64,000 bases of DNA, taken from NCBI RefSeq assembly GCF_015831355.1, contig NZ_JADWYR010000001.1, forward strand, positions 1,178,001 to 1,242,000, written 5' to 3'. Made by a program: the position numbers and the translations under genes. The DNA is from Panacibacter microcysteis. Its GTDB lineage: Bacteria; Bacteroidota; Bacteroidia; Chitinophagales; Chitinophagaceae. This document shows positions 1 through 64,000 of the stretch, piece by piece. Each line of letters starts with the position of its first letter. The stretch's first letter is position 1. The notes under the pieces were generated by a model. The model did not search any database, was not told the origin of the DNA, and saw only the letters and a program-made list of their open reading frames with translations.

Positions 1-793
1 AGTCTGTTATGTTCTTCACTGTACCTTCCAATACCTGGCCTTTCTCAAGTTTGCTCATGATCTCTGCACGCTGTGCTTCGATATCGCTTTCAATAAGTGC
101 TTTGTGAGATACAACAGCGTTCTTGATAGCTTCATTGATCTTAACAACTTTGAATTCCATTGTTTTACCAACAAACTGATCGTAATCAGTTACAGGTTTA
201 ACATCTATCTGGCTACCTGGCAGGAATGTTTCCATACCAAATACATCCACGATAAGACCGCCTTTAGTTTTGCTGGTGACAGTACCCGTAACTACCTCGC
301 CTGTTTTGTGTACTTCCACAATTCTTTCCCATGCACGGAAGATGCGGGCAGATTTGCGGCTAAGGAAGAGATGACCATTTTTGTCTTCTTTTTCTACAAC
401 CATAACTTCCGCCAGATCGCCAACTTTCATATTGGGCATATCGCGGAACTCGTTTAAAGAAACAAGACCGTCACTTTTAAAACCGATATTGATTACAACA
501 TCTGTCTTTGTTAAAGCAACAATACTACCGGTTACAATTTCACCATCTTCAATCTGAACAAAAGTGCTGTCGTAAACCTTGTCGTATTTTTCTTTTTCTT
601 CCTGGGAATAATGAGAAACGTTACGTTTATCAATGCTCCAGTCAAAATCGTCGTGAGCCGCTACAGTTTCTTCAACCGGCTCCTGCACAGGTATACTTGT
701 TGTCGCTGCAGATGCTTCAGTAGCTACAGTTTCAGCTACAGGGGCATTCTCTTGTGCACCAGCGTTTTCGTTAACAATATTGTTTTCACTCAT
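1..793 (-). CDS. rpsA: 30S ribosomal protein S1, 5' part of gene (C-terminus beyond window)
   Basis: Reading the minus strand from the ATG at 791-793 gives an open frame of 264 codons that runs off the left edge. It begins MSENNIVNENAGAQENAP, then has an acidic low-complexity tail of about 45 residues, followed by tandem S1-type RNA-binding (OB-fold) repeats. Segments such as GEIVTGSIVALTKTDVVINI, FKSDGLVSLNEF and TGTVTSKTKGGLIVDVFGME are typical of S1. The protein is the large ribosomal protein that helps the 30S subunit bind mRNA. The long acidic N-terminal extension is common in Bacteroidota S1. A TAnnTTTG promoter box lies just upstream at 827-834. Only the first repeats can be seen; the identification itself is secure. 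Confidence 0.93.
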   Translation of the reverse strand, partial: MSENNIVNENAGAQENAPVAETVATEASAATTSIPVQEPVEETVAAHDDFDWSIDKRNVSHYSQEEKEKYDKVYDSTFVQIEDGEIVTGSIVALTKTDVVINIGFKSDGLVSLNEFRDMPNMKVGDLAEVMVVEKEDKNGHLFLSRKSARIFRAWERIVEVHKTGEVVTGTVTSKTKGGLIVDVFGMETFLPGSQIDVKPVTDYDQFVGKTMEFKVVKINEAIKNAVVSHKALIESDIEAQRAEIMSKLEKGQVLEGTVKNITD

Positions 794-826
794 GATATAA
801 AAGCCCGATGTTTTTGTTCGGGGCGG

Positions 827-834
827 CAAAGGTA
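827..834 (-). promoter_or_regulatory. Candidate -7 box of the rpsA promoter
   Basis: On the minus strand this reads TACCTTTG, an exact match to the Bacteroidota -7 consensus TAnnTTTG, and would place the transcript start about 25-30 nt before the rpsA ATG. I see no good TTTG -33 partner at standard spacing, so support is the box and its position only. Confidence 0.45.
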
Positions 835-967
835 ATAAAACCGTGGCAAAATGTGGATTCCCGGTGGATTTTTTTAGGTGGGCAGCGTCGTATAAAAATA
901 CAAACAAGCCGCGGGACGTTTAATCTTGTTACTGAACGAAAAAACTGCAACCTGCAACAAACAAAAA

Positions 968-993
968 TTGCCCCGCTTTTACGAGCGGGGCAA
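968..993 (-). terminator. Rho-independent terminator of the CBS-domain gene
   Basis: A perfect 10-bp stem, TTGCCCCGCT paired with AGCGGGGCAA around a 6-nt loop, is followed on the minus strand by TTTTTGTTTG. It lies 18 bp past the stop codon of the CBS gene and separates that gene from rpsA. Confidence 0.85.
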
Positions 994-1010
994 TCTATTT
1001 TTATAACGTA

Positions 1011-1439
1011 TTAGGAATTAATATAATCTTTTAAATGAGAGATTGTTTCCTGCTGGGTTAAAATGGTTTCTTTAACCACATCATTGATTGAAATTATGCC
1101 CGCAAGCTCTTTACCGGACATAACAGGAAGGTATCGGATGTTTAACCCGGACATCAGTTCCATACAATGTTCTACCGTGTCATACGAATTAACAGACGGA
1201 AATTCTGTGGTCATAATATCTCCTACGGTTGTATCATTTGAGTTTCTTCCCTTTAGTATTACCTTACGGGAATAGTCTCTCTCGGTCATAATTCCTTTAA
1301 AGGCGCCATTTTCTTCAACTACAACAGAACCAATGTTCTGCTCAGCCATCAGGTGTAAAGCATCAATCACAGGAATGGATGGAGAAACGGTAGTAACATG
1401 GTTTCCTTTGCGGCGTAGAATGTCTGCAACTTTTCTCAT
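1011..1439 (-). CDS. CBS-domain pair protein
   Basis: A 142-residue soluble protein made almost entirely of two CBS motifs. The first runs over about residues 8-65, with VSPSIPVIDALHLMAEQNIG and a GIMTERDYSRKV turn. The second runs over about residues 75-130, with FPSVNSYDTVEHCMELMSG and ELAGIISINDVVKE. CBS pairs bind adenosine nucleotides and sense energy or ligand state; stand-alone versions like this have no assigned catalytic function. The length matches the two-domain family with no extra module. It is monocistronic, with its own terminator downstream, and its partner cannot be deduced from the neighbours. Confidence 0.85.
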   Translation of the reverse strand: MRKVADILRRKGNHVTTVSPSIPVIDALHLMAEQNIGSVVVEENGAFKGIMTERDYSRKVILKGRNSNDTTVGDIMTTEFPSVNSYDTVEHCMELMSGLNIRYLPVMSGKELAGIISINDVVKETILTQQETISHLKDYINS

Positions 1440-1526
1440 TTGGAAGCAATTTTGTTGGAGAAGTAAGATACAAAAAAAACATTACCGCTACGCTGTGTAC
1501 AACCAAAAGATCAATATTTTAAGGTG

Positions 1527-2387
1527 CTAACCCAGCAATGCCAGCTTTCGCAGATCTGCTACACTGCCATTGAAGACATTTTTATCTACATTGCCCGGTA
1601 TGCCTTGTACAGACGCACTTTCTGTAAACTGCCATATGGCATAATCGTTCCAGCCTTCTGGCAGCCGGGGTTCATCGTTGCGGTAAGAGGCAACCCACAA
1701 AAGATAGCTATCGAAACCGGGGGGATTGCCCATATAATCCTGCCAGAAAAACCTGTTTGTATAAATAAGTGGCTTTCTGCCTGTGGCCGCTTCTATACCT
1801 GCCAGCCAGGCTTGTACTTTTTGGGCGCATAATGCCTGGTTGTCTTTGATGTATTGGTTAAGGCTGTTGCTTTGCTGCCATTCAACATCGAGCACCGGTG
1901 GCAGCGTTCCGGGTTGAGAAAAATCTATACCTGTGCCGAGCAGGTTATTGACCTGCTCGGCCGCCGTAACATCTTTGAAGGTGAAAAAATGATAAACCCC
2001 ACGAATGAAATTTAACCGCTTTAATTCATTCATATTACTATGCAGCATGGGGTCTCTGAACCAACGGCCCTGCGTTGCCTTGCAATAAACAAAATTCACC
2101 TGCGACTGGTTGATATTGTTCCAGTTGATGGCACCATTATGATGCGATACATCTATACCAAAAACGGGCGCCGGCCGTACACTTGTAAGATCTGTAAGTA
2201 CGGCCCAGGTATTGGAACCGACAACGCCATCGGGGCTTAGATCGTTATCGTTTTGAAACCGTATAACGGTGCGTTCTGTATCGTTGCCGAAAATGCCATC
2301 GACAGAAATGACGTAGCCAAGTTTTGCGAGGCTTTGCTGCAGGAATTTTACATCTGCATTTTTACTGCCTTTTTTGAGTGTTTTCAT
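1527..2387 (-). CDS. Peptidoglycan-binding GH25 lysozyme
   Basis: 286 residues. Residues 1-65 form a PG_binding_1 domain (LKKGSKNADVKFLQQSLAKL, with DGIFGNDTE typical). Residues 75-285 form a glycoside hydrolase family 25 barrel. The family's acidic residues are visible as Asp79 in GIDVSHHNG and Asp167/Glu169 in LDVEW. GH25 enzymes cleave the MurNAc-GlcNAc bond of peptidoglycan. No signal peptide or membrane segment precedes the binding domain, as in many phage endolysins, so its route to the wall is unclear. It is the last gene of a same-strand series with the 764-residue secreted protein, the trypsin-like protease and the three-TM protein, but 182 bp containing a repeat separate it from them, so it may have its own promoter. 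Confidence 0.88.
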   Translation of the reverse strand: MKTLKKGSKNADVKFLQQSLAKLGYVISVDGIFGNDTERTVIRFQNDNDLSPDGVVGSNTWAVLTDLTSVRPAPVFGIDVSHHNGAINWNNINQSQVNFVYCKATQGRWFRDPMLHSNMNELKRLNFIRGVYHFFTFKDVTAAEQVNNLLGTGIDFSQPGTLPPVLDVEWQQSNSLNQYIKDNQALCAQKVQAWLAGIEAATGRKPLIYTNRFFWQDYMGNPPGFDSYLLWVASYRNDEPRLPEGWNDYAIWQFTESASVQGIPGNVDKNVFNGSVADLRKLALLG

Positions 2388-2401
2388 TATAGTGGTTTTA
2401 A

Positions 2402-2452
2402 TGGTGAATGGTCAATAGTGAATCGTGAAAAGTGAGACGTGAATCGTGAAAT
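2402..2452. repeat. Short degenerate GTGAATC-type tandem repeat
   Basis: The stretch is built from imperfect 7-13 nt units around GTGAATCGTGAAA, including two exact copies of that 13-mer, lying immediately upstream of the lysozyme gene. It is low-complexity sequence with no coding potential that I can see. Confidence 0.6.
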
Positions 2453-2511
2453 GAAAATATTTCCACTGAGCACTTTGAATATGCAGTATCGTTGCTGCTT
2501 AACATGATACA

Positions 2512-2542
2512 GTACAAGTGAGTGACACAACAGGTGATGCCA
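2512..2542 (+). repeat. Dispersed intergenic repeat, variant A
   Basis: Full-length 31-nt core: GTACAAG, then TGAGTGACA, then CAACAGGTGATGCCA. It is preceded about 20 nt upstream by the accessory box GCAGTATCGTTGCTGC (2483-2498) and followed by CCTGCA, which can pair with the internal CAGG. It sits between the lysozyme gene and the 764-residue protein. Confidence 0.85.
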
Positions 2543-2569
2543 CCTGCACTGATGTCGGTTACCCAACTT

Positions 2570-4864
2570 TTACCTGCGATACTGCCTGTTTACAAAATTG
2601 AAAAAGGGAATGTCTACATGCGCGGCGATAACCCATCTTGTATAAGCATTGCTGAGTGTTTCGTTTGTTTCTTCGCCTACTTTTCTTAATAACGGGCCAA
2701 ACTGGTAACCGCCGGAAAAGTTGATGGGCGAACGCCGCAAACCATACGATACGAAAAGCCCCGGCGCCAGAATATCTTTTAATTGTATAGTGGGTAATTT
2801 GGCAATGGAATCGTTTGTAAAACGGAAAGATGTTACGGCGCCAAGGTCTATAAGCGAAGCAAACAATGTGAATGATGAGCCGCCTTTACCCTCATTGAAA
2901 CCTTTGCCTAACTGCCCCCAGCTTAGTGCAACACCGATTGGTGCAGATACACCCACCGTATTGAAGAATGATCTTTTTCCGATCTCGCTGCCATCCTGCG
3001 TAATGTATTCATGACCGGCATTGATACCTACAAAGGCATTGAGCGCAACATTGAAATGACTTTCTCTTTTTATCCTCGAACTGCCGGCAGGCAGTGCGGC
3101 TGCTTCTATGGCGGCGGCTACTTCATCTGAATTTTTTGCTTCTGCGACTGACGCTGCAACAGCACCATATTTCAGCATTTTGTCCAGCAGATCCTGGAAT
3201 TTATGTTTATCGGTTGCGGGTATCGTATCATTTACAGCACGGTAAAAAAGGGTGTCGTAAATCTCTCTTACATTGATGATTGCTGAGCTAAAATTGCGGC
3301 GGCTGATATCAAGCCCGAGTTCAAAACTGTTTTCGGTAACACTAAAGAAGCGGTTGACGTTTGCGTCATCAATTGTGAGTACATTTTTGATCGGGGTTTT
3401 TATAAGTACCTCTTTGCCTTCTTTTAGAAGTTTTACTACCGAAGCAAAATAATCGAACCATGTTTCGTATTTGACAGCATTGTCTTCTGTTAATGCTTTA
3501 CAGGCTGCCAGTTTTATTTCTACCAACCGGGCCTGTTGCAGTACAGCCTGGATGCGTACAAAGAAATCGTTGCTTTTATTTTTAAAACCCTCTAAAATTG
3601 CTATTAATGCTGTTGTGCCAAATTGTATGTTTTGTGTTTTTGCACGCTCATACATTAAACCCATGAAAACGTTGAAAGCAGTAGAGTCTGCAAGTACCAT
3701 TTTAAAAGAATCGAGCGAACTCCAGTAATGATCGTTATTGCTTCCTTTAAGGCTGTAGGATATAAGTTGCATGGTTTGAAGTGCTGCCTGCATATCGCTG
3801 TTTATTGCCGATGCATTAAGATCGAAATCTTCTATCATATTGCCGGGATGTACGTTATTGGAAAGCGATTGGTAGATAAACCCTGCGCTACCAAGTATAA
3901 AGCCGAGTTTGGCTTTTAATGCGGTATCTAATTTGTTTGGCCAGTACCCTACATCGAACCACAACGGAATATTGGCTTGCAGCGTACGGAGATCTTTTTC
4001 AAATGCTTCGCGCATCATGGTAAGATAGCCCTGGTAATTGTATATTTCTGTACCTATTGCAGCGAATGTTTTGGTTGTTTGCGGAAAGACAATCTGAAGA
4101 TCTTTGTATTCCGGTGAATCCAGCAATTGCTGAAACCTTTCGAAGAAGGCGGTTGTCAGTTCCTGCTTTGTTCGTTTGACTAAAAACTTCGCGATGCCAT
4201 CAGCGATATTGGTTACATCAAGACCACCGATGGATGAGAGGATGCCGGATGATATATTTTGTTTACCAGCACCACCACCTGAAACAGCAAGTGCAGAACC
4301 TTTGATGTTGTTCCAAAAAGGTTCGCTTTTGAGTTCTTCAAAAGTTTTGCCTGTATGGGCTTTTGCGATTTCATTTAGCAGGGTGAAGCTTGCCTGTGGA
4401 TTGTATTTTTTGGAACTTAATATAGCATCATGTATAAAAGAGATACCCACCGCTGCCTCTTTGATCACAGGCTTGTTATTAATTAGACCATTCTCTGCAT
4501 TTGCGCTTTTCGTAATGGTAAGTTCGCGGCCTTTAATACCGTCTTTGAAGAAAACTAGTTTAACAGTATCTGCTGTAGCACTTGACAGGAGTTGTGTAAT
4601 ATCTGCTGTATTTTGGGCCGAGCTTAAACTTATGCCAATACTGACGCCCGGCGCATCACTGCTCTGCAGGCTAACCGTTTTACCAGTTGGAATTCGCTCC
4701 ACTATTAATATGAATGACGAACCACTGAACGTTGCAGTTAATGCATTTAGGCCAGCATTCAATTTTGAATAATCGAATTTAACCGTGTCTGCGTTTTGGG
4801 CATTGCTTGTTACGCAACAGCAAACAGCTATTGTAAAAAGCAGGATAAGTTTTGGTGTTTTCAT
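2570..4864 (-). CDS. Secreted 764-residue protein with C-terminal barrel-like region, unknown function
   Basis: I do not recognise this protein. An N-terminal signal peptide (MKTPKLILLFTIAVCCC, cleavage after SNA) exports it. Residues 25-130 look beta-rich, residues 140-600 are mainly alpha-helical with many amphipathic segments, and the last 150 residues are amphipathic beta-strands ending in an aromatic-rich strand (AAHVDIPFFNFVNRQYRR), which suggests an outer membrane anchor or barrel. No catalytic motif is evident. It starts 3 bp after the stop of the trypsin-like protease gene, so the two are almost certainly co-transcribed, and it is the third gene of the four-gene cassette. A function as the exported or surface component of that cassette is inference. 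Confidence 0.8.
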   Translation of the reverse strand: MKTPKLILLFTIAVCCCVTSNAQNADTVKFDYSKLNAGLNALTATFSGSSFILIVERIPTGKTVSLQSSDAPGVSIGISLSSAQNTADITQLLSSATADTVKLVFFKDGIKGRELTITKSANAENGLINNKPVIKEAAVGISFIHDAILSSKKYNPQASFTLLNEIAKAHTGKTFEELKSEPFWNNIKGSALAVSGGGAGKQNISSGILSSIGGLDVTNIADGIAKFLVKRTKQELTTAFFERFQQLLDSPEYKDLQIVFPQTTKTFAAIGTEIYNYQGYLTMMREAFEKDLRTLQANIPLWFDVGYWPNKLDTALKAKLGFILGSAGFIYQSLSNNVHPGNMIEDFDLNASAINSDMQAALQTMQLISYSLKGSNNDHYWSSLDSFKMVLADSTAFNVFMGLMYERAKTQNIQFGTTALIAILEGFKNKSNDFFVRIQAVLQQARLVEIKLAACKALTEDNAVKYETWFDYFASVVKLLKEGKEVLIKTPIKNVLTIDDANVNRFFSVTENSFELGLDISRRNFSSAIINVREIYDTLFYRAVNDTIPATDKHKFQDLLDKMLKYGAVAASVAEAKNSDEVAAAIEAAALPAGSSRIKRESHFNVALNAFVGINAGHEYITQDGSEIGKRSFFNTVGVSAPIGVALSWGQLGKGFNEGKGGSSFTLFASLIDLGAVTSFRFTNDSIAKLPTIQLKDILAPGLFVSYGLRRSPINFSGGYQFGPLLRKVGEETNETLSNAYTRWVIAAHVDIPFFNFVNRQYRR

Positions 4865-4867
4865 TGC

Positions 4868-6007
4868 TTAGAAATTTAATGCAAACGTTTTTAAAATGGT
4901 GTGAGATGGGATGATATAAATATTGTTATCGCCAAAGCCTTTTGAAACCAGCAGCCCGATAAACATTCCGTTATCATCGATTACTGCCGCGCCGGAATCT
5001 CCTTCTTCTGCCGGCGAGACAAGAGTGGCCCTGAACATGCCAAATAAGGTTTTTGTTATACCATAGTTGTAACCGATATCAACAATAACGTTCAGGTCTT
5101 CCAGTTTGCCGGTAAGTAAACTGTTTGTTTTAGCACCCCATAATCTGATGCGCCTGTTGCGTAAATCGTTTCTTACTTTATTATCGCCGGTATCAAACAC
5201 ACCCGTGATGGATATGCCATGAATATTGTTTTGTATATTGACATTTAATTCAATCAAAGCGGCATCAATAAAAAAATCCAGTCTTGCTTCTGACAATGCT
5301 CCAATGACTGCATTTCCATTGAAAATTGTTGCGGGTTGTACAATGTTGTTGTTTGCCGGTACAGAAGTTTCATCAACAGCATAAATGCCTGATGCCAGCA
5401 GATCATCACAGGCTACGTGATAATTGGTAAGGAGATATTCGGTATTCTTTTTCTTTAACACAATGCCCGCAGTGCCAAAAACATTCACACCTTTTCTTGA
5501 GATAGAATTACTTAAACCGCAAGCTTCGGATTTTTGTACCTGCAGTACATCTGTTGGAATGGAAAAGCCTTTATACACTACTTCAGCAGGCACCTGTACC
5601 AATGACTTGTCATTCTTAGCGGCAACATACACCGTAATGGTATAATAGCCAAGTGTTACATTATCTTTTCGTTTTACAGTAGCACTTATACCATTAAAAT
5701 CAATTCCCTTTGCTTTGAATGATGTATAACAGTGCAGTATGGCTTCAGACACCAATTCGTTCTGTTCGTCTGCATTGAGGCTAAAATAATTCCTGCCTGG
5801 CAGTACGAACCCATTTACTGCAAAGCCACCACTCCAGTAATAATAACCATCTTCAGCTTTGTACCAGGTATTGATACCGTCCAGGTATTTACCAAACAAT
5901 ACGTCAATAACTTCTACCGCATCGCCACCGTTAATAAACCCAACAGGAAGCGCATTATTGGAAGCATCTGTTCTTTTATACAATGGATATGTGGCAATCA
6001 GTTTCAT
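4868..6007 (-). CDS. SH3-like domain plus trypsin-like serine protease
   Basis: 379 residues. Residues 1-65 resemble a bacterial SH3-like domain (GDAVEVIDVLFGKYLDG, then WYKAEDGYYYWSGGF). Residues 165-375 form a chymotrypsin-fold protease with an apparent complete triad: His197 in LTNYHVAC, Asp248 in FFIDAAL (Asp244 is the alternative) and Ser338 in EEGDSGAAVID. There is no signal peptide or membrane segment, so it is probably cytoplasmic unless recruited by the membrane protein. It lies 3 bp downstream of the three-TM gene and 3 bp upstream of the 764-residue protein gene, a very tight operon. Intact catalytic residues argue for an active protease. Its substrate is unknown; the other cassette proteins are obvious candidates. 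Confidence 0.85.
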   Translation of the reverse strand: MKLIATYPLYKRTDASNNALPVGFINGGDAVEVIDVLFGKYLDGINTWYKAEDGYYYWSGGFAVNGFVLPGRNYFSLNADEQNELVSEAILHCYTSFKAKGIDFNGISATVKRKDNVTLGYYTITVYVAAKNDKSLVQVPAEVVYKGFSIPTDVLQVQKSEACGLSNSISRKGVNVFGTAGIVLKKKNTEYLLTNYHVACDDLLASGIYAVDETSVPANNNIVQPATIFNGNAVIGALSEARLDFFIDAALIELNVNIQNNIHGISITGVFDTGDNKVRNDLRNRRIRLWGAKTNSLLTGKLEDLNVIVDIGYNYGITKTLFGMFRATLVSPAEEGDSGAAVIDDNGMFIGLLVSKGFGDNNIYIIPSHTILKTFALNF

Positions 6008-6010
6008 TGG

Positions 6011-7333
6011 TTACCCTCTTATGATTTGCCCGTCAGTCGTTGTGCCGGGTACAGATGGCGGATTTGTTACGGCAGCATTACTACTTCCGGATGTTGGCGG
6101 TTTTGTTCCTGTTTCCCGAAGCTTTATAAATTTATTGAGCAGATCGAACCAGAACGGCGCACCCAGCGAAATGGCAAGCGCAGTTATGAGCCAACCAAAC
6201 AACATTTCATACCACGGGCCCTGGTACGGATTTTTACCGCATACATAGCAGTTTTTAAGACAATCATCTCTTAGCTTTTGCCATTTTAATTTTTCAAGGC
6301 TGTCTTTTGCACCGGCGATGTGTGTATCAATTTTTGCCTGTACAATCTTACATGTAGTATCTAAAGAATCTGCTTTGCTGCAACCCCAGCCAAGCCCCAT
6401 GATGTTTTGCACTTTCTCTGCATCTGACAACAGGGTTTTGTATTGTGCCAGCAACAATGAATCGTAAGATGCATTAAGCTGCAACTGCAGGCTATTGATT
6501 ACAACCGTATCATTTTGTGTTGCTGAATCTTTTTGTATATGGATGTTTACATTCACATTCAATGAATCTGTTTGTGCTTTTGCCTGCTTTTGTTCCTGGA
6601 TCATTTTACCGTAAGCATCTGCACTGGCTATGGCCATTTGCACCATTTGCTCTCGTGCATCTTTATCGTTCATTAAAATCCGGGAAATTGCTATAGCATC
6701 AATATTAAACGCCGCGGCCATTATAAAACCAAGTATTACCAGTAAAGTCTGTATCTGTTTTTTGTACCAGCCATTGGCACGCTGCATGGTTTCATTGAAC
6801 CAATTCTCCAGCTTTGCCCTGAATACATACACATCCTGCCGTGCATCTGCAAAAAGGTTTTGAAACTGTGACAGAGTTTCCGGTTGCAGGTTGAGCAAGT
6901 TATTTTCGAGCGCATTTTTTACAAGCAGCGCTTCATTTGCTGTACTGCCATCATAAGTGTGGCCGCGCAATAACTGCAGCATTGTTTGTGAAAATGTTTG
7001 CGGGTTGAGGTAAGATGGCTTACTTGCAACATCGTTTTCTGCCAGGTATTTTACGGAGGGGTGATCGTAAAATTTTTTGAGCAACCCTGCCGGTTTTTTG
7101 CCTTTGAACAGTTTACTGAGCTCTTCTACCCGTTCATGAAAGAATGCCTGTATTTTATTGCCTTTAAAACCGGGATCATCTTTGAGCATTCTTTCCATTG
7201 CCCTGAACAATGTGTTGGCGCGCAGGTTAAACCACCTTGAGATGATCTCCTGTATGATCGTCATGAGCAGGCTATAGAGCAAAAAAACAAATACCAGCCC
7301 TATTACTACATCTAATACCACATTATTGAACAT
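6011..7333 (-). CDS. Three-TM membrane protein, first gene of the cassette, unknown function
   Basis: 440 residues. Hydrophobic segments are at about residues 5-27 (DVVIGLVFVFLLYSLLMTII), 195-215 (TLLVILGFIMAAAFNI) and 383-403 (LFGWLITALAISLGAPFWF), followed by a Pro/Ser/Thr-rich tail. Residues 30-185 form a charged helical domain, and residues 235-370 form a soluble domain with Gln-rich and coiled-coil character and four Cys (GCS, TTCK, CLKNCYVCG). I recall similar uncharacterised proteins containing a GAPFWFDLL motif in other bacteria, but no function is known to me. It heads the cassette directly behind a good promoter at 7353-7383. A role as membrane scaffold for the protease is inference. 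Confidence 0.8.
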   Translation of the reverse strand: MFNNVVLDVVIGLVFVFLLYSLLMTIIQEIISRWFNLRANTLFRAMERMLKDDPGFKGNKIQAFFHERVEELSKLFKGKKPAGLLKKFYDHPSVKYLAENDVASKPSYLNPQTFSQTMLQLLRGHTYDGSTANEALLVKNALENNLLNLQPETLSQFQNLFADARQDVYVFRAKLENWFNETMQRANGWYKKQIQTLLVILGFIMAAAFNIDAIAISRILMNDKDAREQMVQMAIASADAYGKMIQEQKQAKAQTDSLNVNVNIHIQKDSATQNDTVVINSLQLQLNASYDSLLLAQYKTLLSDAEKVQNIMGLGWGCSKADSLDTTCKIVQAKIDTHIAGAKDSLEKLKWQKLRDDCLKNCYVCGKNPYQGPWYEMLFGWLITALAISLGAPFWFDLLNKFIKLRETGTKPPTSGSSNAAVTNPPSVPGTTTDGQIIRG

Positions 7334-7352
7334 GTTGGTTGATTTTACAGGT

Positions 7353-7383
7353 TAAATATAGTGCAGCCTTCAGTTGTTGTCAA
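7353..7383 (-). promoter_or_regulatory. Promoter of the four-gene cassette
   Basis: On the minus strand TTGACA (7378-7383) and TATATTTA (7353-7360) leave 20 bp between the TTG and the TA, close to the Bacteroidota -33/-7 arrangement. The start codon of the three-TM protein follows about 20 nt later. This is the best-formed promoter in the window. Confidence 0.6.
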
Positions 7384-7612
7384 CCGATAAAGAACTGTAT
7401 TTGCTATGGTGTTTTCCCGGTTATGCTATGTGATTTTTCACACCGCTGTCAGCAATGCTGCTGTACAGTTAAGTTATAAAGAGTTTCTTAGAACAGGAAG
7501 ACATAAAAAAGGTGATACACTTATTACTACAAAAAACGTAAGGATTTTGGTATGCCGGACTGATGGTTGCAACCAACCCAAAAAACACGGCTCTTAAACG
7601 GAGCTGGTAAAC

Positions 7613-7675
7613 CGCTACGCCACAGTTGCCATAAAAACGGAACGATGAACCGAGCGTGGCAACAGGTGATGCCAT
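7613..7675 (+). repeat. Dispersed intergenic repeat, variant C (hairpin form)
   Basis: GTTGCCA (7625-7631) and TGGCAAC (7657-7663) form a 7-bp stem enclosing CGGAACGATGAACCG, itself an inner inverted repeat. The end AACAGGTGATGCCAT is shared with variants A and B. A second copy of the same design is at 43531-43590. Confidence 0.75.
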
Positions 7676-7706
7676 AAAAATCTGCTGCTGGTACCCAAAT
7701 AAAAAA

Positions 7707-7724
7707 CCCGTTATTGCTAACGGG
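7707..7724 (-). terminator. Rho-independent terminator of yidC
   Basis: CCCGTTA and TAACGGG pair around a TTGC loop, and on the minus strand the stem is followed by TTTTTTATTT. It is 33 bp past the yidC stop codon. Confidence 0.85.
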
Positions 7725-7756
7725 CTTGTATAAAATCTACTATTGAAATACTGCTG

Positions 7757-9619
7757 TTATTTCTTTCCCTGGTTTTTGCCTTTGAGATCCTGCAGCTTTT
7801 TTTGCGATTCCTGCATTTGCTCAAAGCGTTCCTGGAATTTGCTTTTCTTCTTAGGTTCTTTGCGTTTTTGCTGAATGTCTGCAAGAATCTTGTCGTGATC
7901 GATAATGTAGTGCTGAATGACGTATTGTATACCGAGCGTGATGAGGTTAGACACCGTGTAGTACCATGTTAACGCCGATGGCAACCTGTTAAACACAAAC
8001 AATAATATGAAAGGGAAAATATATGGCATGTACTTCATGGCAGGGTTATCCTGCTGCGGCGTCATGGCCATGTTGTATATGGAGATGAGGAAGCTGGTTA
8101 GTACAGCGGTAAGTGTAAACAGGCTGATGTGGTCTCCAAATGCCGGAATAGTAAAAGGCAGCTTTGCAATAACATCGTACGAAGAAAGATCCGGTGACCA
8201 CAGGAAGCTTTCTCCACGTAATTCTATATTGCTGCTAAAGAAACTGTAGAGGGAAAAGAATATTGGTATTTGCAGCAGTGCAGGCATACAGCCACCCAAT
8301 GGGTTTACGCCGGCTTCGCGAAAGAGTTTCATCTGCTCCATACCAAAACCCTGCTGATCGCTGCCGTATTTTTTCTTTAACTCGTCTATTTCCGGGCGCA
8401 GCGCTTTCATCTTCGCGCCACTTACGTAACTTTTATATGTAAGCGGAGATGTAACGAGCCTGATAAACAACGTAAGCAAAGCAATGGCCCAGCCGTAGTG
8501 GCCGATAAAACCAACAATAAAGTTGAATACCGGCATTATTATCCACTTGTTGATATACTTGACAAAGGAGAAAATACCGCTGCCGAGATCAACAATCTCT
8601 TCCATACCATTATTGTACTTGTTGAGTACATTGTAATCGTTGGGGCCGTAGTAAACCTGTAGCGGTATGGTAGCCTGTGCGCCGGCAGCCTGCAATTTCA
8701 TAGCAGCGCCTGCATTAAATAATTCTTTCAGGGTATCGGGCTGCACGGTCATTTGCGCATTGCCCGAAGTAAATTTACTTTTTGCAATAATGGTACTGTT
8801 GAAGAACTGCTGTTTGAACCCAACCCAGTTTACAGAACGCTCAAATGTATTATTTATGCCTGTTGTGGCTCTTTCAAAATCGTATCCATCTTCATCATGA
8901 AATACAAGGCGTGACTGCTCTTTCTCGTACGTGTTCGAAATCTGTTCCTGGTGCATTTGAATGTTCCAGTTAAGATTAAGCTGGTTTTGCTGCAACAGCC
9001 TGTCTGCGCCATTGAGCGTTATGTTCCAGTCGATCATGTAGTCGTTTGGCCTTATTACAAACTGGTGCACAATGCTTTTACCTGCAGCATCGTTCAGCGT
9101 ATAACTGATCACCTGCGCACCGTCGTTGGTTTTACTTACCTGGCCGTCTGTAAAAAACAGGGAAGATGTTTCGGCACTCTGTCCGGCGGCCGTATTAATG
9201 GTATAACCGAGTTTGTCGTTTTTGCCGCCGGCAATAATAACGTTGTGGGTACTATCGAGCGATTTGTAGTTTTTAAGTTCAACACTTTTAACCACACCCC
9301 CTTTATTGGAGAAAGTTGCTTTTATAACTTCATTCTCAATTACGGTTAGTTTTTCAACACCGGCAGCAGCATTTTGAAAATTTCCTGCCGCACTTATTCT
9401 GGAAGCGGAATCTCTTGCAACGGAATCTTTATAGGCGGCTGCTCTTTGGTCGGGGGTTATTTTAGCGGCGTCTGCTTTGGCGGTACTGTCTGCAATCCTT
9501 TTCTTTTCTACCGCCAGTGCCTGCTGTTGCCTGTTTGTATACCAGAAGAAAGTAAAAAACAAAACACCCAGCAAAATCATACCTATTACGGTATTTCTGT
9601 CCATGTTCATATTTCTCAA
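7757..9619 (-). CDS. yidC: Membrane protein insertase YidC
   Basis: 620 residues. The N-terminus MDRNTVIGMILLGVLFF carries the first membrane segment, followed by a Lys/Ala-rich linker and a large periplasmic beta-sandwich domain to about residue 350. The conserved insertase core with five membrane segments occupies about residues 360-570 (GHYGWAIALLTLFIRLVTSP, EAGVNPLGGCMPALLQIPIF, NLITLGIQYVIQHYI). The basic tail (KKKSKFQERFEQMQ) is usual for the phylum. It inserts and folds inner-membrane proteins, alone or with SecYEG. Met4 or Met6 are possible alternative starts because the family usually begins close to MDRNTVIG. It is monocistronic, with a candidate -7 box upstream and a terminator downstream. 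Confidence 0.97.
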   Translation of the reverse strand: MRNMNMDRNTVIGMILLGVLFFTFFWYTNRQQQALAVEKKRIADSTAKADAAKITPDQRAAAYKDSVARDSASRISAAGNFQNAAAGVEKLTVIENEVIKATFSNKGGVVKSVELKNYKSLDSTHNVIIAGGKNDKLGYTINTAAGQSAETSSLFFTDGQVSKTNDGAQVISYTLNDAAGKSIVHQFVIRPNDYMIDWNITLNGADRLLQQNQLNLNWNIQMHQEQISNTYEKEQSRLVFHDEDGYDFERATTGINNTFERSVNWVGFKQQFFNSTIIAKSKFTSGNAQMTVQPDTLKELFNAGAAMKLQAAGAQATIPLQVYYGPNDYNVLNKYNNGMEEIVDLGSGIFSFVKYINKWIIMPVFNFIVGFIGHYGWAIALLTLFIRLVTSPLTYKSYVSGAKMKALRPEIDELKKKYGSDQQGFGMEQMKLFREAGVNPLGGCMPALLQIPIFFSLYSFFSSNIELRGESFLWSPDLSSYDVIAKLPFTIPAFGDHISLFTLTAVLTSFLISIYNMAMTPQQDNPAMKYMPYIFPFILLFVFNRLPSALTWYYTVSNLITLGIQYVIQHYIIDHDKILADIQQKRKEPKKKSKFQERFEQMQESQKKLQDLKGKNQGKK

Positions 9620-9630
9620 AAATTGAGCGG

Positions 9631-9638
9631 CAAAGGTA
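9631..9638 (-). promoter_or_regulatory. Candidate -7 box of the yidC promoter
   Basis: The minus strand reads TACCTTTG here, identical to the rpsA box, 11 bp upstream of the annotated yidC start codon. There is no clear -33 partner. If correct, transcription starts very close to the ATG and Met4 or Met6 may be the real start. Confidence 0.45.
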
Positions 9639-9720
9639 GGGATTGCAGCGGGATTGCCATTTTTGCTTTTATGAAAAGTGAAAATTTAAGAAGAATGATG
9701 AGCCCGGCATTTGAACATGC

Positions 9721-9751
9721 ATGAAGCACCTGTTGCGTCGCACTCTTGTAC
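9721..9751 (-). repeat. Dispersed intergenic repeat, variant B
   Basis: On the minus strand: GTACAAG, AGTGCGACG, CAACAGGTG, with the final GATGCCA degenerate. The outer flank reads GATGAGCCCGGCA (9698-9710), the reverse of the TGCCGGGCTCAT box seen beyond other copies. Confidence 0.85.
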
Positions 9752-10158
9752 TTCCTGTTCGCCACGCAGCACTACCAGCGTAGCAACAAGAATCTTTTTC
9801 CTGCGGCAAAACCTGCTTTTAGTTAGCCTTGTCTTAGTATAAACTTTATGTACACTGTCCTATCGCTAAGAAAGGTAATATTAAAAATATTTGTACTATT
9901 ATATTCATTCCCCGCCATATAAAAAGCGATTGTGAGATCACAACCGCTTAACCATAACTAACTGCTTGTTAGCGAAAACGACGCTTTTTATAATTAGATC
10001 ACTTTTTTTAAACTTCTTCAACTCCAAAAGCGGGTACAGATAAATTTACATTGATTACTCTTTATAAATATACGCAAACGATTGAGCAAACCCAATTAAA
10101 TATCTGCATTGTTTAAATGTGTTGTATTTGCCGTAAATATTCATGGCGTTTGAGCACT

Positions 10159-10166
10159 TACATTTG
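10159..10166 (+). promoter_or_regulatory. Candidate -7 box immediately upstream of trmB
   Basis: TACATTTG matches TAnnTTTG exactly and ends 6 bp before the ATG at 10173. The transcript would be leaderless or nearly so. This also argues against the upstream ATG at 10143 as the start of trmB. Confidence 0.4.
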
Positions 10167-10172
10167 CAGCCT

Positions 10173-10877
10173 ATGGGACAAAAAAAGCTTATCAGGTTTG
10201 CAGAAATCAAGCATTTTCCTAACGTATTAGAACTGCCGGAAAATGCCGGCGGCAACTGGGCCATATTTTTCAAAAACAATAATCCGGTTACACTGGAGCT
10301 GGCCTGCGGCAAGGGTGAATATGCGGTTGGCCTGGGCCGGTTGTACCCCAAGAGGAACTTTATTGGTATAGATATAAAAGGAAACCGCATCTGGAAAGGC
10401 GCCAAAACCGCGATGGAAGAAGGACTGACCAATGTTGCTTTTTTGCGTACGCAGATAGACCGGGTAGACCAGTATTTCAACAAAGACGAAGTGGCAGAAA
10501 TATGGATCACTTTCCCAGACCCTCAACTGCGCCTCTCGAGGATGAAAAAACGGCTTACGCATCCCCGGTTTTTACGGTTATACCAGCAGTTTTTACAACC
10601 TGGTGGCGTCATTAACCTGAAAACCGATAGCCCGGATCTTTACAACTTTACGAAAACAGTTATAACACTTTACGGGCTTGAGTTGTTAGAAGACTATGAT
10701 AATGTATACACACAACAGCAAATAAACGCAGAACTGCAAATAAAAACCCATTACGAAGGGTTGGATATTGCTCAAAGCAATCGTGTACATTATTTAAAAT
10801 TCAGGCTTGATACACCGCTTGATAAAGAAAAAGATAACATCTTAAAACAAATGATCTGTGGAGAAAAAACTGATTGA
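10173..10877 (+). CDS. trmB: tRNA (guanine-N7-)-methyltransferase
   Basis: 234 residues from the start chosen here. The enzyme transfers methyl from S-adenosylmethionine to G46 in the variable loop of tRNAs. The SAM-binding motif is LELACGKGEYAVGLG, followed by NFIGIDIKGNRIWKG and the family signature EIWITFPDPQ with downstream KKRLTHPRFL. I chose ATG 10173 rather than 10143 because family members begin near GQKKLIRFAE and because a promoter box overlaps the extra codons. The next gene, encoding a DUF5522 protein, starts inside its last 20 bp, so the two are translationally coupled. Confidence 0.95.
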   Translation: MGQKKLIRFAEIKHFPNVLELPENAGGNWAIFFKNNNPVTLELACGKGEYAVGLGRLYPKRNFIGIDIKGNRIWKGAKTAMEEGLTNVAFLRTQIDRVDQYFNKDEVAEIWITFPDPQLRLSRMKKRLTHPRFLRLYQQFLQPGGVINLKTDSPDLYNFTKTVITLYGLELLEDYDNVYTQQQINAELQIKTHYEGLDIAQSNRVHYLKFRLDTPLDKEKDNILKQMICGEKTD

Positions 10878-11058
10878 AGGTGTACACTATTATTTTAGTG
10901 ACGACGGGTTAATGGTTTTTACCAGGCAATACCACCTGGAGCGTGGTAATTGTTGCGGTAACGGCTGTATGAATTGCCCATATAATTATATGTCTGTTGC
11001 CGAACCCCGCAGAACCCAACTGATAAAAGAGAAAAAAAACCGTGGTACTGCTCAATAA
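10858..11058 (+). CDS. DUF5522 small Cys-rich protein
   Basis: 66 residues starting at a GTG that overlaps the end of trmB by 20 bp. It contains the pattern RGNCCGNGCMNCPYNYM near residues 29-45, a Cys cluster that could bind a metal, which is the hallmark of this small uncharacterised family. Its overlap with trmB and its position just before the alkyltransferase-like gene suggest one operon with tRNA or nucleic-acid functions, but there is no direct evidence for its role. The short length and good conservation of the Cys motif make it a real gene despite the GTG start. Confidence 0.8.
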   Translation: MEKKLIEGVHYYFSDDGLMVFTRQYHLERGNCCGNGCMNCPYNYMSVAEPRRTQLIKEKKNRGTAQ

Positions 11059-11083
11059 CGACTGCATGTAAAAATTTTTGGTA

Positions 11084-11464
11084 ATGAAAAAAGCCACTAC
11101 CGGAAAGGTTTCCGCAAAACAAATAACCACGAAAGAATACAGTTTTTTCGAAGATGTATGGGCCGTGGTGCGGAAAGTGCCAAAGGGAAGAGTAACAACA
11201 TACGGGGCCATAGCCAACTATCTTGGCACCAAACTTTCTGCAAGAATGGTTGGCTGGGCCATGAATGGCGCCGCTAAAGCAAAACCAAAAGTACCGGCAC
11301 AGCGGGTGGTAAACCGTAACGGCATGCTTTCAGGAAAAATGCATTTTGAAACACCTTCCCGCATGCAGGAGTTGCTGGAAAAAGAAGGGGTTAGGGTTGA
11401 AAATGATAAAGTAACAGGTTTCCGGGAATTGTTCTGGGATCCTTTAAAAGAGTTAGGGTTGTAG
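11084..11464 (+). CDS. MGMT-family alkyltransferase-like protein without active-site Cys
   Basis: 126 residues covering only the DNA-binding half of O6-alkylguanine-DNA alkyltransferases. The helix-turn-helix region is visible (YSFFEDVWAVVRKVPKGRVT, YGAIANYLG), together with the Arg-finger-like segment SARMVGWAMNG. Where active enzymes have PCHRV, this protein reads PAQRVVNRNG, so the alkyl-accepting Cys is absent. Known alkyltransferase-like proteins bind alkylated guanine and hand the lesion to nucleotide excision repair, and that is the probable role here. ATG 11084 was preferred to a TTG six bases upstream. It follows trmB and the DUF5522 gene on the same strand. Confidence 0.88.
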   Translation: MKKATTGKVSAKQITTKEYSFFEDVWAVVRKVPKGRVTTYGAIANYLGTKLSARMVGWAMNGAAKAKPKVPAQRVVNRNGMLSGKMHFETPSRMQELLEKEGVRVENDKVTGFRELFWDPLKELGL

Positions 11465-11519
11465 TCGTTCTCAGGCAGTATTAATATGGTTGAGCGGCCT
11501 TTTTTATCCTAAACTGCAG

Positions 11520-12113
11520 CTATTGCCTGTGCTGTAACAGGTACTGTTCTTTTTCCTCTTCTACATCATTGATTACCTGCTGCAGGTGGTAGGTAAGCTT
11601 TAGTTCATCTATAGTATGTAATGTTTGTTGCAGCAGCAAAGAAGTGTTCCACATTTTATTTTTGAATAGCTGTGGCTGAAATTTCTTTAACCCCAGCAAA
11701 TAATAGGCTTTGTCTTCTACCGGGCTTACTACAACATCATAAGTATTGAGGTTATTAAACGCCTGTATGATATGTATGGTTTCTGATTCAATGCTGTCGC
11801 TTCCAATCATTACCACCCGTGTATACCCCATGCTAAAAACAGTTTCAAAAGCGTTGGTAATAATTTCTCCTCTACCCCGGCCTCTTTGCAGTCTTTTAAT
11901 ATAGTTGCCCTTTAGCCAAACATCATCATTGTCTGCGTTGGCTTTTAAAAACAAAAACTTATCTGCATTCAGTTCACTTGTTATACGCCGGGTATGCTGC
12001 AGCAACTGCCTGCGTATAAGCGAATTTTCCTGGTTAGTGATCATATCTATACTGCCCGTTTTAACCCGGCAGATGATTGGATCATGCACCAATATAATTA
12101 AGGCAGCCTTCAT
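11520..12113 (-). CDS. TIGR04282/DUF2064-family glycosyltransferase
   Basis: 197 residues from ATG 12113, chosen because the family begins at a strand like MKAALIILVHDP; the longer frame adds ten unsupported residues. It belongs to the GT-A-like TIGR04282 family. Visible motifs are VVMIGSDSIE (the nucleotide-sugar/metal strand, with Ser-Asp instead of a more usual Thr-Asp) and the signature VSPVEDKAYYLLGLKKFQP. The usual EDGGYYLLG glycines are replaced by EDKAYYLLG, so activity is less certain. The substrate is unknown. It lies between two plus-strand genes, convergent with the alkyltransferase-like gene. Confidence 0.8.
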   Translation of the reverse strand: MKAALIILVHDPIICRVKTGSIDMITNQENSLIRRQLLQHTRRITSELNADKFLFLKANADNDDVWLKGNYIKRLQRGRGRGEIITNAFETVFSMGYTRVVMIGSDSIESETIHIIQAFNNLNTYDVVVSPVEDKAYYLLGLKKFQPQLFKNKMWNTSLLLQQTLHTIDELKLTYHLQQVINDVEEEKEQYLLQHRQ

Positions 12114-12239
12114 AGTTCTGTTATAGATTAAATAAGCCGGCATTTCGCTGCATGAAAATTTTTACCGGCTGCTGATTTTATCATTTTTAAGCCGGGCCAA
12201 CTGTGTGTAATAATTCTTCAGGCCATTGGCCGGGTAATT

Positions 12240-12247
12240 TATATTTG
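12240..12247 (+). promoter_or_regulatory. Candidate -7 box immediately upstream of holA
   Basis: TATATTTG fits TAnnTTTG and ends 4 bp before the ATG. As with trmB, the implied transcript would start at or inside the start codon region, so this is either a leaderless gene or a chance match in AT-rich sequence. Confidence 0.3.
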
Positions 12248-12251
12248 CCGC

Positions 12252-13247
12252 ATGTCTGCAGAAAAAATCATAGGAGACTGGAAGAAAAAAAACTTTAAAC
12301 CGGTTTACTGGCTGGAAGGTGATGAACCTTATTACATAGATATGGTGGTTAATTTTGCCGAACACCATATTCTTACAGAAAGCGAAGCTGGTTTTAATCT
12401 TACCATTTTTTACGGCAGGGATGCAGACTGGCCTTCTGTGGTAAATGCCTGTATGCGCTACCCGATGTTTGCTGAAAAACAGGTTGTGCTACTAAAAGAG
12501 GCGCAACATATGAAAGATATCGACAAACTGGAAGGCTACGTGAGCAAGCCTCTTTCTTCCACCATTTTTGTAATTGCCTACAAAGACAAAAAACTTGATG
12601 GAAGAACGAAGTTTAATAAAGTGATCAAAGAAAAGGGCGAACTGTTTACTACCAAAAAATTATATGATAACCAGTTGCCGGAGTGGACAAGCCAGATGAT
12701 CAGCTCTCATGGGCTAACAATAAGTGCCAAAGCGCTTACACTTTTGGTTGACCATATCGGCAATGACCTGAACAGGCTGCAGAACGAGGTTGAGAAACTT
12801 TCAGTAAATCTTGCAACGCGCAAAAATATTACTGAAGAAGATATTGAAACCTATATTGGCATAAGTAAAGAGTTTAACGTATTTGAGTTGCAGGATGCTA
12901 TTGCACAAAAGAACCTGGCAAAAGCTATTCGTATTATACAATACTTTGCCGCCAACCCCAAAGCGGGACCTATACAATTACTATTACCAACCTTGTATAG
13001 CTACTTTAGCAAGATCTATACAATTTATGGAATGGACAATAAAAGCGAGCAATCATTATTCAGCCTTTTCAGGAACAATTTTGCAGTAAAGGCGGCGCAG
13101 CTTGCCATGAGCAACTATGGGTACGAAGGTGTAGAGAGAATAATATTGCTGTTGCACCAATACAACCTTAGAAGCATTGGTATAAACGATGGTGGCACAG
13201 ATGATGCGGACCTTATGAAAGAAATGGTTGTTAAGATGATGCACTAA
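12252..13247 (+). CDS. holA: DNA polymerase III subunit delta
   Basis: 331 residues. It is the clamp-loader delta subunit that opens the beta sliding clamp. The N-terminal domain begins KPVYWLEGDEPYYIDMVVNF, the usual start of delta, followed by KQVVLLKEAQHMKDIDKLEGY and the AAA+-like lid. The C-terminal collar domain contains LGEL-type helices (GNDLNRLQNEVEKLSV and ISKEFNVFELQDAIAQKN). No Walker A is expected in delta and none is present. TATATTTG at 12240-12247 lies 4 bp before the ATG. It ends opposite the efflux operon, with a bidirectional terminator in the gap. Confidence 0.95.
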   Translation: MSAEKIIGDWKKKNFKPVYWLEGDEPYYIDMVVNFAEHHILTESEAGFNLTIFYGRDADWPSVVNACMRYPMFAEKQVVLLKEAQHMKDIDKLEGYVSKPLSSTIFVIAYKDKKLDGRTKFNKVIKEKGELFTTKKLYDNQLPEWTSQMISSHGLTISAKALTLLVDHIGNDLNRLQNEVEKLSVNLATRKNITEEDIETYIGISKEFNVFELQDAIAQKNLAKAIRIIQYFAANPKAGPIQLLLPTLYSYFSKIYTIYGMDNKSEQSLFSLFRNNFAVKAAQLAMSNYGYEGVERIILLLHQYNLRSIGINDGGTDDADLMKEMVVKMMH

Positions 13248-13279
13248 CCAGATCGCTTAAGCCGCCATAACAACAGGAA

Positions 13280-13310
13280 GTACAAGTGAGTGACACAACA
13301 GGTGATGCCA
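13280..13310 (+). repeat. Dispersed intergenic repeat, variant A
   Basis: Full-length core identical to the 2512 copy: GTACAAG, TGAGTGACA, CAACAGGTGATGCCA. The distal box TTGCCGGCTACAT follows at 13321-13333. It lies between the convergent holA and RND pump genes, just before the shared terminator. Confidence 0.85.
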
Positions 13311-13336
13311 TAATAACCTATTGCCGGCTACATAAA

Positions 13337-13363
13337 AAAACGCCCTGCAAAAGAGGGCGTTTT
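13337..13363. terminator. Bidirectional terminator between holA and the efflux operon
   Basis: AAAACGCCCT (13337-13346) pairs with AGGGCGTTTT (13354-13363) around a 7-nt loop, with A and T runs on the two sides, so it can stop transcription of holA on the plus strand and of the RND operon on the minus strand. Confidence 0.85.
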
Positions 13364-13389
13364 TAGTTACATAAAGTGAACGTTATATT

Positions 13390-16300
13390 TTAAAACCAGC
13401 TTCCGGTAAAACGCTTGTCAAGATTTTGATCGCGTAGTTTTCTTTCTCTTCTTTTTCTTGCCATCCTATGCCGGATAGAAGTAACAATAATCATTGGTAT
13501 AAACAGTACTGTAAGCGGCGGTATACCCATAAAGCTTATCCATTTACCACCATACATGCGGCGCATTGGACGGCGCAAACGCTCGGCTATAAGATACATA
13601 CTTGGAACAATAATCAGGGTCATAAAGAATGCAAACGCAAGACCAAAAATAATTGTCCATGCCAGTGGTTTCCAGAATACGGCATTGTCGCCACCGAAGA
13701 AGATTTTGGGATCAAGGTTTTCAAACATGGATATAAAATCAATGTTAAACCCTACAGCCAGTGGTATAAGTGCGAGGATGGCAGCAAGTGCTGTAAGCAA
13801 TACAGGAATGATACGGGTTTTACCAGCCTGTATAGCAGCCTCGCGTGTTTTGAGGCCACGACTGCGCAACTCATCTGTAAATTCTATTACCAGGATACCA
13901 TTCTTAACCACGATACCGGCCAGGCCTACAATGCCCATACCAACCATTACAGAAGAGATCGTCATACCTGTAAACACAAAGCCAAACAATACACCAATGA
14001 TACTGAAAACAATTTCTGTAAGAATGATCACAGACTTACTAACCGAATTGAACTGTAATACCAGTATAAAAAGGATAAGCATTAATGCAATAAGCAAAGC
14101 CTTACCCAGGAAAGCTACCGTTTCTGCCTGTTGCTCGCTTTCACCTGTTTGCGCTATTGTAACGCTTTCGGGTTTCTGTTTAAACCTGGCTATGTGCTGC
14201 CCGATTACCTGGTTAACCCCTGTTGGTGTATAGCCATTTAACACATTCGACCTGATGGTGATGGTTCGCTTTTCATTTTTTCTTTTAACGCTGCCCAGCG
14301 TGCTTGTATAATCTACTTTTACAAGTGAACTGATCGGTATACTTTTTACTGCGCCGCCACTGGCCATATCCCTGAAGGCAATATTCATATTGAGCAATTC
14401 GGTAAGGCTCTTACGCTGCATCTTTTCGTTCCTCAGCTGTATTTTGTATTCATCATCTTCATCTTTGATCTTGGAAACTTCACGGCCAAACAATGCTGTT
14501 CGTATTTCCATACCAATCTGGTAGGTAGAAACGCCTTCCCGCAATGCTCTTTCCCTGTCGACGGTAAGTGTTATTTCGGGATTGGTAAGGTCTACATCTA
14601 TTTTGAGCTCTTCCACACCGGGCACCTGGATAGAATCGAGGTAATCTTTAAGCGCAACAGATGTTTTTATAAGATCATCAAAGTCATCACTTACCACTTC
14701 TATATTGATTGGCGGATCTGTAGGCGGACCGTTTTGCTCCTGGCTAACAGAAATTTCTGCACCGGGAATACCTTTCAGCACCTGCCTGATAGAATCCAGG
14801 TATGGCTCTGTAGATACGCCGTTGCGTTTTGCATATTCTACAAATGACACCTGTATGCGGCCCAGCTCAGGATGCGTGCTTCTGTCTCCGCTCATCGGGT
14901 CACTGGCACCTACTGCAATATTGGTGATCACGCTTTCGACAACCGGGTTCTTTTTACCGTTTTGTATACCCAAAACCTGGTTTACACGGCCTTCCAGCAT
15001 CTTGGTTACAGAATCTGTATAGTCAACAGAAGTGCCCACCGGCAGTTTTAGGTAAACGAATATCTGGTTAGGCGCGCCGGACGGGAAAAATTCAATCTGT
15101 GTTCTGCCACTGGATACAGATGCACTGATACTCATTACAGAAACAATGAGCAATGCTACTGTACCCACCAATAACCACACCGGTCTCCAGCCTTTTAATG
15201 CCCACCGCAAAAGGCTTTCATAGTGACCCATGATCCACGGCAACGCTTTGTTTTGGAAACGGTGAATCAAACCATCCAATACAAACCTGTTTAATAAAAC
15301 AAGCAGGGTGATAAAGATGAGCAGGTTACCCCAGAATGGTGCGCCAATCACATCAAACAAAATACCAAGTATAAGCGCAGCCCATAAACCCGGTTTCTTA
15401 AAGATGGCAGATTTAGGTTCTCTTTTGTCTCCCTCTTCATGGTTCATAAAATCTACCGCGAATACCGGGTTCATAATAAACGCTACAATAAGAGACGCGG
15501 TAAGCGTAAAGATGAGCATGGTAGGCAGGTAGATCATAAACTTACCAATCAAACCCGGCCAGAACAACAATGGAAAGAAAGGGGCCAGTGTGGTAAGTGT
15601 ACCGGCAAGTACCGGTATAAACACCTCACCTGCGGCCATTTTAGCTGAAATAGCAGACGAGATCTTTCCCTTGCCTTCCATAAAAATGCGGTGTGTGTTC
15701 TCAATTACCACAATAGCGTCATCTACAATTATACCCAGGCCAAACAACAATGCAAAAAGTACAATGAAGTTGAGCGTTACATGAGAGCCCACAATAAGGT
15801 CTGCAGCAGGCAAAAAGAGAAACGCCACAAACATACTCAGCGGTACAGAGAGTGCCACAAAGAATGCGTTTACCACGCCCATAAAAAACATAAGAATGAT
15901 CAGCACCAGCACAAACCCGATAACGATAGAGTTTACCAGGTCGTTAAAAGATGTTTGCGTTGCTATACTGGTATCGCCTGTTATAACAAGATCCAGGTTT
16001 TTCGGAAATTCTTCCTTCAGCGCATCCACCACCTTTTTTACATCGTCTGTGGTTTCTATCAGGTTTTCGCCTGAGCGTTTAATAATGTTGAGGGTAATTA
16101 CATTTTTACCATCCAGCCGCGCATAACTTTCATTCTCTTTTACGGTATCTTTTATAGTAGCTATATCTTTCAGGTAAACCGGGCCGCCGGTAAAGTTGCG
16201 CACCAGTATCTTTTCAATATCAAAAGATGTTTTAAGCTGGCCTTTTAACTGCATGTTGCGTTTCATGGTGCCAACATCTAAAAGACCTCCCGATATGTCA

Positions 16301-16977
16301 ACGTTTTCTCTCGCTATTGCATTGGCAATATCATCGAAAGTTACACCAGCTGCCTGCATCCTGTAATTATCAACGTTTACCTGGAACTCTCTCTCCGGCG
16401 CACCTACAATATCTACACGGTTTAACTGTGGCAGTTCTTCCAGTTTATCTTTTGCATCATCGGCAAATTTTTTCAGCCTTATTTTATCATAGTCTCCGCT
16501 GATATTTACATACATGATGGGTTGCTCAGAAAAACTCACCTCGAGCACATTTGGTTCCTGCGTAAGATCTGTCGGCAGATCTGCTTTTGCTTTGTCTACC
16601 GCATCTTTCACTTTCTGCAGTGCAACGTCTGTTTTTACATCTGTACTAAACTCTACAACGATGGCAGAAAAATCCTGCTGAGAGGTACTTGTTTCTTTAT
16701 TGATCTTGGCACCGGTTATGCCTTTGATCTGTTTTTCTATGGGCCTTGTAACAAGGTTCTCGATATCTTTTGGAGAGTTACCTACATAAATTGTTTGTAC
16801 ATAAATAGTAGGTATAACAATATCAGGATACTGCTCTTTGGGAAGCGTTAAGAATTGATAAATGCCCGCCAGACTCACGAAGATCATCATGAGGTAGATA
16901 GACGTTTTATTATTGATACTCCACGAGGTGGGCTTAAACTGTTTGAACTTCCCTGTAAAATTTTCTAATGCGCTCAT
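13390..16977 (-). CDS. RND-superfamily efflux pump, inner membrane permease
   Basis: 1195 residues, AcrB/MexB-like. The N-terminal first TM (SIYLMMIFVSLAGIYQFLTL) is followed by the porter domain (EQYPDIVIPTIYVQTIYVGNSPKDIE), TM2-TM6 with the family motif GLGIIVDDAIVVIENTHR (proton-relay Asp pair region), the second porter domain and TM8-TM12 (GMGIVGLAGIVVKNGILVIEF). The protein is about 150 residues longer than AcrB. Part of the excess is an insertion with two extra hydrophobic stretches near residues 525-580 and part is a basic hydrophobic C-terminal extension. It would export substrates across both membranes with the adaptor and TolC-like proteins encoded upstream. Regulation is probably through the TetR gene at the head of the operon. 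Confidence 0.95.
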   Translation of the reverse strand: MSALENFTGKFKQFKPTSWSINNKTSIYLMMIFVSLAGIYQFLTLPKEQYPDIVIPTIYVQTIYVGNSPKDIENLVTRPIEKQIKGITGAKINKETSTSQQDFSAIVVEFSTDVKTDVALQKVKDAVDKAKADLPTDLTQEPNVLEVSFSEQPIMYVNISGDYDKIRLKKFADDAKDKLEELPQLNRVDIVGAPEREFQVNVDNYRMQAAGVTFDDIANAIARENVDISGGLLDVGTMKRNMQLKGQLKTSFDIEKILVRNFTGGPVYLKDIATIKDTVKENESYARLDGKNVITLNIIKRSGENLIETTDDVKKVVDALKEEFPKNLDLVITGDTSIATQTSFNDLVNSIVIGFVLVLIILMFFMGVVNAFFVALSVPLSMFVAFLFLPAADLIVGSHVTLNFIVLFALLFGLGIIVDDAIVVIENTHRIFMEGKGKISSAISAKMAAGEVFIPVLAGTLTTLAPFFPLLFWPGLIGKFMIYLPTMLIFTLTASLIVAFIMNPVFAVDFMNHEEGDKREPKSAIFKKPGLWAALILGILFDVIGAPFWGNLLIFITLLVLLNRFVLDGLIHRFQNKALPWIMGHYESLLRWALKGWRPVWLLVGTVALLIVSVMSISASVSSGRTQIEFFPSGAPNQIFVYLKLPVGTSVDYTDSVTKMLEGRVNQVLGIQNGKKNPVVESVITNIAVGASDPMSGDRSTHPELGRIQVSFVEYAKRNGVSTEPYLDSIRQVLKGIPGAEISVSQEQNGPPTDPPINIEVVSDDFDDLIKTSVALKDYLDSIQVPGVEELKIDVDLTNPEITLTVDRERALREGVSTYQIGMEIRTALFGREVSKIKDEDDEYKIQLRNEKMQRKSLTELLNMNIAFRDMASGGAVKSIPISSLVKVDYTSTLGSVKRKNEKRTITIRSNVLNGYTPTGVNQVIGQHIARFKQKPESVTIAQTGESEQQAETVAFLGKALLIALMLILFILVLQFNSVSKSVIILTEIVFSIIGVLFGFVFTGMTISSVMVGMGIVGLAGIVVKNGILVIEFTDELRSRGLKTREAAIQAGKTRIIPVLLTALAAILALIPLAVGFNIDFISMFENLDPKIFFGGDNAVFWKPLAWTIIFGLAFAFFMTLIIVPSMYLIAERLRRPMRRMYGGKWISFMGIPPLTVLFIPMIIVTSIRHRMARKRRERKLRDQNLDKRFTGSWF

Positions 16978-17021
16978 AGCATTGCTTTTGAATATTATTT
17001 GGTCGTCTGTATCTCTTTATT

Positions 17022-17049
17022 TGGCACCGGTTGTGTCACTCACTTGTAC
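17022..17049 (-). repeat. Dispersed intergenic repeat, variant A
   Basis: Minus-strand copy: GTACAAG, TGAGTGACA, CAACCGGTGCCA, with a 3-nt deletion in the GATGCC part. Followed outward by the conserved GCAGCAACGATACTGC box. First half of a head-to-head A/B pair. Confidence 0.8.
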
Positions 17050-17225
17050 GGTATCACTTTATGCAGCAACGATACTGCGTATGCATGCTTCATCAAATAC
17101 CTGGTATAGCGCTACAGTATTGACGCAGTCAGGTTTATACCACAACAACAAATGTCAAAATACCTGACGTTAAACCTGGTTGCAGCACTACCACGCCGGT
17201 TGCCTGTGGCGAGTACCATTCTGCA

Positions 17226-17248
17226 GTACAAGAGTGCGACGCAACCAA
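17226..17248 (+). repeat. Dispersed intergenic repeat, variant B (3' end degenerate)
   Basis: GTACAAG, AGTGCGACG and CAACC are clear, while the GATGCCA end is lost. A distal GACGGGTACATG (17269-17280) matches the outer box of other copies. Second half of the pair with 17022-17049. Confidence 0.75.
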
Positions 17249-17285
17249 AGCTGAATAGTAGTAATGCAGACGGGTACATGCTTAC

Positions 17286-18455
17286 TTATTGCTGTGCTGC
17301 AGTTGTTAACAACTGCCCGTCGTACACACCCTGGTAACCATAAGTGATCAGTTGCTCACCGGCCTGCAACCCTGACTTTATCTCTATTTTATCTCCGTAC
17401 AGCTGGCCGATTTCAACAGGTCTTTTTTTAGCCACAAGTTTGCCGCCTTCATTCACCGCAACCATTACAAATTTTCCTTTTTCATCTGTCTGCAACGTGT
17501 TTACAGGTGCGGTAATGGCATTGCTTGCTGCGTAGTCCTGTATCTTAACAAGTGCTACCTGGTTAGGCCTTAAATTGTTATCTGCAGGCAGTTTTGCATC
17601 TACATAAAAAGAGCGGCTGTTGGGGTCAATCACCTTGCCCGAAACCGATATCTTGCTGTTGAATGTTTTGTTGATATCAGGAAGGTTTACTATTACATTG
17701 CTGCCATTGTTTACATTTTCTACATAATTCTCGGGAACCTGAGTGGTAACCTTTAGGCGGCTATTGTTTACAATCCTTATCTGCGGGTTCATGGCGTTGC
17801 CGCTAAAGAATTCACCCACCCGAATGTTCACCACATCTGCCACGCCTGATACATCTGCAATTACATTGGCCATACTCATTTGCTCTTTCAATGTTGCAAT
17901 CTGATCATTTACCTGGTCAACATTTTGTTGTGCCTGTACCAACTGCAGTTCTGTACCAATCTGCTGATTCCAAAGGTTTTTCTGGCGGCGCAACAGGTCT
18001 TCGGCATATTTCAACTGTGTTTGTGCCTGCTGTAAATTTTTCTGGTAAATGGCATCATCAAGCTTTAACAGCAACTGGCCTTTTTTAACGTTATCGCCTT
18101 GCTTTACATATACTGCTTTTACCAGGCCACCCTGGCCGTTGCGTGGTGCCACATAAGATATATCGTCTGATGTTACTGTACCCTGCAGATCTATATAGTG
18201 AATAAAATTTTCTGCCTTAACATCTGATACCGTTACCAGCTTTGTTTTCTCTGGTTTTGCGGATGGGTCAATTTTAACGATTTCTGCCTCGAGTGCAGTT
18301 ATCTCGTCAGTAATTTTCTGTTGTTCTTTTTTTAGTTCTTCCAGCTTTGCTTTTTTGGCTGCCACATCTCCACCTTTGCCGGAATCACTTTTTGCCCCGC
18401 ATGAAGCCAGGAAAAGAAAGGCGCTTAATGAGCAGATGTTTACAATCTTTCGCAT
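17286..18455 (-). CDS. RND efflux periplasmic adaptor (membrane fusion protein), lipoprotein
   Basis: 389 residues. The N-terminus MRKIVNICSLSAFLFLASCG has a lipobox (LASC), so the mature protein is lipid-anchored. After a coiled-coil-rich Lys/Glu segment (residues 30-65) come the barrel-sandwich/lipoyl half motifs (VKAVYVKQGDNVKKGQLLLK), the alpha-hairpin with heptads (YQKNLQQAQTQLKYAEDLLR) and beta-barrel domains (SGKVIDPNSRSFYVDAKLP). This is the AcrA/HlyD-type adaptor that links the RND pump with the outer membrane channel. It lies between the tolC-like and permease genes of the same operon, although 308 bp of repeats separate it from the permease gene. Confidence 0.93.
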   Translation of the reverse strand: MRKIVNICSLSAFLFLASCGAKSDSGKGGDVAAKKAKLEELKKEQQKITDEITALEAEIVKIDPSAKPEKTKLVTVSDVKAENFIHYIDLQGTVTSDDISYVAPRNGQGGLVKAVYVKQGDNVKKGQLLLKLDDAIYQKNLQQAQTQLKYAEDLLRRQKNLWNQQIGTELQLVQAQQNVDQVNDQIATLKEQMSMANVIADVSGVADVVNIRVGEFFSGNAMNPQIRIVNNSRLKVTTQVPENYVENVNNGSNVIVNLPDINKTFNSKISVSGKVIDPNSRSFYVDAKLPADNNLRPNQVALVKIQDYAASNAITAPVNTLQTDEKGKFVMVAVNEGGKLVAKKRPVEIGQLYGDKIEIKSGLQAGEQLITYGYQGVYDGQLLTTAAQQ

Positions 18456-18479
18456 ATAGTTGTCTTTAAGAATTCTTGA

Positions 18480-19832
18480 TTAGTTTAGTTTACCTGTTGC
18501 TTTCTGATAATCCACTTTTGCTATAATGGCATTGTACAGTGCGTTGATATAATTATTTTGCGCTACCCTCAGGTCGGTTTGTGCATTGGTTATTTCGGTT
18601 GTGCTTCCTGTACCCACTTCAAACTTTTTCTTTGCCTGCTCATATACTTTTTCTGCCAGTGCTATATTCTTTTTCTGAAAATCGAGTGTGTTGATGGCAT
18701 TGCGGTAGTTGTTGGTCGCTTCTGCTACTTCTTTATCGATGGATATTTTCAGGTAATCCATCTGGTCATTTGACCGCTGCAGATCAAGTCTTGCCTTTTC
18801 AAGATCAGACCGGCGCTGAAACCCATCAAACAATGAAAAGTTGAGATTGATGCCAACATAAGACGTGGTGAACCAATCGCCCTTACCAAATATGTCAAAC
18901 TTTGTTCTTTGTGCCTGCTTGCTGAAGCTGCCGTTTAAGCTGAGCGTAGGTAATGCTGCCAGTTTATACCGTTTGATATTGTATTCGTTCAGGCGCTTAC
19001 CGATTTCTGCATACTGAAATTCTACGCGGCTGGCGTAGTTGTAACCATCCTCGGTTAGTAAACCATCTTTTATTTCTTCATCGGTTACGCTGTCTGTCAG
19101 CACCAGAGAATCCTGGGGAGGCATACCGATCAGCAGTTTAAGGCCGAGATAACCGTTTGCCACCTGGTTTTCTGCCGATTGCTTTTCTGTAATAAGGTTA
19201 GCCAGTTGTACAGAAGCTTTGTCGACATCCAGCTTTTCTGCAAAACCGTTTTTAAAAAGTTCATTGGCATCGTGCTCAAGCCTGGTAAGTCTGTCAATGT
19301 TCGCATCGATCTGCGCAATCTGTGTTTTACTTGCCACAAGCTGGTAATATACTTTGTAAATATTCGATTTTACATTTTCCAATACCACGTCTATATTTTT
19401 CTCATAAAAATCGATGGCTGCCTTTCTTGCCTGCAGGCCTACAAATACCTGGCCGTCGAAAACAACCTGCTGAAGAGCCACAGCTGCATTAGCATTGTAC
19501 TTGGTACCAAATGTTACCGGAACAAATGTACCCGCCGGCTGACCAATGATCTCGCCGGGTAATAAGCTTACCGGCAGTTTCAGGTAGTCTGTTATATTGC
19601 CGCTTACATTAAGCTTCGGCAATGCAGCAGAGGTTACACCCCTGTTGGTTTGCTCCTGCTGTTTAAGATCTGTGATAGCATTTTTTACCTGCAGATTATT
19701 TTTAGACGCAAACTCTACACATTGTTTTACACTAAATGCATAGGTAGATATTATTGTATCCTTGTTTGGTTGCGCATTTGCTATGCCGGCAATCATCAAC
19801 AGGCTTATTATACATCCTATTCTTAGGTTCAT
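18480..19832 (-). CDS. TolC-like outer membrane efflux protein
   Basis: 450 residues with a signal peptide (ISLLMIAGIANAQ). Two OEP repeats with long amphipathic helices are evident (SVKQCVEFASKNNLQVKNAI, LANLITEKQSAENQVANGYL, ATNNYRNAINTLDFQKKNIA, AKKKFEVGTGSTTEITNAQT). The protein should trimerise into the outer membrane channel of the pump encoded downstream. Its start overlaps the tetR stop codon by 4 bp, which shows co-translation, and 24 bp separate it from the adaptor gene. Confidence 0.95.
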   Translation of the reverse strand: MNLRIGCIISLLMIAGIANAQPNKDTIISTYAFSVKQCVEFASKNNLQVKNAITDLKQQEQTNRGVTSAALPKLNVSGNITDYLKLPVSLLPGEIIGQPAGTFVPVTFGTKYNANAAVALQQVVFDGQVFVGLQARKAAIDFYEKNIDVVLENVKSNIYKVYYQLVASKTQIAQIDANIDRLTRLEHDANELFKNGFAEKLDVDKASVQLANLITEKQSAENQVANGYLGLKLLIGMPPQDSLVLTDSVTDEEIKDGLLTEDGYNYASRVEFQYAEIGKRLNEYNIKRYKLAALPTLSLNGSFSKQAQRTKFDIFGKGDWFTTSYVGINLNFSLFDGFQRRSDLEKARLDLQRSNDQMDYLKISIDKEVAEATNNYRNAINTLDFQKKNIALAEKVYEQAKKKFEVGTGSTTEITNAQTDLRVAQNNYINALYNAIIAKVDYQKATGKLN

Positions 19833-20458
19833 ACTGCTAGTGATTTATTTTTTTGTCTTTGCTGAATGTATTTTTCGATCAGTTTTTTGCCTTTTGGTGT
19901 TGTAATTCCATGGAGGTAGAGAAAATAAATTTCATTGGAAACCTGCAGCGGGTTGTATTTACCAAAAGGGTAAGTTTCCTGGCTAAAAGCAAGGAACGAA
20001 CTTTCAAGACGAAACCTCGATACGATGTCGATATCAAAATCGCTCCTGTACAGTTCTTCCTGTATACCGCGCTGTATATTTTTTCTAACAATATCCAGCA
20101 GAAAACTGTTCTTGTGTTTTTTAAATTTTTCGAATGTGCTGGGGTAAAACTTTTCAAGGTCAAAGAGTATCTGCGGGTTAAGACTTTCCACCACTTCTTC
20201 CATGCATTCCATATCCAGGAAAAGTTCCTCAATAGCATTTTGAGATTCATGCATTTGTCTTACGCACTCGTTGTGCATATAATCCATTTCCTTCTGCATC
20301 ACCGCTTCTACCAGGCTGTCTTTATCTTCAAAAAACTGGTACACTGTCTTTTTACTGATGCCCAATTGCCCCGCTATTTCGTCCATTGTAACAGAACGAA
20401 ACCCGTAACGCATAAAAAGTTCCCTGGCCTTTTGCTGTATTCTTTCTTTCATTTCCAT
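19829..20458 (-). CDS. TetR-family regulator of the efflux operon
   Basis: 209 residues from ATG 20458. The longer frame to 20578 adds 40 residues of no family character, so the internal start is preferred; Met3 of it is an alternative. The N-terminal TetR helix-turn-helix is clear (IQQKARELFMRYGFRSVTMD, EIAGQLGISKKTVYQFFEDK), followed by a helical ligand-binding domain. It is the first gene of the operon and overlaps the tolC-like gene by 4 bp, so it most likely represses its own operon and responds to a pump substrate. Repeated GGAAAC/GTTTCC elements in the divergent spacer (20491-20539) are candidate operators. Confidence 0.92.
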   Translation of the reverse strand: MEMKERIQQKARELFMRYGFRSVTMDEIAGQLGISKKTVYQFFEDKDSLVEAVMQKEMDYMHNECVRQMHESQNAIEELFLDMECMEEVVESLNPQILFDLEKFYPSTFEKFKKHKNSFLLDIVRKNIQRGIQEELYRSDFDIDIVSRFRLESSFLAFSQETYPFGKYNPLQVSNEIYFLYLHGITTPKGKKLIEKYIQQRQKNKSLAV

Positions 20459-20481
20459 AATCACGATATAAAAAAGCGGCA

Positions 20482-20539
20482 CAAAACTATGGAAACTTTT
20501 TTTGTAATCAGCGTTTCCGGGGTGACTTTTTTTGTTTCC
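20482..20539 (-). promoter_or_regulatory. Candidate promoter and TetR operator of the efflux operon
   Basis: On the minus strand TAGTTTTG (20482-20489) fits the TAnnTTTG -7 box about 24 bp before the tetR ATG. Just upstream are GGAAAC at 20491-20496 and GTTTCC at 20513-20518 and 20534-20539 (plus-strand reading). The first two form an inverted repeat with a 16-bp spacer across the promoter. The arrangement suits repressor binding; the assignment is inference. Confidence 0.4.
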
Positions 20540-20627
20540 CTGTATAAATGGATGCGTAAACGGATTAATGGAAAACACTGTGTGCTCTGTTGAATTATGC
20601 TTTACTTTATCTTTTTAAACATATTAT

Positions 20628-21275
20628 ATGTCTGATTGGAAACACCGCTTTTATGAGTCTTTTCACTGGAAAAACCTCTTGCAATATTTTTTCCAGGGCC
20701 TTGTAATCCTTGCTCCGTTAGGTATAACGATCTATGCCGTGTGGTGGCTGTTTTATACAGTAGATAACATTTTACCCAATATAATTCATGGCATTTTCCC
20801 AAAGCTTTTACCGCCTGATGGCGAAGGAGAATTGCGCAGGATTCCCGGCCTCGGCTTTATAGTGGCGGTGTTGATCGTATTATTTGTAGGCCGCGTTTCC
20901 TCTTCTTTTTTTATGAGCAAACTGGTAGACCTGCTCGATGGCATGCTGGAAAGAACGCCGGGAATAAAATTTATCTACAAATCAGTAAAGGATTTTCTGG
21001 AAGCTTTTACCGGAAACAAAAGAAAATTTGACAAGCCTGTATTGGCAAATGTAGACGGCCCCGATATCTGGCGTGTTGGCTTTATTACGCAGGAAAGCAG
21101 TGTCAATTTCGAACTTTCAGATCATGTAGTGGTTTATATTCCCTTATCTTATGCCATAACCGGTGTCACCTACCTGGTTCCCAAAAGCAAGATCAGGTTA
21201 CTCACCCACCTTAGCTCTGCAGAGGCCATGAAATTTGCAGTGTCTGGTGGCGTATCAGAAGTGGAAGGACAATAA
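20628..21275 (+). CDS. DUF502 membrane protein
   Basis: 215 residues. It has two membrane segments, at about residues 20-45 (QYFFQGLVILAPLGITIYAV) and 72-95 (IPGLGFIVAVLIVLFVGRVS), then a soluble domain with the DUF502 pattern RTPGIKFIYKSVKDFLEAF and DHVVVYIPLSYAITGVTYLV. The family is widespread in bacteria and plants and has no established enzymatic role. It is divergent from the efflux operon and followed by a variant B repeat. I see no operon partner. Confidence 0.88.
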   Translation: MSDWKHRFYESFHWKNLLQYFFQGLVILAPLGITIYAVWWLFYTVDNILPNIIHGIFPKLLPPDGEGELRRIPGLGFIVAVLIVLFVGRVSSSFFMSKLVDLLDGMLERTPGIKFIYKSVKDFLEAFTGNKRKFDKPVLANVDGPDIWRVGFITQESSVNFELSDHVVVYIPLSYAITGVTYLVPKSKIRLLTHLSSAEAMKFAVSGGVSEVEGQ

Positions 21276-21297
21276 TGAGCCCGGCATTGGTACGTTG

Positions 21298-21328
21298 TGG
21301 CATCGCCTGTTGCGTCGCACTCTTGTAC
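21298..21328 (-). repeat. Dispersed intergenic repeat, variant B (consensus copy)
   Basis: All 31 core positions match: on the minus strand GTACAAG, AGTGCGACG, CAACAGGCGATGCCA. The outer box ATGAGCCCGGCA is at 21275-21286. It lies between convergent genes. Confidence 0.9.
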
Positions 21329-21399
21329 TGCATCACACCAGGCAGCACTTTGGGCACTGTTTTAAAACCAATAAACAAAGCAGCTCATAACCATAGGCC

Positions 21400-22290
21400 C
21401 TAATACCTGAATCTGCTGCTTACTACCAGGTCTTTACTGCCAGGTGTATAAGTATAAAAACCTTCGCCGCTTTTTACACCAAGTTTACCGGCCATTACCA
21501 TATTAACCAGCAAAGGGCATGGCGCATATTTAGGATTACCAAATCCTTCATATAAAACATTTAAAATACTCAGGCACACGTCCAGGCCTATAAAATCTGC
21601 CAGTTGCAAAGGACCCATCGGGTGTGCCATTCCCAGCTTCATAATGGTATCTATTGATGCTACACCGGCAATGCCTTCGTACAAACTGCATATAGCTTCA
21701 TTAATCATTGGCATCAGTATCTTATTGGCTATAAAGCCCGGGTAATCATTTACTACGCAGGGCACTTTGCCTAATTGCCTGCTCAATTCAACAATAGTAT
21801 CTGTAACAGAATTATCCGTGGCATAGCCATTAATAATTTCTACCAGCTTCATTACCGGTACAGGGTTCATAAAGTGCATACCAATTACCTTTCCGGGTCG
21901 TTTGGTTACCGCTGCAATCTTTGTAATAGAAATTGATGAAGTATTGGAAGCCAGTATAGCACCTGCAGGTGCAGCTTCATCCAACTGCCTGAAAATTTTC
22001 AGCTTCAGCTCTGTATTTTCTGTGGCAGCTTCTACTACCAGATCGGCATCCTTTACACCCCCGGCTAAGTCATCGCAGGTTTTGATATGCTGTAGTGCAT
22101 CTGCCTTTTGCGCTTCTGTAACGGTGCCTTTGCTAACCTGGCGGTCTAAATTTTTTGTTATGGTCTGCAACGCCTTCTCCAGCTGTGCGGTATTTACATC
22201 TACCAGCGTTACTGCAAAACCGCTTTGTGCAAAAACATGCGCAATACCATTACCCATTGTGCCGGCGCCGATTACAGATACATTTTTCAT
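21400..22290 (-). CDS. 3-hydroxyacyl-CoA (3-hydroxybutyryl-CoA) dehydrogenase
   Basis: 296 residues, the length of single-domain-pair HBD/PaaH enzymes. The N-terminal Rossmann fold has VIGAGTMGNGIAHVFAQSGF with the NAD motif GxGxMG, and VVEAATENTELKLKIFRQLD. The catalytic region ASNTSSISITKIA, the GMHFMNPVPVMKLVEI signature and the C-terminal GYPG-type YPGFIANKILMPMINEA follow. It oxidises 3-hydroxyacyl-CoA in fatty acid or acetoacetyl-CoA metabolism with NAD(P). It is monocistronic in this window, so its pathway is not shown by context. Confidence 0.93.
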   Translation of the reverse strand: MKNVSVIGAGTMGNGIAHVFAQSGFAVTLVDVNTAQLEKALQTITKNLDRQVSKGTVTEAQKADALQHIKTCDDLAGGVKDADLVVEAATENTELKLKIFRQLDEAAPAGAILASNTSSISITKIAAVTKRPGKVIGMHFMNPVPVMKLVEIINGYATDNSVTDTIVELSRQLGKVPCVVNDYPGFIANKILMPMINEAICSLYEGIAGVASIDTIMKLGMAHPMGPLQLADFIGLDVCLSILNVLYEGFGNPKYAPCPLLVNMVMAGKLGVKSGEGFYTYTPGSKDLVVSSRFRY

Positions 22291-22634
22291 ATACAGGCAT
22301 TTTTATTGAAATTGTTGTTGCAAGGCTTATTTGTAAAGCGCTGCAAAATAACAGTTTTAGCAACATGTACATGAACGCTTAGAAATAAAAACTAACGATT
22401 GATTGCATTATCATTCGCGGCTTTCATGAGGACTGCCGTTAAGCAATTGTGTTTGACTGCTATTACAGTATCGTTGTTGCCAAATGTTATATGGTACAAG
22501 AGTGCGACGCAACAGGCGATGCTACAAGGGGTGCTGCCTGGCTCATCACATAAATAAACCGGCCACTCCACAAGTTTTGCACAATGTTTGCGCACCCTTT
22601 CGGTCGCTGCAGTTATGATCATTAATTTTACAAT
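22291..22634. other. 344-bp divergent intergenic region with one repeat
   Basis: The space between the dehydrogenase and the MerR-type gene contains a variant B repeat (22494-22524), its upstream accessory box ACAGTATCGTTGTTGC (22466-22481) and the distal TGCCTGGCTCATCA box. No promoter stands out clearly and no gene is visible. Confidence 0.6.
22494..22524 (+). repeat. Dispersed intergenic repeat, variant B
   Basis: GTACAAG, AGTGCGACG, CAACAGGCGATGCTA; only one mismatch to the core. It carries both the upstream GTATCGTTGTTGC box and the downstream GCCTGGCTCAT box, which makes it one of the most complete units. Confidence 0.88.
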
Positions 22635-23234
22635 ATGCTACAGTTAGACCTTTTTGCAGCGGTTGCTGCGCCTGAAGAAACAAAAAGCGCTGAAAAAAAA
22701 GCTGTGGAAGCTGTGGTGGAAGATATAAAAGCGGAACAGCACGCAGATGCTGAAACGGCCATGGTGTTTGTTGAAAGCGAAGAACCGGTGGCTACAGCGC
22801 AGGAAACTGTTGCAGACACGCCACGGACCGCAGCTGGCAAACGGGGCAGAAAATCTTTCAAAGAAATGGATGCTGACATTGTAATGGTGGATGTACCGGC
22901 TGACGAAGTGCTTTTTCAAAAACAATATTATGCCATAAGCGAAGTTGCTAAATGGTTTCACGTAAACCCATCGCTGCTGCGGTACTGGGAAGCTGAGTTT
23001 ACTGTTTTAAAGCCGCGCAAAACCCGTAAAGGGGACCGCCTGTTCAGACCAGAGGATGTAAAAAACCTTCAACTGATCTATTACCTGCTGCGCCAACGCA
23101 AATTTTCGATTGAAGGGGCGAGACAATACATGAAAGACAACCGCAAAAAGGCCGATGCACAGATGCAACTGATCCAATCTTTAACAAAATTCAGGGCATT
23201 TCTTTTGGAATGGAAAGCTAATTTAGGCGTATGA
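22635..23234 (+). CDS. MerR-family transcriptional regulator
   Basis: 199 residues. Residues 1-95 are a low-complexity Ala/Glu/Val-rich region with a basic GKRGRKSF motif. Residues 97-165 form a MerR winged helix-turn-helix (YYAISEVAKWFHVNPSLLRY, WEAEF, KGDRLFRPEDVKNLQLIYYL, FSIEGARQYMKD). There is no Cys-based effector domain after it, only a short helix. MerR proteins of this form occur as one conserved copy in many Bacteroidota; the target is not known to me. It overlaps the thioredoxin-like gene by 4 bp. Confidence 0.88.
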   Translation: MLQLDLFAAVAAPEETKSAEKKAVEAVVEDIKAEQHADAETAMVFVESEEPVATAQETVADTPRTAAGKRGRKSFKEMDADIVMVDVPADEVLFQKQYYAISEVAKWFHVNPSLLRYWEAEFTVLKPRKTRKGDRLFRPEDVKNLQLIYYLLRQRKFSIEGARQYMKDNRKKADAQMQLIQSLTKFRAFLLEWKANLGV

Positions 23235-23761
23235 GAAAAATTGCTGTTACCGTTTTAATCATGCTTGGCCTTATAACCGTGCTTTCTACAAATGCACAGG
23301 TACGTAATTACGAAGTAAGTACAGACGCTGAAAACAATACGAAAGTTTTAAAAGGTATTATTTCGAGAAATGACATTCAAAACGATACAGCTTTTAAGTG
23401 GTTTAACGATAACATGAAGTACGGGCAGGCTGATGCCGCCGCTGTGGCTGCTTTTAAGAAACATGCGCAGGATATACAGCTTGTTGTATTTGGCGGCACC
23501 TGGTGCGAAGACAGCCAAAACCTGTTGCCCGTATTTTACCGCCTGGTAGACAAAAGTGGTTTTCCTGACAGCTCCATTACCCTCATTGGTCTTGACCGGC
23601 GCAAAACAACTTTATATAATCTTCACAAGGTCTTTAACGTTACAAAGGCACCTACATTTATTGTTATGCATCAAGGAAAGGAAATTGGCCGGGTAGAGGA
23701 GTATGGAAAACTGGGACAGGTTGATAAGGAGTTAGGCGAAATTGTTGCTGCTACACAATAG
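23231..23761 (+). CDS. Secreted thioredoxin-fold protein with WCEDS motif
   Basis: 176 residues with a signal peptide (VLIMLGLITVLSTNAQ). The thioredoxin fold is visible from about residue 75 (IQLVVFGGTWCEDSQNLLPV, with the cis-Pro region VTKAPTFIVMHQGKEIGR). The active-site position reads WCEDSQ, not WCxxC, so only one redox Cys remains and classical disulfide reduction is unlikely. Monothiol or structural roles are possible. Translation is coupled to the upstream MerR gene by a 4-bp overlap, and it ends 2 bp from the convergent MscS gene. Confidence 0.87.
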   Translation: MRKIAVTVLIMLGLITVLSTNAQVRNYEVSTDAENNTKVLKGIISRNDIQNDTAFKWFNDNMKYGQADAAAVAAFKKHAQDIQLVVFGGTWCEDSQNLLPVFYRLVDKSGFPDSSITLIGLDRRKTTLYNLHKVFNVTKAPTFIVMHQGKEIGRVEEYGKLGQVDKELGEIVAATQ

Positions 23762-23763
23762 TG

Positions 23764-24855
23764 CTATTGCTTTTGTGTAACAACTACATCTGTATTTGCC
23801 GCAGCCAGTTCTATGTTGTGGCTGGCAAGCAAATCAATAATAGCAAAATTTATTTCTTCTCTTAGTGCATTGAATTCTGTAATGGTTTGCGCCATTGTGG
23901 TGAAAAACTCAATTGTAATAACATGCGCATTTTTACCGGTATCGCTCAGGAATACGGTGCTGCTTTCTATACTGTTGTTTTGCAATAAAGCTTTTACTGC
24001 AGCTATCGCTGCTTTCAACCGGCTGCTTTCTGCAGATAAACCAATCTCCAGTTTGATCTCTACGCGCCTTTGTGATCGAAGTGTAATATTATCGAGGATT
24101 GTATCTACCATTTGTTTATTGGGAACGGTGATATATGTTTTATGGTCTGTCCGTATGCGTGTGCTACGTAAACCGATTCTTTCGACATTCCCGGTAAAGC
24201 CTTGTACTTTTACAAGATCTCCTGTAGTAAAAGGTTTATCAAAAAAAATAATGAAAGATGCAATCAGGTTTTCGAGACTTTCTTTTGTTGCAAGTGCCAC
24301 TGCAGCGCCCACAATGCTAAGGCCGGTAACCAGTTTGCCAATATCGTAATGAAAAGTAAACCGTAAAATGAGCAGCACGCCCATAATGTACAATACCACG
24401 CGGAAAAAATCCCTGAAAAAAACAACGAGTTGATTATCGCTTTGGTCTGCTGTGAGGTTAGCCTTTTCTTCCAGTATGAGCGCAGAATATTTGACAACGC
24501 GGATGCACAAACGTATAAAGGTTACAATAATGGCAAGACTGGCAATACCATCTAACAGATCTCTTGTTGTTACTTTATAAACCTTAAACTGAAGTGCTGT
24601 GGGCAACGTTAGTTTATCGAGCGCAATAACGATGAAAAAAGTTATGATAAAAGCATCGAGCGGTGCCACAATGAGTTCGACGAAAGATTTTTTGCGCGAA
24701 TTTTTTTCCCTCTTTGTAAAAAGCCTGAACATTAATGCTGCCAGGTAGCGCGACAAAATACGCTTGCTGATAAGTGCGAGCAATATAGCGCCGAATACCT
24801 CAATATATAGTTGTAAGGTATTGTCAAGAAATTGTAGCTGAAGAATTTCCTTCAT
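23764..24855 (-). CDS. MscS-family mechanosensitive ion channel
   Basis: 363 residues. There are four hydrophobic segments before about residue 190, the last including the pore helix (GKLVTGLSIVGAAVALATKE with Gly/Ala packing). These are followed by the beta domain with the FITTGD-like FDKPFTTGDLVKVQGFTGNV, ERIGLRSTRIRTDHKTYITV and PNKQMV signatures, and an alpha-beta cytoplasmic cage. Such channels release solutes on hypo-osmotic shock. The stop lies 2 bp from that of the thioredoxin-like gene, and its start is 1 bp after the stop of the gene encoding the secreted 272-residue protein, so it is in an operon with it and the LpxH-like gene. Confidence 0.93.
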   Translation of the reverse strand: MKEILQLQFLDNTLQLYIEVFGAILLALISKRILSRYLAALMFRLFTKREKNSRKKSFVELIVAPLDAFIITFFIVIALDKLTLPTALQFKVYKVTTRDLLDGIASLAIIVTFIRLCIRVVKYSALILEEKANLTADQSDNQLVVFFRDFFRVVLYIMGVLLILRFTFHYDIGKLVTGLSIVGAAVALATKESLENLIASFIIFFDKPFTTGDLVKVQGFTGNVERIGLRSTRIRTDHKTYITVPNKQMVDTILDNITLRSQRRVEIKLEIGLSAESSRLKAAIAAVKALLQNNSIESSTVFLSDTGKNAHVITIEFFTTMAQTITEFNALREEINFAIIDLLASHNIELAAANTDVVVTQKQ

Positions 24856-24856
24856 G

Positions 24857-25675
24857 TTATTTCGTACTATAAAGAAATAGACCCTGGTTGTTTAATACAA
24901 AAAACCTGTTGAGTTGTTGTTGTATCTTTACGGCATTCAATAATGCTGCGCCGGCAGGCACTTGCTGTTGCGCAAAGGTAGCCACATTATAATTTTGAAG
25001 GCAACAGCTGTCTAATCCACGAAGCACATTACGGTTTACACTTACATCTTTCCATCCGGTAACATCAACACGTTTTTTAAATGCACCATAGTAGTCAAAA
25101 ATAGTCCAGCCTTTTTTTGTGTCGTATAAATACAGCGCACCATCGGTATCTGTTATGTATTGGGGGTTGTACTCGTAAGCAAAAAGTATTCTCAGGTCCG
25201 GCGATTCCAGCAGTACCGTACCATTGTCATCAACCTTTTTGATTTTACCGTTCAACTCATCAAACACCCAATAATTATTATCGTAACTCTGTGCAACCGC
25301 TTTGGCCTGCATTATACCGGCATTGCGAAGATCAATGGTATTGCGCACGTTTAAGAACCGATCCAGGATTACAATGGTTGTAAAATCCCTGTAGTAAACC
25401 AATATTTTTAATGGATTCGTTACATCTAGTTTATAGATATCCCCATACCGGCGAATGTCGTTAAAAACCCCTGCGGAGTCGAACTGCTGGTTTAGTTTTT
25501 TTACCTGGTTGTTGAGAGATACAAGAAACACATTGCCAAAATTATCAGCGTAAAAATCTTTATAGTTGCCAGGCAGGTGCTTTTCTTTTACCAGTTGCAA
25601 TGCTGTATCATTACCCGTTGCGTGTACAGATAATGCGATGAAACAAGTTACAAATAAGCATACTAATCTTCCCAT
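24857..25675 (-). CDS. Secreted beta-propeller-like protein, unknown function
   Basis: 272 residues with a signal peptide (MGRLVCLFVTCFIALSVHAT). Recurrent beta-rich units of about 45 residues with N/D-rich turns (YADNFGNVFLVSLNNQVKKL, YITDTDGALYLYDTKKGWTI) suggest a six-bladed or partial beta-propeller of the NHL/SMP-30 kind. No catalytic motif is visible. Its first 13 bp overlap the end of the LpxH-like gene, and it is followed directly by the MscS gene. The proximity to an envelope-lipid enzyme and channel hints at an envelope role, which is inference. Confidence 0.8.
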   Translation of the reverse strand: MGRLVCLFVTCFIALSVHATGNDTALQLVKEKHLPGNYKDFYADNFGNVFLVSLNNQVKKLNQQFDSAGVFNDIRRYGDIYKLDVTNPLKILVYYRDFTTIVILDRFLNVRNTIDLRNAGIMQAKAVAQSYDNNYWVFDELNGKIKKVDDNGTVLLESPDLRILFAYEYNPQYITDTDGALYLYDTKKGWTIFDYYGAFKKRVDVTGWKDVSVNRNVLRGLDSCCLQNYNVATFAQQQVPAGAALLNAVKIQQQLNRFFVLNNQGLFLYSTK

Positions 25676-26421
25676 TTTTTCAGGTGTAGTTCGGTGCCGT
25701 CGAAACAGGCGTACGTAAAATCCCTGATCCAGTCGCCCAGGTTAATGTACCTGCTGTGCGCATTCAAAGGAAAGTCCAGGGGAAAGTGACGGTGCCCGAA
25801 AATAAAATAATCAAAATGTTCTTTTGACAGGATCTGCCGGCAAAAGATAATAAGCCATTCTTTTGCTTCACCAAGAAAAATCTTATCACTCTGCATGGTT
25901 TTCACCCTGCTTTTACCGCTAAAATAATTTGCCAGCCCAATGCCCCAGGTGGGATGTAACTGGCCAAATAGCCACTGGCAAAAACGGCTACGGAAAACTT
26001 TTTTCAGCATTTTGTACTTATGATCACCGGGACCAAGGCCATCGCCGTGGCCAAGGTAGAAACGCTTTCCGTTCCATTCAAAAATCTTGGGCTCATAATA
26101 GACCGGAATGTTCAGCTCCTGCTCAAAATAGCCTGCCATCCACATGTCATGGTTACCTACAAAAAAATGCACCGGAATACCACTGTCTGTGATCTCTGCA
26201 AGCTTCCCCAAAATTCTTACATAACCTTTTGGTACAACCGTTTTGTATTCGTACCAAAAATCAAACATATCTCCCAGCAAAAAAATTACAGCGGCATCTT
26301 TACGTGCAGCTTCAAGAAAGGCAACGATTTTTTTTTCGCGTACCAGGCTACCCGCATAGTCAGGTATCCCAAGATGGAAATCTGAGAGAAAATATATCTT
26401 TTTACCTTCCGGAAGATTCAT
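25663..26421 (-). CDS. UDP-2,3-diacylglucosamine diphosphatase (LpxH-like)
   Basis: 252 residues, a calcineurin-like metallophosphoesterase of the LpxH type. The metal-binding motifs appear in order: DFHLG (residues 15-19), GDMFDFWYEY, GNHDMW, GHGDGLGPGD and GHRH. LpxH cleaves UDP-2,3-diacylglucosamine to lipid X in lipid A synthesis. Relatives acting on other nucleotides exist in Bacteroidota, so the substrate is inferred. Stop and start overlap with the downstream beta-propeller-like gene shows co-translation. The gamma-glutamylcyclotransferase-like gene is 2 bp upstream. Confidence 0.9.
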   Translation of the reverse strand: MNLPEGKKIYFLSDFHLGIPDYAGSLVREKKIVAFLEAARKDAAVIFLLGDMFDFWYEYKTVVPKGYVRILGKLAEITDSGIPVHFFVGNHDMWMAGYFEQELNIPVYYEPKIFEWNGKRFYLGHGDGLGPGDHKYKMLKKVFRSRFCQWLFGQLHPTWGIGLANYFSGKSRVKTMQSDKIFLGEAKEWLIIFCRQILSKEHFDYFIFGHRHFPLDFPLNAHSRYINLGDWIRDFTYACFDGTELHLKKWED

Positions 26422-26423
26422 TG

Positions 26424-26861
26424 CTATTGTTTGAGTTTCTCCTGTACGTATTGCATTACATCACCGGAAGCAATAACAGGCCTGCCACTTACATCGCCGT
26501 TGTACCAGTAAACCCATGCGTTTTTGATGTCTCCGTTGTCAGTAAAAATAGTGGTCATCTCCCTCCTGAAAAGGATTTCTTCACCTTCGTCTTCTTCAGG
26601 AAATAAACCTTCGTATTCATCGAGCTGTTCCATGGCCCACGTAAATTCTTCTTCATGCTGTATTACATATAACTCACCTATAATATAATGTTCTTCATCG
26701 CATGGCGTTGCAGCCGGGTAATCTCCCATATCGCTCAGCGTGCCGCGTATCTTCCCGGTACTCACAAACGAAAAATATTTACTGATGTATTCATGCGCAG
26801 CATGGTGAAAACCTTTGCGCAGCGATCCGTATACGAATAAATGATGTTGATCTTGTTTCAT
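26424..26861 (-). CDS. Gamma-glutamylcyclotransferase-like (AIG2/GGCT fold) protein
   Basis: 145 residues from ATG 26861. The longer frame to 26927 runs into the LUD gene and has no family sequence. The signature HHLFVYGSLRKGF near the N-terminus is the YGSL motif of the GGCT fold. Glu residues in the hydrophobic core (QLDEYEGLFPEE) supply the usual catalytic acid candidate. The family includes gamma-glutamyl-amine cyclotransferases and uncharacterised proteins, so the reaction is not certain. It is packed between the LUD gene (16 bp) and the LpxH-like gene (2 bp). Confidence 0.85.
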   Translation of the reverse strand: MKQDQHHLFVYGSLRKGFHHAAHEYISKYFSFVSTGKIRGTLSDMGDYPAATPCDEEHYIIGELYVIQHEEEFTWAMEQLDEYEGLFPEEDEGEEILFRREMTTIFTDNGDIKNAWVYWYNGDVSGRPVIASGDVMQYVQEKLKQ

Positions 26862-26877
26862 AAAAGCGTGTATAAGC

Positions 26878-27510
26878 TTATCGTTCAAGCAAAAAACAAA
26901 ACACCTCTTTTGGCCCGTGCACACCAACCACCAGTGTTTTTTCTATGTCGGCAGTTCTGCTTGGTCCCGTTGCCAAAGTTATAAGAGATGGCAGTTGTTC
27001 CTGTTTTTCTTTTATGCCGGTAATGGCGTCTTTAATATCGTACACAAGCTGATCTGTATAAGCAATACAAATGTGCACCGGCGCATACACACTTACTGTT
27101 CTGCCACTCTGCTGAGCACTGCTCAGTAAAATACTGCCGGTTCTTGCCACCAGGTACTCGCAGTCTGTTATAGCCGCATCGCAACCGGCAAGATCAGCGG
27201 TATAGTCGATAGCAAAGGCATTTTGTAGCAGTAAAGATTTTAGTGCGCTCTCGTTGCAGTAAATGTTTTTCCAGTTACGGTGTTGCAGCAACTGCGCAAG
27301 CTGGGCTGCTAATTCTGTTTCGTTCTGGCAGTAAGAAAACCGGCCCTGCAGTTTTGAAAAATTTTCTGCAAACTCCACTTCCGGCTCTTGTACAGCGGGT
27401 GTAAAAAGACTTTCATTTCCTTCACTTTGTGGAAATGGAACAGGCACTGGTGTTGCCAATGCCTGTCTTATTTTCTTCAGTATTTTTTCTTTTGAAGCGG
27501 ATACTTTCAT
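26878..27510 (-). CDS. LUD-domain (LutC/YkgG-like) protein
   Basis: 210 residues with the LUD fold: CDAAITDCEYLVARTGSILL, then SGRTVSVYAPVHICIAYTDQ, and GPSRTADIEKTLVVGVHGPK near the end. Together with LutA and LutB, relatives support lactate oxidation, but no LutA or LutB partner is here. A lone copy next to ftsH and rsfS is common in Bacteroidota, which suggests a separate conserved role that is not known to me. It is the first gene of a minus-strand series with the GGCT, LpxH, propeller and MscS genes. Confidence 0.88.
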   Translation of the reverse strand: MKVSASKEKILKKIRQALATPVPVPFPQSEGNESLFTPAVQEPEVEFAENFSKLQGRFSYCQNETELAAQLAQLLQHRNWKNIYCNESALKSLLLQNAFAIDYTADLAGCDAAITDCEYLVARTGSILLSSAQQSGRTVSVYAPVHICIAYTDQLVYDIKDAITGIKEKQEQLPSLITLATGPSRTADIEKTLVVGVHGPKEVFCFLLER

Positions 27511-27570
27511 TGTATTTGTTTCTGCTTAAAAGACCATATATTTTATAATGAGCCCGGCTGCAGTACTGCT

Positions 27571-27601
27571 ATTGATCTTCCGTTGCGTCGCACTCTTGTA
27601 C
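27571..27601 (-). repeat. Dispersed intergenic repeat, variant B
   Basis: On the minus strand GTACAAG, AGTGCGACG and CAACG are clear; the GATGCCA end is degenerate. The outer box ATGAGCCCGGCTGCA is at 27548-27562. Left half of a head-to-head pair with 27695-27725. Confidence 0.82.
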
Positions 27602-27694
27602 TGTAGTGCTATCAGCAGCTTTTTGCTGCGCTACTCTGTACTTCATACCTTTTAACAGGCCGGTAACCTGGAATTGTTGCATAAAGCTTTAACT

Positions 27695-27725
27695 GTACAA
27701 GTGAGTGACACAACAGGCGATGACC
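27695..27725 (+). repeat. Dispersed intergenic repeat, variant A
   Basis: GTACAAG, TGAGTGACA, CAACAGGCGATGACC. It faces the variant B copy 93 bp to the left, and its end lies 28 bp from the stop codon of ftsH. Confidence 0.85.
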
Positions 27726-27753
27726 AAAGAACTAAAAGCCGGTATAATAATAA

Positions 27754-29832
27754 TTAGCCTTCTGCTTTCATTGGAGGTACAGATAAACCACTGTCATACG
27801 GTGGTACACCTTCGCTTACGGCACCAGAACCTGTGTGGTGTTCATCTTTACCATCCTCATCTACATCGAGCAACTTCTTATCGCCAAACGGGCGTTTCCC
27901 GATCAGCGCTTCCACATCACTCTGGAACAACACTTCTTTTTTCAATAGTTGCTGTGCCAGTTTTTCTACTTCAACCCTTCTTTCGGTTAGCAGTGCTTTT
28001 GTTCTTTCGTATGCTGCATCAATCAGCTTTCTCACTTCTTCATCTATCAGTTTGCCCGTTTCTTCGCTGTAAGGTTTGGTAAACGAATTTTCCTGTGAAG
28101 GATCGTAGAAACTGATGTTACCAACCTTGTCGTTCATGCCATATACGGTGATCATTGAATAAGCCATGCGTGTAATCTGCTGCAGATCGTTTGATGCACC
28201 GGTTGATATTTTACCAAAGAAAATTTCTTCGCTTGCACGGCCGCCGAGCGTCATACAAATCTGGTCGATGAGCTGGTCTGTGTTGTACAGGTATTGCTCT
28301 TTCGGTGTGTATTGGGCATACCCAAGCGCTGCTGTACCACGCGGTACGATTGTTACTTTCAGCAAGGGATAAGCATGCTCCAGGAACCAACCACATATCG
28401 CGTGGCCAGCCTCGTGGTAAGCAATAATTTCCTTTTCCTCGGGGAGAATGATCTTATTTTTCTTTTCCAGCCCACCGATTACGCGGTCAATAGCATCCTG
28501 GAAATCGCTCATATCTACCGCATCTTTCCCCTTTCTTGCGGCAATTAGTGCAGCCTCGTTACAAACGTTGGCTATATCTGCGCCTGCAAAACCCGGGGTT
28601 TGCTCAGCAAGTTTATGAATATCGAGTGTCTGCGAAATTTTGATAGGTTTCAGATGCACCTTAAAGATTGCTTCTCGCCCTTTTACATCTGGTTTATCGA
28701 TAGATATCTGCCTGTCGAAACGGCCCGGGCGAAGCAATGCACTATCCAACACATCGGGCCTGTTGGTAGCGGCAAGAATGATGATTCCTGCATCGCCTGC
28801 AAAACCATCCATTTCCACCAATAACTGGTTCAATGTATTCTCACGCTCATCATTACTCATGATGGCATTACGGCCACGTGCACGGCCAATAGCATCAATC
28901 TCATCTATAAAGATGATACATGGTGCTTTTTCTCTTGCCTGTTTAAAAAGATCTCTTACACGGCTGGCACCCACACCCACAAACATTTCCACGAAATCGC
29001 TACCGCTAAGGCTAAAAAACGGTACTTGTGCTTCACCAGCCATTGCTTTTGCAAGCAATGTTTTACCTGTACCGGGGGGGCCGATCAATAACGCACCTTT
29101 TGGTATTTTACCGCCAAGTGATGTGTATTTTTTGGGGCTTTTCAGAAAGTCCACGATTTCCATTACTTCTACTTTGGCCTCATCCAAACCTGCAACATCA
29201 GCAAAAGTGATGTTTACCTTAGTTCCTTTATCAAAAAGCTGAGCTTTCGATTTACCGATGCTGAATATGCCACCTGCGCCGCCACCACCGGCGGGGCCAC
29301 CTACTTTACGCATCAGCAACACCCACAGGCCTACAAAGAACAGTACCGTAAGTATTGTTTGTGCAATCGGCCCAAGCCACTCACCTTCTGTAATAGCAGG
29401 AGCAGGAACTTCGGGAACTTCCGGGTGTGTTTTATAAAAATCATCGAGTGTTTTATTGAAGCTTTCCCAATCTGTAACCTGGAATTCGAAGAGCGGACTA
29501 CTGTAATTAGCAGGCAGTTCTTTCTTCAGTTTGTTCTTATAGTAAGGTTTGCTTAGACTTTCCTGTTTGATATAAACCCTTACAATTTCTTTGTTTTTTA
29601 CCAGGTCTATTTTTTTTACATCATTTTGCGCAAGCATTGAATCTTTAAAAACCTGGAGCGAAATATCTGCAGATGATGTGGAATTTGTTTGTAAAAGCTG
29701 GTAACCCAGAAGAATTACTGCTATAAGTGCATATACCCAATAAATACTAAAACGTGGAGGCTTTTTAGATCCTCTGTCATCGCTTCCCCTTCCTGAAAAC
29801 AAGGGCTTTTGTTTATTATCTTCCTGTGCCAT
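27754..29832 (-). CDS. ftsH: ATP-dependent zinc metalloprotease FtsH
   Basis: 692 residues. A first TM near residues 28-46 ([20 protein letters not shown]) and a second near 155-175 ([16 protein letters not shown]) flank the periplasmic domain. The AAA+ module has Walker A GPPGTGKT, Walker [12 protein letters not shown] and the second region of homology [20 protein letters not shown]. The M41 protease domain has the zinc motif HEAGH. Glycine-rich linkers and a C-terminal Asp/Lys tail are typical. It degrades membrane and regulatory proteins processively. It is 68 bp downstream of rsfS on the same strand, a gene order often kept in this phylum. Confidence 0.97.
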
Positions 29833-29900
29833 GTTATGATTGCTTCTCTGTATGTATTAATGTTTTTTCGGTAGAAAAGTTGCGTAGTGCAAAATAATTC

Positions 29901-30308
29901 TTATCCTTCATCATGCTCTGTTAAAGCTGCATCGCTCCACATTTCTTCCAGCTTATAGAATTTTCGGGTTTCCGGTTGCATTACATGCACAACAACATTT
30001 ACATAGTCGATCAATATCCACTGTGCTGCCTGTTGACCCTCGTGCTTGTAAGGGGTTTCGCCACAATTTTTTCTTACTAAATCCTCCACACTATCGGCAA
30101 TCGCTTTTACCTGTGTATTGGTGGTAGCCTGGCAAATGATGAAGAAATCCGCAACGGCCTCCGGTATTTTACGCAGGTCGAGGGAAACAATCTGTTCTCC
30201 TTTTTTTTGCTGGATTGCGCTGATGATGGACTTGAAGAGTTTTGAGTTCCTGGTAAGCTTCGTTACAGTTTGCTTTTTACGATTGCTCAAAAGAGATAAA
30301 GTTTCCAA
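29901..30308 (-). CDS. rsfS: Ribosome silencing factor RsfS
   Basis: 135 residues. The family core is seen as SLDLRKIPEAVADFFIICQA, STNTQVKAIADSVED and the C-terminal WILIDYVNVVVHVMQPETRK, then FYKLEEMWSDA. RsfS binds ribosomal protein L14 on the 50S subunit and blocks subunit joining when nutrients are short. The basic N-terminal 20 residues are longer than in most relatives and the start may be slightly further in. It is the first gene before ftsH. Confidence 0.94.
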   Translation of the reverse strand: METLSLLSNRKKQTVTKLTRNSKLFKSIISAIQQKKGEQIVSLDLRKIPEAVADFFIICQATTNTQVKAIADSVEDLVRKNCGETPYKHEGQQAAQWILIDYVNVVVHVMQPETRKFYKLEEMWSDAALTEHDEG

Positions 30309-30503
30309 TAATCAAAAAATTTGATAAATAATATTATATGCTTTTTTTGAACCAGGTTATTTGTTGTTGCATGCCCGTTGTGGGCCGAACTACAGATTGC
30401 AGGGTTCTGTTTACCAATCTGCTGCAGTAACGCAGATGCAATAATCCGGCTTTTATTTTGCTAGTTTAAAGCTGGCTGGCATTACAAACTTACTCACGTA
30501 GAT

Positions 30504-31280
30504 TTGGACAAAAATAGTAATTCTTTGACTGCTTCATCTACAAATAATCCCCTCGGAACGCCACTGCTGGAAATTGACAGTACTGGCAGCACCAACAACT
30601 ATGCCATGGAAATGATTAATAATGGCACAGCGGCTCATGGAACTGCAGTATTTGCACACGAGCAGACAGCAGGGAAAGGGCAGCGTGGCAAAAGCTGGAT
30701 AACGACGAAAGGTGAAAACATCTTATTATCGGTAATTATTGATGCCCGGCAGATTGCCACACAACCTAAGTTTCTTCTAAGTATGGCGATGGCAGTAGCC
30801 GTTCATGATTTTTTTGGCGCGCATTGTGTTGATGAAAATTCTGTTAAATGGCCAAATGATCTTTACTGGCGTGACAGAAAGGCAGGAGGCATCTTAATAG
30901 AAAATGTATTGAGAGGCATGGATTGGCAGTGGAGCATCGTAGGCATAGGCATTAATATTAACCAGACAAGGTTCGCCGATGTTATTCAAAATCCTGTAAG
31001 CCTGAAGCAAATAACCGGAAAAAATCATGACCCGCTGATGCTTGCAAAACAACTGTGCGCATATCTCGATAAAAGTTACAACACTTTATGTGTTAACCCT
31101 GCATCAATTAAAGACAGGTATAACTCGATACTATATAAAAAAAACACCACGGTGACCTTAAAAAAAGGCAATGTTTTATTTGATTGCACAATAAACAGTG
31201 TTGACGAGCACGGCAGGTTGAAAGTAACTGCCGCAATGGAACAGTCTTTTGAAGTAGGTGAAATAGAATGGATCAGATAA
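30504..31280 (+). CDS. birA: Biotin--[acetyl-CoA-carboxylase] ligase
   Basis: 258 residues, without the N-terminal DNA-binding domain of E. coli BirA. Catalytic features are LEIDSTGSTNNYAMEM, the biotinyl-AMP loop AHEQTAGKGQRGKSWIT (GRGRQG-type), KWPNDLYWRDRKAGGILIEN and SIVGIGININ. The enzyme attaches biotin to carboxylase subunits. The start is uncertain: the annotated TTG lies inside a possible TAnnTTTG promoter box (30499-30506), so a start a few codons further in is possible. Its last 8 bp overlap the convergent zincin gene. Confidence 0.92.
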   Translation: MDKNSNSLTASSTNNPLGTPLLEIDSTGSTNNYAMEMINNGTAAHGTAVFAHEQTAGKGQRGKSWITTKGENILLSVIIDARQIATQPKFLLSMAMAVAVHDFFGAHCVDENSVKWPNDLYWRDRKAGGILIENVLRGMDWQWSIVGIGININQTRFADVIQNPVSLKQITGKNHDPLMLAKQLCAYLDKSYNTLCVNPASIKDRYNSILYKKNTTVTLKKGNVLFDCTINSVDEHGRLKVTAAMEQSFEVGEIEWIR

Positions 31281-31590
31281 CCTGCACGTTTGCTGACAAT
31301 GCGGGCTCATCCTCATACAATCTTGCCTCTTTTTCAAACCTATTCTGGTGATAACCTTTTTTTAAAGACTCCCACAGGTAAAGTGAAATAAATTTCAGGT
31401 GGCCATGCTCACGGTATTGCAGTACGTGCACCAGCTCGTGCTGTAGCCACCTTTTATTTGACAGGAATTCTTCTTTACCGGTATTGTATAGATGGATAAT
31501 ATTTCCTGTAACTACCGCTACCTTTTTCTGTTTCAACACTATGCAGGCAATTCTTGCTATAAATGATTGCTCCCTTATCTGTATTCTCAC
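31273..31590 (-). CDS. Small DUF4157-like putative zincin
   Basis: 105 residues. The core is LSNKRWLQHELVHVLQYREH, with the HExxH-like pattern HELVH typical of eCIS-core/DUF4157 zincins, followed by FISLYLWESLKKGYHQNRFE. A third zinc ligand may be the Glu in RFEKEARLYE. Full-length relatives accompany contractile injection systems, but many short stand-alone copies in Bacteroidota have no known function. There is no signal peptide. The gene overlaps birA's end convergently by 8 bp. It is probably a real gene because the metal motif and following region fit the family. Confidence 0.75.
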   Translation of the reverse strand: MRIQIREQSFIARIACIVLKQKKVAVVTGNIIHLYNTGKEEFLSNKRWLQHELVHVLQYREHGHLKFISLYLWESLKKGYHQNRFEKEARLYEDEPALSANVQVI

Positions 31591-31720
31591 TATGACCTTA
31601 TTTTAAGAGCTTAACATACGCATAATTTATACCAAAAGGTGGGCGTAAACCAGTGGACCATAAAATTAACTGTACCACTTTTAGCCGACCTGTTTTTAAT
31701 TGCCCGGAAAACATTCAACA

Positions 31721-31751
31721 GTTGAAGAGTGCGACGCAACAGCAGCCCAAT
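31721..31751 (+). repeat. Dispersed intergenic repeat, variant B with GTTGAAG start
   Basis: Begins GTTGAAG instead of GTACAAG, then AGTGCGACG and CAACAGCAGCCCA. The same GTTGAAG form recurs at 40894 and 44913, so it is a sub-variant rather than noise. Confidence 0.8.
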
Positions 31752-31843
31752 AGCAGCACTATTGCCGGGTACATGAAAAAACGTTTAAATCATTAACGGG
31801 TGATGCTGAAAATTCATACGGGTATTGATATGCCACGTGTTTA

Positions 31844-31872
31844 TTTGTGTTAACGATAAATCTCTATATTTA
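31844..31872 (+). promoter_or_regulatory. Promoter of the HD-domain gene
   Basis: TTTG at 31844-31847 and TATATTTA at 31865-31872 are 17 bp apart, close to the Bacteroidota -33/-7 spacing, and the ATG follows 18 bp later. Confidence 0.5.
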
Positions 31873-31890
31873 TGAGGTTTAACTGAACGT

Positions 31891-32493
31891 ATGATATCTG
31901 CTGAAGCCTTCGAAATATTGAAAGCACATGTATTGCTGCGGTTAACAGAGCAGTTACCTGAGCAGCTTACCTATCATAATGCAGCACATACCAAAGATGT
32001 GCTTGAGCAGGCTGAGATCATTGCACAAGCAGAAGGTATTGCCGAGAATGACCTGCATTTGCTGAAGGTTGCAGCACTTTACCATGACACAGGCTTTTGC
32101 AGTGTATACCGTGGCCACGAAGCTGAGAGTTGCAAACTGGTAAGGGAAGAGCTTGATAGTGTATTGGCAGCGCAGGCACTTGACGCCATATGTGGAATGA
32201 TAATGGCGACAAAAATTCCACAAAACCCTGCGACGCATACTGAAAGAATTATTTGCGATGCCGACCTGGATTACCTTGGGCGAAATGATTTTGAACCAAT
32301 AAGTGATGCATTGAGAAAGGAGTTCCTGTCGTACAAAATTGCAGCGGATGACCGCGAATGGCAACAGATGCAAATAGGATTTTTTGAAACGCATCATTAT
32401 TTTACCACTACATCTAACGAAAGACGAAATAGTTTGAAACAAAAGCACCTGCAGGAACTGAAAGTTGCTTTTAGCTTGCAATATGGCCAATAA
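31891..32493 (+). CDS. HD-domain phosphohydrolase
   Basis: 200 residues. The metal ligands appear in order: His in TYHNAAHTKDVLEQA, the HD pair in LYHDTGFCSVYRGHEAES, and Asp in IICDADLDYLGRNDF. HD proteins of this form hydrolyse phosphate esters or nucleotides, including cyclic nucleotides in some subgroups. The gene is 9 bp upstream of the carrier-HEAT-cNMP gene, so the two are co-transcribed. A nucleotide substrate linked to the cNMP-binding domain of the next protein is plausible inference. Confidence 0.87.
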   Translation: MISAEAFEILKAHVLLRLTEQLPEQLTYHNAAHTKDVLEQAEIIAQAEGIAENDLHLLKVAALYHDTGFCSVYRGHEAESCKLVREELDSVLAAQALDAICGMIMATKIPQNPATHTERIICDADLDYLGRNDFEPISDALRKEFLSYKIAADDREWQQMQIGFFETHHYFTTTSNERRNSLKQKHLQELKVAFSLQYGQ

Positions 32494-32502
32494 CGAACCG
32501 AC

Positions 32503-35500
32503 ATGACATTAGAAGCAATTGCACGTTTACTAAATGTGCGCAAAGAGGAAAGATGGCTGGTTGCTAAATTGTTCTGGATGCAGTTTTTCCAGGGGGCCGG
32601 CACTGCATTTTTCTTTACGTCTGCCTATGCAACTTTCCTGAGCAGGCACGAAGTATCTGACCTTACGTTTGTTTATATATGTACATCTCTTGCTCTTTGG
32701 CTAACCGGCTATATCTACAGCAAGCTGGAACACCGATACAGTATAGCCAATCTTAGTAAATACATTATTTATTTTATGGCGGGCAGTATACTGCTTATAC
32801 GTCTTTTTGGATACACTTTGCCAATACCGCGTTTTGATTACTTTGTGCTGATTTGGTTCAACGTTTTATACCTGCTGAGCAATCTTGAATTCTGGGGTAT
32901 TGCTGCACTTGTTTTTGAAGTAAGACAAAGCAAGAGATTGTTTAGCATTATAAGCGCAGGCGATATTCCGGCAAAATTTATTGGTTACACACTGGCTTCT
33001 TTAACAGTATCGTATGTGGGCACAGCAAACCTGCTTATACCTGCTTTTCTTTGTATGCTTGCTTCGTTGCCTTTTCTGAACAAGATTATACGGGCAGGAA
33101 CCTTGCATGTACATGAAGAACACCATACGCACAATGATGCTCATGAACATGCGCATAAAGAAAGCCTGGCAGTTGGCTTCATTAAACGTTTCACCTCCAA
33201 TAGGCTGATCTTCTGGCTGGCTATACTGGCATTTATCATGTCTGTATGCATCGTGGTGGCAAACTTTTCTTTTTACAGTAAAATCAAGGAAGCTTATCAT
33301 GATGATATTGATTTTGCTGTATTCATTGGCGCCTTCCTGGCCGTTATTCGTATTTGTGCACTTATTGTAAAGCTGTTATTTACCGGCAAACTTTTAACAA
33401 CCATTGGCGTAAAAAAGTCGTTGCTTTTTACCCCAATCATCTTTGCTGCCTGCATTGTAATGGTCATCGCATTTCGCTACAGCCTGGGCGAGGGCAATGC
33501 CGTACTGTACATGTTTGGCGCTACCTGCATCGTACTTGATGTGTTAAAGACCGCCATTAACTCTCCGGTGTTTCTTAGTGTAATGCAGCCATTGGGTACA
33601 CATGACCGGCTGCGGTCTCATAATATAGTTAAAGGCATAATGGACCCGTTTGCTTACCTCTTCTCTGGTGTGTTGCTGTTTGAACTGATACAGATACAGC
33701 ATGGTATAGATATTATTGCCCTTGCTTATTTTCTTTTGGGTTTTGCCGTTCTATGGATTATAAGCATATTCTTTTTAGACCGCGAATATTATAACACCGT
33801 ACTAAAAGCTATTACCAGTAAATTTTATACCAGTGCAGATCTTTCGCTGGATGAACCGGAAACATTATCGCTTATCAGGAAGAAGTTATTAGATGCCAAC
33901 GAGCCTGAAGTAATTCACATATTACGGCTAATACGTTTCAGGAATATTGGCGTGCTGGATGAACAACTGCTTAGCCATTTATTAAAACATCCGTCAGATA
34001 ACGTTAAAGATGAACTGCTGGTGTTATTCCAGGAAGGCCTGATTGAAATCAACACAGCGGCCATCAAAGAAATTCTTCTCCATAAAAATATTCGTGCTGC
34101 AGTTAAACACAGCGCCTTTGCAGCCATTTGCAAAAAGGGTAACGAGGATGATTTTGTATTTGCAAACATCAACAATGCAGATGCTTTTATCGGGTCTGAA
34201 GCACTGGGCACTTTGCTTTCGAATGCCAATGGCAAATACTATCATGAGGTAGCGAAAATTGTTATCGAAAAATGCACGGCTGCAAACAGCAAAGAACGCA
34301 TTATTGCGGCGGCTGCGATAGCAAAGGCTAAACAACCATTATTCAGGGATCAGTTGATAACCCTGGTAAATGATACAGATGAAACCGTTGCTGTTGCTGC
34401 AATCAGTGAAGCAGGCAAATGGCCAGACGTTCAGATCGTAGAAACATTGCTCAGCCGGTTGAAACAACATGATAAAGCGGTTTACAAAGCATTACTCCAA
34501 AACGGTGAGCTTGCTGTGCCGGTTATAACAGGTTACCTGCGCAGTAAAGAAGCCGGCTTTGAGGAACGACGTCAGCTTATTCGCATTTGCGGCATTATTG
34601 GCGGCCATGCAGGTATTAATAACCTGGCAGAACTTTACCATACATTACCTGAACATACCAATACTATTACAAAAGCAATTTACCACGGCCGTCAAAAAGC
34701 CGGCACCGGCAGCCACCTGCAGCTGCAAACAGTAGCCGAAAATGCAATCGCAAACGCTGCCACCATTTTACAACTGCAAAAAAAGGCAGCAGAACATACC
34801 ACTGGTTTGCCGCTTATTTCAAACTCGCTCGCTATTGAATTGCAGGAGATACGAGACAATGTCCTGTACCTGTTCGCCATACTTTTCAAAGACCAGGAAA
34901 TAGACAAGATTCGCCGCTCATTATCGGTGGATAATAAAGAGCAAAATGCCAATGCTTTTGAAATGCTTGAAATGGCTGTACCGCGTAAGCTGTCTCACGA
35001 TTTTATCATCATTTACGAGAAAGGAGACATTGAACACCGCATCTCCCAGCTCAATCATAAACAAGCGCTTTCTATACAAACTCAGGATGATATACCTGCA
35101 CACATTTTAAGTAGTACACACACTCCATTTTTCGACTGGTCTAAAGCATGCGCAGCATACACATTACACAAAGCGCAAATGAATTATGATGCCGCCCTGT
35201 TGAAAAAATACCTGTTTGCAGAAAACATCCTTCTTAAAGAAACCGTCCACTTTACGCTTAATAATGTTATGACAAACAAATTACTGCTGCTGGAAAAAGT
35301 ATTGGTACTAAAAAGCACAAGCATTTTTTCTGAAACGCCTGAGCATATTCTTGCAGACCTTGCCCCGCTTATGCAGGAAGTGGAATACAAGGAAGGTGAA
35401 CGCATCTTTGAAGAAAATGCTATTGGCGATAGTATGTATATCATTTACCAGGGCAGCGTGCGCATACACAAAGGCGAAACAACGCTGATTATATTTGATA

Positions 35501-35724
35501 AAGAGAATGATATTTTTGGGGAACTTTCTTTATTCGATGCAGAAAAAAGATCGGCCAGTGCCACTGCCTTTACAGATTGTTATTTGTTCAAGATTGATCA
35601 GCTTCCATTCTATGAGTTACTTGAAACAAGACCGGAGATCATCAAAGGCGCTGTAAAGATGTTGTGCAAAAGATTGCGTGCACAAAATGAAAGAACTGTA
35701 TTGCTGCAAAATACAGGTAAGTAA
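32503..35724 (+). CDS. NTT-like carrier fused to HEAT repeats and a cyclic nucleotide-binding domain
   Basis: 1073 residues in three parts. Residues 1-430 hold about 10-12 membrane segments resembling ATP/ADP (TLC/NTT-type) translocases, with a His-rich cytoplasmic loop (HVHEEHHTHNDAHEHAHKES) near residue 205. Residues 445-860 are helical HEAT-like repeats (LLDANEPEVIHILRLIRFRN, IAAAAIAKAKQPLFRDQLIT). Residues 950-1060 form a cNMP-binding domain with the phosphate-binding cassette FGELSLFDAEKRSASATA. Such three-part fusions occur in Bacteroidota and Chlamydiae-like genomes. Transport of nucleotides, gating by a cyclic nucleotide and the role of the scaffold are inferred. It follows the HD gene by 9 bp. 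Confidence 0.85.
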   Translation: MTLEAIARLLNVRKEERWLVAKLFWMQFFQGAGTAFFFTSAYATFLSRHEVSDLTFVYICTSLALWLTGYIYSKLEHRYSIANLSKYIIYFMAGSILLIRLFGYTLPIPRFDYFVLIWFNVLYLLSNLEFWGIAALVFEVRQSKRLFSIISAGDIPAKFIGYTLASLTVSYVGTANLLIPAFLCMLASLPFLNKIIRAGTLHVHEEHHTHNDAHEHAHKESLAVGFIKRFTSNRLIFWLAILAFIMSVCIVVANFSFYSKIKEAYHDDIDFAVFIGAFLAVIRICALIVKLLFTGKLLTTIGVKKSLLFTPIIFAACIVMVIAFRYSLGEGNAVLYMFGATCIVLDVLKTAINSPVFLSVMQPLGTHDRLRSHNIVKGIMDPFAYLFSGVLLFELIQIQHGIDIIALAYFLLGFAVLWIISIFFLDREYYNTVLKAITSKFYTSADLSLDEPETLSLIRKKLLDANEPEVIHILRLIRFRNIGVLDEQLLSHLLKHPSDNVKDELLVLFQEGLIEINTAAIKEILLHKNIRAAVKHSAFAAICKKGNEDDFVFANINNADAFIGSEALGTLLSNANGKYYHEVAKIVIEKCTAANSKERIIAAAAIAKAKQPLFRDQLITLVNDTDETVAVAAISEAGKWPDVQIVETLLSRLKQHDKAVYKALLQNGELAVPVITGYLRSKEAGFEERRQLIRICGIIGGHAGINNLAELYHTLPEHTNTITKAIYHGRQKAGTGSHLQLQTVAENAIANAATILQLQKKAAEHTTGLPLISNSLAIELQEIRDNVLYLFAILFKDQEIDKIRRSLSVDNKEQNANAFEMLEMAVPRKLSHDFIIIYEKGDIEHRISQLNHKQALSIQTQDDIPAHILSSTHTPFFDWSKACAAYTLHKAQMNYDAALLKKYLFAENILLKETVHFTLNNVMTNKLLLLEKVLVLKSTSIFSETPEHILADLAPLMQEVEYKEGERIFEENAIGDSMYIIYQGSVRIHKGETTLIIFDKENDIFGELSLFDAEKRSASATAFTDCYLFKIDQLPFYELLETRPEIIKGAVKMLCKRLRAQNERTVLLQNTGK

Positions 35725-35752
35725 TTTTTTTGTACCCGGCAGTTGAAAATGC

Positions 35753-35783
35753 ATGAAGCTTTCGTTGCGTCGCACTCTTGTAC
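35753..35783 (-). repeat. Dispersed intergenic repeat, variant B
   Basis: Minus strand GTACAAG, AGTGCGACG, CAACG, then a degenerate end. The outer sequence ACCCGGCAGTTGAAAATGCATGAAGC shares CCGGCA and ATGCATGAAGC with the 9721 copy. Left half of a pair. Confidence 0.82.
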
Positions 35784-35888
35784 TGCAGCATATGACTGAA
35801 CAATGAAAACAACAGTTATTCAACTACGCAAACTATCACCCACCTTGTTACCTTACTGCCTTTTCGCCTGCTGCTCACTGTTCCCACA

Positions 35889-35919
35889 GTACAAGTGAGT
35901 GACACAACAGGCGATGCCA
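35889..35919 (+). repeat. Dispersed intergenic repeat, variant A (consensus copy)
   Basis: GTACAAG, TGAGTGACA, CAACAGGCGATGCCA with no mismatch. Right half of the head-to-head pair with 35753-35783. Confidence 0.88.
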
Positions 35920-36025
35920 CGAAGAACAAATGTTTGTATACAAAAAAATGATATGATTGTTCTATCATCAATGATCGACAAAAAAAGTTTGGTTGTACAT
36001 TTAGCCCTCAAAATAATTGATTGGC

Positions 36026-37948
36026 ATGTCATATCCTTATCAAATTAAATCTTTAGACCAGTACAGAGAAGCGTATAATCAAAGTATAGAAAACCCGGAA
36101 ACTTTTTGGGGCAATATCGGTGGCTATTTTCAATGGAAACGCAGATGGGAGAAAGTGCTTGACTGGAATTTTACAGAGCCAAACGTAGAATGGTTTAAAG
36201 GCGCAAAGCTTAACATTACCGAAAACTGCCTCGACAGGCATTTAAAAACGCTGGCCAATACGCCGGCCATTATCTGGGAGCCAAACGATCCTGATGAACA
36301 CCACAGGATACTTACCTATAAGGATCTCTATATTAAAGTGTGCCAGTTTGCCAACGTTCTTAAAAATAATGGCGTGCAAAAGGGTGATCGTGTTTGTATT
36401 TATATGGGCATGATTCCTGAACTGGCTATTGCAGTACTGGCCTGTGCCAGAATTGGCGCAGTGCATTCGGTAATTTTTGGCGGCTTTAGCGCACAAAGTA
36501 TTGCAGACCGCTTGTACGATGCACAGGCGGAATATATTGTAACCTGTGATGGGGCATACCGGGGCGCAAAGGATATTCCGCTAAAGAATGTAATAGATGA
36601 TGCACTTATAGGCAACAGGACCATTAAACGGGTTATTGTGTGTACCCGCACCAGGACGCCGGTATCGATGATCAAAGGGCGTGATGTATGGTGGGAAGAT
36701 GAAGTAAAGAAAATTGAAACACTCGGCCTTAATGAGTGCCCGGCAGAAGAAATGGATGCAGAAGACCCGCTGTTTATTTTATATACGTCCGGCTCAACCG
36801 GCAAGCCGAAAGGTGTGGTACATGCATGTGCAGGGTACATGGTGTACACCAACTATACTTTTGTAAATGTATTTCAATACCAGCGCGGAGATGTGCACTT
36901 CTGCACAGCAGATATTGGCTGGATTACAGGGCACAGTTATATTGTGTACGGCCCGTTGAGTGCAGGCGGTACAACGTTAATGTTTGAAGGCGTACCTACC
37001 TGGCCCGATGCAGGCAGGTTCTGGCAGATCATTGATAAGTTTAAAGTAAATATTCTTTATACAGCACCTACTGCCATAAGAAGTTTAATGGGTTTTGGCC
37101 TCGGGCCATTACAGGGCAAAGATCTTTCTTCTTTAAAAATACTGGGCACCGTTGGAGAACCAATTAACGAAGAAGCATGGCATTGGTATGATGAATATGT
37201 GGGCAGGAAGAAGTGCCCAATTGTAGATACCTGGTGGCAGACAGAAACCGGCGGAATATTGATCTCGAACCTCGCCGGCGTTACCGATGCCAAACCAAGC
37301 TGGGCAACACTACCTATGCCGGGTGTGCAACCAATACTGGTAGATGAAAATGGTAAAGAGGTTACAGACACCGAAGATGGCCTGTATAAAGGAAACCTGT
37401 GCATTAAAGCCCCATGGCCTTCTATCATCCGCACAACATATGGTGATCATGAACGTTGCAGAAAAAACTACTTTAGCACCTATGAAAACCTTTACTTTAC
37501 CGGTGATGGCGCATTAAAAGATAAAGAAGGCAACTACCGCATAACAGGCCGTGTAGACGATGTACTAAATGTAAGCGGCCACAGGATAGGTACGGCCGAA
37601 GTGGAAAATGCCATTAATATGCATGCAGGTGTGGTAGAAAGTGCAGTAGTTGGCTACCCGCACGACATTAAAGGCCAGGGCATCTATGCCTACGTTATAT
37701 ACCAGGGCTCGCACGGCAATGAATCTCTTACCAGGAAAGATATTCTGCAAACAGTAACGCGCATCATTGGCCCTATTGCAAAACCAGATAAAATACAATT
37801 TGTGTCGGGCCTGCCCAAAACAAGAAGCGGTAAAATCATGCGCCGCATTCTTAGAAAAATTGCAGAAGGAGAAACACAGAACCTTGGCGATACTTCAACA
37901 CTGCTGGACCCGAATGTAGTGGACGAGATAAAAAACGGAAAAATATAA
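36026..37948 (+). CDS. acs: Acetyl-CoA synthetase
   Basis: 640 residues from ATG 36026 (a TTG nine bases upstream is not needed). This ANL-superfamily enzyme activates acetate with ATP and CoA. The P-loop-like motif YTSGSTGKPKG, the signature DTWWQTETGG, YFTGDGA with the hinge Asp (GRVDDVLNVSGHR) and the catalytic Lys in RSGKIMRR near the C-terminus are all present. Trp in the acetate pocket (DIGWITGHSYIVYGPL) fits acetate rather than longer acids. It is monocistronic with a terminator 18 bp downstream. Confidence 0.96.
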   Translation: MSYPYQIKSLDQYREAYNQSIENPETFWGNIGGYFQWKRRWEKVLDWNFTEPNVEWFKGAKLNITENCLDRHLKTLANTPAIIWEPNDPDEHHRILTYKDLYIKVCQFANVLKNNGVQKGDRVCIYMGMIPELAIAVLACARIGAVHSVIFGGFSAQSIADRLYDAQAEYIVTCDGAYRGAKDIPLKNVIDDALIGNRTIKRVIVCTRTRTPVSMIKGRDVWWEDEVKKIETLGLNECPAEEMDAEDPLFILYTSGSTGKPKGVVHACAGYMVYTNYTFVNVFQYQRGDVHFCTADIGWITGHSYIVYGPLSAGGTTLMFEGVPTWPDAGRFWQIIDKFKVNILYTAPTAIRSLMGFGLGPLQGKDLSSLKILGTVGEPINEEAWHWYDEYVGRKKCPIVDTWWQTETGGILISNLAGVTDAKPSWATLPMPGVQPILVDENGKEVTDTEDGLYKGNLCIKAPWPSIIRTTYGDHERCRKNYFSTYENLYFTGDGALKDKEGNYRITGRVDDVLNVSGHRIGTAEVENAINMHAGVVESAVVGYPHDIKGQGIYAYVIYQGSHGNESLTRKDILQTVTRIIGPIAKPDKIQFVSGLPKTRSGKIMRRILRKIAEGETQNLGDTSTLLDPNVVDEIKNGKI

Positions 37949-37965
37949 CCACCATATAAAATAAA

Positions 37966-37996
37966 AAAATCCCGCAGGTTTACACCGCGGGATTTT
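37966..37996 (+). terminator. Rho-independent terminator of acs
   Basis: AAAATCCCGC (37966-37975) pairs with GCGGGATTTT (37987-37996) around an 11-nt loop, and the plus strand continues with TT. Confidence 0.85.
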
Positions 37997-38117
37997 TTAC
38001 TTACAAACACTAACTCCTAACCGTTACGTATTTGTCGTAACATAAACTGTTGTTAAAGCTATTGCTATAACACATCTTTTGCATTTGATTTCTTTGTTTC
38101 GGCTTTAAATTAATTTT

Positions 38118-38756
38118 ATGCACCCAAAATTTACCCTTGTCCTTGCGACAACTCTCGCCTTTGCAACTGCTTCTAAAGCCCAGATTTCAAAAGGTTCTGC
38201 AATTCTTGGAGGAAACGTCTCGTTTAACCACACGAGCAGTTCCGGAAGTAATACAAACTACCTGGCAGTTTCTCCCAATTTCGGTAAAGTTTACAGTGAT
38301 AACAAAGTAGCAGGTATTAGCCTGAGATATGCTTACAGGAGCGCTTCGGTAGATAAGAGTTTAAACACGCATTCTTTTGGCGGTGGCTTTTACCTGGCTC
38401 AGTATAAACCACTCGGAAAGAATTTTTACATGTTTATCAGGGAATCATTAAACATCAATTTTGATCGTGAAAAACGCCAACAATATAACGGCGAATTATA
38501 TATTCAGGATACTAAAACATTATCAGCTGGTATTACAATAAATCCTGGTGTAGCTTATGACTTCAGTAGAAAGGTTCAGTTCGAATTATTGTTTTTGAAT
38601 GACCTCATATCAGCAGGCTACCAAACCAGTAAAACAACTGATAAATTATCAACCGGGGATGTTTCCGGTAAACAAGACATTTTTTATGCCGGTGCCAATA
38701 CACTGACTAATTTAACTGCCTTAAACGTAGGCGTTAAGGTATTCTTTGGCAGATAA
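38118..38756 (+). CDS. Outer membrane beta-barrel protein
   Basis: 212 residues. A signal peptide (LVLATTLAFATASKAQ) is followed by alternating amphipathic strands with aromatic residues (SFGGGFYLAQYKPLGKNFYM, FIRESLNINFDREKRQQY) ending in a typical barrel strand, GVKVFFGR. It resembles the small 8-stranded OmpW/OmpA-like barrels common in Bacteroidota. The function is unknown. It converges with recO over a palindromic terminator. Confidence 0.83.
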   Translation: MHPKFTLVLATTLAFATASKAQISKGSAILGGNVSFNHTSSSGSNTNYLAVSPNFGKVYSDNKVAGISLRYAYRSASVDKSLNTHSFGGGFYLAQYKPLGKNFYMFIRESLNINFDREKRQQYNGELYIQDTKTLSAGITINPGVAYDFSRKVQFELLFLNDLISAGYQTSKTTDKLSTGDVSGKQDIFYAGANTLTNLTALNVGVKVFFGR

Positions 38757-38762
38757 TAAATC

Positions 38763-38794
38763 TTAAGCACCTGCAAAATTTTGCAGGTGCTTAA
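38763..38794. terminator. Bidirectional terminator, 32-bp perfect palindrome
   Basis: TTAAGCACCTGCAAAA is followed at once by its exact reverse complement, so the whole 32 bp is palindromic. The rightmost bases are also the recO stop codon, and it can stop transcription from both convergent genes. Confidence 0.8.
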
Positions 38795-39531
38795 CTCAAA
38801 ACTTCCTGCAATACTTTCAGGCTTCTCAATTCTCCAAAGCCCTCAATATGCAAAGCCAGGTATTGCGCATACGTATCAAGCAATTGTCTTCTTATATGCC
38901 TGTTTAAATGAAAGTTTTCCAGGTCATTGTAAAAGTGAATATTATTAATGGCTGAGGTGGTCTTTGCAATTTCATCAACTGCATAATGGTTGTGTTCAGG
39001 AACCACCTGCACAAAATTGCCTTCCTGCAAATCCAGGATTGGTGTACGGCTGTTATACTCACCCTGTAGCTGAAACCCAAGCTCTGTAGCCAGGTGTAAA
39101 GTAAAATACAAAGGCAGGTTAGCGGTAAGCGTTTCATTACCCCTGTCAAGTTGTTTCAAACTATCTTCTATCAGGTAAAATAATTCAGGGTTAGCTTCCG
39201 GTTGCTTTAATACATGCTGCAATAATTCAATCATGTACATTGCCGCAGCGTTCTTTACCACATCGAAAAAAACATCATTATACAAATAACTCCACTGGTA
39301 TTCTTTTATAAACTGCAGGTTCTTAAACTCGTTGTGGTATACTTCCATTTCCAGCATAGCCGCCGCCTGGAAATATCCGGCTTTTGATGCACCTTTTTTG
39401 GATGTTTGCCTTACGCCCTTTACTATATAACTCTGTATACCAAATAACTCTGTATAAATGGTAGCAATAACGCTTGTTTCGCCATACTTCACCGTGCGTA
39501 CCACTATGCCCTTTGTTTTATGCGTTATCAT
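38791..39531 (-). CDS. recO: DNA repair protein RecO
   Basis: 246 residues. The OB-fold N-terminus is KTKGIVVRTVKYGETSVIAT, then IYTELFGIQSYIVKGVRQTS and a helical domain (NLPLYFTLHLATELGFQLQG). RecO loads RecA onto SSB-coated DNA with RecR. The four-Cys zinc motif of some RecO proteins is absent, as in other Bacteroidota members. It is alone on its strand. Confidence 0.93.
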   Translation of the reverse strand: MITHKTKGIVVRTVKYGETSVIATIYTELFGIQSYIVKGVRQTSKKGASKAGYFQAAAMLEMEVYHNEFKNLQFIKEYQWSYLYNDVFFDVVKNAAAMYMIELLQHVLKQPEANPELFYLIEDSLKQLDRGNETLTANLPLYFTLHLATELGFQLQGEYNSRTPILDLQEGNFVQVVPEHNHYAVDEIAKTTSAINNIHFYNDLENFHLNRHIRRQLLDTYAQYLALHIEGFGELRSLKVLQEVLS

Positions 39532-39656
39532 GCAACTGCAAAAATAACGAGCCGCATGTTCAAAGAATGCATGAAATACAAATACACCAGATTGTTTGCT
39601 GCTACAGGTGAAAAATTTTAAACGGGCAGATGAAGTAACCGGCAGCTGTAATACTG

Positions 39657-39687
39657 ACCAGGCTTTTGTTGTGTCACTCCCTTGTAC
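39657..39687 (-). repeat. Dispersed intergenic repeat, variant A
   Basis: Minus strand GTACAAG, GGAGTGACA, CAACA, then a degenerate end. The box ATGCAGCAACGAAACTGCAT (39699-39718) matches the inner box of the 17063 and 2483 copies. Confidence 0.8.
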
Positions 39688-39827
39688 TGTATATCGCTAT
39701 GCAGCAACGAAACTGCATAGCCAGGTTTACACATATGCAATGTTCGCAACAAAACCATTATTTTCCGCGTGGTACAAACTTATCAGCACAATGGTTGTAG
39801 CTTAGTTATTCAGCAGTATTAAAACTT

Positions 39828-40814
39828 ATGAAAGCAATTATTATTACCACACCAGGCGCACCGGAAGTATTGCAGTTGCAGGAAAGAGCGAAACCTGTAC
39901 CTAAAGAAAATGAGGTACTCATACAGGTAAAAGCAGCAGGCGTAAACAGGCCAGATGTTATCCAGCGCAAAGGGAAATACCCGCCACCACCGGGTGTACC
40001 AGCAGATATTCCCGGGTTGGAAATAGCCGGTATTGTAGCGTCCTGCGGGTCTGCAGTAAAAGATATACAACCAGGTCATGCTGTTTGCGCGTTGGTTGGC
40101 GGCGGGGGCTATGCCACTTATGTTACTGTACACGCTGCCCATTGCCTGCCAGTACCGCATAACATGAATTTTATACAGGCAGCTTCTTTACCGGAAACGG
40201 TATTGACCGTATGGCACAATGTATTTCAACGCGGAAGACTGGAACGTGGAGAAAAATTCCTGGTGCATGGTGGAAGCAGCGGTATAGGCATTACAGCCAT
40301 TCAACTGGCCAGGGCCTTTGGCGCAATTGTATTTGCCACAGCCGGCAGCAGGGAGAAGTGCGATGCATGCATAGCACTTGGCGCGGAAAACTGTATTAAC
40401 TACAAAGCAGCAGACTTTGAAGTTGTACTTAAAGACCAGGGCATAGATGTGATACTTGACATGATTGGTGGTGACTATACAGAAAAAAATATCCGTTTAC
40501 TCAATACAGATGGAAGGCTTGTATTTATCAATGCCATGAAGGGTGGCGCAGCATCTTTTGATGCGGTCGATATCATGCGGCGCAGGTTGACTATTACCGG
40601 CAGCACACTGCGCAACCGGGATAATGAATTCAAAACCGCGCTAATTGCAGATGTGCGGCAACACGTATGGCCGGTAATAGAAGCAGGGAAGTTTACACCG
40701 GTAATTCATAAAACCTTTGCGCTTGCAGATGCTGCGGCGGCACATACATTAATGGAAAGCAGCGAACATATAGGAAAGATCATACTGGTAACTGACCATG
40801 TTGAAAATGCATAG
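39828..40814 (+). CDS. NAD(P)H:quinone oxidoreductase-like MDR protein
   Basis: 328 residues, PIG3-type zinc-free medium-chain dehydrogenase/reductase. The N-terminal catalytic domain has VLIQVKAAGVNRPDVIQRKG and KYPPPPGVPADIPGLEIAG. The Rossmann domain has FLVHGGSSGIGITAIQLARA, then INYKAADFEVVLKDQG and LDMIGGDYTEKNIRLLNTDG. Relatives reduce quinones or act on CoA thioesters; the substrate is not determined by the sequence. It is followed by a variant B repeat. Confidence 0.92.
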   Translation: MKAIIITTPGAPEVLQLQERAKPVPKENEVLIQVKAAGVNRPDVIQRKGKYPPPPGVPADIPGLEIAGIVASCGSAVKDIQPGHAVCALVGGGGYATYVTVHAAHCLPVPHNMNFIQAASLPETVLTVWHNVFQRGRLERGEKFLVHGGSSGIGITAIQLARAFGAIVFATAGSREKCDACIALGAENCINYKAADFEVVLKDQGIDVILDMIGGDYTEKNIRLLNTDGRLVFINAMKGGAASFDAVDIMRRRLTITGSTLRNRDNEFKTALIADVRQHVWPVIEAGKFTPVIHKTFALADAAAAHTLMESSEHIGKIILVTDHVENA

Positions 40815-40893
40815 GTGATGGTTGTGTTAACATAAGGAAATAATCATGTATGCTTTGCCCTGATCTTCGCACCGGCTCAATAAAGCTTCTACA

Positions 40894-40924
40894 GTTGAAG
40901 AGTGCGACGCAACAGGCGATGCCA
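40894..40924 (+). repeat. Dispersed intergenic repeat, variant B with GTTGAAG start
   Basis: GTTGAAG, AGTGCGACG, CAACAGGCGATGCCA, followed by CCTGCACAGATGCCAGGCTCAT, which includes the outer box GCCAGGCTCAT. The whole 50-nt unit is close to those at 22494 and 2512. Confidence 0.85.
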
Positions 40925-40948
40925 CCTGCACAGATGCCAGGCTCATCA

Positions 40949-41263
40949 TTATTTTTCTGCTCTTATGCGGTGCGCTTCTTTCAATGCTTCTGTCACAAGG
41001 TTTTTTGTTGCCTTCTGCAGGTTTATGGTTGTCCAGCCCTGCCTGCCCCACGCATTTGGCACAGGAAAAATAATATCGCTGGCGGGCGGGCAAAATATAA
41101 ACTGCACTTCGGGCGTAAACATCAGGTTTAGTGTGTCATCATCAACTGAAAGGGTGGCAAAGATCTTTTTCTTTACTGTGAAGGCTATGCGGTTAAAATG
41201 CGCCTTTTCACCCGCACCAGGCAGGGAAAGGGCTATTGCTTTTGCTATTGCAGGTTTTACCAT
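40949..41263 (-). CDS. MmcQ/YjbR-family protein
   Basis: 104 residues. The family pattern is ALSLPGAGEKAHFNRIAFTV, KKKIFATLSVDDDTLNLMFT and C-terminal PNAWGRQGWTTINLQKATKN. YjbR/MmcQ proteins have a double-wing DNA-binding-like fold, and their function is not established. It lies 15 bp from the stop of umuC and on the same strand, so it is likely in the umuC transcript. Confidence 0.88.
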   Translation of the reverse strand: MVKPAIAKAIALSLPGAGEKAHFNRIAFTVKKKIFATLSVDDDTLNLMFTPEVQFIFCPPASDIIFPVPNAWGRQGWTTINLQKATKNLVTEALKEAHRIRAEK

Positions 41264-41278
41264 TATAGATCAATTGAA

Positions 41279-42652
41279 TCATTTAACTTCCCGCAGTTCG
41301 CTCCAGCGGCTCGTATAGCGGGGGCTGCGCAGCTCCTGCCGCATTTTCCAGTTACGCTCGGTGCCACTGGCGGCAAATTTGAGCATATCGTTGCGCATAC
41401 TAAAGTTAATGTTATCCATCATGTCCATCAGCATACGCCCATTGTTTTGAGCGGCGGGTACAAAAAGGTTTCCCTGCAGAGTGCTGTCAGGCACAATACC
41501 GCTAAGCATTACGCCAGCCTTTTGAAAAAGGTTGGCCTGGTGATCATTTACTGCCTTATAATAAGCCTGCTCTGCGAGTTGCAAAGCCGGTTTGATCAGC
41601 TCACTGGTAACGCAGGTGGCATGTGGCAGTGACATGGCCCTGCTTACCGTAGAACCATGCCTGAAGCGCTCTGCAGGATTTCTTTTTTCTTTGAGAACAA
41701 CAAATACGCTGATCACGGAAGCTGCGCCGCTCTGGCGGCGCAGCTTTTCTGCAGCTCTTGAAGTATAGGTAGCAACGGCTTCTTTAATATCGCTGAGTTT
41801 TGATACCGGCGCGCCGAACATGCGTGTGGTTGCAATCATCTTTTTTTCTGTAAGTTCTTCATCCAGGCCTATAGCAGGCTGGCATTTGAGATCTTTTAAA
41901 AGCCTTACGCCAACAACGCCACCTAGATTTTTTCTTACCCATTCTTCGGGCATTTTGCTTAATTGGTATGCATCGTACACACCAAAACTTTCTAACTTTT
42001 CGGCATACTGTGTACCCACACCCCATATTTCTTTTACCGGTGTTTTTGCCAATGCCTCGTTTACACATTCAACAGTGTCTAATACGGTAACACAGTTTGT
42101 AACGGGCTTATTAGCCTTGGCCATGTGGTTGGCAATCTTGCTCAAAGTTTTTGTTGGTGCAACGCCAACAGAAACCGCCACGCCGGTCCATTGCTCTACT
42201 ACTTCTTTCAACTGGCGGGCTGCATCTGCCAGTTTATTGAATGGTATGGCATCCATGTTTATAAAGGCTTCATCCACAGAATACACTTCCACTTTATCTT
42301 CACCCATCAGCATACGCAGGGTTTCCATCACACGCCAGCTCATGTCTCCATATAAATTGTAGTTAGAAGAGAAAACGGCTATATTATTTTTTTCAATGAT
42401 CTCTTTTGATTTAAAGTAGGGATCGGCCATGCCTACACCTGCTGCTTTTGCTTCGTCGCTGCGGCTTACGATGCATCCATCATTATTGCTCAATACCACT
42501 ACAGGCCGGTTTTGCAGGTCTGGCCTGAACACCCTTTCTGCAGAACAATAAAAACTATTACAATCAACAACAGCAGTAAAAGAAAGCTGGTGATTTTCTT
42601 TTGCGCCATTATAGTCTATGTATTTCTTTGAAATATTTTCTGCTGTTTGCAT
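41279..42652 (-). CDS. umuC: Y-family DNA polymerase UmuC
   Basis: 457 residues from ATG 42652; a GTG six bases upstream is the alternative. It is the translesion polymerase of the UmuC branch. Catalytic residues are seen in VVDCNSFYCSAERVF and YSVDEAFINMD, with SNNDGCIVSRSDEAKA. The helix-hairpin-helix region is EIWGVGTQYAEKLESFGVYD, and the C-terminal DUF4113 part (MDNINFSMRNDMLKFAASGT, ending SPRYTSRWSEL) is complete. An N-terminal extension of about 27 residues precedes the usual start. It overlaps the end of the 2H-phosphoesterase gene region by a few bases, in one operon with it. Confidence 0.94.
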   Translation of the reverse strand: MQTAENISKKYIDYNGAKENHQLSFTAVVDCNSFYCSAERVFRPDLQNRPVVVLSNNDGCIVSRSDEAKAAGVGMADPYFKSKEIIEKNNIAVFSSNYNLYGDMSWRVMETLRMLMGEDKVEVYSVDEAFINMDAIPFNKLADAARQLKEVVEQWTGVAVSVGVAPTKTLSKIANHMAKANKPVTNCVTVLDTVECVNEALAKTPVKEIWGVGTQYAEKLESFGVYDAYQLSKMPEEWVRKNLGGVVGVRLLKDLKCQPAIGLDEELTEKKMIATTRMFGAPVSKLSDIKEAVATYTSRAAEKLRRQSGAASVISVFVVLKEKRNPAERFRHGSTVSRAMSLPHATCVTSELIKPALQLAEQAYYKAVNDHQANLFQKAGVMLSGIVPDSTLQGNLFVPAAQNNGRMLMDMMDNINFSMRNDMLKFAASGTERNWKMRQELRSPRYTSRWSELREVK

Positions 42653-42657
42653 AATCA

Positions 42658-43317
42658 CTACTTTGAAGGGAACAATGCTGCCTGCACCGGCTGCGTGTGC
42701 ATGTTTTTAAAACTGAAGGTGTTTACAGGCTGCCACATTTTGGTATTTTCCTTTCGTTTTAGCAGCAGCACATGCTCTGCAATAAACCTTCCATGAAAAT
42801 GTTTATGCTGGTACTCGGCCCAGCTTTTTTCATACTGCCATGGTAATAATTTTCCGGCGATGCTTATATGTGGAGCCGTTAAAAAATGAGGTTTATGTTC
42901 ATCATCAAATTTCATCAGCTTCTGAGATGCCTTTAATGATTTTACAATATCCATTATCTCTACCTTGCTTACCACCTGTATAAAAATTGTATGCGATGGA
43001 TAACTGCCATAATTCTTCAGTTCTACCTTGAACGTGTTTACTGCCGTGGCTATATTCGTTAGCTGGCGGATAATATGCACTTCCATCAGCTCGTGTTGCT
43101 TGAACCGCACCAGTGTAATACGCGGCTTTATATGCAATGCTTCAGGGCACTGGTATGTGGTTGCGTAGTATTTTTTTTCCGCTGCTATTGTTTCTGCCAA
43201 ATCTGCATGGGGCTCCAGTACAATAGCATATTCATATACGGCATACCCATTTGCCGACAGCAATCCCTGCTCTACATAATAGTTTTTACGCTGGTATTTC
43301 CTTGTAAATATTGCCAT
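42658..43317 (-). CDS. 2H phosphoesterase (2'-5' RNA ligase-like), first His altered
   Basis: 219 residues. The 2H fold is visible, but the first motif reads KPRITLVRF (Arg66 where His is expected) and the second reads APHISIAGKL (His150, Ser152). Loss of the first catalytic His suggests reduced or no phosphoesterase activity; binding of cyclic phosphates or nucleotides may persist. Its stop is followed within 6 bp by the umuC ATG, so the two are co-transcribed. A homologous gene with intact motifs lies 299 bp upstream. Confidence 0.85.
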   Translation of the reverse strand: MAIFTRKYQRKNYYVEQGLLSANGYAVYEYAIVLEPHADLAETIAAEKKYYATTYQCPEALHIKPRITLVRFKQHELMEVHIIRQLTNIATAVNTFKVELKNYGSYPSHTIFIQVVSKVEIMDIVKSLKASQKLMKFDDEHKPHFLTAPHISIAGKLLPWQYEKSWAEYQHKHFHGRFIAEHVLLLKRKENTKMWQPVNTFSFKNMHTQPVQAALFPSK

Positions 43318-43530
43318 GGTCTTATTGTTTGCCGGTTCATAAAAATCTTCATACAGCTACAGCGAAGTGGTACGATCGCCTGTGGACAAATATTGTGCTT
43401 TAAACATTCCCTGCTATTGATGTTGATCCATTCATCTTCGCTGTATATGCCGTATGAAATAAAGTAAACTGCATTACCAAATGGTGCCGTACTAACGGGG
43501 CCCGGTCTCGTTACTGCATCGCGAAACCGG

Positions 43531-43590
43531 AACGCTACAGTTGCCATAAAAGAGGAACGCCGAACCGGGCGTGGCAACAGGCGATGCCAT
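43531..43590 (+). repeat. Dispersed intergenic repeat, variant C (hairpin form)
   Basis: GTTGCCA (43540-43546) pairs with TGGCAAC (43572-43578), a 7-bp stem, and AACAGGCGATGCCAT follows as in variants A and B. The loop differs from that of the 7613 copy (AGAGGAACGCCGAACCGGGC) but the stem is unchanged. The outer box CGCTGCCGGCCAC is at 43598-43610. Confidence 0.78.
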
Positions 43591-43615
43591 AATATTCGCT
43601 GCCGGCCACCCGTCT

Positions 43616-44212
43616 TTACAACAACTTAAATACTGTTAGCTGTGTGCATTTGTCGAACTGGTTGCGCCGCTTTAGCAATACCAGCTCCTGCACTTTGAAT
43701 GATGCAAAAAATGTGCGTTGCGAAAATTCGAACATGGCCTTGTTATACACTTCAGCGCTCAGCCTTCTTGCAATGGTTACATGCGGGTGTGTAATAAACT
43801 TTGCCGGTGGGCAACCATTGCCTTTTACGTAATGATCTACCGGCAGCAGTGCCGCGGCCAGTTGCCTGAAAGAAGCATAATCCTGCACCCTTGCATATAC
43901 GGTATGTGGCGGGAAACCGCTAAAATTATTAATGGTAACGTTAAAGGCTTGCTGCATGCCCATGATCCGGTGCATATATCTTATAATGGTATCTTCCATC
44001 TCTTCTTTTGCAAAGAAATTAGCCACAGTTATATGCGGCTGACTTTTTATAGCCACCCGTTCATTATAGGTTTCAAAAAAATACTGCTTCTCCTCCATGA
44101 GCTGTGCACAGGCATCGGCAGATGGATGCACCACTAATAAATATTCGTAAAAATGCTGCAATGCATAAGACATGGCAGCAGCTGTTCCTGCAAACCCCTT
44201 TTCCATATACAT
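43616..44212 (-). CDS. 2H phosphoesterase (2'-5' RNA ligase-like), intact motifs
   Basis: 198 residues. Both HxTx motifs are present: QPHITVANF (His60, Thr62) and HPHVTIARRL (His144, Thr146). Family members hydrolyse 2',3'-cyclic phosphates or join RNA ends in vitro; their biological substrates are mostly unknown. It is the first gene of the minus-strand umuC operon, divergent from the UmuD-like gene. The shared spacer of 113 bp contains inverted ACTAAA/TTTAGT elements that could control both. Between it and the next gene is a 298-bp gap with a repeat, so co-transcription across it is likely but not certain. Confidence 0.88.
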   Translation of the reverse strand: MYMEKGFAGTAAAMSYALQHFYEYLLVVHPSADACAQLMEEKQYFFETYNERVAIKSQPHITVANFFAKEEMEDTIIRYMHRIMGMQQAFNVTINNFSGFPPHTVYARVQDYASFRQLAAALLPVDHYVKGNGCPPAKFITHPHVTIARRLSAEVYNKAMFEFSQRTFFASFKVQELVLLKRRNQFDKCTQLTVFKLL

Positions 44213-44234
44213 TTTGTTTAGTGATTACTTACTG

Positions 44235-44307
44235 ACTAAAAAAAAATTATTACCCGTTTCCACGATAAAGATAAATATTTTAGTTTAAATTTACTAAATA
44301 ATTTAGT
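44235..44307. promoter_or_regulatory. Candidate operator: overlapping ACTAAA/TTTAGT inverted repeats
   Basis: Half-sites ACTAAA at 44235-44240 and 44293-44298 and TTTAGT at 44279-44284 and 44302-44307 lie in the divergent promoter region. They give TTTAGT-N8-ACTAAA and ACTAAA-N3-TTTAGT inverted repeats sharing the central half-site. The symmetric, AT-rich arrangement next to a UmuD-like and a UmuC operon suggests a damage-responsive operator, which is inference. Confidence 0.45.
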
Positions 44308-44325
44308 CAATAAAATTTTTACAAT

Positions 44326-44835
44326 ATGGAACGGGACCAGATGTACAACGCCTCTTACAGTGGATCGAAAAATTACACACAACACCATGTAAAAACAGCG
44401 AATGCCAACGGTTTTGCCGCAGCAGCAGATGACTACGCAGAGCGCGGCATAGATCTTAACGAACAACTTATTCTTAACAAGCCGGCTACTTTTTTCTTCA
44501 GGATGAACGGAGATGCTATGACCGGCGCAGGCATCAACAGTGGTGATGTGCTGATCGTTGATAAAAGTATTAAAGCTACCAATGGTAAAATTGCCGTTGT
44601 GGCCATTAACGGAGATCTCATGGTGCGCCGCATTCAGCAACATTTTAACGGACTTACACTGCAGTCTGAAAATGCGAGATACGCCAATATAGAAATTACT
44701 GAATTTGCAGACCTTAATATCTGGGGCGTTGTTACCTGTGTAATACACATTTTTGAAAGCCGCCTTTTAAACCACAGCGGCACCACCAAACAAAAACAAA
44801 AAAGCAATACAGAAGACTATCGCATATTGTATTAG
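44326..44835 (+). CDS. UmuD/LexA-like S24 protein lacking catalytic residues
   Basis: 169 residues. It aligns with E. coli UmuD at a constant offset of four. The region NGFAAAADDYAERGIDLNEQ corresponds to the cleavage region, FFFRMNGDAMTGAGINSGDV to the Ser motif and VVAINGDLMVRRIQ to the Lys motif. Three key positions are changed: cleavage-site Cys24 is Asn28, catalytic Ser60 is Ala64 and catalytic Lys97 is Arg101. The protein therefore cannot self-cleave by the known Ser-Lys mechanism. The rest of the fold is well kept, so it may act as a constitutive or dominant form of UmuD, or as a DNA-binding regulator. Divergent UmuC operon next door supports a pair. Confidence 0.88.
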   Translation: MERDQMYNASYSGSKNYTQHHVKTANANGFAAAADDYAERGIDLNEQLILNKPATFFFRMNGDAMTGAGINSGDVLIVDKSIKATNGKIAVVAINGDLMVRRIQQHFNGLTLQSENARYANIEITEFADLNIWGVVTCVIHIFESRLLNHSGTTKQKQKSNTEDYRILY

Positions 44836-44882
44836 CGCTTATATATTTTTAATTTATTTTATGTAGTGGGCAGCGTTACTAC

Positions 44883-44913
44883 TATCATCACCTGTTGTGT
44901 CACTCACTTCAAC
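44883..44913 (-). repeat. Dispersed intergenic repeat, variant A with GTTGAAG start
   Basis: Minus strand GTTGAAG, TGAGTGACA, CAACAGGTGATGA. Shows that the GTTGAAG sub-variant occurs in variant A as well as variant B. Confidence 0.82.
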
Positions 44914-45011
44914 GTTCAGCACAATGGTAAACATGTATTGGCGGGCAACACTGTACTACAAACGTAACGGCATATTTAATAAACTGCCATCTCGGCAAAA
45001 CAGGCTTACCA

Positions 45012-46121
45012 ATGAAAAACATATCGAAAAACCCAAACGCCAAACCTTCTCCCGCAGCGGGAGAAGGTGGCGCTTTTTACCACCATGGGCGTGGCGCACA
45101 GATCAATACCAAAAACAGGTTCCTGGTAAATGAAGTAACAAAGGAACACATTGAAGCAATTGACGACTGGGAAGAAACAACACTGCCCACGCAATACATC
45201 GAAGAAGAAGTAAAGACAATCGTAAATAAGGTCGACAGCCCTGATGTGGGCATGAGCTACAGCATGAACCCTTATGCAGGATGCGAGCATGGCTGTATCT
45301 ATTGCTATGCACGCAACGTGCACGAGTACTGGGGCTATAGCGCAGGAATAGATTTTGAACAAAAAGTGATTGTAAAAAAGAACGCGCCGCAACTGCTACG
45401 TAAGTTTCTAATGCACCCGAAATGGGATGCTACGCCAATAATGCTTAGCGGTAATACAGATTGCTACCAGCCTGCAGAACAGAAGTACCGCCTTACGCGC
45501 AGCCTGCTTGAAACGTGTAATGAGTTTAACCAGCCTGTTGGCATACTTACCAAAAACTCGTGGATACTAAAAGACAAAGATGTGCTGCAGGAAATGGGCA
45601 AAAAACAAATCGTCTCTGCAATGGTTTCTATTACTTCGTTTAATGAAGACCTGCGCAGGGTAATGGAGCCACGAACCACCACTGCCAAACAAAAACTGAA
45701 AGTGATCAACGAGCTTAGCAGTGCCGGTGTGCGCATGGGCATTATGATGGGGCCGATGATACCCGGCCTCAACGAGCATGAAATGCAGCGCATCATGAAA
45801 GCTGCAAGGGATAATGGTGCAACGTTTACTGCTTATACCTTTATACGCTTAAATGGTGCAATTAAGTTCCTGTTCCATGACTGGTTGTATAAAAACTTTC
45901 CTGACCGCGCAGATAAAGTATGGCACCTGATAGAAAACAGCCACGATGGTAAAGTAAATGATACAAGATGGGGTGTACGCATGCGTGGCGAAGGGCCTAT
46001 TGCACAGCTTGTAGCACAACAGTACCGTAAATACGGAAAGCTTTATGGCATGAATGCAGAAGACTGGAGCCTGGACAGAAGTTTGTTTAAGCGCCCGGGA
46101 GAACAGGGCAGGTTGTTTTGA
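45012..46121 (+). CDS. PA0069-family radical SAM protein
   Basis: 369 residues. The radical SAM cluster motif is CEHGCIYCYAR (CxxxCxxC), with NPYAGC before it as in the SplB/PA0069 family, and MLSGNTDCYQPAEQKYRLTR and ITSFNEDLRRVMEPRT are conserved. Relatives resemble spore photoproduct lyase but lack proof of DNA repair activity. Residues 10-21 (NAKPSPAAGEGG and flanks) are encoded partly by a 25-bp palindrome and look like an inserted element, because the family normally begins at HGRGAQINTKNRF. It lies downstream of the UmuD-like gene and before the third 2H phosphoesterase, all on the plus strand. Confidence 0.9.
   Translation: MKNISKNPNAKPSPAAGEGGAFYHHGRGAQINTKNRFLVNEVTKEHIEAIDDWEETTLPTQYIEEEVKTIVNKVDSPDVGMSYSMNPYAGCEHGCIYCYARNVHEYWGYSAGIDFEQKVIVKKNAPQLLRKFLMHPKWDATPIMLSGNTDCYQPAEQKYRLTRSLLETCNEFNQPVGILTKNSWILKDKDVLQEMGKKQIVSAMVSITSFNEDLRRVMEPRTTTAKQKLKVINELSSAGVRMGIMMGPMIPGLNEHEMQRIMKAARDNGATFTAYTFIRLNGAIKFLFHDWLYKNFPDRADKVWHLIENSHDGKVNDTRWGVRMRGEGPIAQLVAQQYRKYGKLYGMNAEDWSLDRSLFKRPGEQGRLF
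45044..45068. repeat. 25-bp perfect palindrome inside the radical SAM gene
   Basis: ACCTTCTCCCGC, a central A and the reverse complement GCGGGAGAAGGT form a perfect inverted repeat. It is in frame and encodes part of the KPSPAAGEGG segment, giving no obvious structural benefit to the protein. Confidence 0.85.
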
Positions 46122-46145
46122 GAAGAAAAGCTTTAGTGTACAAAA

Positions 46146-46700
46146 ATGAAAAAAGAGAATCTCTATTTTATTGCGCTTATACCTGGAAGAAAACTGCGGG
46201 AAAAGATTTCTGCTGTTAAGCACGATTTTGCTGCGCGTTTTAAAAGCAAGACCGCACTTCGGGTATACCCGCACATAACGATAAAAGCGCCTTTTAAATG
46301 CAAAGGAAGTGCACATACAGAATTGGTGAACTGGTTTAACGGCTTGCGTATAAATCAAAAAGCTTTTACCATTACATTAAAAGATTATGGCGCATTTGCC
46401 CATAAAAAAAGCCCGGTCATTTTTATAAACCCTTTAGCAAATGATGGGGTAAAATACCTGCAAAAGGAACTTACCGCAAGTTTTAGCAGTTTATTTCCCG
46501 GAGATGTGCATGCTGTTGATATCAATTTTCATCCACACATTACAGTTGCATACCGTGATCTTGATGCTTCAATGTTTGAGCTGGCGTGGAGTGAATACAA
46601 ACAAAAAAAGTTCAATGAAACATTTGATGTGAGTGCTTTTTACCTGCTGCAGCATGATACAAAACAATGGAACATCATTGCTACCCAAAACCTTTTATAG
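46146..46700 (+). CDS. 2H phosphoesterase (2'-5' RNA ligase-like), third copy
   Basis: 184 residues. Both catalytic motifs are intact: YPHITIKAPF (His43, Thr45) and HPHITVAYRD (His131, Thr133). The start MKKENLYFIALIPGRKLREK fits the LigT-like subgroup, slightly different from the two copies on the minus strand. It follows the radical SAM gene by 24 bp, so the two are co-transcribed. The substrate is unknown. Confidence 0.88.
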   Translation: MKKENLYFIALIPGRKLREKISAVKHDFAARFKSKTALRVYPHITIKAPFKCKGSAHTELVNWFNGLRINQKAFTITLKDYGAFAHKKSPVIFINPLANDGVKYLQKELTASFSSLFPGDVHAVDINFHPHITVAYRDLDASMFELAWSEYKQKKFNETFDVSAFYLLQHDTKQWNIIATQNLL

Positions 46701-46771
46701 CATTTGCATTTCTTACCGCTGCTGAGCGTTTTAACGGCACTGTGTTCTTAACTGATGCGTATTGTTATAGA

Positions 46772-46802
46772 GTACAAGAGTGCGACGCAACAGAAGTTTA
46801 AT
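46772..46802 (+). repeat. Dispersed intergenic repeat, variant B
   Basis: GTACAAG, AGTGCGACG, CAACAGAAGTTTA, followed by the distal box TGCCGGGTTCATAAA (46815-46829). It overlaps the upstream part of a longer reading of the next gene, where it would encode YKSATQQKF, so that extension is rejected. Confidence 0.83.
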
Positions 46803-46868
46803 GCTTATTCAACTGCCGGGTTCATAAAAATTTCTTCTACATTTATTACTCATTTTAATGATGTATTT

Positions 46869-48221
46869 ATGAACGAAGGATTTACTGTTTCGCAAACAAC
46901 AGCAGTTATACAGGACAATCTTGACTATACATTGTTTTCGTGGAGCAGGCAAAAAGGTATTGCTCCCATTGCTGTTAAGTATGCTAAAGGTGTGTACCTG
47001 TATGATTATGATGACAAACGCTACCTCGATTTTTCATCAGGCTTAATGAATGTAAACATTGGCCATGGCGACCAGCGGGTAACGGATGCAGTTGTAAAAC
47101 AAATGCAGGAGGTAAGTTATGTAACACCGGCCTGTGTAACGAAAGCGCGTGGTGACCTGGGAAAAAAACTGGCTGCTATAGCACCGGGTAATCTTACTAA
47201 AACACTGTTTACTGTATGTGGTGCAACGGCTGTTGAGAATGCTATAAAACTGGCGAGGTTGTATACGGGACGTCATAAAATTATTGCACGCTACAGGGCA
47301 TTTCATGGTGCCAGCTACGGTGCAATGACGGCAGGCGGCGACCCGAGGAAACTTGCTGCTGATGCGCAGCAAATGCCAAATGTGATACATGTGGAAGACC
47401 CTTATTGCTATCGTTGCCCGTGGGATAAAGATATAAGCAACTGCGCAAGAGAATGTGTAAGCCACATTGAGCGTGTTATTGAATTTGAAGGACCGGGAAA
47501 TATTGCCGCCATATTGATGGAAGGCGAAAGCGGTTCGTCTGGCTGTATAAAATACCCCCCTGATTACCTGCAAAAAATAAGAGCGTTGTGTGACAGGTAT
47601 GGCATACTGTTGATTGCAGATGAGGTAATGAGCGGATTTGGCAGAACGGGCCAATGGTTTGGGGTTGACGTGCACCAGGTTGTGCCGGATATGATTGCAA
47701 CTGCCAAAGGCCTGACAGCAGGCTATCTTCCGTTTGGTGCGCTGATAGTGAGTGATACAATTGCAAAACATTTCGATGACAACGTGTTATGGCTCGGGCT
47801 TACTTACTCAGCACACCCTGTAGGTTGTGCTGCCGCACTGGAAGTTTTGAATATATATGAAACAGATGAACTTATTACCAATGCCCGAGAAATGGGCAAT
47901 TACATTGAGCTGCGTGTACAGGAATTGATGACCGTACACCCCAGCATCGGCGATTTTAGAAACACAGGGTTGCTTGGTTGTATTGAACTGGTAAAAAACA
48001 GGGCGACAAAAGAACCAATGGCACCTTTTAATGCCGTGCCGGAGCAAATGGTGGTTATGAATAAGGTAGCCGCAAAGATCAAAGAGCTGGGCATGTACAC
48101 TTTTGTAAGATGGAACTATATTTTTATAGCTCCGCCACTTTGCATTACGAGAGAAGCTGTTGATGAAGGCCTTGCGATTATCAGTGAAGCGATTAGCATT
48201 GCTGATGCTTATGTTAGCTGA
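46869..48221 (+). CDS. Class III PLP-dependent aminotransferase
   Basis: 450 residues from ATG 46869. The frame is open 38 codons further upstream but those codons run through a dispersed repeat. PLP features are TLFTVCGATAVENAIKLARL, YRAFHGASYGAMTAGG, LIADEVMSGFGRTG and the Lys in ATAKGLTAGYLPFGALIVSD. It is the fold of omega-amino acid, taurine and 4-aminobutyrate transaminases; the closest substrate group cannot be fixed by eye. A Cys-rich loop (DPYCYRCPWDKDISNCAREC) is characteristic of one subgroup. Monocistronic, with a terminator after it. Confidence 0.9.
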   Translation: MNEGFTVSQTTAVIQDNLDYTLFSWSRQKGIAPIAVKYAKGVYLYDYDDKRYLDFSSGLMNVNIGHGDQRVTDAVVKQMQEVSYVTPACVTKARGDLGKKLAAIAPGNLTKTLFTVCGATAVENAIKLARLYTGRHKIIARYRAFHGASYGAMTAGGDPRKLAADAQQMPNVIHVEDPYCYRCPWDKDISNCARECVSHIERVIEFEGPGNIAAILMEGESGSSGCIKYPPDYLQKIRALCDRYGILLIADEVMSGFGRTGQWFGVDVHQVVPDMIATAKGLTAGYLPFGALIVSDTIAKHFDDNVLWLGLTYSAHPVGCAAALEVLNIYETDELITNAREMGNYIELRVQELMTVHPSIGDFRNTGLLGCIELVKNRATKEPMAPFNAVPEQMVVMNKVAAKIKELGMYTFVRWNYIFIAPPLCITREAVDEGLAIISEAISIADAYVS

Positions 48222-48229
48222 TATTGAAA

Positions 48230-48250
48230 AAGGGCATTCGAAATGCCCTT
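48230..48250. terminator. Terminator between the aminotransferase and the response regulator
   Basis: AAGGGCATT (48230-48238) pairs with AATGCCCTT (48242-48250) around CGA. On the minus strand it is followed by TTTTTC, so it mainly terminates the response regulator gene; on the plus strand there is no strong T-run. Confidence 0.75.
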
Positions 48251-48254
48251 CCTG

Positions 48255-48683
48255 TTAATGAATTTCTTCTTTTGCCACTTCGGGAAGAAAGATTTTTTTA
48301 AGTAGATCCGGAGTAAGCGGTTTTACAATGTAATCCGTTATTTCGGGGTTTGATTTTGCCTTTTGAATATCCATACTGTCTGTGGAAGAACTAAGTATAT
48401 AGATGTCTATTTTCTTTTGGATGTTGTGCCTGATTTTTACAAATTCATCCATAAATTCCCAACCGTTCATAAGCGGCATGTTGATATCGAGGAAAACTAT
48501 TTCCGGTATTTCCGCTGTATCGTGCGGTGAGCGGAAAAAATTAATGGCATCTAATCCATTTGTAAACTCGATAATACCAACGGAAGTTTCATAACGTTGT
48601 ATCATTCTTTTCATTCCGAACAAGTGAATAAAATCATCGTCTATCAGGCAGGACTTTATCTGCCGGTTACCTGTGGTTGTCAT
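48255..48683 (-). CDS. Single-domain response regulator
   Basis: 142 residues, a receiver domain alone. Phosphoacceptor Asp66 is in VFLDINMPLMNGWEF, acidic residues Asp15-17 in CLIDDD, and Lys121 in YIVKPLTPDL. The Thr/Ser switch residue is ILSSS. It has no output domain and probably acts through protein partners. It lies 97 bp after the PAS histidine kinase on the same strand and is its likely partner. Confidence 0.92.
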   Translation of the reverse strand: MTTTGNRQIKSCLIDDDFIHLFGMKRMIQRYETSVGIIEFTNGLDAINFFRSPHDTAEIPEIVFLDINMPLMNGWEFMDEFVKIRHNIQKKIDIYILSSSTDSMDIQKAKSNPEITDYIVKPLTPDLLKKIFLPEVAKEEIH

Positions 48684-48780
48684 GGTAATACCGTATGGTT
48701 TTTTCTTTTTGAAAATACGCTTTAATAGTGCTTTTGTATAAGCAACAACAACTTCACTTTGCCTGCTCTTCTGTATGAAA

Positions 48781-50592
48781 TCAGAACCTGATTGTAAAAG
48801 TGGTACCTGTACCTGGTTCGCTCTCTACGCTTATAGTACCGCCCATTGCTTCAACCTGATTTTTAGTAATAAGTAACCCTATTCCCCTTGAATCCGGGTG
48901 ATTATGGAACGTCTGGTGCATCCTGAACAATTTGTCTTTATGTTTATTCAGATCTATACCCATACCATTGTCTTTTACCGTCAATACAGTTCTTCCGTTT
49001 TCAATAACAGTACGCAGTTCAATGTGTGGTGTTCTTTGCTGGCTACGGTATTTTATAGCATTGGATACAAGATTGAGCATGATGCTTTCGAGGTAAGCCG
49101 GAACATAATCAATAATGGGGCTTTTTGAAAAATCTGCTGTTATTTCAGCCTTTGTATCATTGATCTGTTGAGAGAGTGTGCCGGTAATATTATTGAACAC
49201 ATCTTTGAAAGTTATGGGTATTCTGGAGACATTTAACTCTGTCTCAATTGCCATAAGGTCATTCAGGTTATTAATACTTTTGGAAAGAGACGAAGCAATT
49301 TTCTCCAGCGAGTCTAAACAAAACTTGCGTTCATCCTCATTTTGTGTGGTGTTGAGTACCTGCAGTATCATTTGCAGGTTGCTGGCATGGCTTCGCAAAT
49401 TGTGAGAAGCAATATGCGCAAAGTTCAGAAGCCGCTTATTTTGATCTGAAACCTGGCGTGATATGCCACCGGAAAGTTCGAAGTCGGTTGCTTTACGGGC
49501 TTCCAGTTCTTCGATCGTTCCTTTTAAAGACACCACCTTCCCTGTGTCATCAACAACGGGTCTTCCTTTTTCCCGCAGTGTCTTTACGTTGCCAGCAGGT
49601 GTTATGCAGGTAAGTATGATCTCGTATTGCTCTCTTGCATAAACAGCCTTGTTGAATCCTTCATGAAAGATTTCCTGGCTGGCTTCGGTAAACATATTGT
49701 TGACAGGCTCAAACTTCGTGTTTGCGTTTTCATCGAGCTCAAGGATGTGATACAGCTCTTTTGAAAAGTTGAACCTTGCCCGGTTAAGGTCATATTCAAA
49801 TTCGCCCGAAGGATATTTGAATTGCTCAACAACCACATTGGCCGGTTCTACATTTTCTTTTCTTTTAACTATGTAACCGGTGATCCTGGACGGCTGGTTT
49901 TCTTCATTATATGCTACCTGCCCGGATGTTTCGAACCAGTTGTATACCCCGCTTTTATTTTGCAACCTGACATCTACGGAATATGGTATTTTATGTTTTA
50001 CCTGGTCGTCAATTGCCTTTACCAGTTTTCCATTGTCTTCGGGGTGTGCAAGTACATGCAACAGGTTAAAATATGTAGGTGCAATTTCGGTGGCATTATA
50101 ACCAATGGCGTTATAAAAGTTATCTGACCAATACTGCTTACCCTTGTAAACGTCGTAACACCAGATACCGGCATCCATTATATCAATAACGGTTTTAAGT
50201 TGCTCATGCCGTTCTTCCATTACGGTGTATTCCTTTACGATGCCGGTTACATCTGTATCATACCCGATCATTCGCACCGGGTTGCCCATATAATCCCATT
50301 CTGTGATTTTACCTTTTGAAAGTACATGTACTATACTGCCGTTCTTATGCCTGAAACGTGCCCTTACTTCATACGGGTAAGAACCTTTGGAGGAAACATG
50401 CTTCTGGTAAGAATTGATTACTGCGGCCTGATCTTCTTTGATGATCAGTTTGATCCATGAGTCCGGGTCGCTGGATAGCTCATGTTCATCGTAGCCAAGC
50501 ATTTGCTTGATTACAGGGCTGAGATATTTTTTGCGGGAACTGATATCCCAATCCCAAAACCCGATGAGTTCTTGTTCTTGAATGAGGGTCAT
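48781..50592 (-). CDS. PAS-domain hybrid-free sensor histidine kinase
   Basis: 603 residues, no transmembrane segment. Three or four PAS/PAC domains occupy residues 1-370 (FWDWDISSRKKYLSPVIKQM, GIWCYDVYKGKQYWSDNFYN, VRLQNKSGVYNWFETSGQVA). The dimerisation region has the phosphoacceptor His397 in FAHIASHNLRSH. The ATPase domain has VSNAIKYRS (N box), VKDNGMGIDLN (G1) and SRGIGLLITKNQVEAMGG (G2). It is a cytoplasmic kinase that probably senses a ligand through its PAS domains. The adjacent single-domain response regulator (48255-48683) is its likely partner. The start codon lies at a PAS-like first strand, so no large extension is missing. Confidence 0.92.
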   Translation of the reverse strand: MTLIQEQELIGFWDWDISSRKKYLSPVIKQMLGYDEHELSSDPDSWIKLIIKEDQAAVINSYQKHVSSKGSYPYEVRARFRHKNGSIVHVLSKGKITEWDYMGNPVRMIGYDTDVTGIVKEYTVMEERHEQLKTVIDIMDAGIWCYDVYKGKQYWSDNFYNAIGYNATEIAPTYFNLLHVLAHPEDNGKLVKAIDDQVKHKIPYSVDVRLQNKSGVYNWFETSGQVAYNEENQPSRITGYIVKRKENVEPANVVVEQFKYPSGEFEYDLNRARFNFSKELYHILELDENANTKFEPVNNMFTEASQEIFHEGFNKAVYAREQYEIILTCITPAGNVKTLREKGRPVVDDTGKVVSLKGTIEELEARKATDFELSGGISRQVSDQNKRLLNFAHIASHNLRSHASNLQMILQVLNTTQNEDERKFCLDSLEKIASSLSKSINNLNDLMAIETELNVSRIPITFKDVFNNITGTLSQQINDTKAEITADFSKSPIIDYVPAYLESIMLNLVSNAIKYRSQQRTPHIELRTVIENGRTVLTVKDNGMGIDLNKHKDKLFRMHQTFHNHPDSRGIGLLITKNQVEAMGGTISVESEPGTGTTFTIRF

Positions 50593-50660
50593 TGCGTTTT
50601 CATTGCTGCTAATTCCGTAAGGGTGTTTAGCAGGATATTTTGGTACGGTTTAAAAAAAAA

Positions 50661-50682
50661 GATAACCCTGGCGCAGGTTATC
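50661..50682 (-). terminator. Orphan rho-independent terminator
   Basis: GATAACC (50661-50667) pairs with GGTTATC (50676-50682); on the minus strand the stem is followed by nine T residues. No annotated minus-strand gene ends near it, so it is either a leader terminator before the histidine kinase (69 bp before its start) or the end of a small RNA. Confidence 0.7.
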
Positions 50683-50948
50683 TGTCTGCAATCTAAGACT
50701 TTCTCTGTTGCTGAAAAAGGATTTTTTTCAAAATAAAAATTCACAGGCCCTGATAATGCCAACATACAATAAGTATTTAATTCACATTCAATTAGTAGGG
50801 TAAAACTTTACATATGTAGCACGCTGATAAAGTTTCCACCGGATCGTATTTCCCCAGCCCTTTCCTTCTATGGATCTGTTTCTGAAACAATCAGGCTATT
50901 CCGGCATTTGGTTGCTTTGCAATCTTATCGGAATATAGAAATAAAAAA

Positions 50949-50968
50949 GGGCATCTCAAAAGATGCCC
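50949..50968 (-). terminator. Rho-independent terminator of the outer membrane protein gene
   Basis: GGGCATCT pairs with AGATGCCC around CAAA, followed on the minus strand by TTTTTTATTT. It is 22 bp past the stop codon. Confidence 0.85.
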
Positions 50969-50990
50969 CCCGAAATTATATTACATTTTT

Positions 50991-51758
50991 TTATAATCCA
51001 CTTATCGTTAACCCGATCGAGTATGGATTAACGGTTGAACCGGACGCTGACTTAACTAAACCGGTCAGACTATAAGAACCATCTATTGAAAAATTACCAA
51101 CACCAACCCTTGCTGTGGCCGCTACACGACTTGTATTGAAGAATTTTTTATCGTACTCTTTTAGTGTATACCCTTTGCCATAAATTGAACTACCGGTTGA
51201 ATTCAACAGATCTTTACCCTTTGTGTACGCTTTAAGCATAAGACCAAATTTGAAACCAATGGCAGCTTTCCATCCCTTATCTGGTGTAACAGGGTTAGAG
51301 GCATAACGGAACTCCAATGGCGCTTCTACCCAGGTAGTGGTGAGCTTATACCGTTTGAAGTGATCTGCAGATGCTACATTTTTAAATGGCAACGTTGTAG
51401 CGGTAGTTGATTTAATATCTATGTATGTGTCTTTAAAGAAGATATTGCTGCTTGCAAAACCAAGACCTAAACCTACGCTATATCTTGGATTACTTTTAAA
51501 AGGCTTATCAAGCATAAAATAGAAATTGAAGTGCCTTGAAAAGCCGCCCGGATTGGCTGAATCCGGTGCGTTTGTCCAGCCGTCGTAACCGAACTGAATC
51601 ATAAAATGGTCATTTGCCCTGTTGCTGAGATCAATTTTTTTCCAGTCTGTCTTTACTTTCGTTTCCTTCGGTTTTTCTATTGCAAGCGTATCCTTAATCT
51701 GCGCATTTGCAACGGTGAACATACCCGCACTAAACACTGCCAGTAATATTTTCTTCAT
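50991..51758 (-). CDS. Outer membrane beta-barrel protein
   Basis: 255 residues from ATG 51758, where the signal peptide MKKILLAVFSAGMFTVANAQ begins; the frame is open to 51791 with no use. Beta-rich barrel strands follow (DHFMIQFGYDGWTNAPDSAN, RYSVGLGLGFASSNIFFKDT, KAAIGFKFGLMLKAYTKGKD), ending in a strand-like VNPYSIGLTISGL. It resembles the DUF/PorT-like small barrels of Bacteroidota; no specific function can be assigned. Confidence 0.85.
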   Translation of the reverse strand: MKKILLAVFSAGMFTVANAQIKDTLAIEKPKETKVKTDWKKIDLSNRANDHFMIQFGYDGWTNAPDSANPGGFSRHFNFYFMLDKPFKSNPRYSVGLGLGFASSNIFFKDTYIDIKSTTATTLPFKNVASADHFKRYKLTTTWVEAPLEFRYASNPVTPDKGWKAAIGFKFGLMLKAYTKGKDLLNSTGSSIYGKGYTLKEYDKKFFNTSRVAATARVGVGNFSIDGSYSLTGLVKSASGSTVNPYSIGLTISGL

Positions 51759-51944
51759 TATGCAGCTTTTGATAATTAAATTTGTTGGCAATTTTAACCA
51801 ATGGCGACAAAAATAGTAGAATTGAAGCCACCAATTCGGTTAAAATAAAGTCAAAACACAAAACAGGGTAAATAAAAGTTATTCCAGCCACTTATAAGAC
51901 AGCGAGTGGCAGTGTAATAATATCCTTTAAAACCAGGTACACCA

Positions 51945-52304
51945 ATGAAGATTCTTATCGCGGAAGATGATCCGCTTATGATGTTGCTTATAAAAAATCA
52001 ATTGAGCAGTGAGGAATATACACTCGGTGTACATACTGATGGCCGCTCAGCATTAGAAAACCTCGAGTCTTTTAAACCAGACCTGATTATTACGGATATA
52101 CTGATGCCCTTTACATCGGGGCTTGAGCTTATCAGTGTTGTGCGCTCGTCTGGCAGTAAAGCGCCTATACTGGTATTGTCTGCAATGGACCAGGAAGCTA
52201 CAGTGCTCGAAGCGTTATCACTCGGGGCAAACGACTTTATTTCCAAGCCTTTTAAACCTGCGGAACTTTCCATGCGGGTAAAGAAGTTGCTGAAAATAAA
52301 ATAG
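51945..52304 (+). CDS. Single-domain response regulator
   Basis: 119 residues, a receiver domain alone (Asp51 in DLIITDILMPFTSG, acidic Asp8/Asp9 in LIAEDDP, Lys101 in ISKPFKPAELSM). There is no effector domain. It could be a shuttle for the histidine kinase at 48781-50592 on the opposite strand, but there is no sequence evidence for the pairing. An inverted repeat AGCAGGCA/TGCCTGCT at 52303-52326 overlaps its stop codon and lacks a T-run, so it is a weak terminator. Confidence 0.9.
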   Translation: MKILIAEDDPLMMLLIKNQLSSEEYTLGVHTDGRSALENLESFKPDLIITDILMPFTSGLELISVVRSSGSKAPILVLSAMDQEATVLEALSLGANDFISKPFKPAELSMRVKKLLKIK

Positions 52305-52326
52305 CAGGCACTTCGCAATGCCTGCT
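52303..52326 (+). terminator. Weak terminator-like hairpin after the response regulator
   Basis: AGCAGGCA and TGCCTGCT pair around an 8-nt loop at the stop codon, but no T-run follows, so termination is uncertain. Confidence 0.4.
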
Positions 52327-52343
52327 GCCATATGTTTTACAGA

Positions 52344-52374
52344 TGAACGTAGTGCGACGCAAGGGACGATGCCA
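52344..52374 (+). repeat. Dispersed intergenic repeat, variant B (degenerate start)
   Basis: GAACGT replaces GTACAAG, then AGTGCGACG, CAAGGGACGATGCCA. The outer region CTGCAGCCCGCCACCTGA (52382-52399) follows. The inner part is well kept. Confidence 0.72.
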
Positions 52375-52409
52375 TGAAATACTGCAGCCCGCCACCTGAA
52401 TTTTTTTAA

Positions 52410-53864
52410 TCACTGACCCTGTGCAAGACTGTAAGCCTTTTTATCTCCCCACATTAACAGCAATTCAGAGGAGCATATTTTGAAGTTGCCGCTCATGCTT
52501 ACGTATAGGCCAAGTACATCCTGCTGATTAAGCGGGAAATCGTCTATGCTTTCGAAACGTACGTTGTATTGGTTTACCAGGTTTGTATATACAGAGCCTG
52601 TTGGCCATACCTGTGTACCGCGGTTGCTGATGTTTACGAGTTTAAACTTAACGCCTGCATGACGCATGCATTTGTTGGCAATAACTATTGGCTGCTCATT
52701 GCTTTCTATAAAGAAATCTACGCCAACAATTTTTTCATCTGCCAGTTCTTTCGATTCCAGCATGGGGTTATTCTCGAGTTTGAAATGTGTTTGCGTGGTA
52801 GGCATGTCTTTGAGCATTGGCTTACTGCCTTGCTCCGGTGTTTTGCCAAAGTTGCCAATAATGGCTTCTGCAAACTGGGTGGTATTTAAAGATGGAATAG
52901 ACTTATTACCAAAATCTCCTGTATGTGTGCCCTGCTCCAAAGTATACAGCAATGCGTTTTCTATCATGGCTGCGCCTTGCATTAAACCCAGGTGGCGCAG
53001 CATGCCAAAACCGCTTAGTAACAATGCTGTTGGGTTGGCAATGTTCTTACCGGCAATATCGGGTGCTGTACCATGTACAGCTTCGAAAATACAGATATGG
53101 TCGCCGATGTTTGCAGAGGGTGCAAAACCCAGGCCGCCTACGAGGCCGGCACAAAGATCGCTCACAATATCTCCCTGCAGGTTGGTAAGTACAACTGTAT
53201 CGAATGTATCTGGCCTTGTTACAAGCTTCATACATAAATCATCTACAATCACATCATCGGCCTTTAGTTCGGGATATTCTTTGGCCACTTCATAAAACAC
53301 TTCGAGAAATAAACCATCGGTTATTTTCATGATGTTTGCCTTATGACCACAGGTAATTCGCCTGGCCTGTTTTTTCTTGGCCATTTCAAATGCATATTTA
53401 ATAACCTGTAAACTGCCGGGCCGTGTTATAAACCTGCGGCTAAGTGCCACATCGTGCGTAAGCATATGCTCTATACCACCATAAGTATCTTCAATATTTT
53501 CGCGCACAACTGTAATATCAATCGGTATACCAGCCTTGCTAAAAACCGTATCTACACCATGCAGTGTTTGAAATGTTCTTTTATTGGCGTAGGTATTCCA
53601 TGTTTTACGCGCTGTTACGTTTACGCTTTTTACACCTTTCCCTTTCGGTGTTTCCATCGGGCCTTTAAACAAAATGCCCAGTGTTTCTATGCTGCGTTGT
53701 GCATCGGGCGTCATACCATTGCTGTAACCTTTGTCAAAAACCCACTTGCCCATATCTACAAATTCGTACTCCAGCGGAACTTTTGCGGCATCAAAAATCT
53801 TTAATACAGCATCCATAATTTCCGGTCCAATACCATCGCCTTTGGCTACAGCAATTTTTGTCAT
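52410..53864 (-). CDS. icd: NADP-dependent isocitrate dehydrogenase, long type
   Basis: 484 residues. Isocitrate/isopropylmalate dehydrogenase fold with AVAKGDGIGPEIMDAVLKIF, Arg-rich binding motif RENIEDTYGGIEH, the Lys-rich strand (CGHKANIMKITDGL) and the metal-binding VVLTNLQGDIVSDLCAG and EAVHGTAPDIAGKNIANPTA. The C-terminal 150 residues form an extra domain absent from E. coli Icd (ADEKIVGVDFFIESNEQPIV), as in the long type found in alphaproteobacteria and Bacteroidota. It oxidises isocitrate to 2-oxoglutarate in the TCA cycle. Monocistronic. Confidence 0.94.
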   Translation of the reverse strand: MTKIAVAKGDGIGPEIMDAVLKIFDAAKVPLEYEFVDMGKWVFDKGYSNGMTPDAQRSIETLGILFKGPMETPKGKGVKSVNVTARKTWNTYANKRTFQTLHGVDTVFSKAGIPIDITVVRENIEDTYGGIEHMLTHDVALSRRFITRPGSLQVIKYAFEMAKKKQARRITCGHKANIMKITDGLFLEVFYEVAKEYPELKADDVIVDDLCMKLVTRPDTFDTVVLTNLQGDIVSDLCAGLVGGLGFAPSANIGDHICIFEAVHGTAPDIAGKNIANPTALLLSGFGMLRHLGLMQGAAMIENALLYTLEQGTHTGDFGNKSIPSLNTTQFAEAIIGNFGKTPEQGSKPMLKDMPTTQTHFKLENNPMLESKELADEKIVGVDFFIESNEQPIVIANKCMRHAGVKFKLVNISNRGTQVWPTGSVYTNLVNQYNVRFESIDDFPLNQQDVLGLYVSMSGNFKICSSELLLMWGDKKAYSLAQGQ

Positions 53865-53898
53865 ACCCTATAAGTTTATATGAAGATTAAATGTGTTG

Positions 53899-53906
53899 CA
53901 AATGTA
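53899..53906 (-). promoter_or_regulatory. Candidate -7 box of the icd promoter
   Basis: The minus strand reads TACATTTG, an exact TAnnTTTG, 34 bp before the icd ATG. No clear -33 partner is visible. Confidence 0.45.
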
Positions 53907-53971
53907 CGGTTACACATAGCGTTGCCCCTAATTTGAAAGAAGTATTTTTTGTTAATCAGCAGCAGTACAGG

Positions 53972-54001
53972 TGGCATCGCCGGTTGTGTCACTCACTGCA
54001 C
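53972..54001 (-). repeat. Dispersed intergenic repeat, variant A
   Basis: Minus strand GTGCAG, TGAGTGACA, CAACCGGCGATGCCA, with one base missing near the GTAC end. The GATGCCA end is intact. Confidence 0.78.
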
Positions 54002-54115
54002 CGTTCGGCACATTGCGCGGCTGTCCGCGTACAGCGCAACAATATTCAGGCTGCCGCCGGGCAGGTATGCAGCAAAGCAAACTTTGACTTAACTTAACCA
54101 TACAGATGGAATGTT

Positions 54116-54784
54116 ATGCAACGCATTATCGTGCAAACAAAAGATGGCTCACCAACTATTGCGGTACATGGTTTGAACCTAACCTTTCATAGCATATACG
54201 GTGCGTTGCAGGAAAGCAAACATGTTTTTATACAGGCTGCGCTGGAGCCACTGCTGCCTGATAAAAAGACTCTCCATGTTTTTGAAATGGGCTTTGGTAC
54301 CGGTCTTAATGCGTTGCTTACTTTACACAGCGCAATTAAAAACGGCAAACATATTTATTACGAAGCAGCAGAACTATTTCCTTTACCGGAAGATCTTTAC
54401 ACGCAGCTTGACTATACCCCTTTTTTTACGGAGTTCGATGCGTATAAAACGCTGCAGCTTTTACACCGGTGTGCCTGGAACAAGGCCTCGCCCATTAATG
54501 AAGTATTTGTTTTGCAAAAGGTTTTATGTTCGTTGCAGGCGTACACTTTTACAAAGCAGTTTGACATTGTTTATTTCGATGCTTTTGACCCGGCCATACA
54601 GCCAGAATTATGGACCCAGCAAATCTTTGAAAAGCTTTACCTGGCAATGCATGTAAATGGTATACTTACAACTTACTCCGCAAAGGGAACTGTGCGAAGG
54701 AATATGCAGGCAGCAGGTTTTAGGGTTGAAAAAATTCCCGGAGCGCCCGGCAAAAGAGAGATGTTGCGTGCCTTTAAAATATAA
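54116..54784 (+). CDS. mnmD: tRNA 5-methylaminomethyl-2-thiouridine-forming methyltransferase MnmD
   Basis: 222 residues, the stand-alone MnmD (DUF752) form without the MnmC oxidase domain. The SAM-binding motif is LHVFEMGFGTGLNALLTLHS, followed by FDIVYFDAFDPAIQPELWTQ and GILTTYSAKGTVRRNMQAAG, with FRVEKIPGAPGKREMLRA at the end. It methylates nm5s2U to mnm5s2U at the wobble position of certain tRNAs. Monocistronic. Confidence 0.92.
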   Translation: MQRIIVQTKDGSPTIAVHGLNLTFHSIYGALQESKHVFIQAALEPLLPDKKTLHVFEMGFGTGLNALLTLHSAIKNGKHIYYEAAELFPLPEDLYTQLDYTPFFTEFDAYKTLQLLHRCAWNKASPINEVFVLQKVLCSLQAYTFTKQFDIVYFDAFDPAIQPELWTQQIFEKLYLAMHVNGILTTYSAKGTVRRNMQAAGFRVEKIPGAPGKREMLRAFKI

Positions 54785-54884
54785 CGCGGCGAATGCATTT
54801 AGCCACAAGGCCTCCTGTAAAAATCTTCTGCCTTACGCCATGGCGTGCGCTGTATGCACCGGAACTGCCGAAAAAAGTTATACT

Positions 54885-54911
54885 GCACAAGTGTGCGACG
54901 CAACAGGTGCC
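54885..54911 (+). repeat. Dispersed intergenic repeat, mixed A/B form
   Basis: GCACAAG, TGTGCGACG, CAACAGGTGCC: the first variable base is that of variant A and the rest that of variant B. The outer CAGCCGGCAAAC (54927-54938) follows. It shows intermediates between the variants. Confidence 0.75.
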
Positions 54912-55032
54912 TAATAGCATTACCACAGCCGGCAAACAACACCTGCTAACGGGTAAAGCAGTACGTGAGGCTTATATAAGAATGCGTTTGTTAGTAGTGT
55001 TGCTTTGCAGGAGCTTAAACGATATGCAAAGC

Positions 55033-57885
55033 TTAAACGTTCTGATCCTGCGATTCGATGTTTAGTAAAAAACGAAATAGGTCTTCCTTTGGTTGCAGTT
55101 GCAGTTTTTTGCGCAGCCGGTAACGGCTTATTTCAACACCTCTTACGGTAATGCTCATGAGTTGTGCCATTTCTTTGCTGGACAAATTCATTCTCAAATA
55201 AGCACAGAGTTTTAGTTCGTGTGCATTGAGGTTAGGAAATTTTTGTTTGAGGGTAATTAAAAAGTTGCTGTGCACATTATTGAAATGTATGGAGAACTGT
55301 TTCCACTCTTCATCAAGCTTTTCTTCTGAGCCCAGGCTGCGTATTATTTTTTTTAGTTCTGCCGCATTAATCGTGTCTGCACCGGGTTTATAAAGTTTGT
55401 TTAGTTCATTGGTAAGCTTTAAAAGAAATTCTTTTTTCTGCACCAGCGTCATTGCTGTGCTTGCGAGTTCTGCATTTTTATGTTCTATTTCGGCTTCAAG
55501 ATTTTCGTTCTTTAGTCTTATCAGTTCTTTTTCTGTTTGTTCAATTTCCAGCTGGTGCTGGTAAGTTAACCGGCGTTGTTCCTCCTCAAATTTTTGCTGG
55601 CTGGCCTGCCTGACAGCCTGTTGTTTTCTCTGGTAATTTCTCTCCTGCACCCGGTACAGCAGGTAAAGCAGGCATACAAAGATGATGGTGTAAAGTATAT
55701 ATGCCCAGGATGTACGGTACCATGGCGCGTGAATGGTAAATGCATATGTAAATGCTGCGGACTCGAGGAAAGGCCTGTTCCTGGATTTTACATGGAAAAT
55801 ATAATCGCCTTCATAAAGATTGGTATACTCTTTTTCATATTGTGTGGTCCAACTGCTCCATTCTTTATCGAAGCCTTCGAGGTAAAAACTGAACTCGGCC
55901 GGTGATTCAATACCGGTAAAAGAGGCAGCAAAAGAAAAGTGCAGTGCATTGAATTTATAGGGCAGCGATGCGGGGTTTTGCTCTGTTTGTCCAATACCGA
56001 AACCGCCATAAATAGTGCTGTCTCCATTGCCAATTGTTTGAACGGTTGTAAGATAAGTTTCAGGGGGGTGTATCTGTTTGCGGTATTGCTCATAGTTGAT
56101 GTGGTAAAAACCACTCTCTGAACCAACAAGTATATTGGAGGAGTTATACGGATAGATGTTTTCGAAACCGCTTAAGATTTTATTCTTTAATTCCGGAATA
56201 AAGTTGATAACAGGTTTCTTTGCTGTTAAATCGGCCACACCGATCATTTTATCCTGCACAAACCATATGTTGCCTTTTTCATCTTCTTTCAAATATCGCA
56301 GCGGCATTTGCCCGAAAACGTTGCTGTAGACAGCTGATGGAACCATTTTTTTTGTGGCGGCATTATACTCATATATTCCTTTGGGTGTGGCAAATACAAT
56401 TTTGTTTTTTAGCCTGAAAACGTGGTTGTCCAGATCTGCAGGCAGCCCGTCTGAGGTAGAAAATTTTGTTACAGCACTATTGTTTGCGTTGATCCTGAAA
56501 ACACCCCTGTATGGATGTGACACCCATATGATGCTATCGTCGGTTTCTACATACCGGCTAGATTCCTGAAAGTTTTGAATGTCGCCCTTACTGAGCAGTT
56601 GCGTATTGTTTTCACTGAATAAACGAATACCATTGTAATTACCTGCAACAATTGTTGCCGCTGAAGCGGTTTTGATTGGTTGAAAGGTCCAATAGCCGGG
56701 GGTAGAAGAGACCTGTTGCGGCTGGTGATTGGAAATCATCCATGCCCCGTCATCGCGGCCACATAAGAAAGTGTTATTAATGAATGATAAATTCCACGTG
56801 AGACCATTTAGCATGGTGACCGGTTCGCCGGTGAGCGCACTCAGGTCTTCTGTTGCAGACAGAGGTAAATATTGCAAGCCTGTAGAAAGCGCGAAGAATA
56901 ATTCATTTTGTACCACCTGTGCGCTATAGCCACTTCCGTTGTTAAAGCTTTTGGGATTAATATGCCGTATTGCATTGTTGCAATTCATGAATGCAATACC
57001 ATTATCGAGCCCTATCCATACATTTTCTGAAGTATCGGTATTTATACAACGGATTGTTTTGTTTTGAAGCCCATTTTCATCTGCAATTATTTCTGTTACA
57101 CGGCCATCGTTGGTTATTTTATAAATACCGTTTGCATAGGAGCCTGCCAGGAAGTTTTGTTTGTCGAGTTTAGCGAGGGAAATGAAGTGCTTTTCAGCGT
57201 TGCTGTTCTTTAATTCCAGTGGCTTCAAACTGTTCTGCACCAGGAAAAACAGGCCATTTGAAGTGGTGCTAACAATACCAGTGTCTTTGTTCAATGTAAT
57301 TATATCGCTAACCAGGAATTCTGCCGGTAAAGCCGTTGATGCAATAAACGGCTCCCATTGCCCTTTTCTAAACATAAAAATACCGTTACGCCCATCCTGG
57401 GCGATAATTTTTTGACCGAAGACGGATAATGAGAGCCAGCTTTCAGATGGGTTGTAAATTTCTACCTTGCCGTTTGCTAACCTTATTATCCGGTCTGTTG
57501 CGCGAAAAAAAACTGCATCTTCCGCTATTTCAATATCCCATATATCAGCCAGTGTGTTTTGCGAAAGAGGCAATAATTTTTTTAAAGAGGTATACAATAA
57601 CCGACCGGAATAGTCAGGCGCGAAATAGCCAAATTCATCCTGTGCACCTGCATACAGTTTACCATCATTTCCGAAAGCAATACAGCGTAGGATTGTTTTG
57701 TTTGGCAGAGGATATAATTGCCAATTTGTCCCGTTATAAATTAAAAGACCCTCATTGTTAGCCACATACAACCGCCTGTTGGCATCAAGCGCCATCCCCC
57801 AGTTTTGTGTACCTGCCTTATAGTGTATGCGGGAGAAACTATACACCTCTGTTTTACTGATGCGACTCTGTGCATGTGCATACAA
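55033..57885 (-). CDS. Two-component-like regulator: propeller sensor, Y_Y_Y, TM and HTH output
   Basis: 950 residues. Residues 15-640 form beta-propeller blades with repeated G-x-LYAG-type turns (GNDGKLYAGAQDEFGYFAPD). Residues 645-725 are a Y_Y_Y domain (EFSFYLEGFDKEWSSWTTQY, YEGDYIFHVKSRNRP). A single TM is near residues 735-755 (WAYILYTIIFVCLLYLLYRV), then a coiled coil (residues 765-830) and a C-terminal LuxR-like HTH (NAHELKLCAYLRMNLSSKEM, SRYRLRKKLQLQPKEDLFRF). No kinase or receiver domain is present. It resembles hybrid-type PUL regulators and probably activates the divergent glycan genes at 58176 onward. The TTG start given omits a signal peptide encoded upstream in frame (57886-57948) with no standard start codon. 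Confidence 0.88.
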   Translation of the reverse strand: MYAHAQSRISKTEVYSFSRIHYKAGTQNWGMALDANRRLYVANNEGLLIYNGTNWQLYPLPNKTILRCIAFGNDGKLYAGAQDEFGYFAPDYSGRLLYTSLKKLLPLSQNTLADIWDIEIAEDAVFFRATDRIIRLANGKVEIYNPSESWLSLSVFGQKIIAQDGRNGIFMFRKGQWEPFIASTALPAEFLVSDIITLNKDTGIVSTTSNGLFFLVQNSLKPLELKNSNAEKHFISLAKLDKQNFLAGSYANGIYKITNDGRVTEIIADENGLQNKTIRCINTDTSENVWIGLDNGIAFMNCNNAIRHINPKSFNNGSGYSAQVVQNELFFALSTGLQYLPLSATEDLSALTGEPVTMLNGLTWNLSFINNTFLCGRDDGAWMISNHQPQQVSSTPGYWTFQPIKTASAATIVAGNYNGIRLFSENNTQLLSKGDIQNFQESSRYVETDDSIIWVSHPYRGVFRINANNSAVTKFSTSDGLPADLDNHVFRLKNKIVFATPKGIYEYNAATKKMVPSAVYSNVFGQMPLRYLKEDEKGNIWFVQDKMIGVADLTAKKPVINFIPELKNKILSGFENIYPYNSSNILVGSESGFYHINYEQYRKQIHPPETYLTTVQTIGNGDSTIYGGFGIGQTEQNPASLPYKFNALHFSFAASFTGIESPAEFSFYLEGFDKEWSSWTTQYEKEYTNLYEGDYIFHVKSRNRPFLESAAFTYAFTIHAPWYRTSWAYILYTIIFVCLLYLLYRVQERNYQRKQQAVRQASQQKFEEEQRRLTYQHQLEIEQTEKELIRLKNENLEAEIEHKNAELASTAMTLVQKKEFLLKLTNELNKLYKPGADTINAAELKKIIRSLGSEEKLDEEWKQFSIHFNNVHSNFLITLKQKFPNLNAHELKLCAYLRMNLSSKEMAQLMSITVRGVEISRYRLRKKLQLQPKEDLFRFLLNIESQDQNV

Positions 57886-58175
57886 GGTATAACAAAATAA
57901 TACCCAGATAAGGCAAAAATGCTTCCGGGAAAAAAAGCTAAAAAATATGCTATGGCAAGCCTGAAGTAGTATTGATGTAGTATTTGTTATTTAAAATTAG
58001 GGTTTTATGAAAACAGTAGTAGTAGTGAAGTAGTCATTTTTTTTATAATATGATACAGGTAAGGATATTTTTACAGTGAACAAAAAGCGTATTTACTGTT
58101 ATTCAGTTTTCAGCACCAAAACGTCATTTGTTTACTAACTGCCTGCAACCACAGGACAATCAAAAAACTTGTCGT

Positions 58176-61100
58176 ATGAGAAAAAGTAATGTATTACTTC
58201 TATTGCTACTGCTATTTTTCTTTTCCAATACGTTTGCGCAGTCTGGCAACGTATCCGTCAGAAAGACAGAAAATGGTTTTAAGTTAAGTGTTGGCGGAAA
58301 GGATATGTTTATCAACGGAATGAACTGGGACTATTTCCCCGTAGGCACTAACTACTCTTATAGCCTGTGGTCTCAGCCGGACAATATTATTAAAGCCGCG
58401 CTGGATTATGAAATGCCCTTATTGAAAAATATGGGCGTTAATACTATCCGCCAATATGTAGGCATTCCCGCAAAATGGATTAGCTATATATACGAGCAAT
58501 ACGGTATCTATACGGTTTTGAATCATTCATTTGGCCGTTATGGTTTGACGCTAAAGGGGGCATGGGTGGCAAATACAGACTATTCGAACCCGCTTGTTAA
58601 AGATCTGCTGCTCAAGGAGGTTAAAGACATGACACAGGAATATAAGAATACACCTGGTCTGTTAATGTTCCTGCTCGGCAATGAAAACAACTATGGCTTA
58701 TTCTGGCGTGGGGCAGAAACAGAAAACATACCGGTTGGGCAAAGGCAATCTACAAAAGACGCTCAGTATTTATACAGGTTATTTAACGATGCAGTATTGG
58801 CCATGAAGACTGTTGACCAGGGCCACCCGGTAGCGATCTGTAACGGAGATCTTCTTTTTCTTGATATCATTACTCAGGAATGCAAGGATGTTGACATACT
58901 TGGTATTAACAGTTATCGCGGAGCCTCTTTTACAGATTTATTCAACCGGGTTAAAAACGAAAATGGTAAGCCTCTTATGTTTACTGAGTTTGGTGCTGAT
59001 GCTTTTAATGCAAAAACGCAGGAAGAAGACCAGGAATCACAGGCAAAATATCTTACCGAAAACTGGAAGGAGATCTATACAAACGCTGCCGGGATGGGTG
59101 GAAACGGCAATTGCCTTGGTGGTTTTACTTTCCAGTTCAGTGACGGATGGTGGAAGACAGGTCAAACTACCAACCTTGAAGACCATGATGCCACAGCGTC
59201 CTGGTCCAATGGTGGTTACCTCAACGATTACCAGCCGGACGACAATAATATGAACGAAGAATGGTTTGGGATTTGTGCCAAAGGACCCACGAAAGAAGAT
59301 GGCGGTTATGATTTATTCCCACGAGCAGCATATTATGCTTTAAAGGAAGTACACAAATTTGACCCATATAACAACAAGGCTATATCTGCACAGGCTTATA
59401 TAGGTGATATTTCAATCGCAGATGCGGTGTTGCGGGCTAATATCGATAAAGCCGCGTTGGAGAGCGGTAGTAAGAGCGCAATTTATGTAAGCAACCTTGG
59501 CATCAATCTTACAACGTATAATACCGGTGGCAGTTTGATTTCAACACCAAAGTCAACTGATCCGCCACAGACTAATTACCCCACACGGCTCGGCTTTGAC
59601 CATATGCAATCTATGTTTATTGGTGTAACCGCGAAGCCTTCTTCCAATATAACCGCAAATGTGCAGTTCAATGTGTTGGGCAATGTAGCTGAAAACCCGA
59701 TAGATGAGGTATTTTATGAAAACAGGGGCAGGAAAATTACTGTTGTTACCCCTACCGGTACACAACAGATAACATCAAACAACCGCATACAGCTTTACAG
59801 GAGCAGTATTAACTGGGATGCAAAATATTTTAAGCTGAATGCATTTTACCGCACCGGTCATTACCACTGGGGTTACGAAGGCGACTTTTTCGGACTTTAC
59901 CAGGAAGCCAATTATGGACCCAATATAGACATCTATAATGGCGAAGCGCCCTTTGGTTTTGAAATACAGGGGAAGAAAGCGTTGAAAGGACTAAAGATTG
60001 CTTTTGGACCGGAGCTTTGGTGGGGAGCAAACCCTGCAGTACTGGCCAAATACAATTTTAAAATGGCACACTTCAATGTTACCGCGATGTTCCATGAAGA
60101 TATTACCCAAAGAAGCGGTATTCAAAGTTCCATTGCCATTCCACAACCCAAAACCAGGAAAGGCGCATTAAGTATTGAAAGAAAGCTTGGAAAGTTTGGG
60201 TTTGATGTTGGCGGATTATGGGCCGGGCAACCTTTGAACGGGCGTACTTTTCAACTGGTAAGGAATGTGGATGGCACAGACAAAGCTTTTGAAGACGTCA
60301 TTAAACCGGAAGATAATTTTGGTGGTAAACTAAAACTGACTTATGCCGGCGGACAATTTAACTGGTATGGGCAGGCAGCTTACATGGGGTTGGTAGCCAA
60401 CGGAGGACCGGATTTTACCAGAACATTCACGGGGTGGCGATTGAAGGATGGTGGCAGTGGCAACCAATACAATGTATTGAGTGGATTCACGTACACCATA
60501 GGTAAAATACAACTGGCTCCGAATTTCCTATATCAAAAACCCATTGAAGGACCTGTTCCAAACGGATTGATAGCCCCTGCGCGCCCAAGAAACATTTTAG
60601 ATGATCCTTTTGCTGTACGTTCTAACAGGGAAACAGTAGGGGGAGAGTTGTTGATAACTTATGATCCTACTCCTGCAAGCTGGATGTACGAATGGGATAA
60701 TGACCGGGCGGAAGATGCAAAGTTTGCCATAAGTGCGGATTTTGTTTATCGCCATTTGCCAACCATACAGGACGCTGCGATTGGTATTCTTGCAAACGGC
60801 AGAACTTTTTTTGCATTCCCAGGATCAGCACCTGCCCAGGATTTATGGGAGGTAAATACCCGTATTGTTTCTAAGATGAGCTCCAATTTTGGAATGATTG
60901 CTAATTTCTACGTTGGTAATGGCCAGGCCAACGGTAATGATAAACGAACCATTAACAGAACAGGTGTTGACATAAGAACAATTTACAAGAAAGTAAAACT
61001 TACTACAGTAGCTAAATTCAACGATTGGGGGCCCTTTGATTATCACCGCGATTTTAACCTGACCTTCCCGCTACAGCTTATGGCTGATATTTCTACAGAA

Positions 61101-61310
61101 GTTGGAAAGCCCGATTGGTTCATACTTCCATCTACCAAAATCGGGATCAGGGGAACCTATAGAACACTTGATAAATACTCACCGAGATATTCGCCGGTTA
61201 AAATAATTGACCCCTCGGGAAACTGGGTACCAGACCCTAATGCTATTGGTTTTCCTGACGGCAATGAGTGGGAAATTAGAACATACATTCAAATTAACAT
61301 CGGAAAATAA
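58176..61310 (+). CDS. Glycosidase (GH2-like TIM barrel) fused to a barrel-like C-terminal region
   Basis: 1044 residues from ATG 58176, where a strong signal peptide starts (MRKSNVLLLLLLLFFF); a TTG 48 bp upstream is not needed. Residues 30-415 form a TIM-barrel glycosidase with the acid/base Glu in LLMFLLGNENNYGLFWRG and the nucleophile Glu in GKPLMFTEFGADAF. Residues 460-1044 are a long beta-rich part with aromatic girdle-like strands, resembling an outer membrane barrel (TAKPSSNITANVQFNVLGNV, LTYAGGQFNWYGQAAYMGLV, ending EIRTYIQINIGK). Enzyme and barrel in one chain is unusual. It starts the operon facing the regulator, with the carbohydrate-binding lipoprotein and GH16 genes after it. 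Confidence 0.85.
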   Translation: MRKSNVLLLLLLLFFFSNTFAQSGNVSVRKTENGFKLSVGGKDMFINGMNWDYFPVGTNYSYSLWSQPDNIIKAALDYEMPLLKNMGVNTIRQYVGIPAKWISYIYEQYGIYTVLNHSFGRYGLTLKGAWVANTDYSNPLVKDLLLKEVKDMTQEYKNTPGLLMFLLGNENNYGLFWRGAETENIPVGQRQSTKDAQYLYRLFNDAVLAMKTVDQGHPVAICNGDLLFLDIITQECKDVDILGINSYRGASFTDLFNRVKNENGKPLMFTEFGADAFNAKTQEEDQESQAKYLTENWKEIYTNAAGMGGNGNCLGGFTFQFSDGWWKTGQTTNLEDHDATASWSNGGYLNDYQPDDNNMNEEWFGICAKGPTKEDGGYDLFPRAAYYALKEVHKFDPYNNKAISAQAYIGDISIADAVLRANIDKAALESGSKSAIYVSNLGINLTTYNTGGSLISTPKSTDPPQTNYPTRLGFDHMQSMFIGVTAKPSSNITANVQFNVLGNVAENPIDEVFYENRGRKITVVTPTGTQQITSNNRIQLYRSSINWDAKYFKLNAFYRTGHYHWGYEGDFFGLYQEANYGPNIDIYNGEAPFGFEIQGKKALKGLKIAFGPELWWGANPAVLAKYNFKMAHFNVTAMFHEDITQRSGIQSSIAIPQPKTRKGALSIERKLGKFGFDVGGLWAGQPLNGRTFQLVRNVDGTDKAFEDVIKPEDNFGGKLKLTYAGGQFNWYGQAAYMGLVANGGPDFTRTFTGWRLKDGGSGNQYNVLSGFTYTIGKIQLAPNFLYQKPIEGPVPNGLIAPARPRNILDDPFAVRSNRETVGGELLITYDPTPASWMYEWDNDRAEDAKFAISADFVYRHLPTIQDAAIGILANGRTFFAFPGSAPAQDLWEVNTRIVSKMSSNFGMIANFYVGNGQANGNDKRTINRTGVDIRTIYKKVKLTTVAKFNDWGPFDYHRDFNLTFPLQLMADISTEVGKPDWFILPSTKIGIRGTYRTLDKYSPRYSPVKIIDPSGNWVPDPNAIGFPDGNEWEIRTYIQINIGK

Positions 61311-61318
61311 GAAGCTAT

Positions 61319-63652
61319 ATGAAAAAAATATTTTTAATCAAATTACCAACCTGCGTAAGCATCATTAGCCTGCTGTTCATATGGGGTTGCCAGAAAAGAG
61401 AGTTAGTGGATTTAAAAGAAGCAGCGTTTCCTACTACCGGTGAAGTATTTATAGACGACTTTACGGGTGACCTTGCCTACTCAGCATTTGGAGGTTCGAA
61501 CGTGAAGGCATTCCAGGTGGATAACCAGGTAACCTATGGTAGTACAAAACAGTCGATGCGGTTTGAAGTGCCTGATGCGAACAGTCCGCAGGGATCTTAT
61601 GCCGGAGGGGTATTCTACAGCAAAACGGGCCGCGATTTATCAGGTTATAACGCTTTGAGTTTTTATATCAAATCGACTCAACCCGCCAACATTGGTGTGA
61701 TCGGTTTTGGCAACGACCTTGGAGAGAGCAAATATCTCGTATCAATAAGCGGCTTGCCGGTAAACAGTAACTGGAAAAAAGTGATTATCCCAATTCCTGA
61801 TGCCGCAAAACTAAAAACGGAGAAGGGGTTGATGTACTATTCAACAGGTCCTGAAAATGGCCGTGGTTACACATTTTGGATAGATGAAGTAAAATTTGAA
61901 AAAATTTCTAACCTGGGAGATGTTACCGGGTCGATTTTAAATGGCGAAACGAGAACAATTGCTAACGCAGAAACCGGAGACAAGATAATGATTGACGGTT
62001 TACAGGCAAGTGCAAATTTGCCAGAAGGCGTAAACCAATTAATCAGTCTATCGCCAAATTACTTCGAGTTTGTTTCTTCTGAACCTGGTGTTGCCGGCGT
62101 GTCAGCCAATGGTGAGATATCTGTTGTTGATGCGGGTGATGCTATTATCAGCGCGATATTGGGGGGACAGCCTGCAAAAGGTTCATTGAATATTACCTCA
62201 ACAGGAGATCCGGTAATGCCAGGGATTGCAGCACCGGTACCTGTAAAAGATGCCGCAAATGTTATCTCGCTATATAGCAACGCTTACACCAATGTGCCGG
62301 TTAATACCTGGAATACCCGCTGGCAGTTTTCAACTGCTGAAAACTTTTTTGTACAGGTACAGGGTGATGATGTGATCCGTTATCGTAGTCTGAATTTTGT
62401 TGGCATTGAATTTACAAACCCAACAATTAATGCAAGTGCGATGCAATATTTCCATATGGATATATGGACACCTGACCCTACCACATCGCCTAATAATTTT
62501 AAGATTTTACTTGTTGATTTTGGTGCAGATGGCGTGTTTGGGGGCGGAGATGATAAACAGGACGAAATCACAATAACAAGTCCTACACTTGCTTCAAATA
62601 ACTGGGTAAGCATCGATGTTCCGCTCAGCACGTTTGCGAATCTCACTACAAGAGGTCACCTGGCACAACTTGTACTTTCGGGCTCTTTACCGAATGTTTA
62701 TGTTGACAATGTCTATTTCTATAAAAACCCGACCAACCCACCGGTTGCTGCACCCGATCCATCAATTGAGGCAGAAAATGTACTCTCAATTTTCAGTGAT
62801 GCTTACACCAATGTTGCGGGTACAGACTTCAACCCTAACTGGGGACAATCAACTGTGGTAACACAAACACCAGTAGCAGGTAATAACACGTTGTATTATG
62901 CAAACCTGAACTACCAGGGAATTCAGCTTGGAAGCAGCCAGGATGTTTCTTCGTATGGATACCTGCACATGGATTATTATTCTTCTAATGCTACACAGTT
63001 AAATATTTACCTGATAAGCCCGGGGCCAGTTGAAACGCCTTATGTACTAACGGTACCTACAGCCGGCTGGAACAGCGTTGACATTCCACTTTCTGCATTT
63101 TCTCCCGTTGCATTAAACAACCTGATACAGTTTAAATTTGATGGAACTGCAGGAAGTGATATTTACCTTGATAACATTTACTTCTGGAAGATACCGCCAA
63201 CGCCAACCACGGCTGCACCTACACCCAGCTACGCTGCAGATGGTGTGATATCTGTTTTCAGTGATGCCTATACCAATGTGGCTGGCTCTGATCTGAACCC
63301 AAACTGGGGCCAGGCTACTGTAGTGACGCAAACACCAGTGGGGGGCAACAATACTTTATTATATGCAGGTCTTAATTACCAGGGTCTGCAACTCGGAAGC
63401 AACCAGGACGTATCAGGCAAAACTTATCTGCACATAGACTATTATTCTGCCAACTCTACCAGTTTTAAAGTGTTCCTTATAAGCCCCGGACCTGTGGAGA
63501 CACCTTACACGCTGACTGTGCCTACGGCATCGGGCTGGAACAGTGCAGATATACCGTTATCTGCCTTTGCACCTGTAGCACTGAACAATGTATTCCAGAT
63601 GAAATTTGAAGGGAACGGTGATATATACCTTGATAATATTTTGTTCCGGTAA
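61319..63652 (+). CDS. Lipoprotein with tandem carbohydrate-binding-like repeats
   Basis: 777 residues. A lipobox (LLFIWGCQK) anchors it in the membrane. Residues 40-200 form a galactose-binding-like beta-sandwich domain (GGVFYSKTGRDLSGYNALSF). Residues 210-300 look like a Big-type Ig fold. Residues 305-777 hold three repeats of about 155 residues, of which the last two are nearly identical (SDAYTNVAG, NPNWGQ, LISPGPVETPY, VDIPLSAF or ADIPLSAF). The repeats are probably carbohydrate-binding modules. It lies 8 bp after the glycosidase-barrel gene and 47 bp before the GH16 gene, and likely captures glycan for them. Confidence 0.83.
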   Translation: MKKIFLIKLPTCVSIISLLFIWGCQKRELVDLKEAAFPTTGEVFIDDFTGDLAYSAFGGSNVKAFQVDNQVTYGSTKQSMRFEVPDANSPQGSYAGGVFYSKTGRDLSGYNALSFYIKSTQPANIGVIGFGNDLGESKYLVSISGLPVNSNWKKVIIPIPDAAKLKTEKGLMYYSTGPENGRGYTFWIDEVKFEKISNLGDVTGSILNGETRTIANAETGDKIMIDGLQASANLPEGVNQLISLSPNYFEFVSSEPGVAGVSANGEISVVDAGDAIISAILGGQPAKGSLNITSTGDPVMPGIAAPVPVKDAANVISLYSNAYTNVPVNTWNTRWQFSTAENFFVQVQGDDVIRYRSLNFVGIEFTNPTINASAMQYFHMDIWTPDPTTSPNNFKILLVDFGADGVFGGGDDKQDEITITSPTLASNNWVSIDVPLSTFANLTTRGHLAQLVLSGSLPNVYVDNVYFYKNPTNPPVAAPDPSIEAENVLSIFSDAYTNVAGTDFNPNWGQSTVVTQTPVAGNNTLYYANLNYQGIQLGSSQDVSSYGYLHMDYYSSNATQLNIYLISPGPVETPYVLTVPTAGWNSVDIPLSAFSPVALNNLIQFKFDGTAGSDIYLDNIYFWKIPPTPTTAAPTPSYAADGVISVFSDAYTNVAGSDLNPNWGQATVVTQTPVGGNNTLLYAGLNYQGLQLGSNQDVSGKTYLHIDYYSANSTSFKVFLISPGPVETPYTLTVPTASGWNSADIPLSAFAPVALNNVFQMKFEGNGDIYLDNILFR
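62746..63652 (+). repeat. Recently duplicated module in the carbohydrate-binding-like lipoprotein gene
   Basis: Two units of about 460 and 440 bp (62746-63211 and 63212-63652) encode repeats that match at most positions, while the preceding unit (about 62225-62745) is clearly more divergent. The last two appear to come from a recent internal duplication. Confidence 0.7.
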
Positions 63653-63699
63653 TATAATAAAAGAAGAAAGAAATTCATAATCTCAAAAAAACTGATTAT

Positions 63700-64000
63700 A
63701 TGGTTTTTGCATATTTTAAAAAGAATGGCCTTGCACATTTTGCAGCCATTATATTCATAACGCTTACGATTTTACTTACCGGTTGTAAAAAAGATGCTGT
63801 TCAAACATTGCCGGAAAGAACGTGGCAACTGGAATGGAGTGATGAATTTGATGGTGCTGCAGGAACACTACCCGATGCAACCAAATGGGTATTTGACATA
63901 GGCGCCGGAGGATGGGGTAATAGTGAATTGCAATACTATACGAATAGTACCAACAATGCTTCTTTGGATGGAGATGGCAAACTGGTTATTACTGCCAGGA
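63700..64000 (+). CDS. GH16 family lipoprotein, start of gene (beta-glucanase/laminarinase-like)
   Basis: 100 codons run from ATG 63700 to the right edge. The lipoprotein signal ITLTILLTGCKK is followed by WQLEWSDEFDGAAGTLPDAT, KWVFDIGAGGWGNSELQYYT and GDGKLVITAR, the standard N-terminal half of GH16 beta-glucanases before the EIDIME catalytic motif, which lies beyond the window. It is 47 bp downstream of the carbohydrate-binding-like lipoprotein gene, and it makes beta-1,3-glucan the most likely substrate of the locus. SusC/SusD genes may follow outside the window. Confidence 0.9.
   Translation, partial: MVFAYFKKNGLAHFAAIIFITLTILLTGCKKDAVQTLPERTWQLEWSDEFDGAAGTLPDATKWVFDIGAGGWGNSELQYYTNSTNNASLDGDGKLVITAR

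Follow-up and report, generated by a model that had tools for sequence, protein, structure and literature searches.

Results

The umuD locus and its gene neighborhood

The window, i.e. the whole 64 kb stretch of Panacibacter microcysteis DNA analysed here, carries an open reading frame with an ATG start at positions 44326..44835 (plus strand) that encodes an apparently uncleavable UmuD homologue of 169 aa, assigned by its matches to Peptidase_S24 and PRK10276 and by its membership in the clade described below. It is followed on the same strand by a gene for a PA0069-family radical SAM protein (45012..46121; 465 bits, cut-off 360). On the opposite strand, an operon starts with the 2H phosphoesterase gene ligB (43616..44212) and continues with ligA (42658..43317), both assigned by family match and conservation of the cassette. 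A third 2H phosphoesterase gene, ligC (46146..46700, plus strand, family match), lies behind the radical SAM gene; beyond this genome it is labelled as such at only one locus (L063), most stretches being too short to tell. The umuC gene (41279..42658, minus strand) is located behind ligB and ligA, so that the umuC operon is divergent from umuD, as the first-pass annotation had described. An intergenic region of 113 bp is common to both divergent operons. Read by eye, ligA has PRITL at the apparent first 2H motif (His to Arg) and an intact-looking second motif, PHISI, and both 2H histidines seem present in ligB and ligC.

The cassette is conserved among loci with uncleavable UmuD. Across 52 such loci flanked by 2.4 kb or more on either side, umuC is found in 49, a 2H phosphoesterase in 47, a PA0069-type radical SAM gene in 44 and all three in 41. 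The corresponding numbers for 19 other UmuD loci are 16, 1, 1 and 0, the sole 2H phosphoesterase and radical SAM cases being one locus (L123) that is a divergent clade member by tree. At the three of the 52 loci that lack a nearby umuC (L115, L116, L120), the gene is encoded elsewhere in the same genome. Most often, umuD-umuC diverges from lig-lig-rSAM, whereas umuC and the radical SAM gene have swapped sides in the subclade to which the window belongs (e.g. L039, L041, L045). Among 88 loci of the family sample, umuD and umuC share a strand in 73 and are on opposite strands in 2, a ratio that overstates the same-strand order, as umuC lies outside the stretch retrieved in the other 13, partly owing to short flanks and in some cases with the arrangement of the window.

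A C-terminal tail of 20-30 residues ending in Tyr (RILY, RFY, VRY, IHY) is found in many members in which the radical SAM gene and not umuC follows umuD (44755-44835 in the window, and relatives). The C-terminus also ends in Tyr at a locus where umuC follows umuD (L020), and other tail types occur among the members.

A UmuD homologue with replaced cleavage residues

Matches to Pfam, NCBIfam and solved structures agree with the earlier description of the protein as UmuD-like. It matches Peptidase_S24 with an E-value of 2.4e-24 and reaches 129.9 bits against PRK10276 (UmuD, Pol V autoproteolytic subunit; cut-off 110). Its top solved-structure match is UmuD' (1umu, E 5.2e-20), and its predicted core superimposes on UmuD' 1ay9 with a VIA Z of 17.1 over 100 residues (rmsd 3.9). 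The score against the HumD family NF051876 is 65.5 bits and below the cut-off of 120. Peptidase_S24 is the sole Pfam match at E 0.01, and a DNA-binding domain was not found by this search.

In an alignment with E. coli UmuD, whose reference sequence was checked against PDB chains, the offset is a constant four residues, which bears out the residue assignments made at first pass. The cleavage-site residue Cys24 is replaced by Asn28 (AAC, 44407..44409, plus strand), the nucleophile Ser60 by Ala64 (GCT, 44515..44517, plus strand) and the general base Lys97 by Arg101 (CGC, 44626..44628, plus strand). All three codons were re-read and are unambiguous. The features that define PRK10276 are thus split in the window protein: the S24 fold, the family score, the association with UmuC and a LexA-type SOS box upstream are present, whereas the Cys/Ala-Gly cleavage site reads Asn28-Gly and the Ser-Lys dyad reads Ala64/Arg101. 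By descent and gene company the protein is a UmuD, yet judged by its residues it is not an autoproteolytic one. Because the scissile residue and both residues of the dyad are replaced, it should be incapable of RecA-stimulated self-cleavage, as had been proposed.

Spread, age and selection of the uncleavable clade

Relatives of the window UmuD were found by profile search in 121 of 195 Chitinophagaceae genomes, some of them incomplete. The uncleavable type occurs in 93 of the 195, assigned by hand from the listings and excluding two divergent members (G104, G108). UmuD was read in 88 of the 93 (all but G023, G076, G112, G131 and G133). All 88 have Arg at residue 97 (E. coli numbering). At residue 60, Ala (82) prevails over Ser (5) and Thr (1), and the cleavage residue is mostly Thr (77), otherwise Asn (8) or Ser (3). 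A motif rule yields 99 distinct clade sequences, in which sample genomes and individually named loci are mixed and some are from the same species. Here, the cleavage position holds Thr in 82, Asn in 13 and Ser in 4, and Arg97 is found in all 98 rows with a letter at this site, one further row being incomplete. Outside the rule are L063 (partial), L123 and L189, divergent members by tree or position with Ala60 and Arg97. Ala-Ser-Lys is found in 45 of 64 other UmuD rows, a set that includes E. coli, L063, L123, L187 and L189.

In a UmuD tree of 138 rows, calculated without sites 24, 60 and 97, the uncleavable clade forms one side of a branch of length 0.6 with an SH-aLRT support of 99, and Arg97 is found in 83/83 of its rows; about half of the inner branches in this tree (66/135) are unresolved. 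In a sample of 395 genomes of the phylum, scores of at least 220 bits occur in 11 genomes, all Chitinophagaceae, the next best score being 145 bits. Likewise, in a sample of 198 genomes of the order, 25 scores reach 204 bits or more, all of them from Chitinophagaceae, with 133 bits as the best score outside the family. Judged by these scores, the clade is confined to Chitinophagaceae within the sampled genomes. The comparison of homologues in this family, which the first-pass annotation had suggested, indicates that the loss goes back to the ancestor of a clade that is widespread in Chitinophagaceae, and a single loss of the dyad Lys at or near the clade base would be the simplest account.

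Three UmuD homologues outside Chitinophagaceae are also devoid of Ser and Lys, with the residue triplets Thr-Ala-Arg (L190, 2362-2757), Thr-Asn-Arg (L192, 1106-1549) and Ser-Gln-Arg (L195, 1698-2207). The arm of L190 is short if its Met is the start. These lineages probably represent separate losses, unless they are misplaced, L192 and L195 being on long branches in the tree. A phage origin was also considered: 94 viral-contig stretches match one of two peptide patterns, but none of these stretches encodes a relative at E 1e-3.

The joint loss of three catalytic features could be taken as a sign of a degenerating gene or of an error in the sequence. Residue 97 is replaced in all 88 family-sample sequences read and residue 60 in all but five, which argues against chance or error. 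With Arg97 in 88/88 and one main substitution pattern, an error at these codons, named beforehand as an observation that would overturn the reading, is ruled out. Selection on the uncleavable UmuD is purifying: dN/dS, estimated from 22 disjoint pairs, is 0.155 in the core and 0.214 in the arm. Ten pairs have a pS below 0.5 and give values of 0 to 0.08, whereas several more distant pairs reach 0.2-0.33. Given the family-wide conservation and dN/dS of about 0.16-0.21, decay or error is hardly credible as an explanation.

The partner UmuC

UmuC is assigned by its ORF and family matches as a Y-family polymerase with a DUF4113 tail. Its catalytic residues D32, D129 and E130 are present, numbered from the GTG proposed by the ORF finder. 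As the alignment with most relatives begins only at residue 22-28, the true start may be located downstream of this GTG. Across 81 clade partner UmuCs, the catalytic Asp, Asp and Glu are found in 80, 81 and 81, the odd one being a gap. A wider count of 83 partner UmuCs also takes in those of L192 and L195, whose UmuDs are not clade members. A clamp-type motif is present in 73/81 clade UmuCs and in 34/47 other aligned UmuCs. On these residues, the partner UmuC looks active.

The partner belongs to a UmuC subfamily of its own, defined by scores of at least 370 bits (other UmuCs reach at most 334). Among the 195 genomes searched, a UmuC of this subfamily is found in 93/93 genomes with uncleavable UmuD, and uncleavable UmuD in 93/95 genomes with this subfamily, the two exceptions being fragmented assemblies (650 and 730 contigs); the counts come from related genomes and are not independent events, which applies to a Fisher test as well. 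The pairing persists where the two genes have moved apart (G028, G060, G064). In a FastTree reconstruction of 128 UmuCs, partners of Arg97 UmuDs within this group and the remaining UmuCs separate with two changes.

Other S24 and Y-family genes in the genome

The P. microcysteis genome (5.2 Mb, 11 contigs, completeness 100) encodes four Y-family (IMS) genes and, at E 0.001, three S24 domains: the window UmuD, a second UmuD on contig C5 and an HTH-S24 protein. In the second UmuD, Asn and Arg replace Ser and Lys, and the first Met directly precedes Gly-Phe, which corresponds to the UmuD' end. The proposed search for a second, intact UmuD or LexA in this genome consequently revealed no cleavable UmuD; the HTH-S24 protein has the letters for Ser and Lys. 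In a profile search of the 93 genomes with the uncleavable type, a Ser/Lys UmuD was not found in 90 and was present in three (G045, G087, G135).

The second umuD is the first of four genes in a row, followed by umuC, a 167-aa ORF and a Met-Cys ORF (contig C5, L203 5517-8484), and appears to be born as UmuD'. An exact SOS box is found just upstream of this row (L005 2345-2357). The Met-Cys ORF presumably resembles SOS-response-associated peptidases. More generally, Met occupies the cleavage position in eight UmuDs, which apparently start as UmuD', and Arg97 is found in 8/8.

The N-terminal arm

Residues 1-27 of the window UmuD (44326..44406, plus strand) form a conserved N-terminal arm with the motif Y-x-G-[ST]-K-x-[FY]-x-Q-x-x-[VI]-x-T-A-[ND]-A and without the canonical UmuD anchor. 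The absence of the arm from the gene product, characteristic of the HumD type, therefore does not apply, as 27 conserved residues precede the former cleavage site. In Ser/Lys UmuDs, positions -9 to -6 from the cleavage site are mostly hydrophobic-Pro-hydrophobic-hydrophobic (F15-P16-L17-F18 in E. coli). Pro at -8 is found in 40/48 of these sequences (E. coli counted) and in 0/99 of the uncleavable clade, and a hydrophobic residue at -7 in 42/48 and 0/99, respectively. The clade instead has Gln at -9 in 98/99 and a polar residue at -7 in 99/99, followed mostly by T-A-[ND]-A-[TNS]-G-F. Mean pairwise identity is 53% in the arm and 62% in the core of the uncleavable clade, compared to 21% and 51% in Ser/Lys UmuDs. 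In alignment terms, the arm has been retained with a new sequence, and the hydrophobic anchor, which in E. coli holds the arm down, has been swapped for another conserved motif. AlphaFold confidence does not discriminate here since it is low for canonical UmuD as well (pLDDT block means of the arm 47-65, compared to 41-52 in uncleavable UmuD).

Over all rows and by our own anchor rule, Lys97 coincides with the anchor Pro in 46 cases and occurs without it in 3, while Arg is found without the anchor in 111 and with it in 2. A tree-based test of Arg97 against anchor loss points in the same direction, with two supported independent pairs (six on all branches), too few for significance. A coupling of the catalytic Lys and the anchor Pro is suggestive only.

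The nearly invariant A-[TNS]-G-F around the old scissile site is what would be expected of a protease site. A host enzyme, or cleavage in trans, might remove the arm at or near Asn/Thr28-Gly29 and generate UmuD'; in Lactococcus, HdiR needs Clp after its self-cleavage (PMC8565304). However, the substrate site is altered as well as the dyad, the arm motif reaches back to residue 11 and hence beyond the needs of a cleavage site, and for action in trans no Ser/Lys UmuD was found in 90/93 genomes. Processing by another protease is improbable on this evidence.

The SOS box and its likely repressor

An exact SOS box, CTAAATAATTTAG (CTAA-N5-TTAG), was found by motif scan between the divergent operons (44294..44306, plus strand). 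It is accompanied by a possible second box with one mismatch, ATAAATATTTTAG (44271..44283, plus strand; L204 3272-3284), the number of such sites being within chance. The exact box is the only one in the 64 kb, where 1.3 matches are expected by chance, so that its weight comes from position and conservation. An exact CTAA-N5-TTAG is located at most 200 bp upstream of umuD in 95/99 clade sequences versus 0.65 expected, an expectation obtained by Markov resampling rather than exact shuffles, for related sequences that are not independent events. With this box upstream, expression of umuD should be damage-inducible.

A candidate repressor is the HTH-S24 protein of the same genome (251 aa, L003), which has GDSM and VYKR where the Ser/Lys dyad is expected (read by eye) and two exact SOS boxes directly before the start of its gene. 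Proteins of this type were proposed as the non-canonical LexA of Bacteroidetes, and the same motif was predicted upstream of umuDC, recA and splB in the phylum (NAR 2021, PMC8565304). According to the same survey, LexA homologues are missing from the complete genomes of Bacteroidetes that it searched. It also identified Bacteroidetes UmuD homologues, in which a DNA-binding domain was not detected; the part of its text available to us does not mention a loss of UmuD catalytic residues.

LexA-type repressors above the TIGR00498 cut-off (144-158 bits, cut-off 111) occur in 3 of the 195 family genomes (L199 1179-1790 in G051, L200 1128-1754 in G138, L201 1275-1886 in G163). Their LexA_DNA_bind matches range from 23.5 to 36.3 bits, one being just below the cut-off of 23.7.

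The divergent layout with its common intergenic region of 113 bp had raised the idea that the window UmuD is a transcriptional regulator of the umuC operon, like UmuDAb of Acinetobacter. This idea was abandoned as very improbable: a DNA-binding domain was found neither in the window protein nor, according to the survey cited above (PMC8565304), in Bacteroidetes UmuD homologues, and the genome encodes an HTH-S24 protein elsewhere, whose gene has two SOS boxes of its own. Moreover, the divergent order belongs to the subclade of the window, and the two genes share a strand in most family-sample loci.

Discussion

The analysis shows directly that the cleavage residues have been lost, how old and how conserved this loss is, that the protein is paired with a single UmuC subfamily, that an SOS box lies upstream of its gene and that the arm anchor is gone. 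The active state of the protein, its dimerization and binding to UmuC, insertion of the arm into UmuC and induction by damage are what we infer from them. We consider it probable that uncleavable UmuD resembles UmuD' from the outset and serves as an always-mature subunit in a Pol V under SOS control, with transcription replacing cleavage as the control. In favour of this reading are the conserved clade under purifying selection, the pairing with a UmuC subfamily that looks active, the failure to find a Ser/Lys UmuD in most of the genomes, the lost anchor, Arg97 in all eight UmuDs that apparently start as UmuD', and the SOS box. Upon DNA damage, the HTH-S24 repressor would cleave itself, its loss would free the CTAA-N5-TTAG box, and uncleavable UmuD and its own UmuC would be made together. 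A UmuD dimer would then bind the conserved UmuC tail directly. As the F-P-L-F anchor of E. coli is no longer there, the arm would be free and, as modelled for UmuD', probably reach into UmuC. Control would shift from two layers, transcription and RecA-driven cleavage, to transcription and whatever RecA does to UmuC.

Two observations on E. coli proteins bear on the arm. The UmuD variant T14A L17A F18A is described as mimicking UmuD', its arms binding the globular domain weakly (PMC5342242), and in the published model of Pol V an arm of UmuD' extends into UmuC close to the active site (PMC11791011, PMC12926913). By analogy, a free and conserved arm would suit this role inside UmuC. The term 'always-on accessory subunit' used at first pass is therefore retained in part. 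An accessory role agrees with the pairing with a UmuC that has its catalytic residues and with the lost anchor; 'always-on' is too broad because the SOS box upstream should make expression damage-inducible.

The main rival to the always-mature reading is a brake. In this view UmuD is locked in its inhibitory form, as before cleavage, and confines UmuC to a checkpoint or non-mutagenic role, i.e. damage tolerance or a slowing of replication as opposed to error-prone bypass. The E. coli S60A single mutant behaves in this manner, staying UmuD-like and lowering mutagenesis (PMC3901139, PMC5342242). Dyad loss alone would therefore predict the opposite of an always-mature subunit, and the argument for the latter rests on the arm change and the genome content. 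The arm is full-length and conserved nearly as well as the core, which would suit a docked arm; its retention could reflect an inhibitory role and as such counts against the always-mature reading. On the other side, the residues matching the E. coli anchor are gone in 99/99 sequences, and 90/93 genomes have no detected Ser/Lys UmuD that might release UmuC, yet the catalytic residues of UmuC are kept. A polymerase under a permanent block by its sole UmuD would not be expected to keep them, and we regard the brake as unlikely.

A more far-reaching proposal is that cleavage control was replaced by another mechanism. As a new interaction element, the rewritten and strongly conserved arm would thread into UmuC by the active site and gate the polymerase as an uncut switch, perhaps together with the 2H phosphoesterases and the radical SAM protein inherited along with it, and the cassette would represent a distinct damage-response mutasome. 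We put this forward tentatively, as a doubtful but conceivable reading.

RecA-driven self-cleavage of UmuD is the textbook second safety catch on the mutagenic Pol V and thus on error-prone copying of DNA, and these Chitinophagaceae seem to have dispensed with it. Retaining UmuD, UmuC and the SOS switch without cleavage, they offer a natural experiment: can the catch be spared, what has taken its place, and does the arm have a function of its own? An unprocessed UmuD-UmuC pair might also be easier for structure solution than the E. coli complex, and proteins of this clade are probably mislabelled in databases, e.g. as 'autoproteolytic subunit'. In titles and abstract openings of the open-licence literature, no description of a family of uncleavable UmuDs or of this cassette was found.

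Among known systems, E. coli UmuD/UmuD' (1ay9, 1umu, 8gmt) shares with the window protein the fold, 33-35% core identity, a umuC partner and an SOS-type box upstream. It differs in that the window UmuD has the cleavage residue, the nucleophile Ser and the general-base Lys all replaced, in that F-P-L-F has become Q-x-[polar]-[VI] in the uncleavable clade, and in the clade's own UmuC subfamily. HumD of phage P1, which encodes UmuD' directly, resembles the proposed state of uncleavable UmuD in being mature without cleavage. HumD is an already activated, shorter UmuD (PMC7092418), whereas the arm of the window protein is present and conserved. The E. coli triple mutant T14A L17A F18A and the uncleavable clade both have a full-length arm with changed anchor residues. 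Weak arm binding to the globular domain is described for the mutant (PMC5342242), a laboratory construct; in the natural clade, whose arm may likewise be free, the dyad is missing too and the arm sequence is both new and conserved. UmuDAb of Acinetobacter is likewise a UmuD family member with a changed function, but it has a DNA-binding domain and self-cleaves (PMC8565304), and in the window UmuD neither such a domain nor the cleavage residues were found. Finally, the non-canonical LexA of Bacteroidetes has the S24 fold and the same type of SOS box in common with the window UmuD. As an HTH-S24 protein with the letters for Ser and Lys (L003), it is the proposed repressor, and the umuD of the window would be one of the genes that it regulates.
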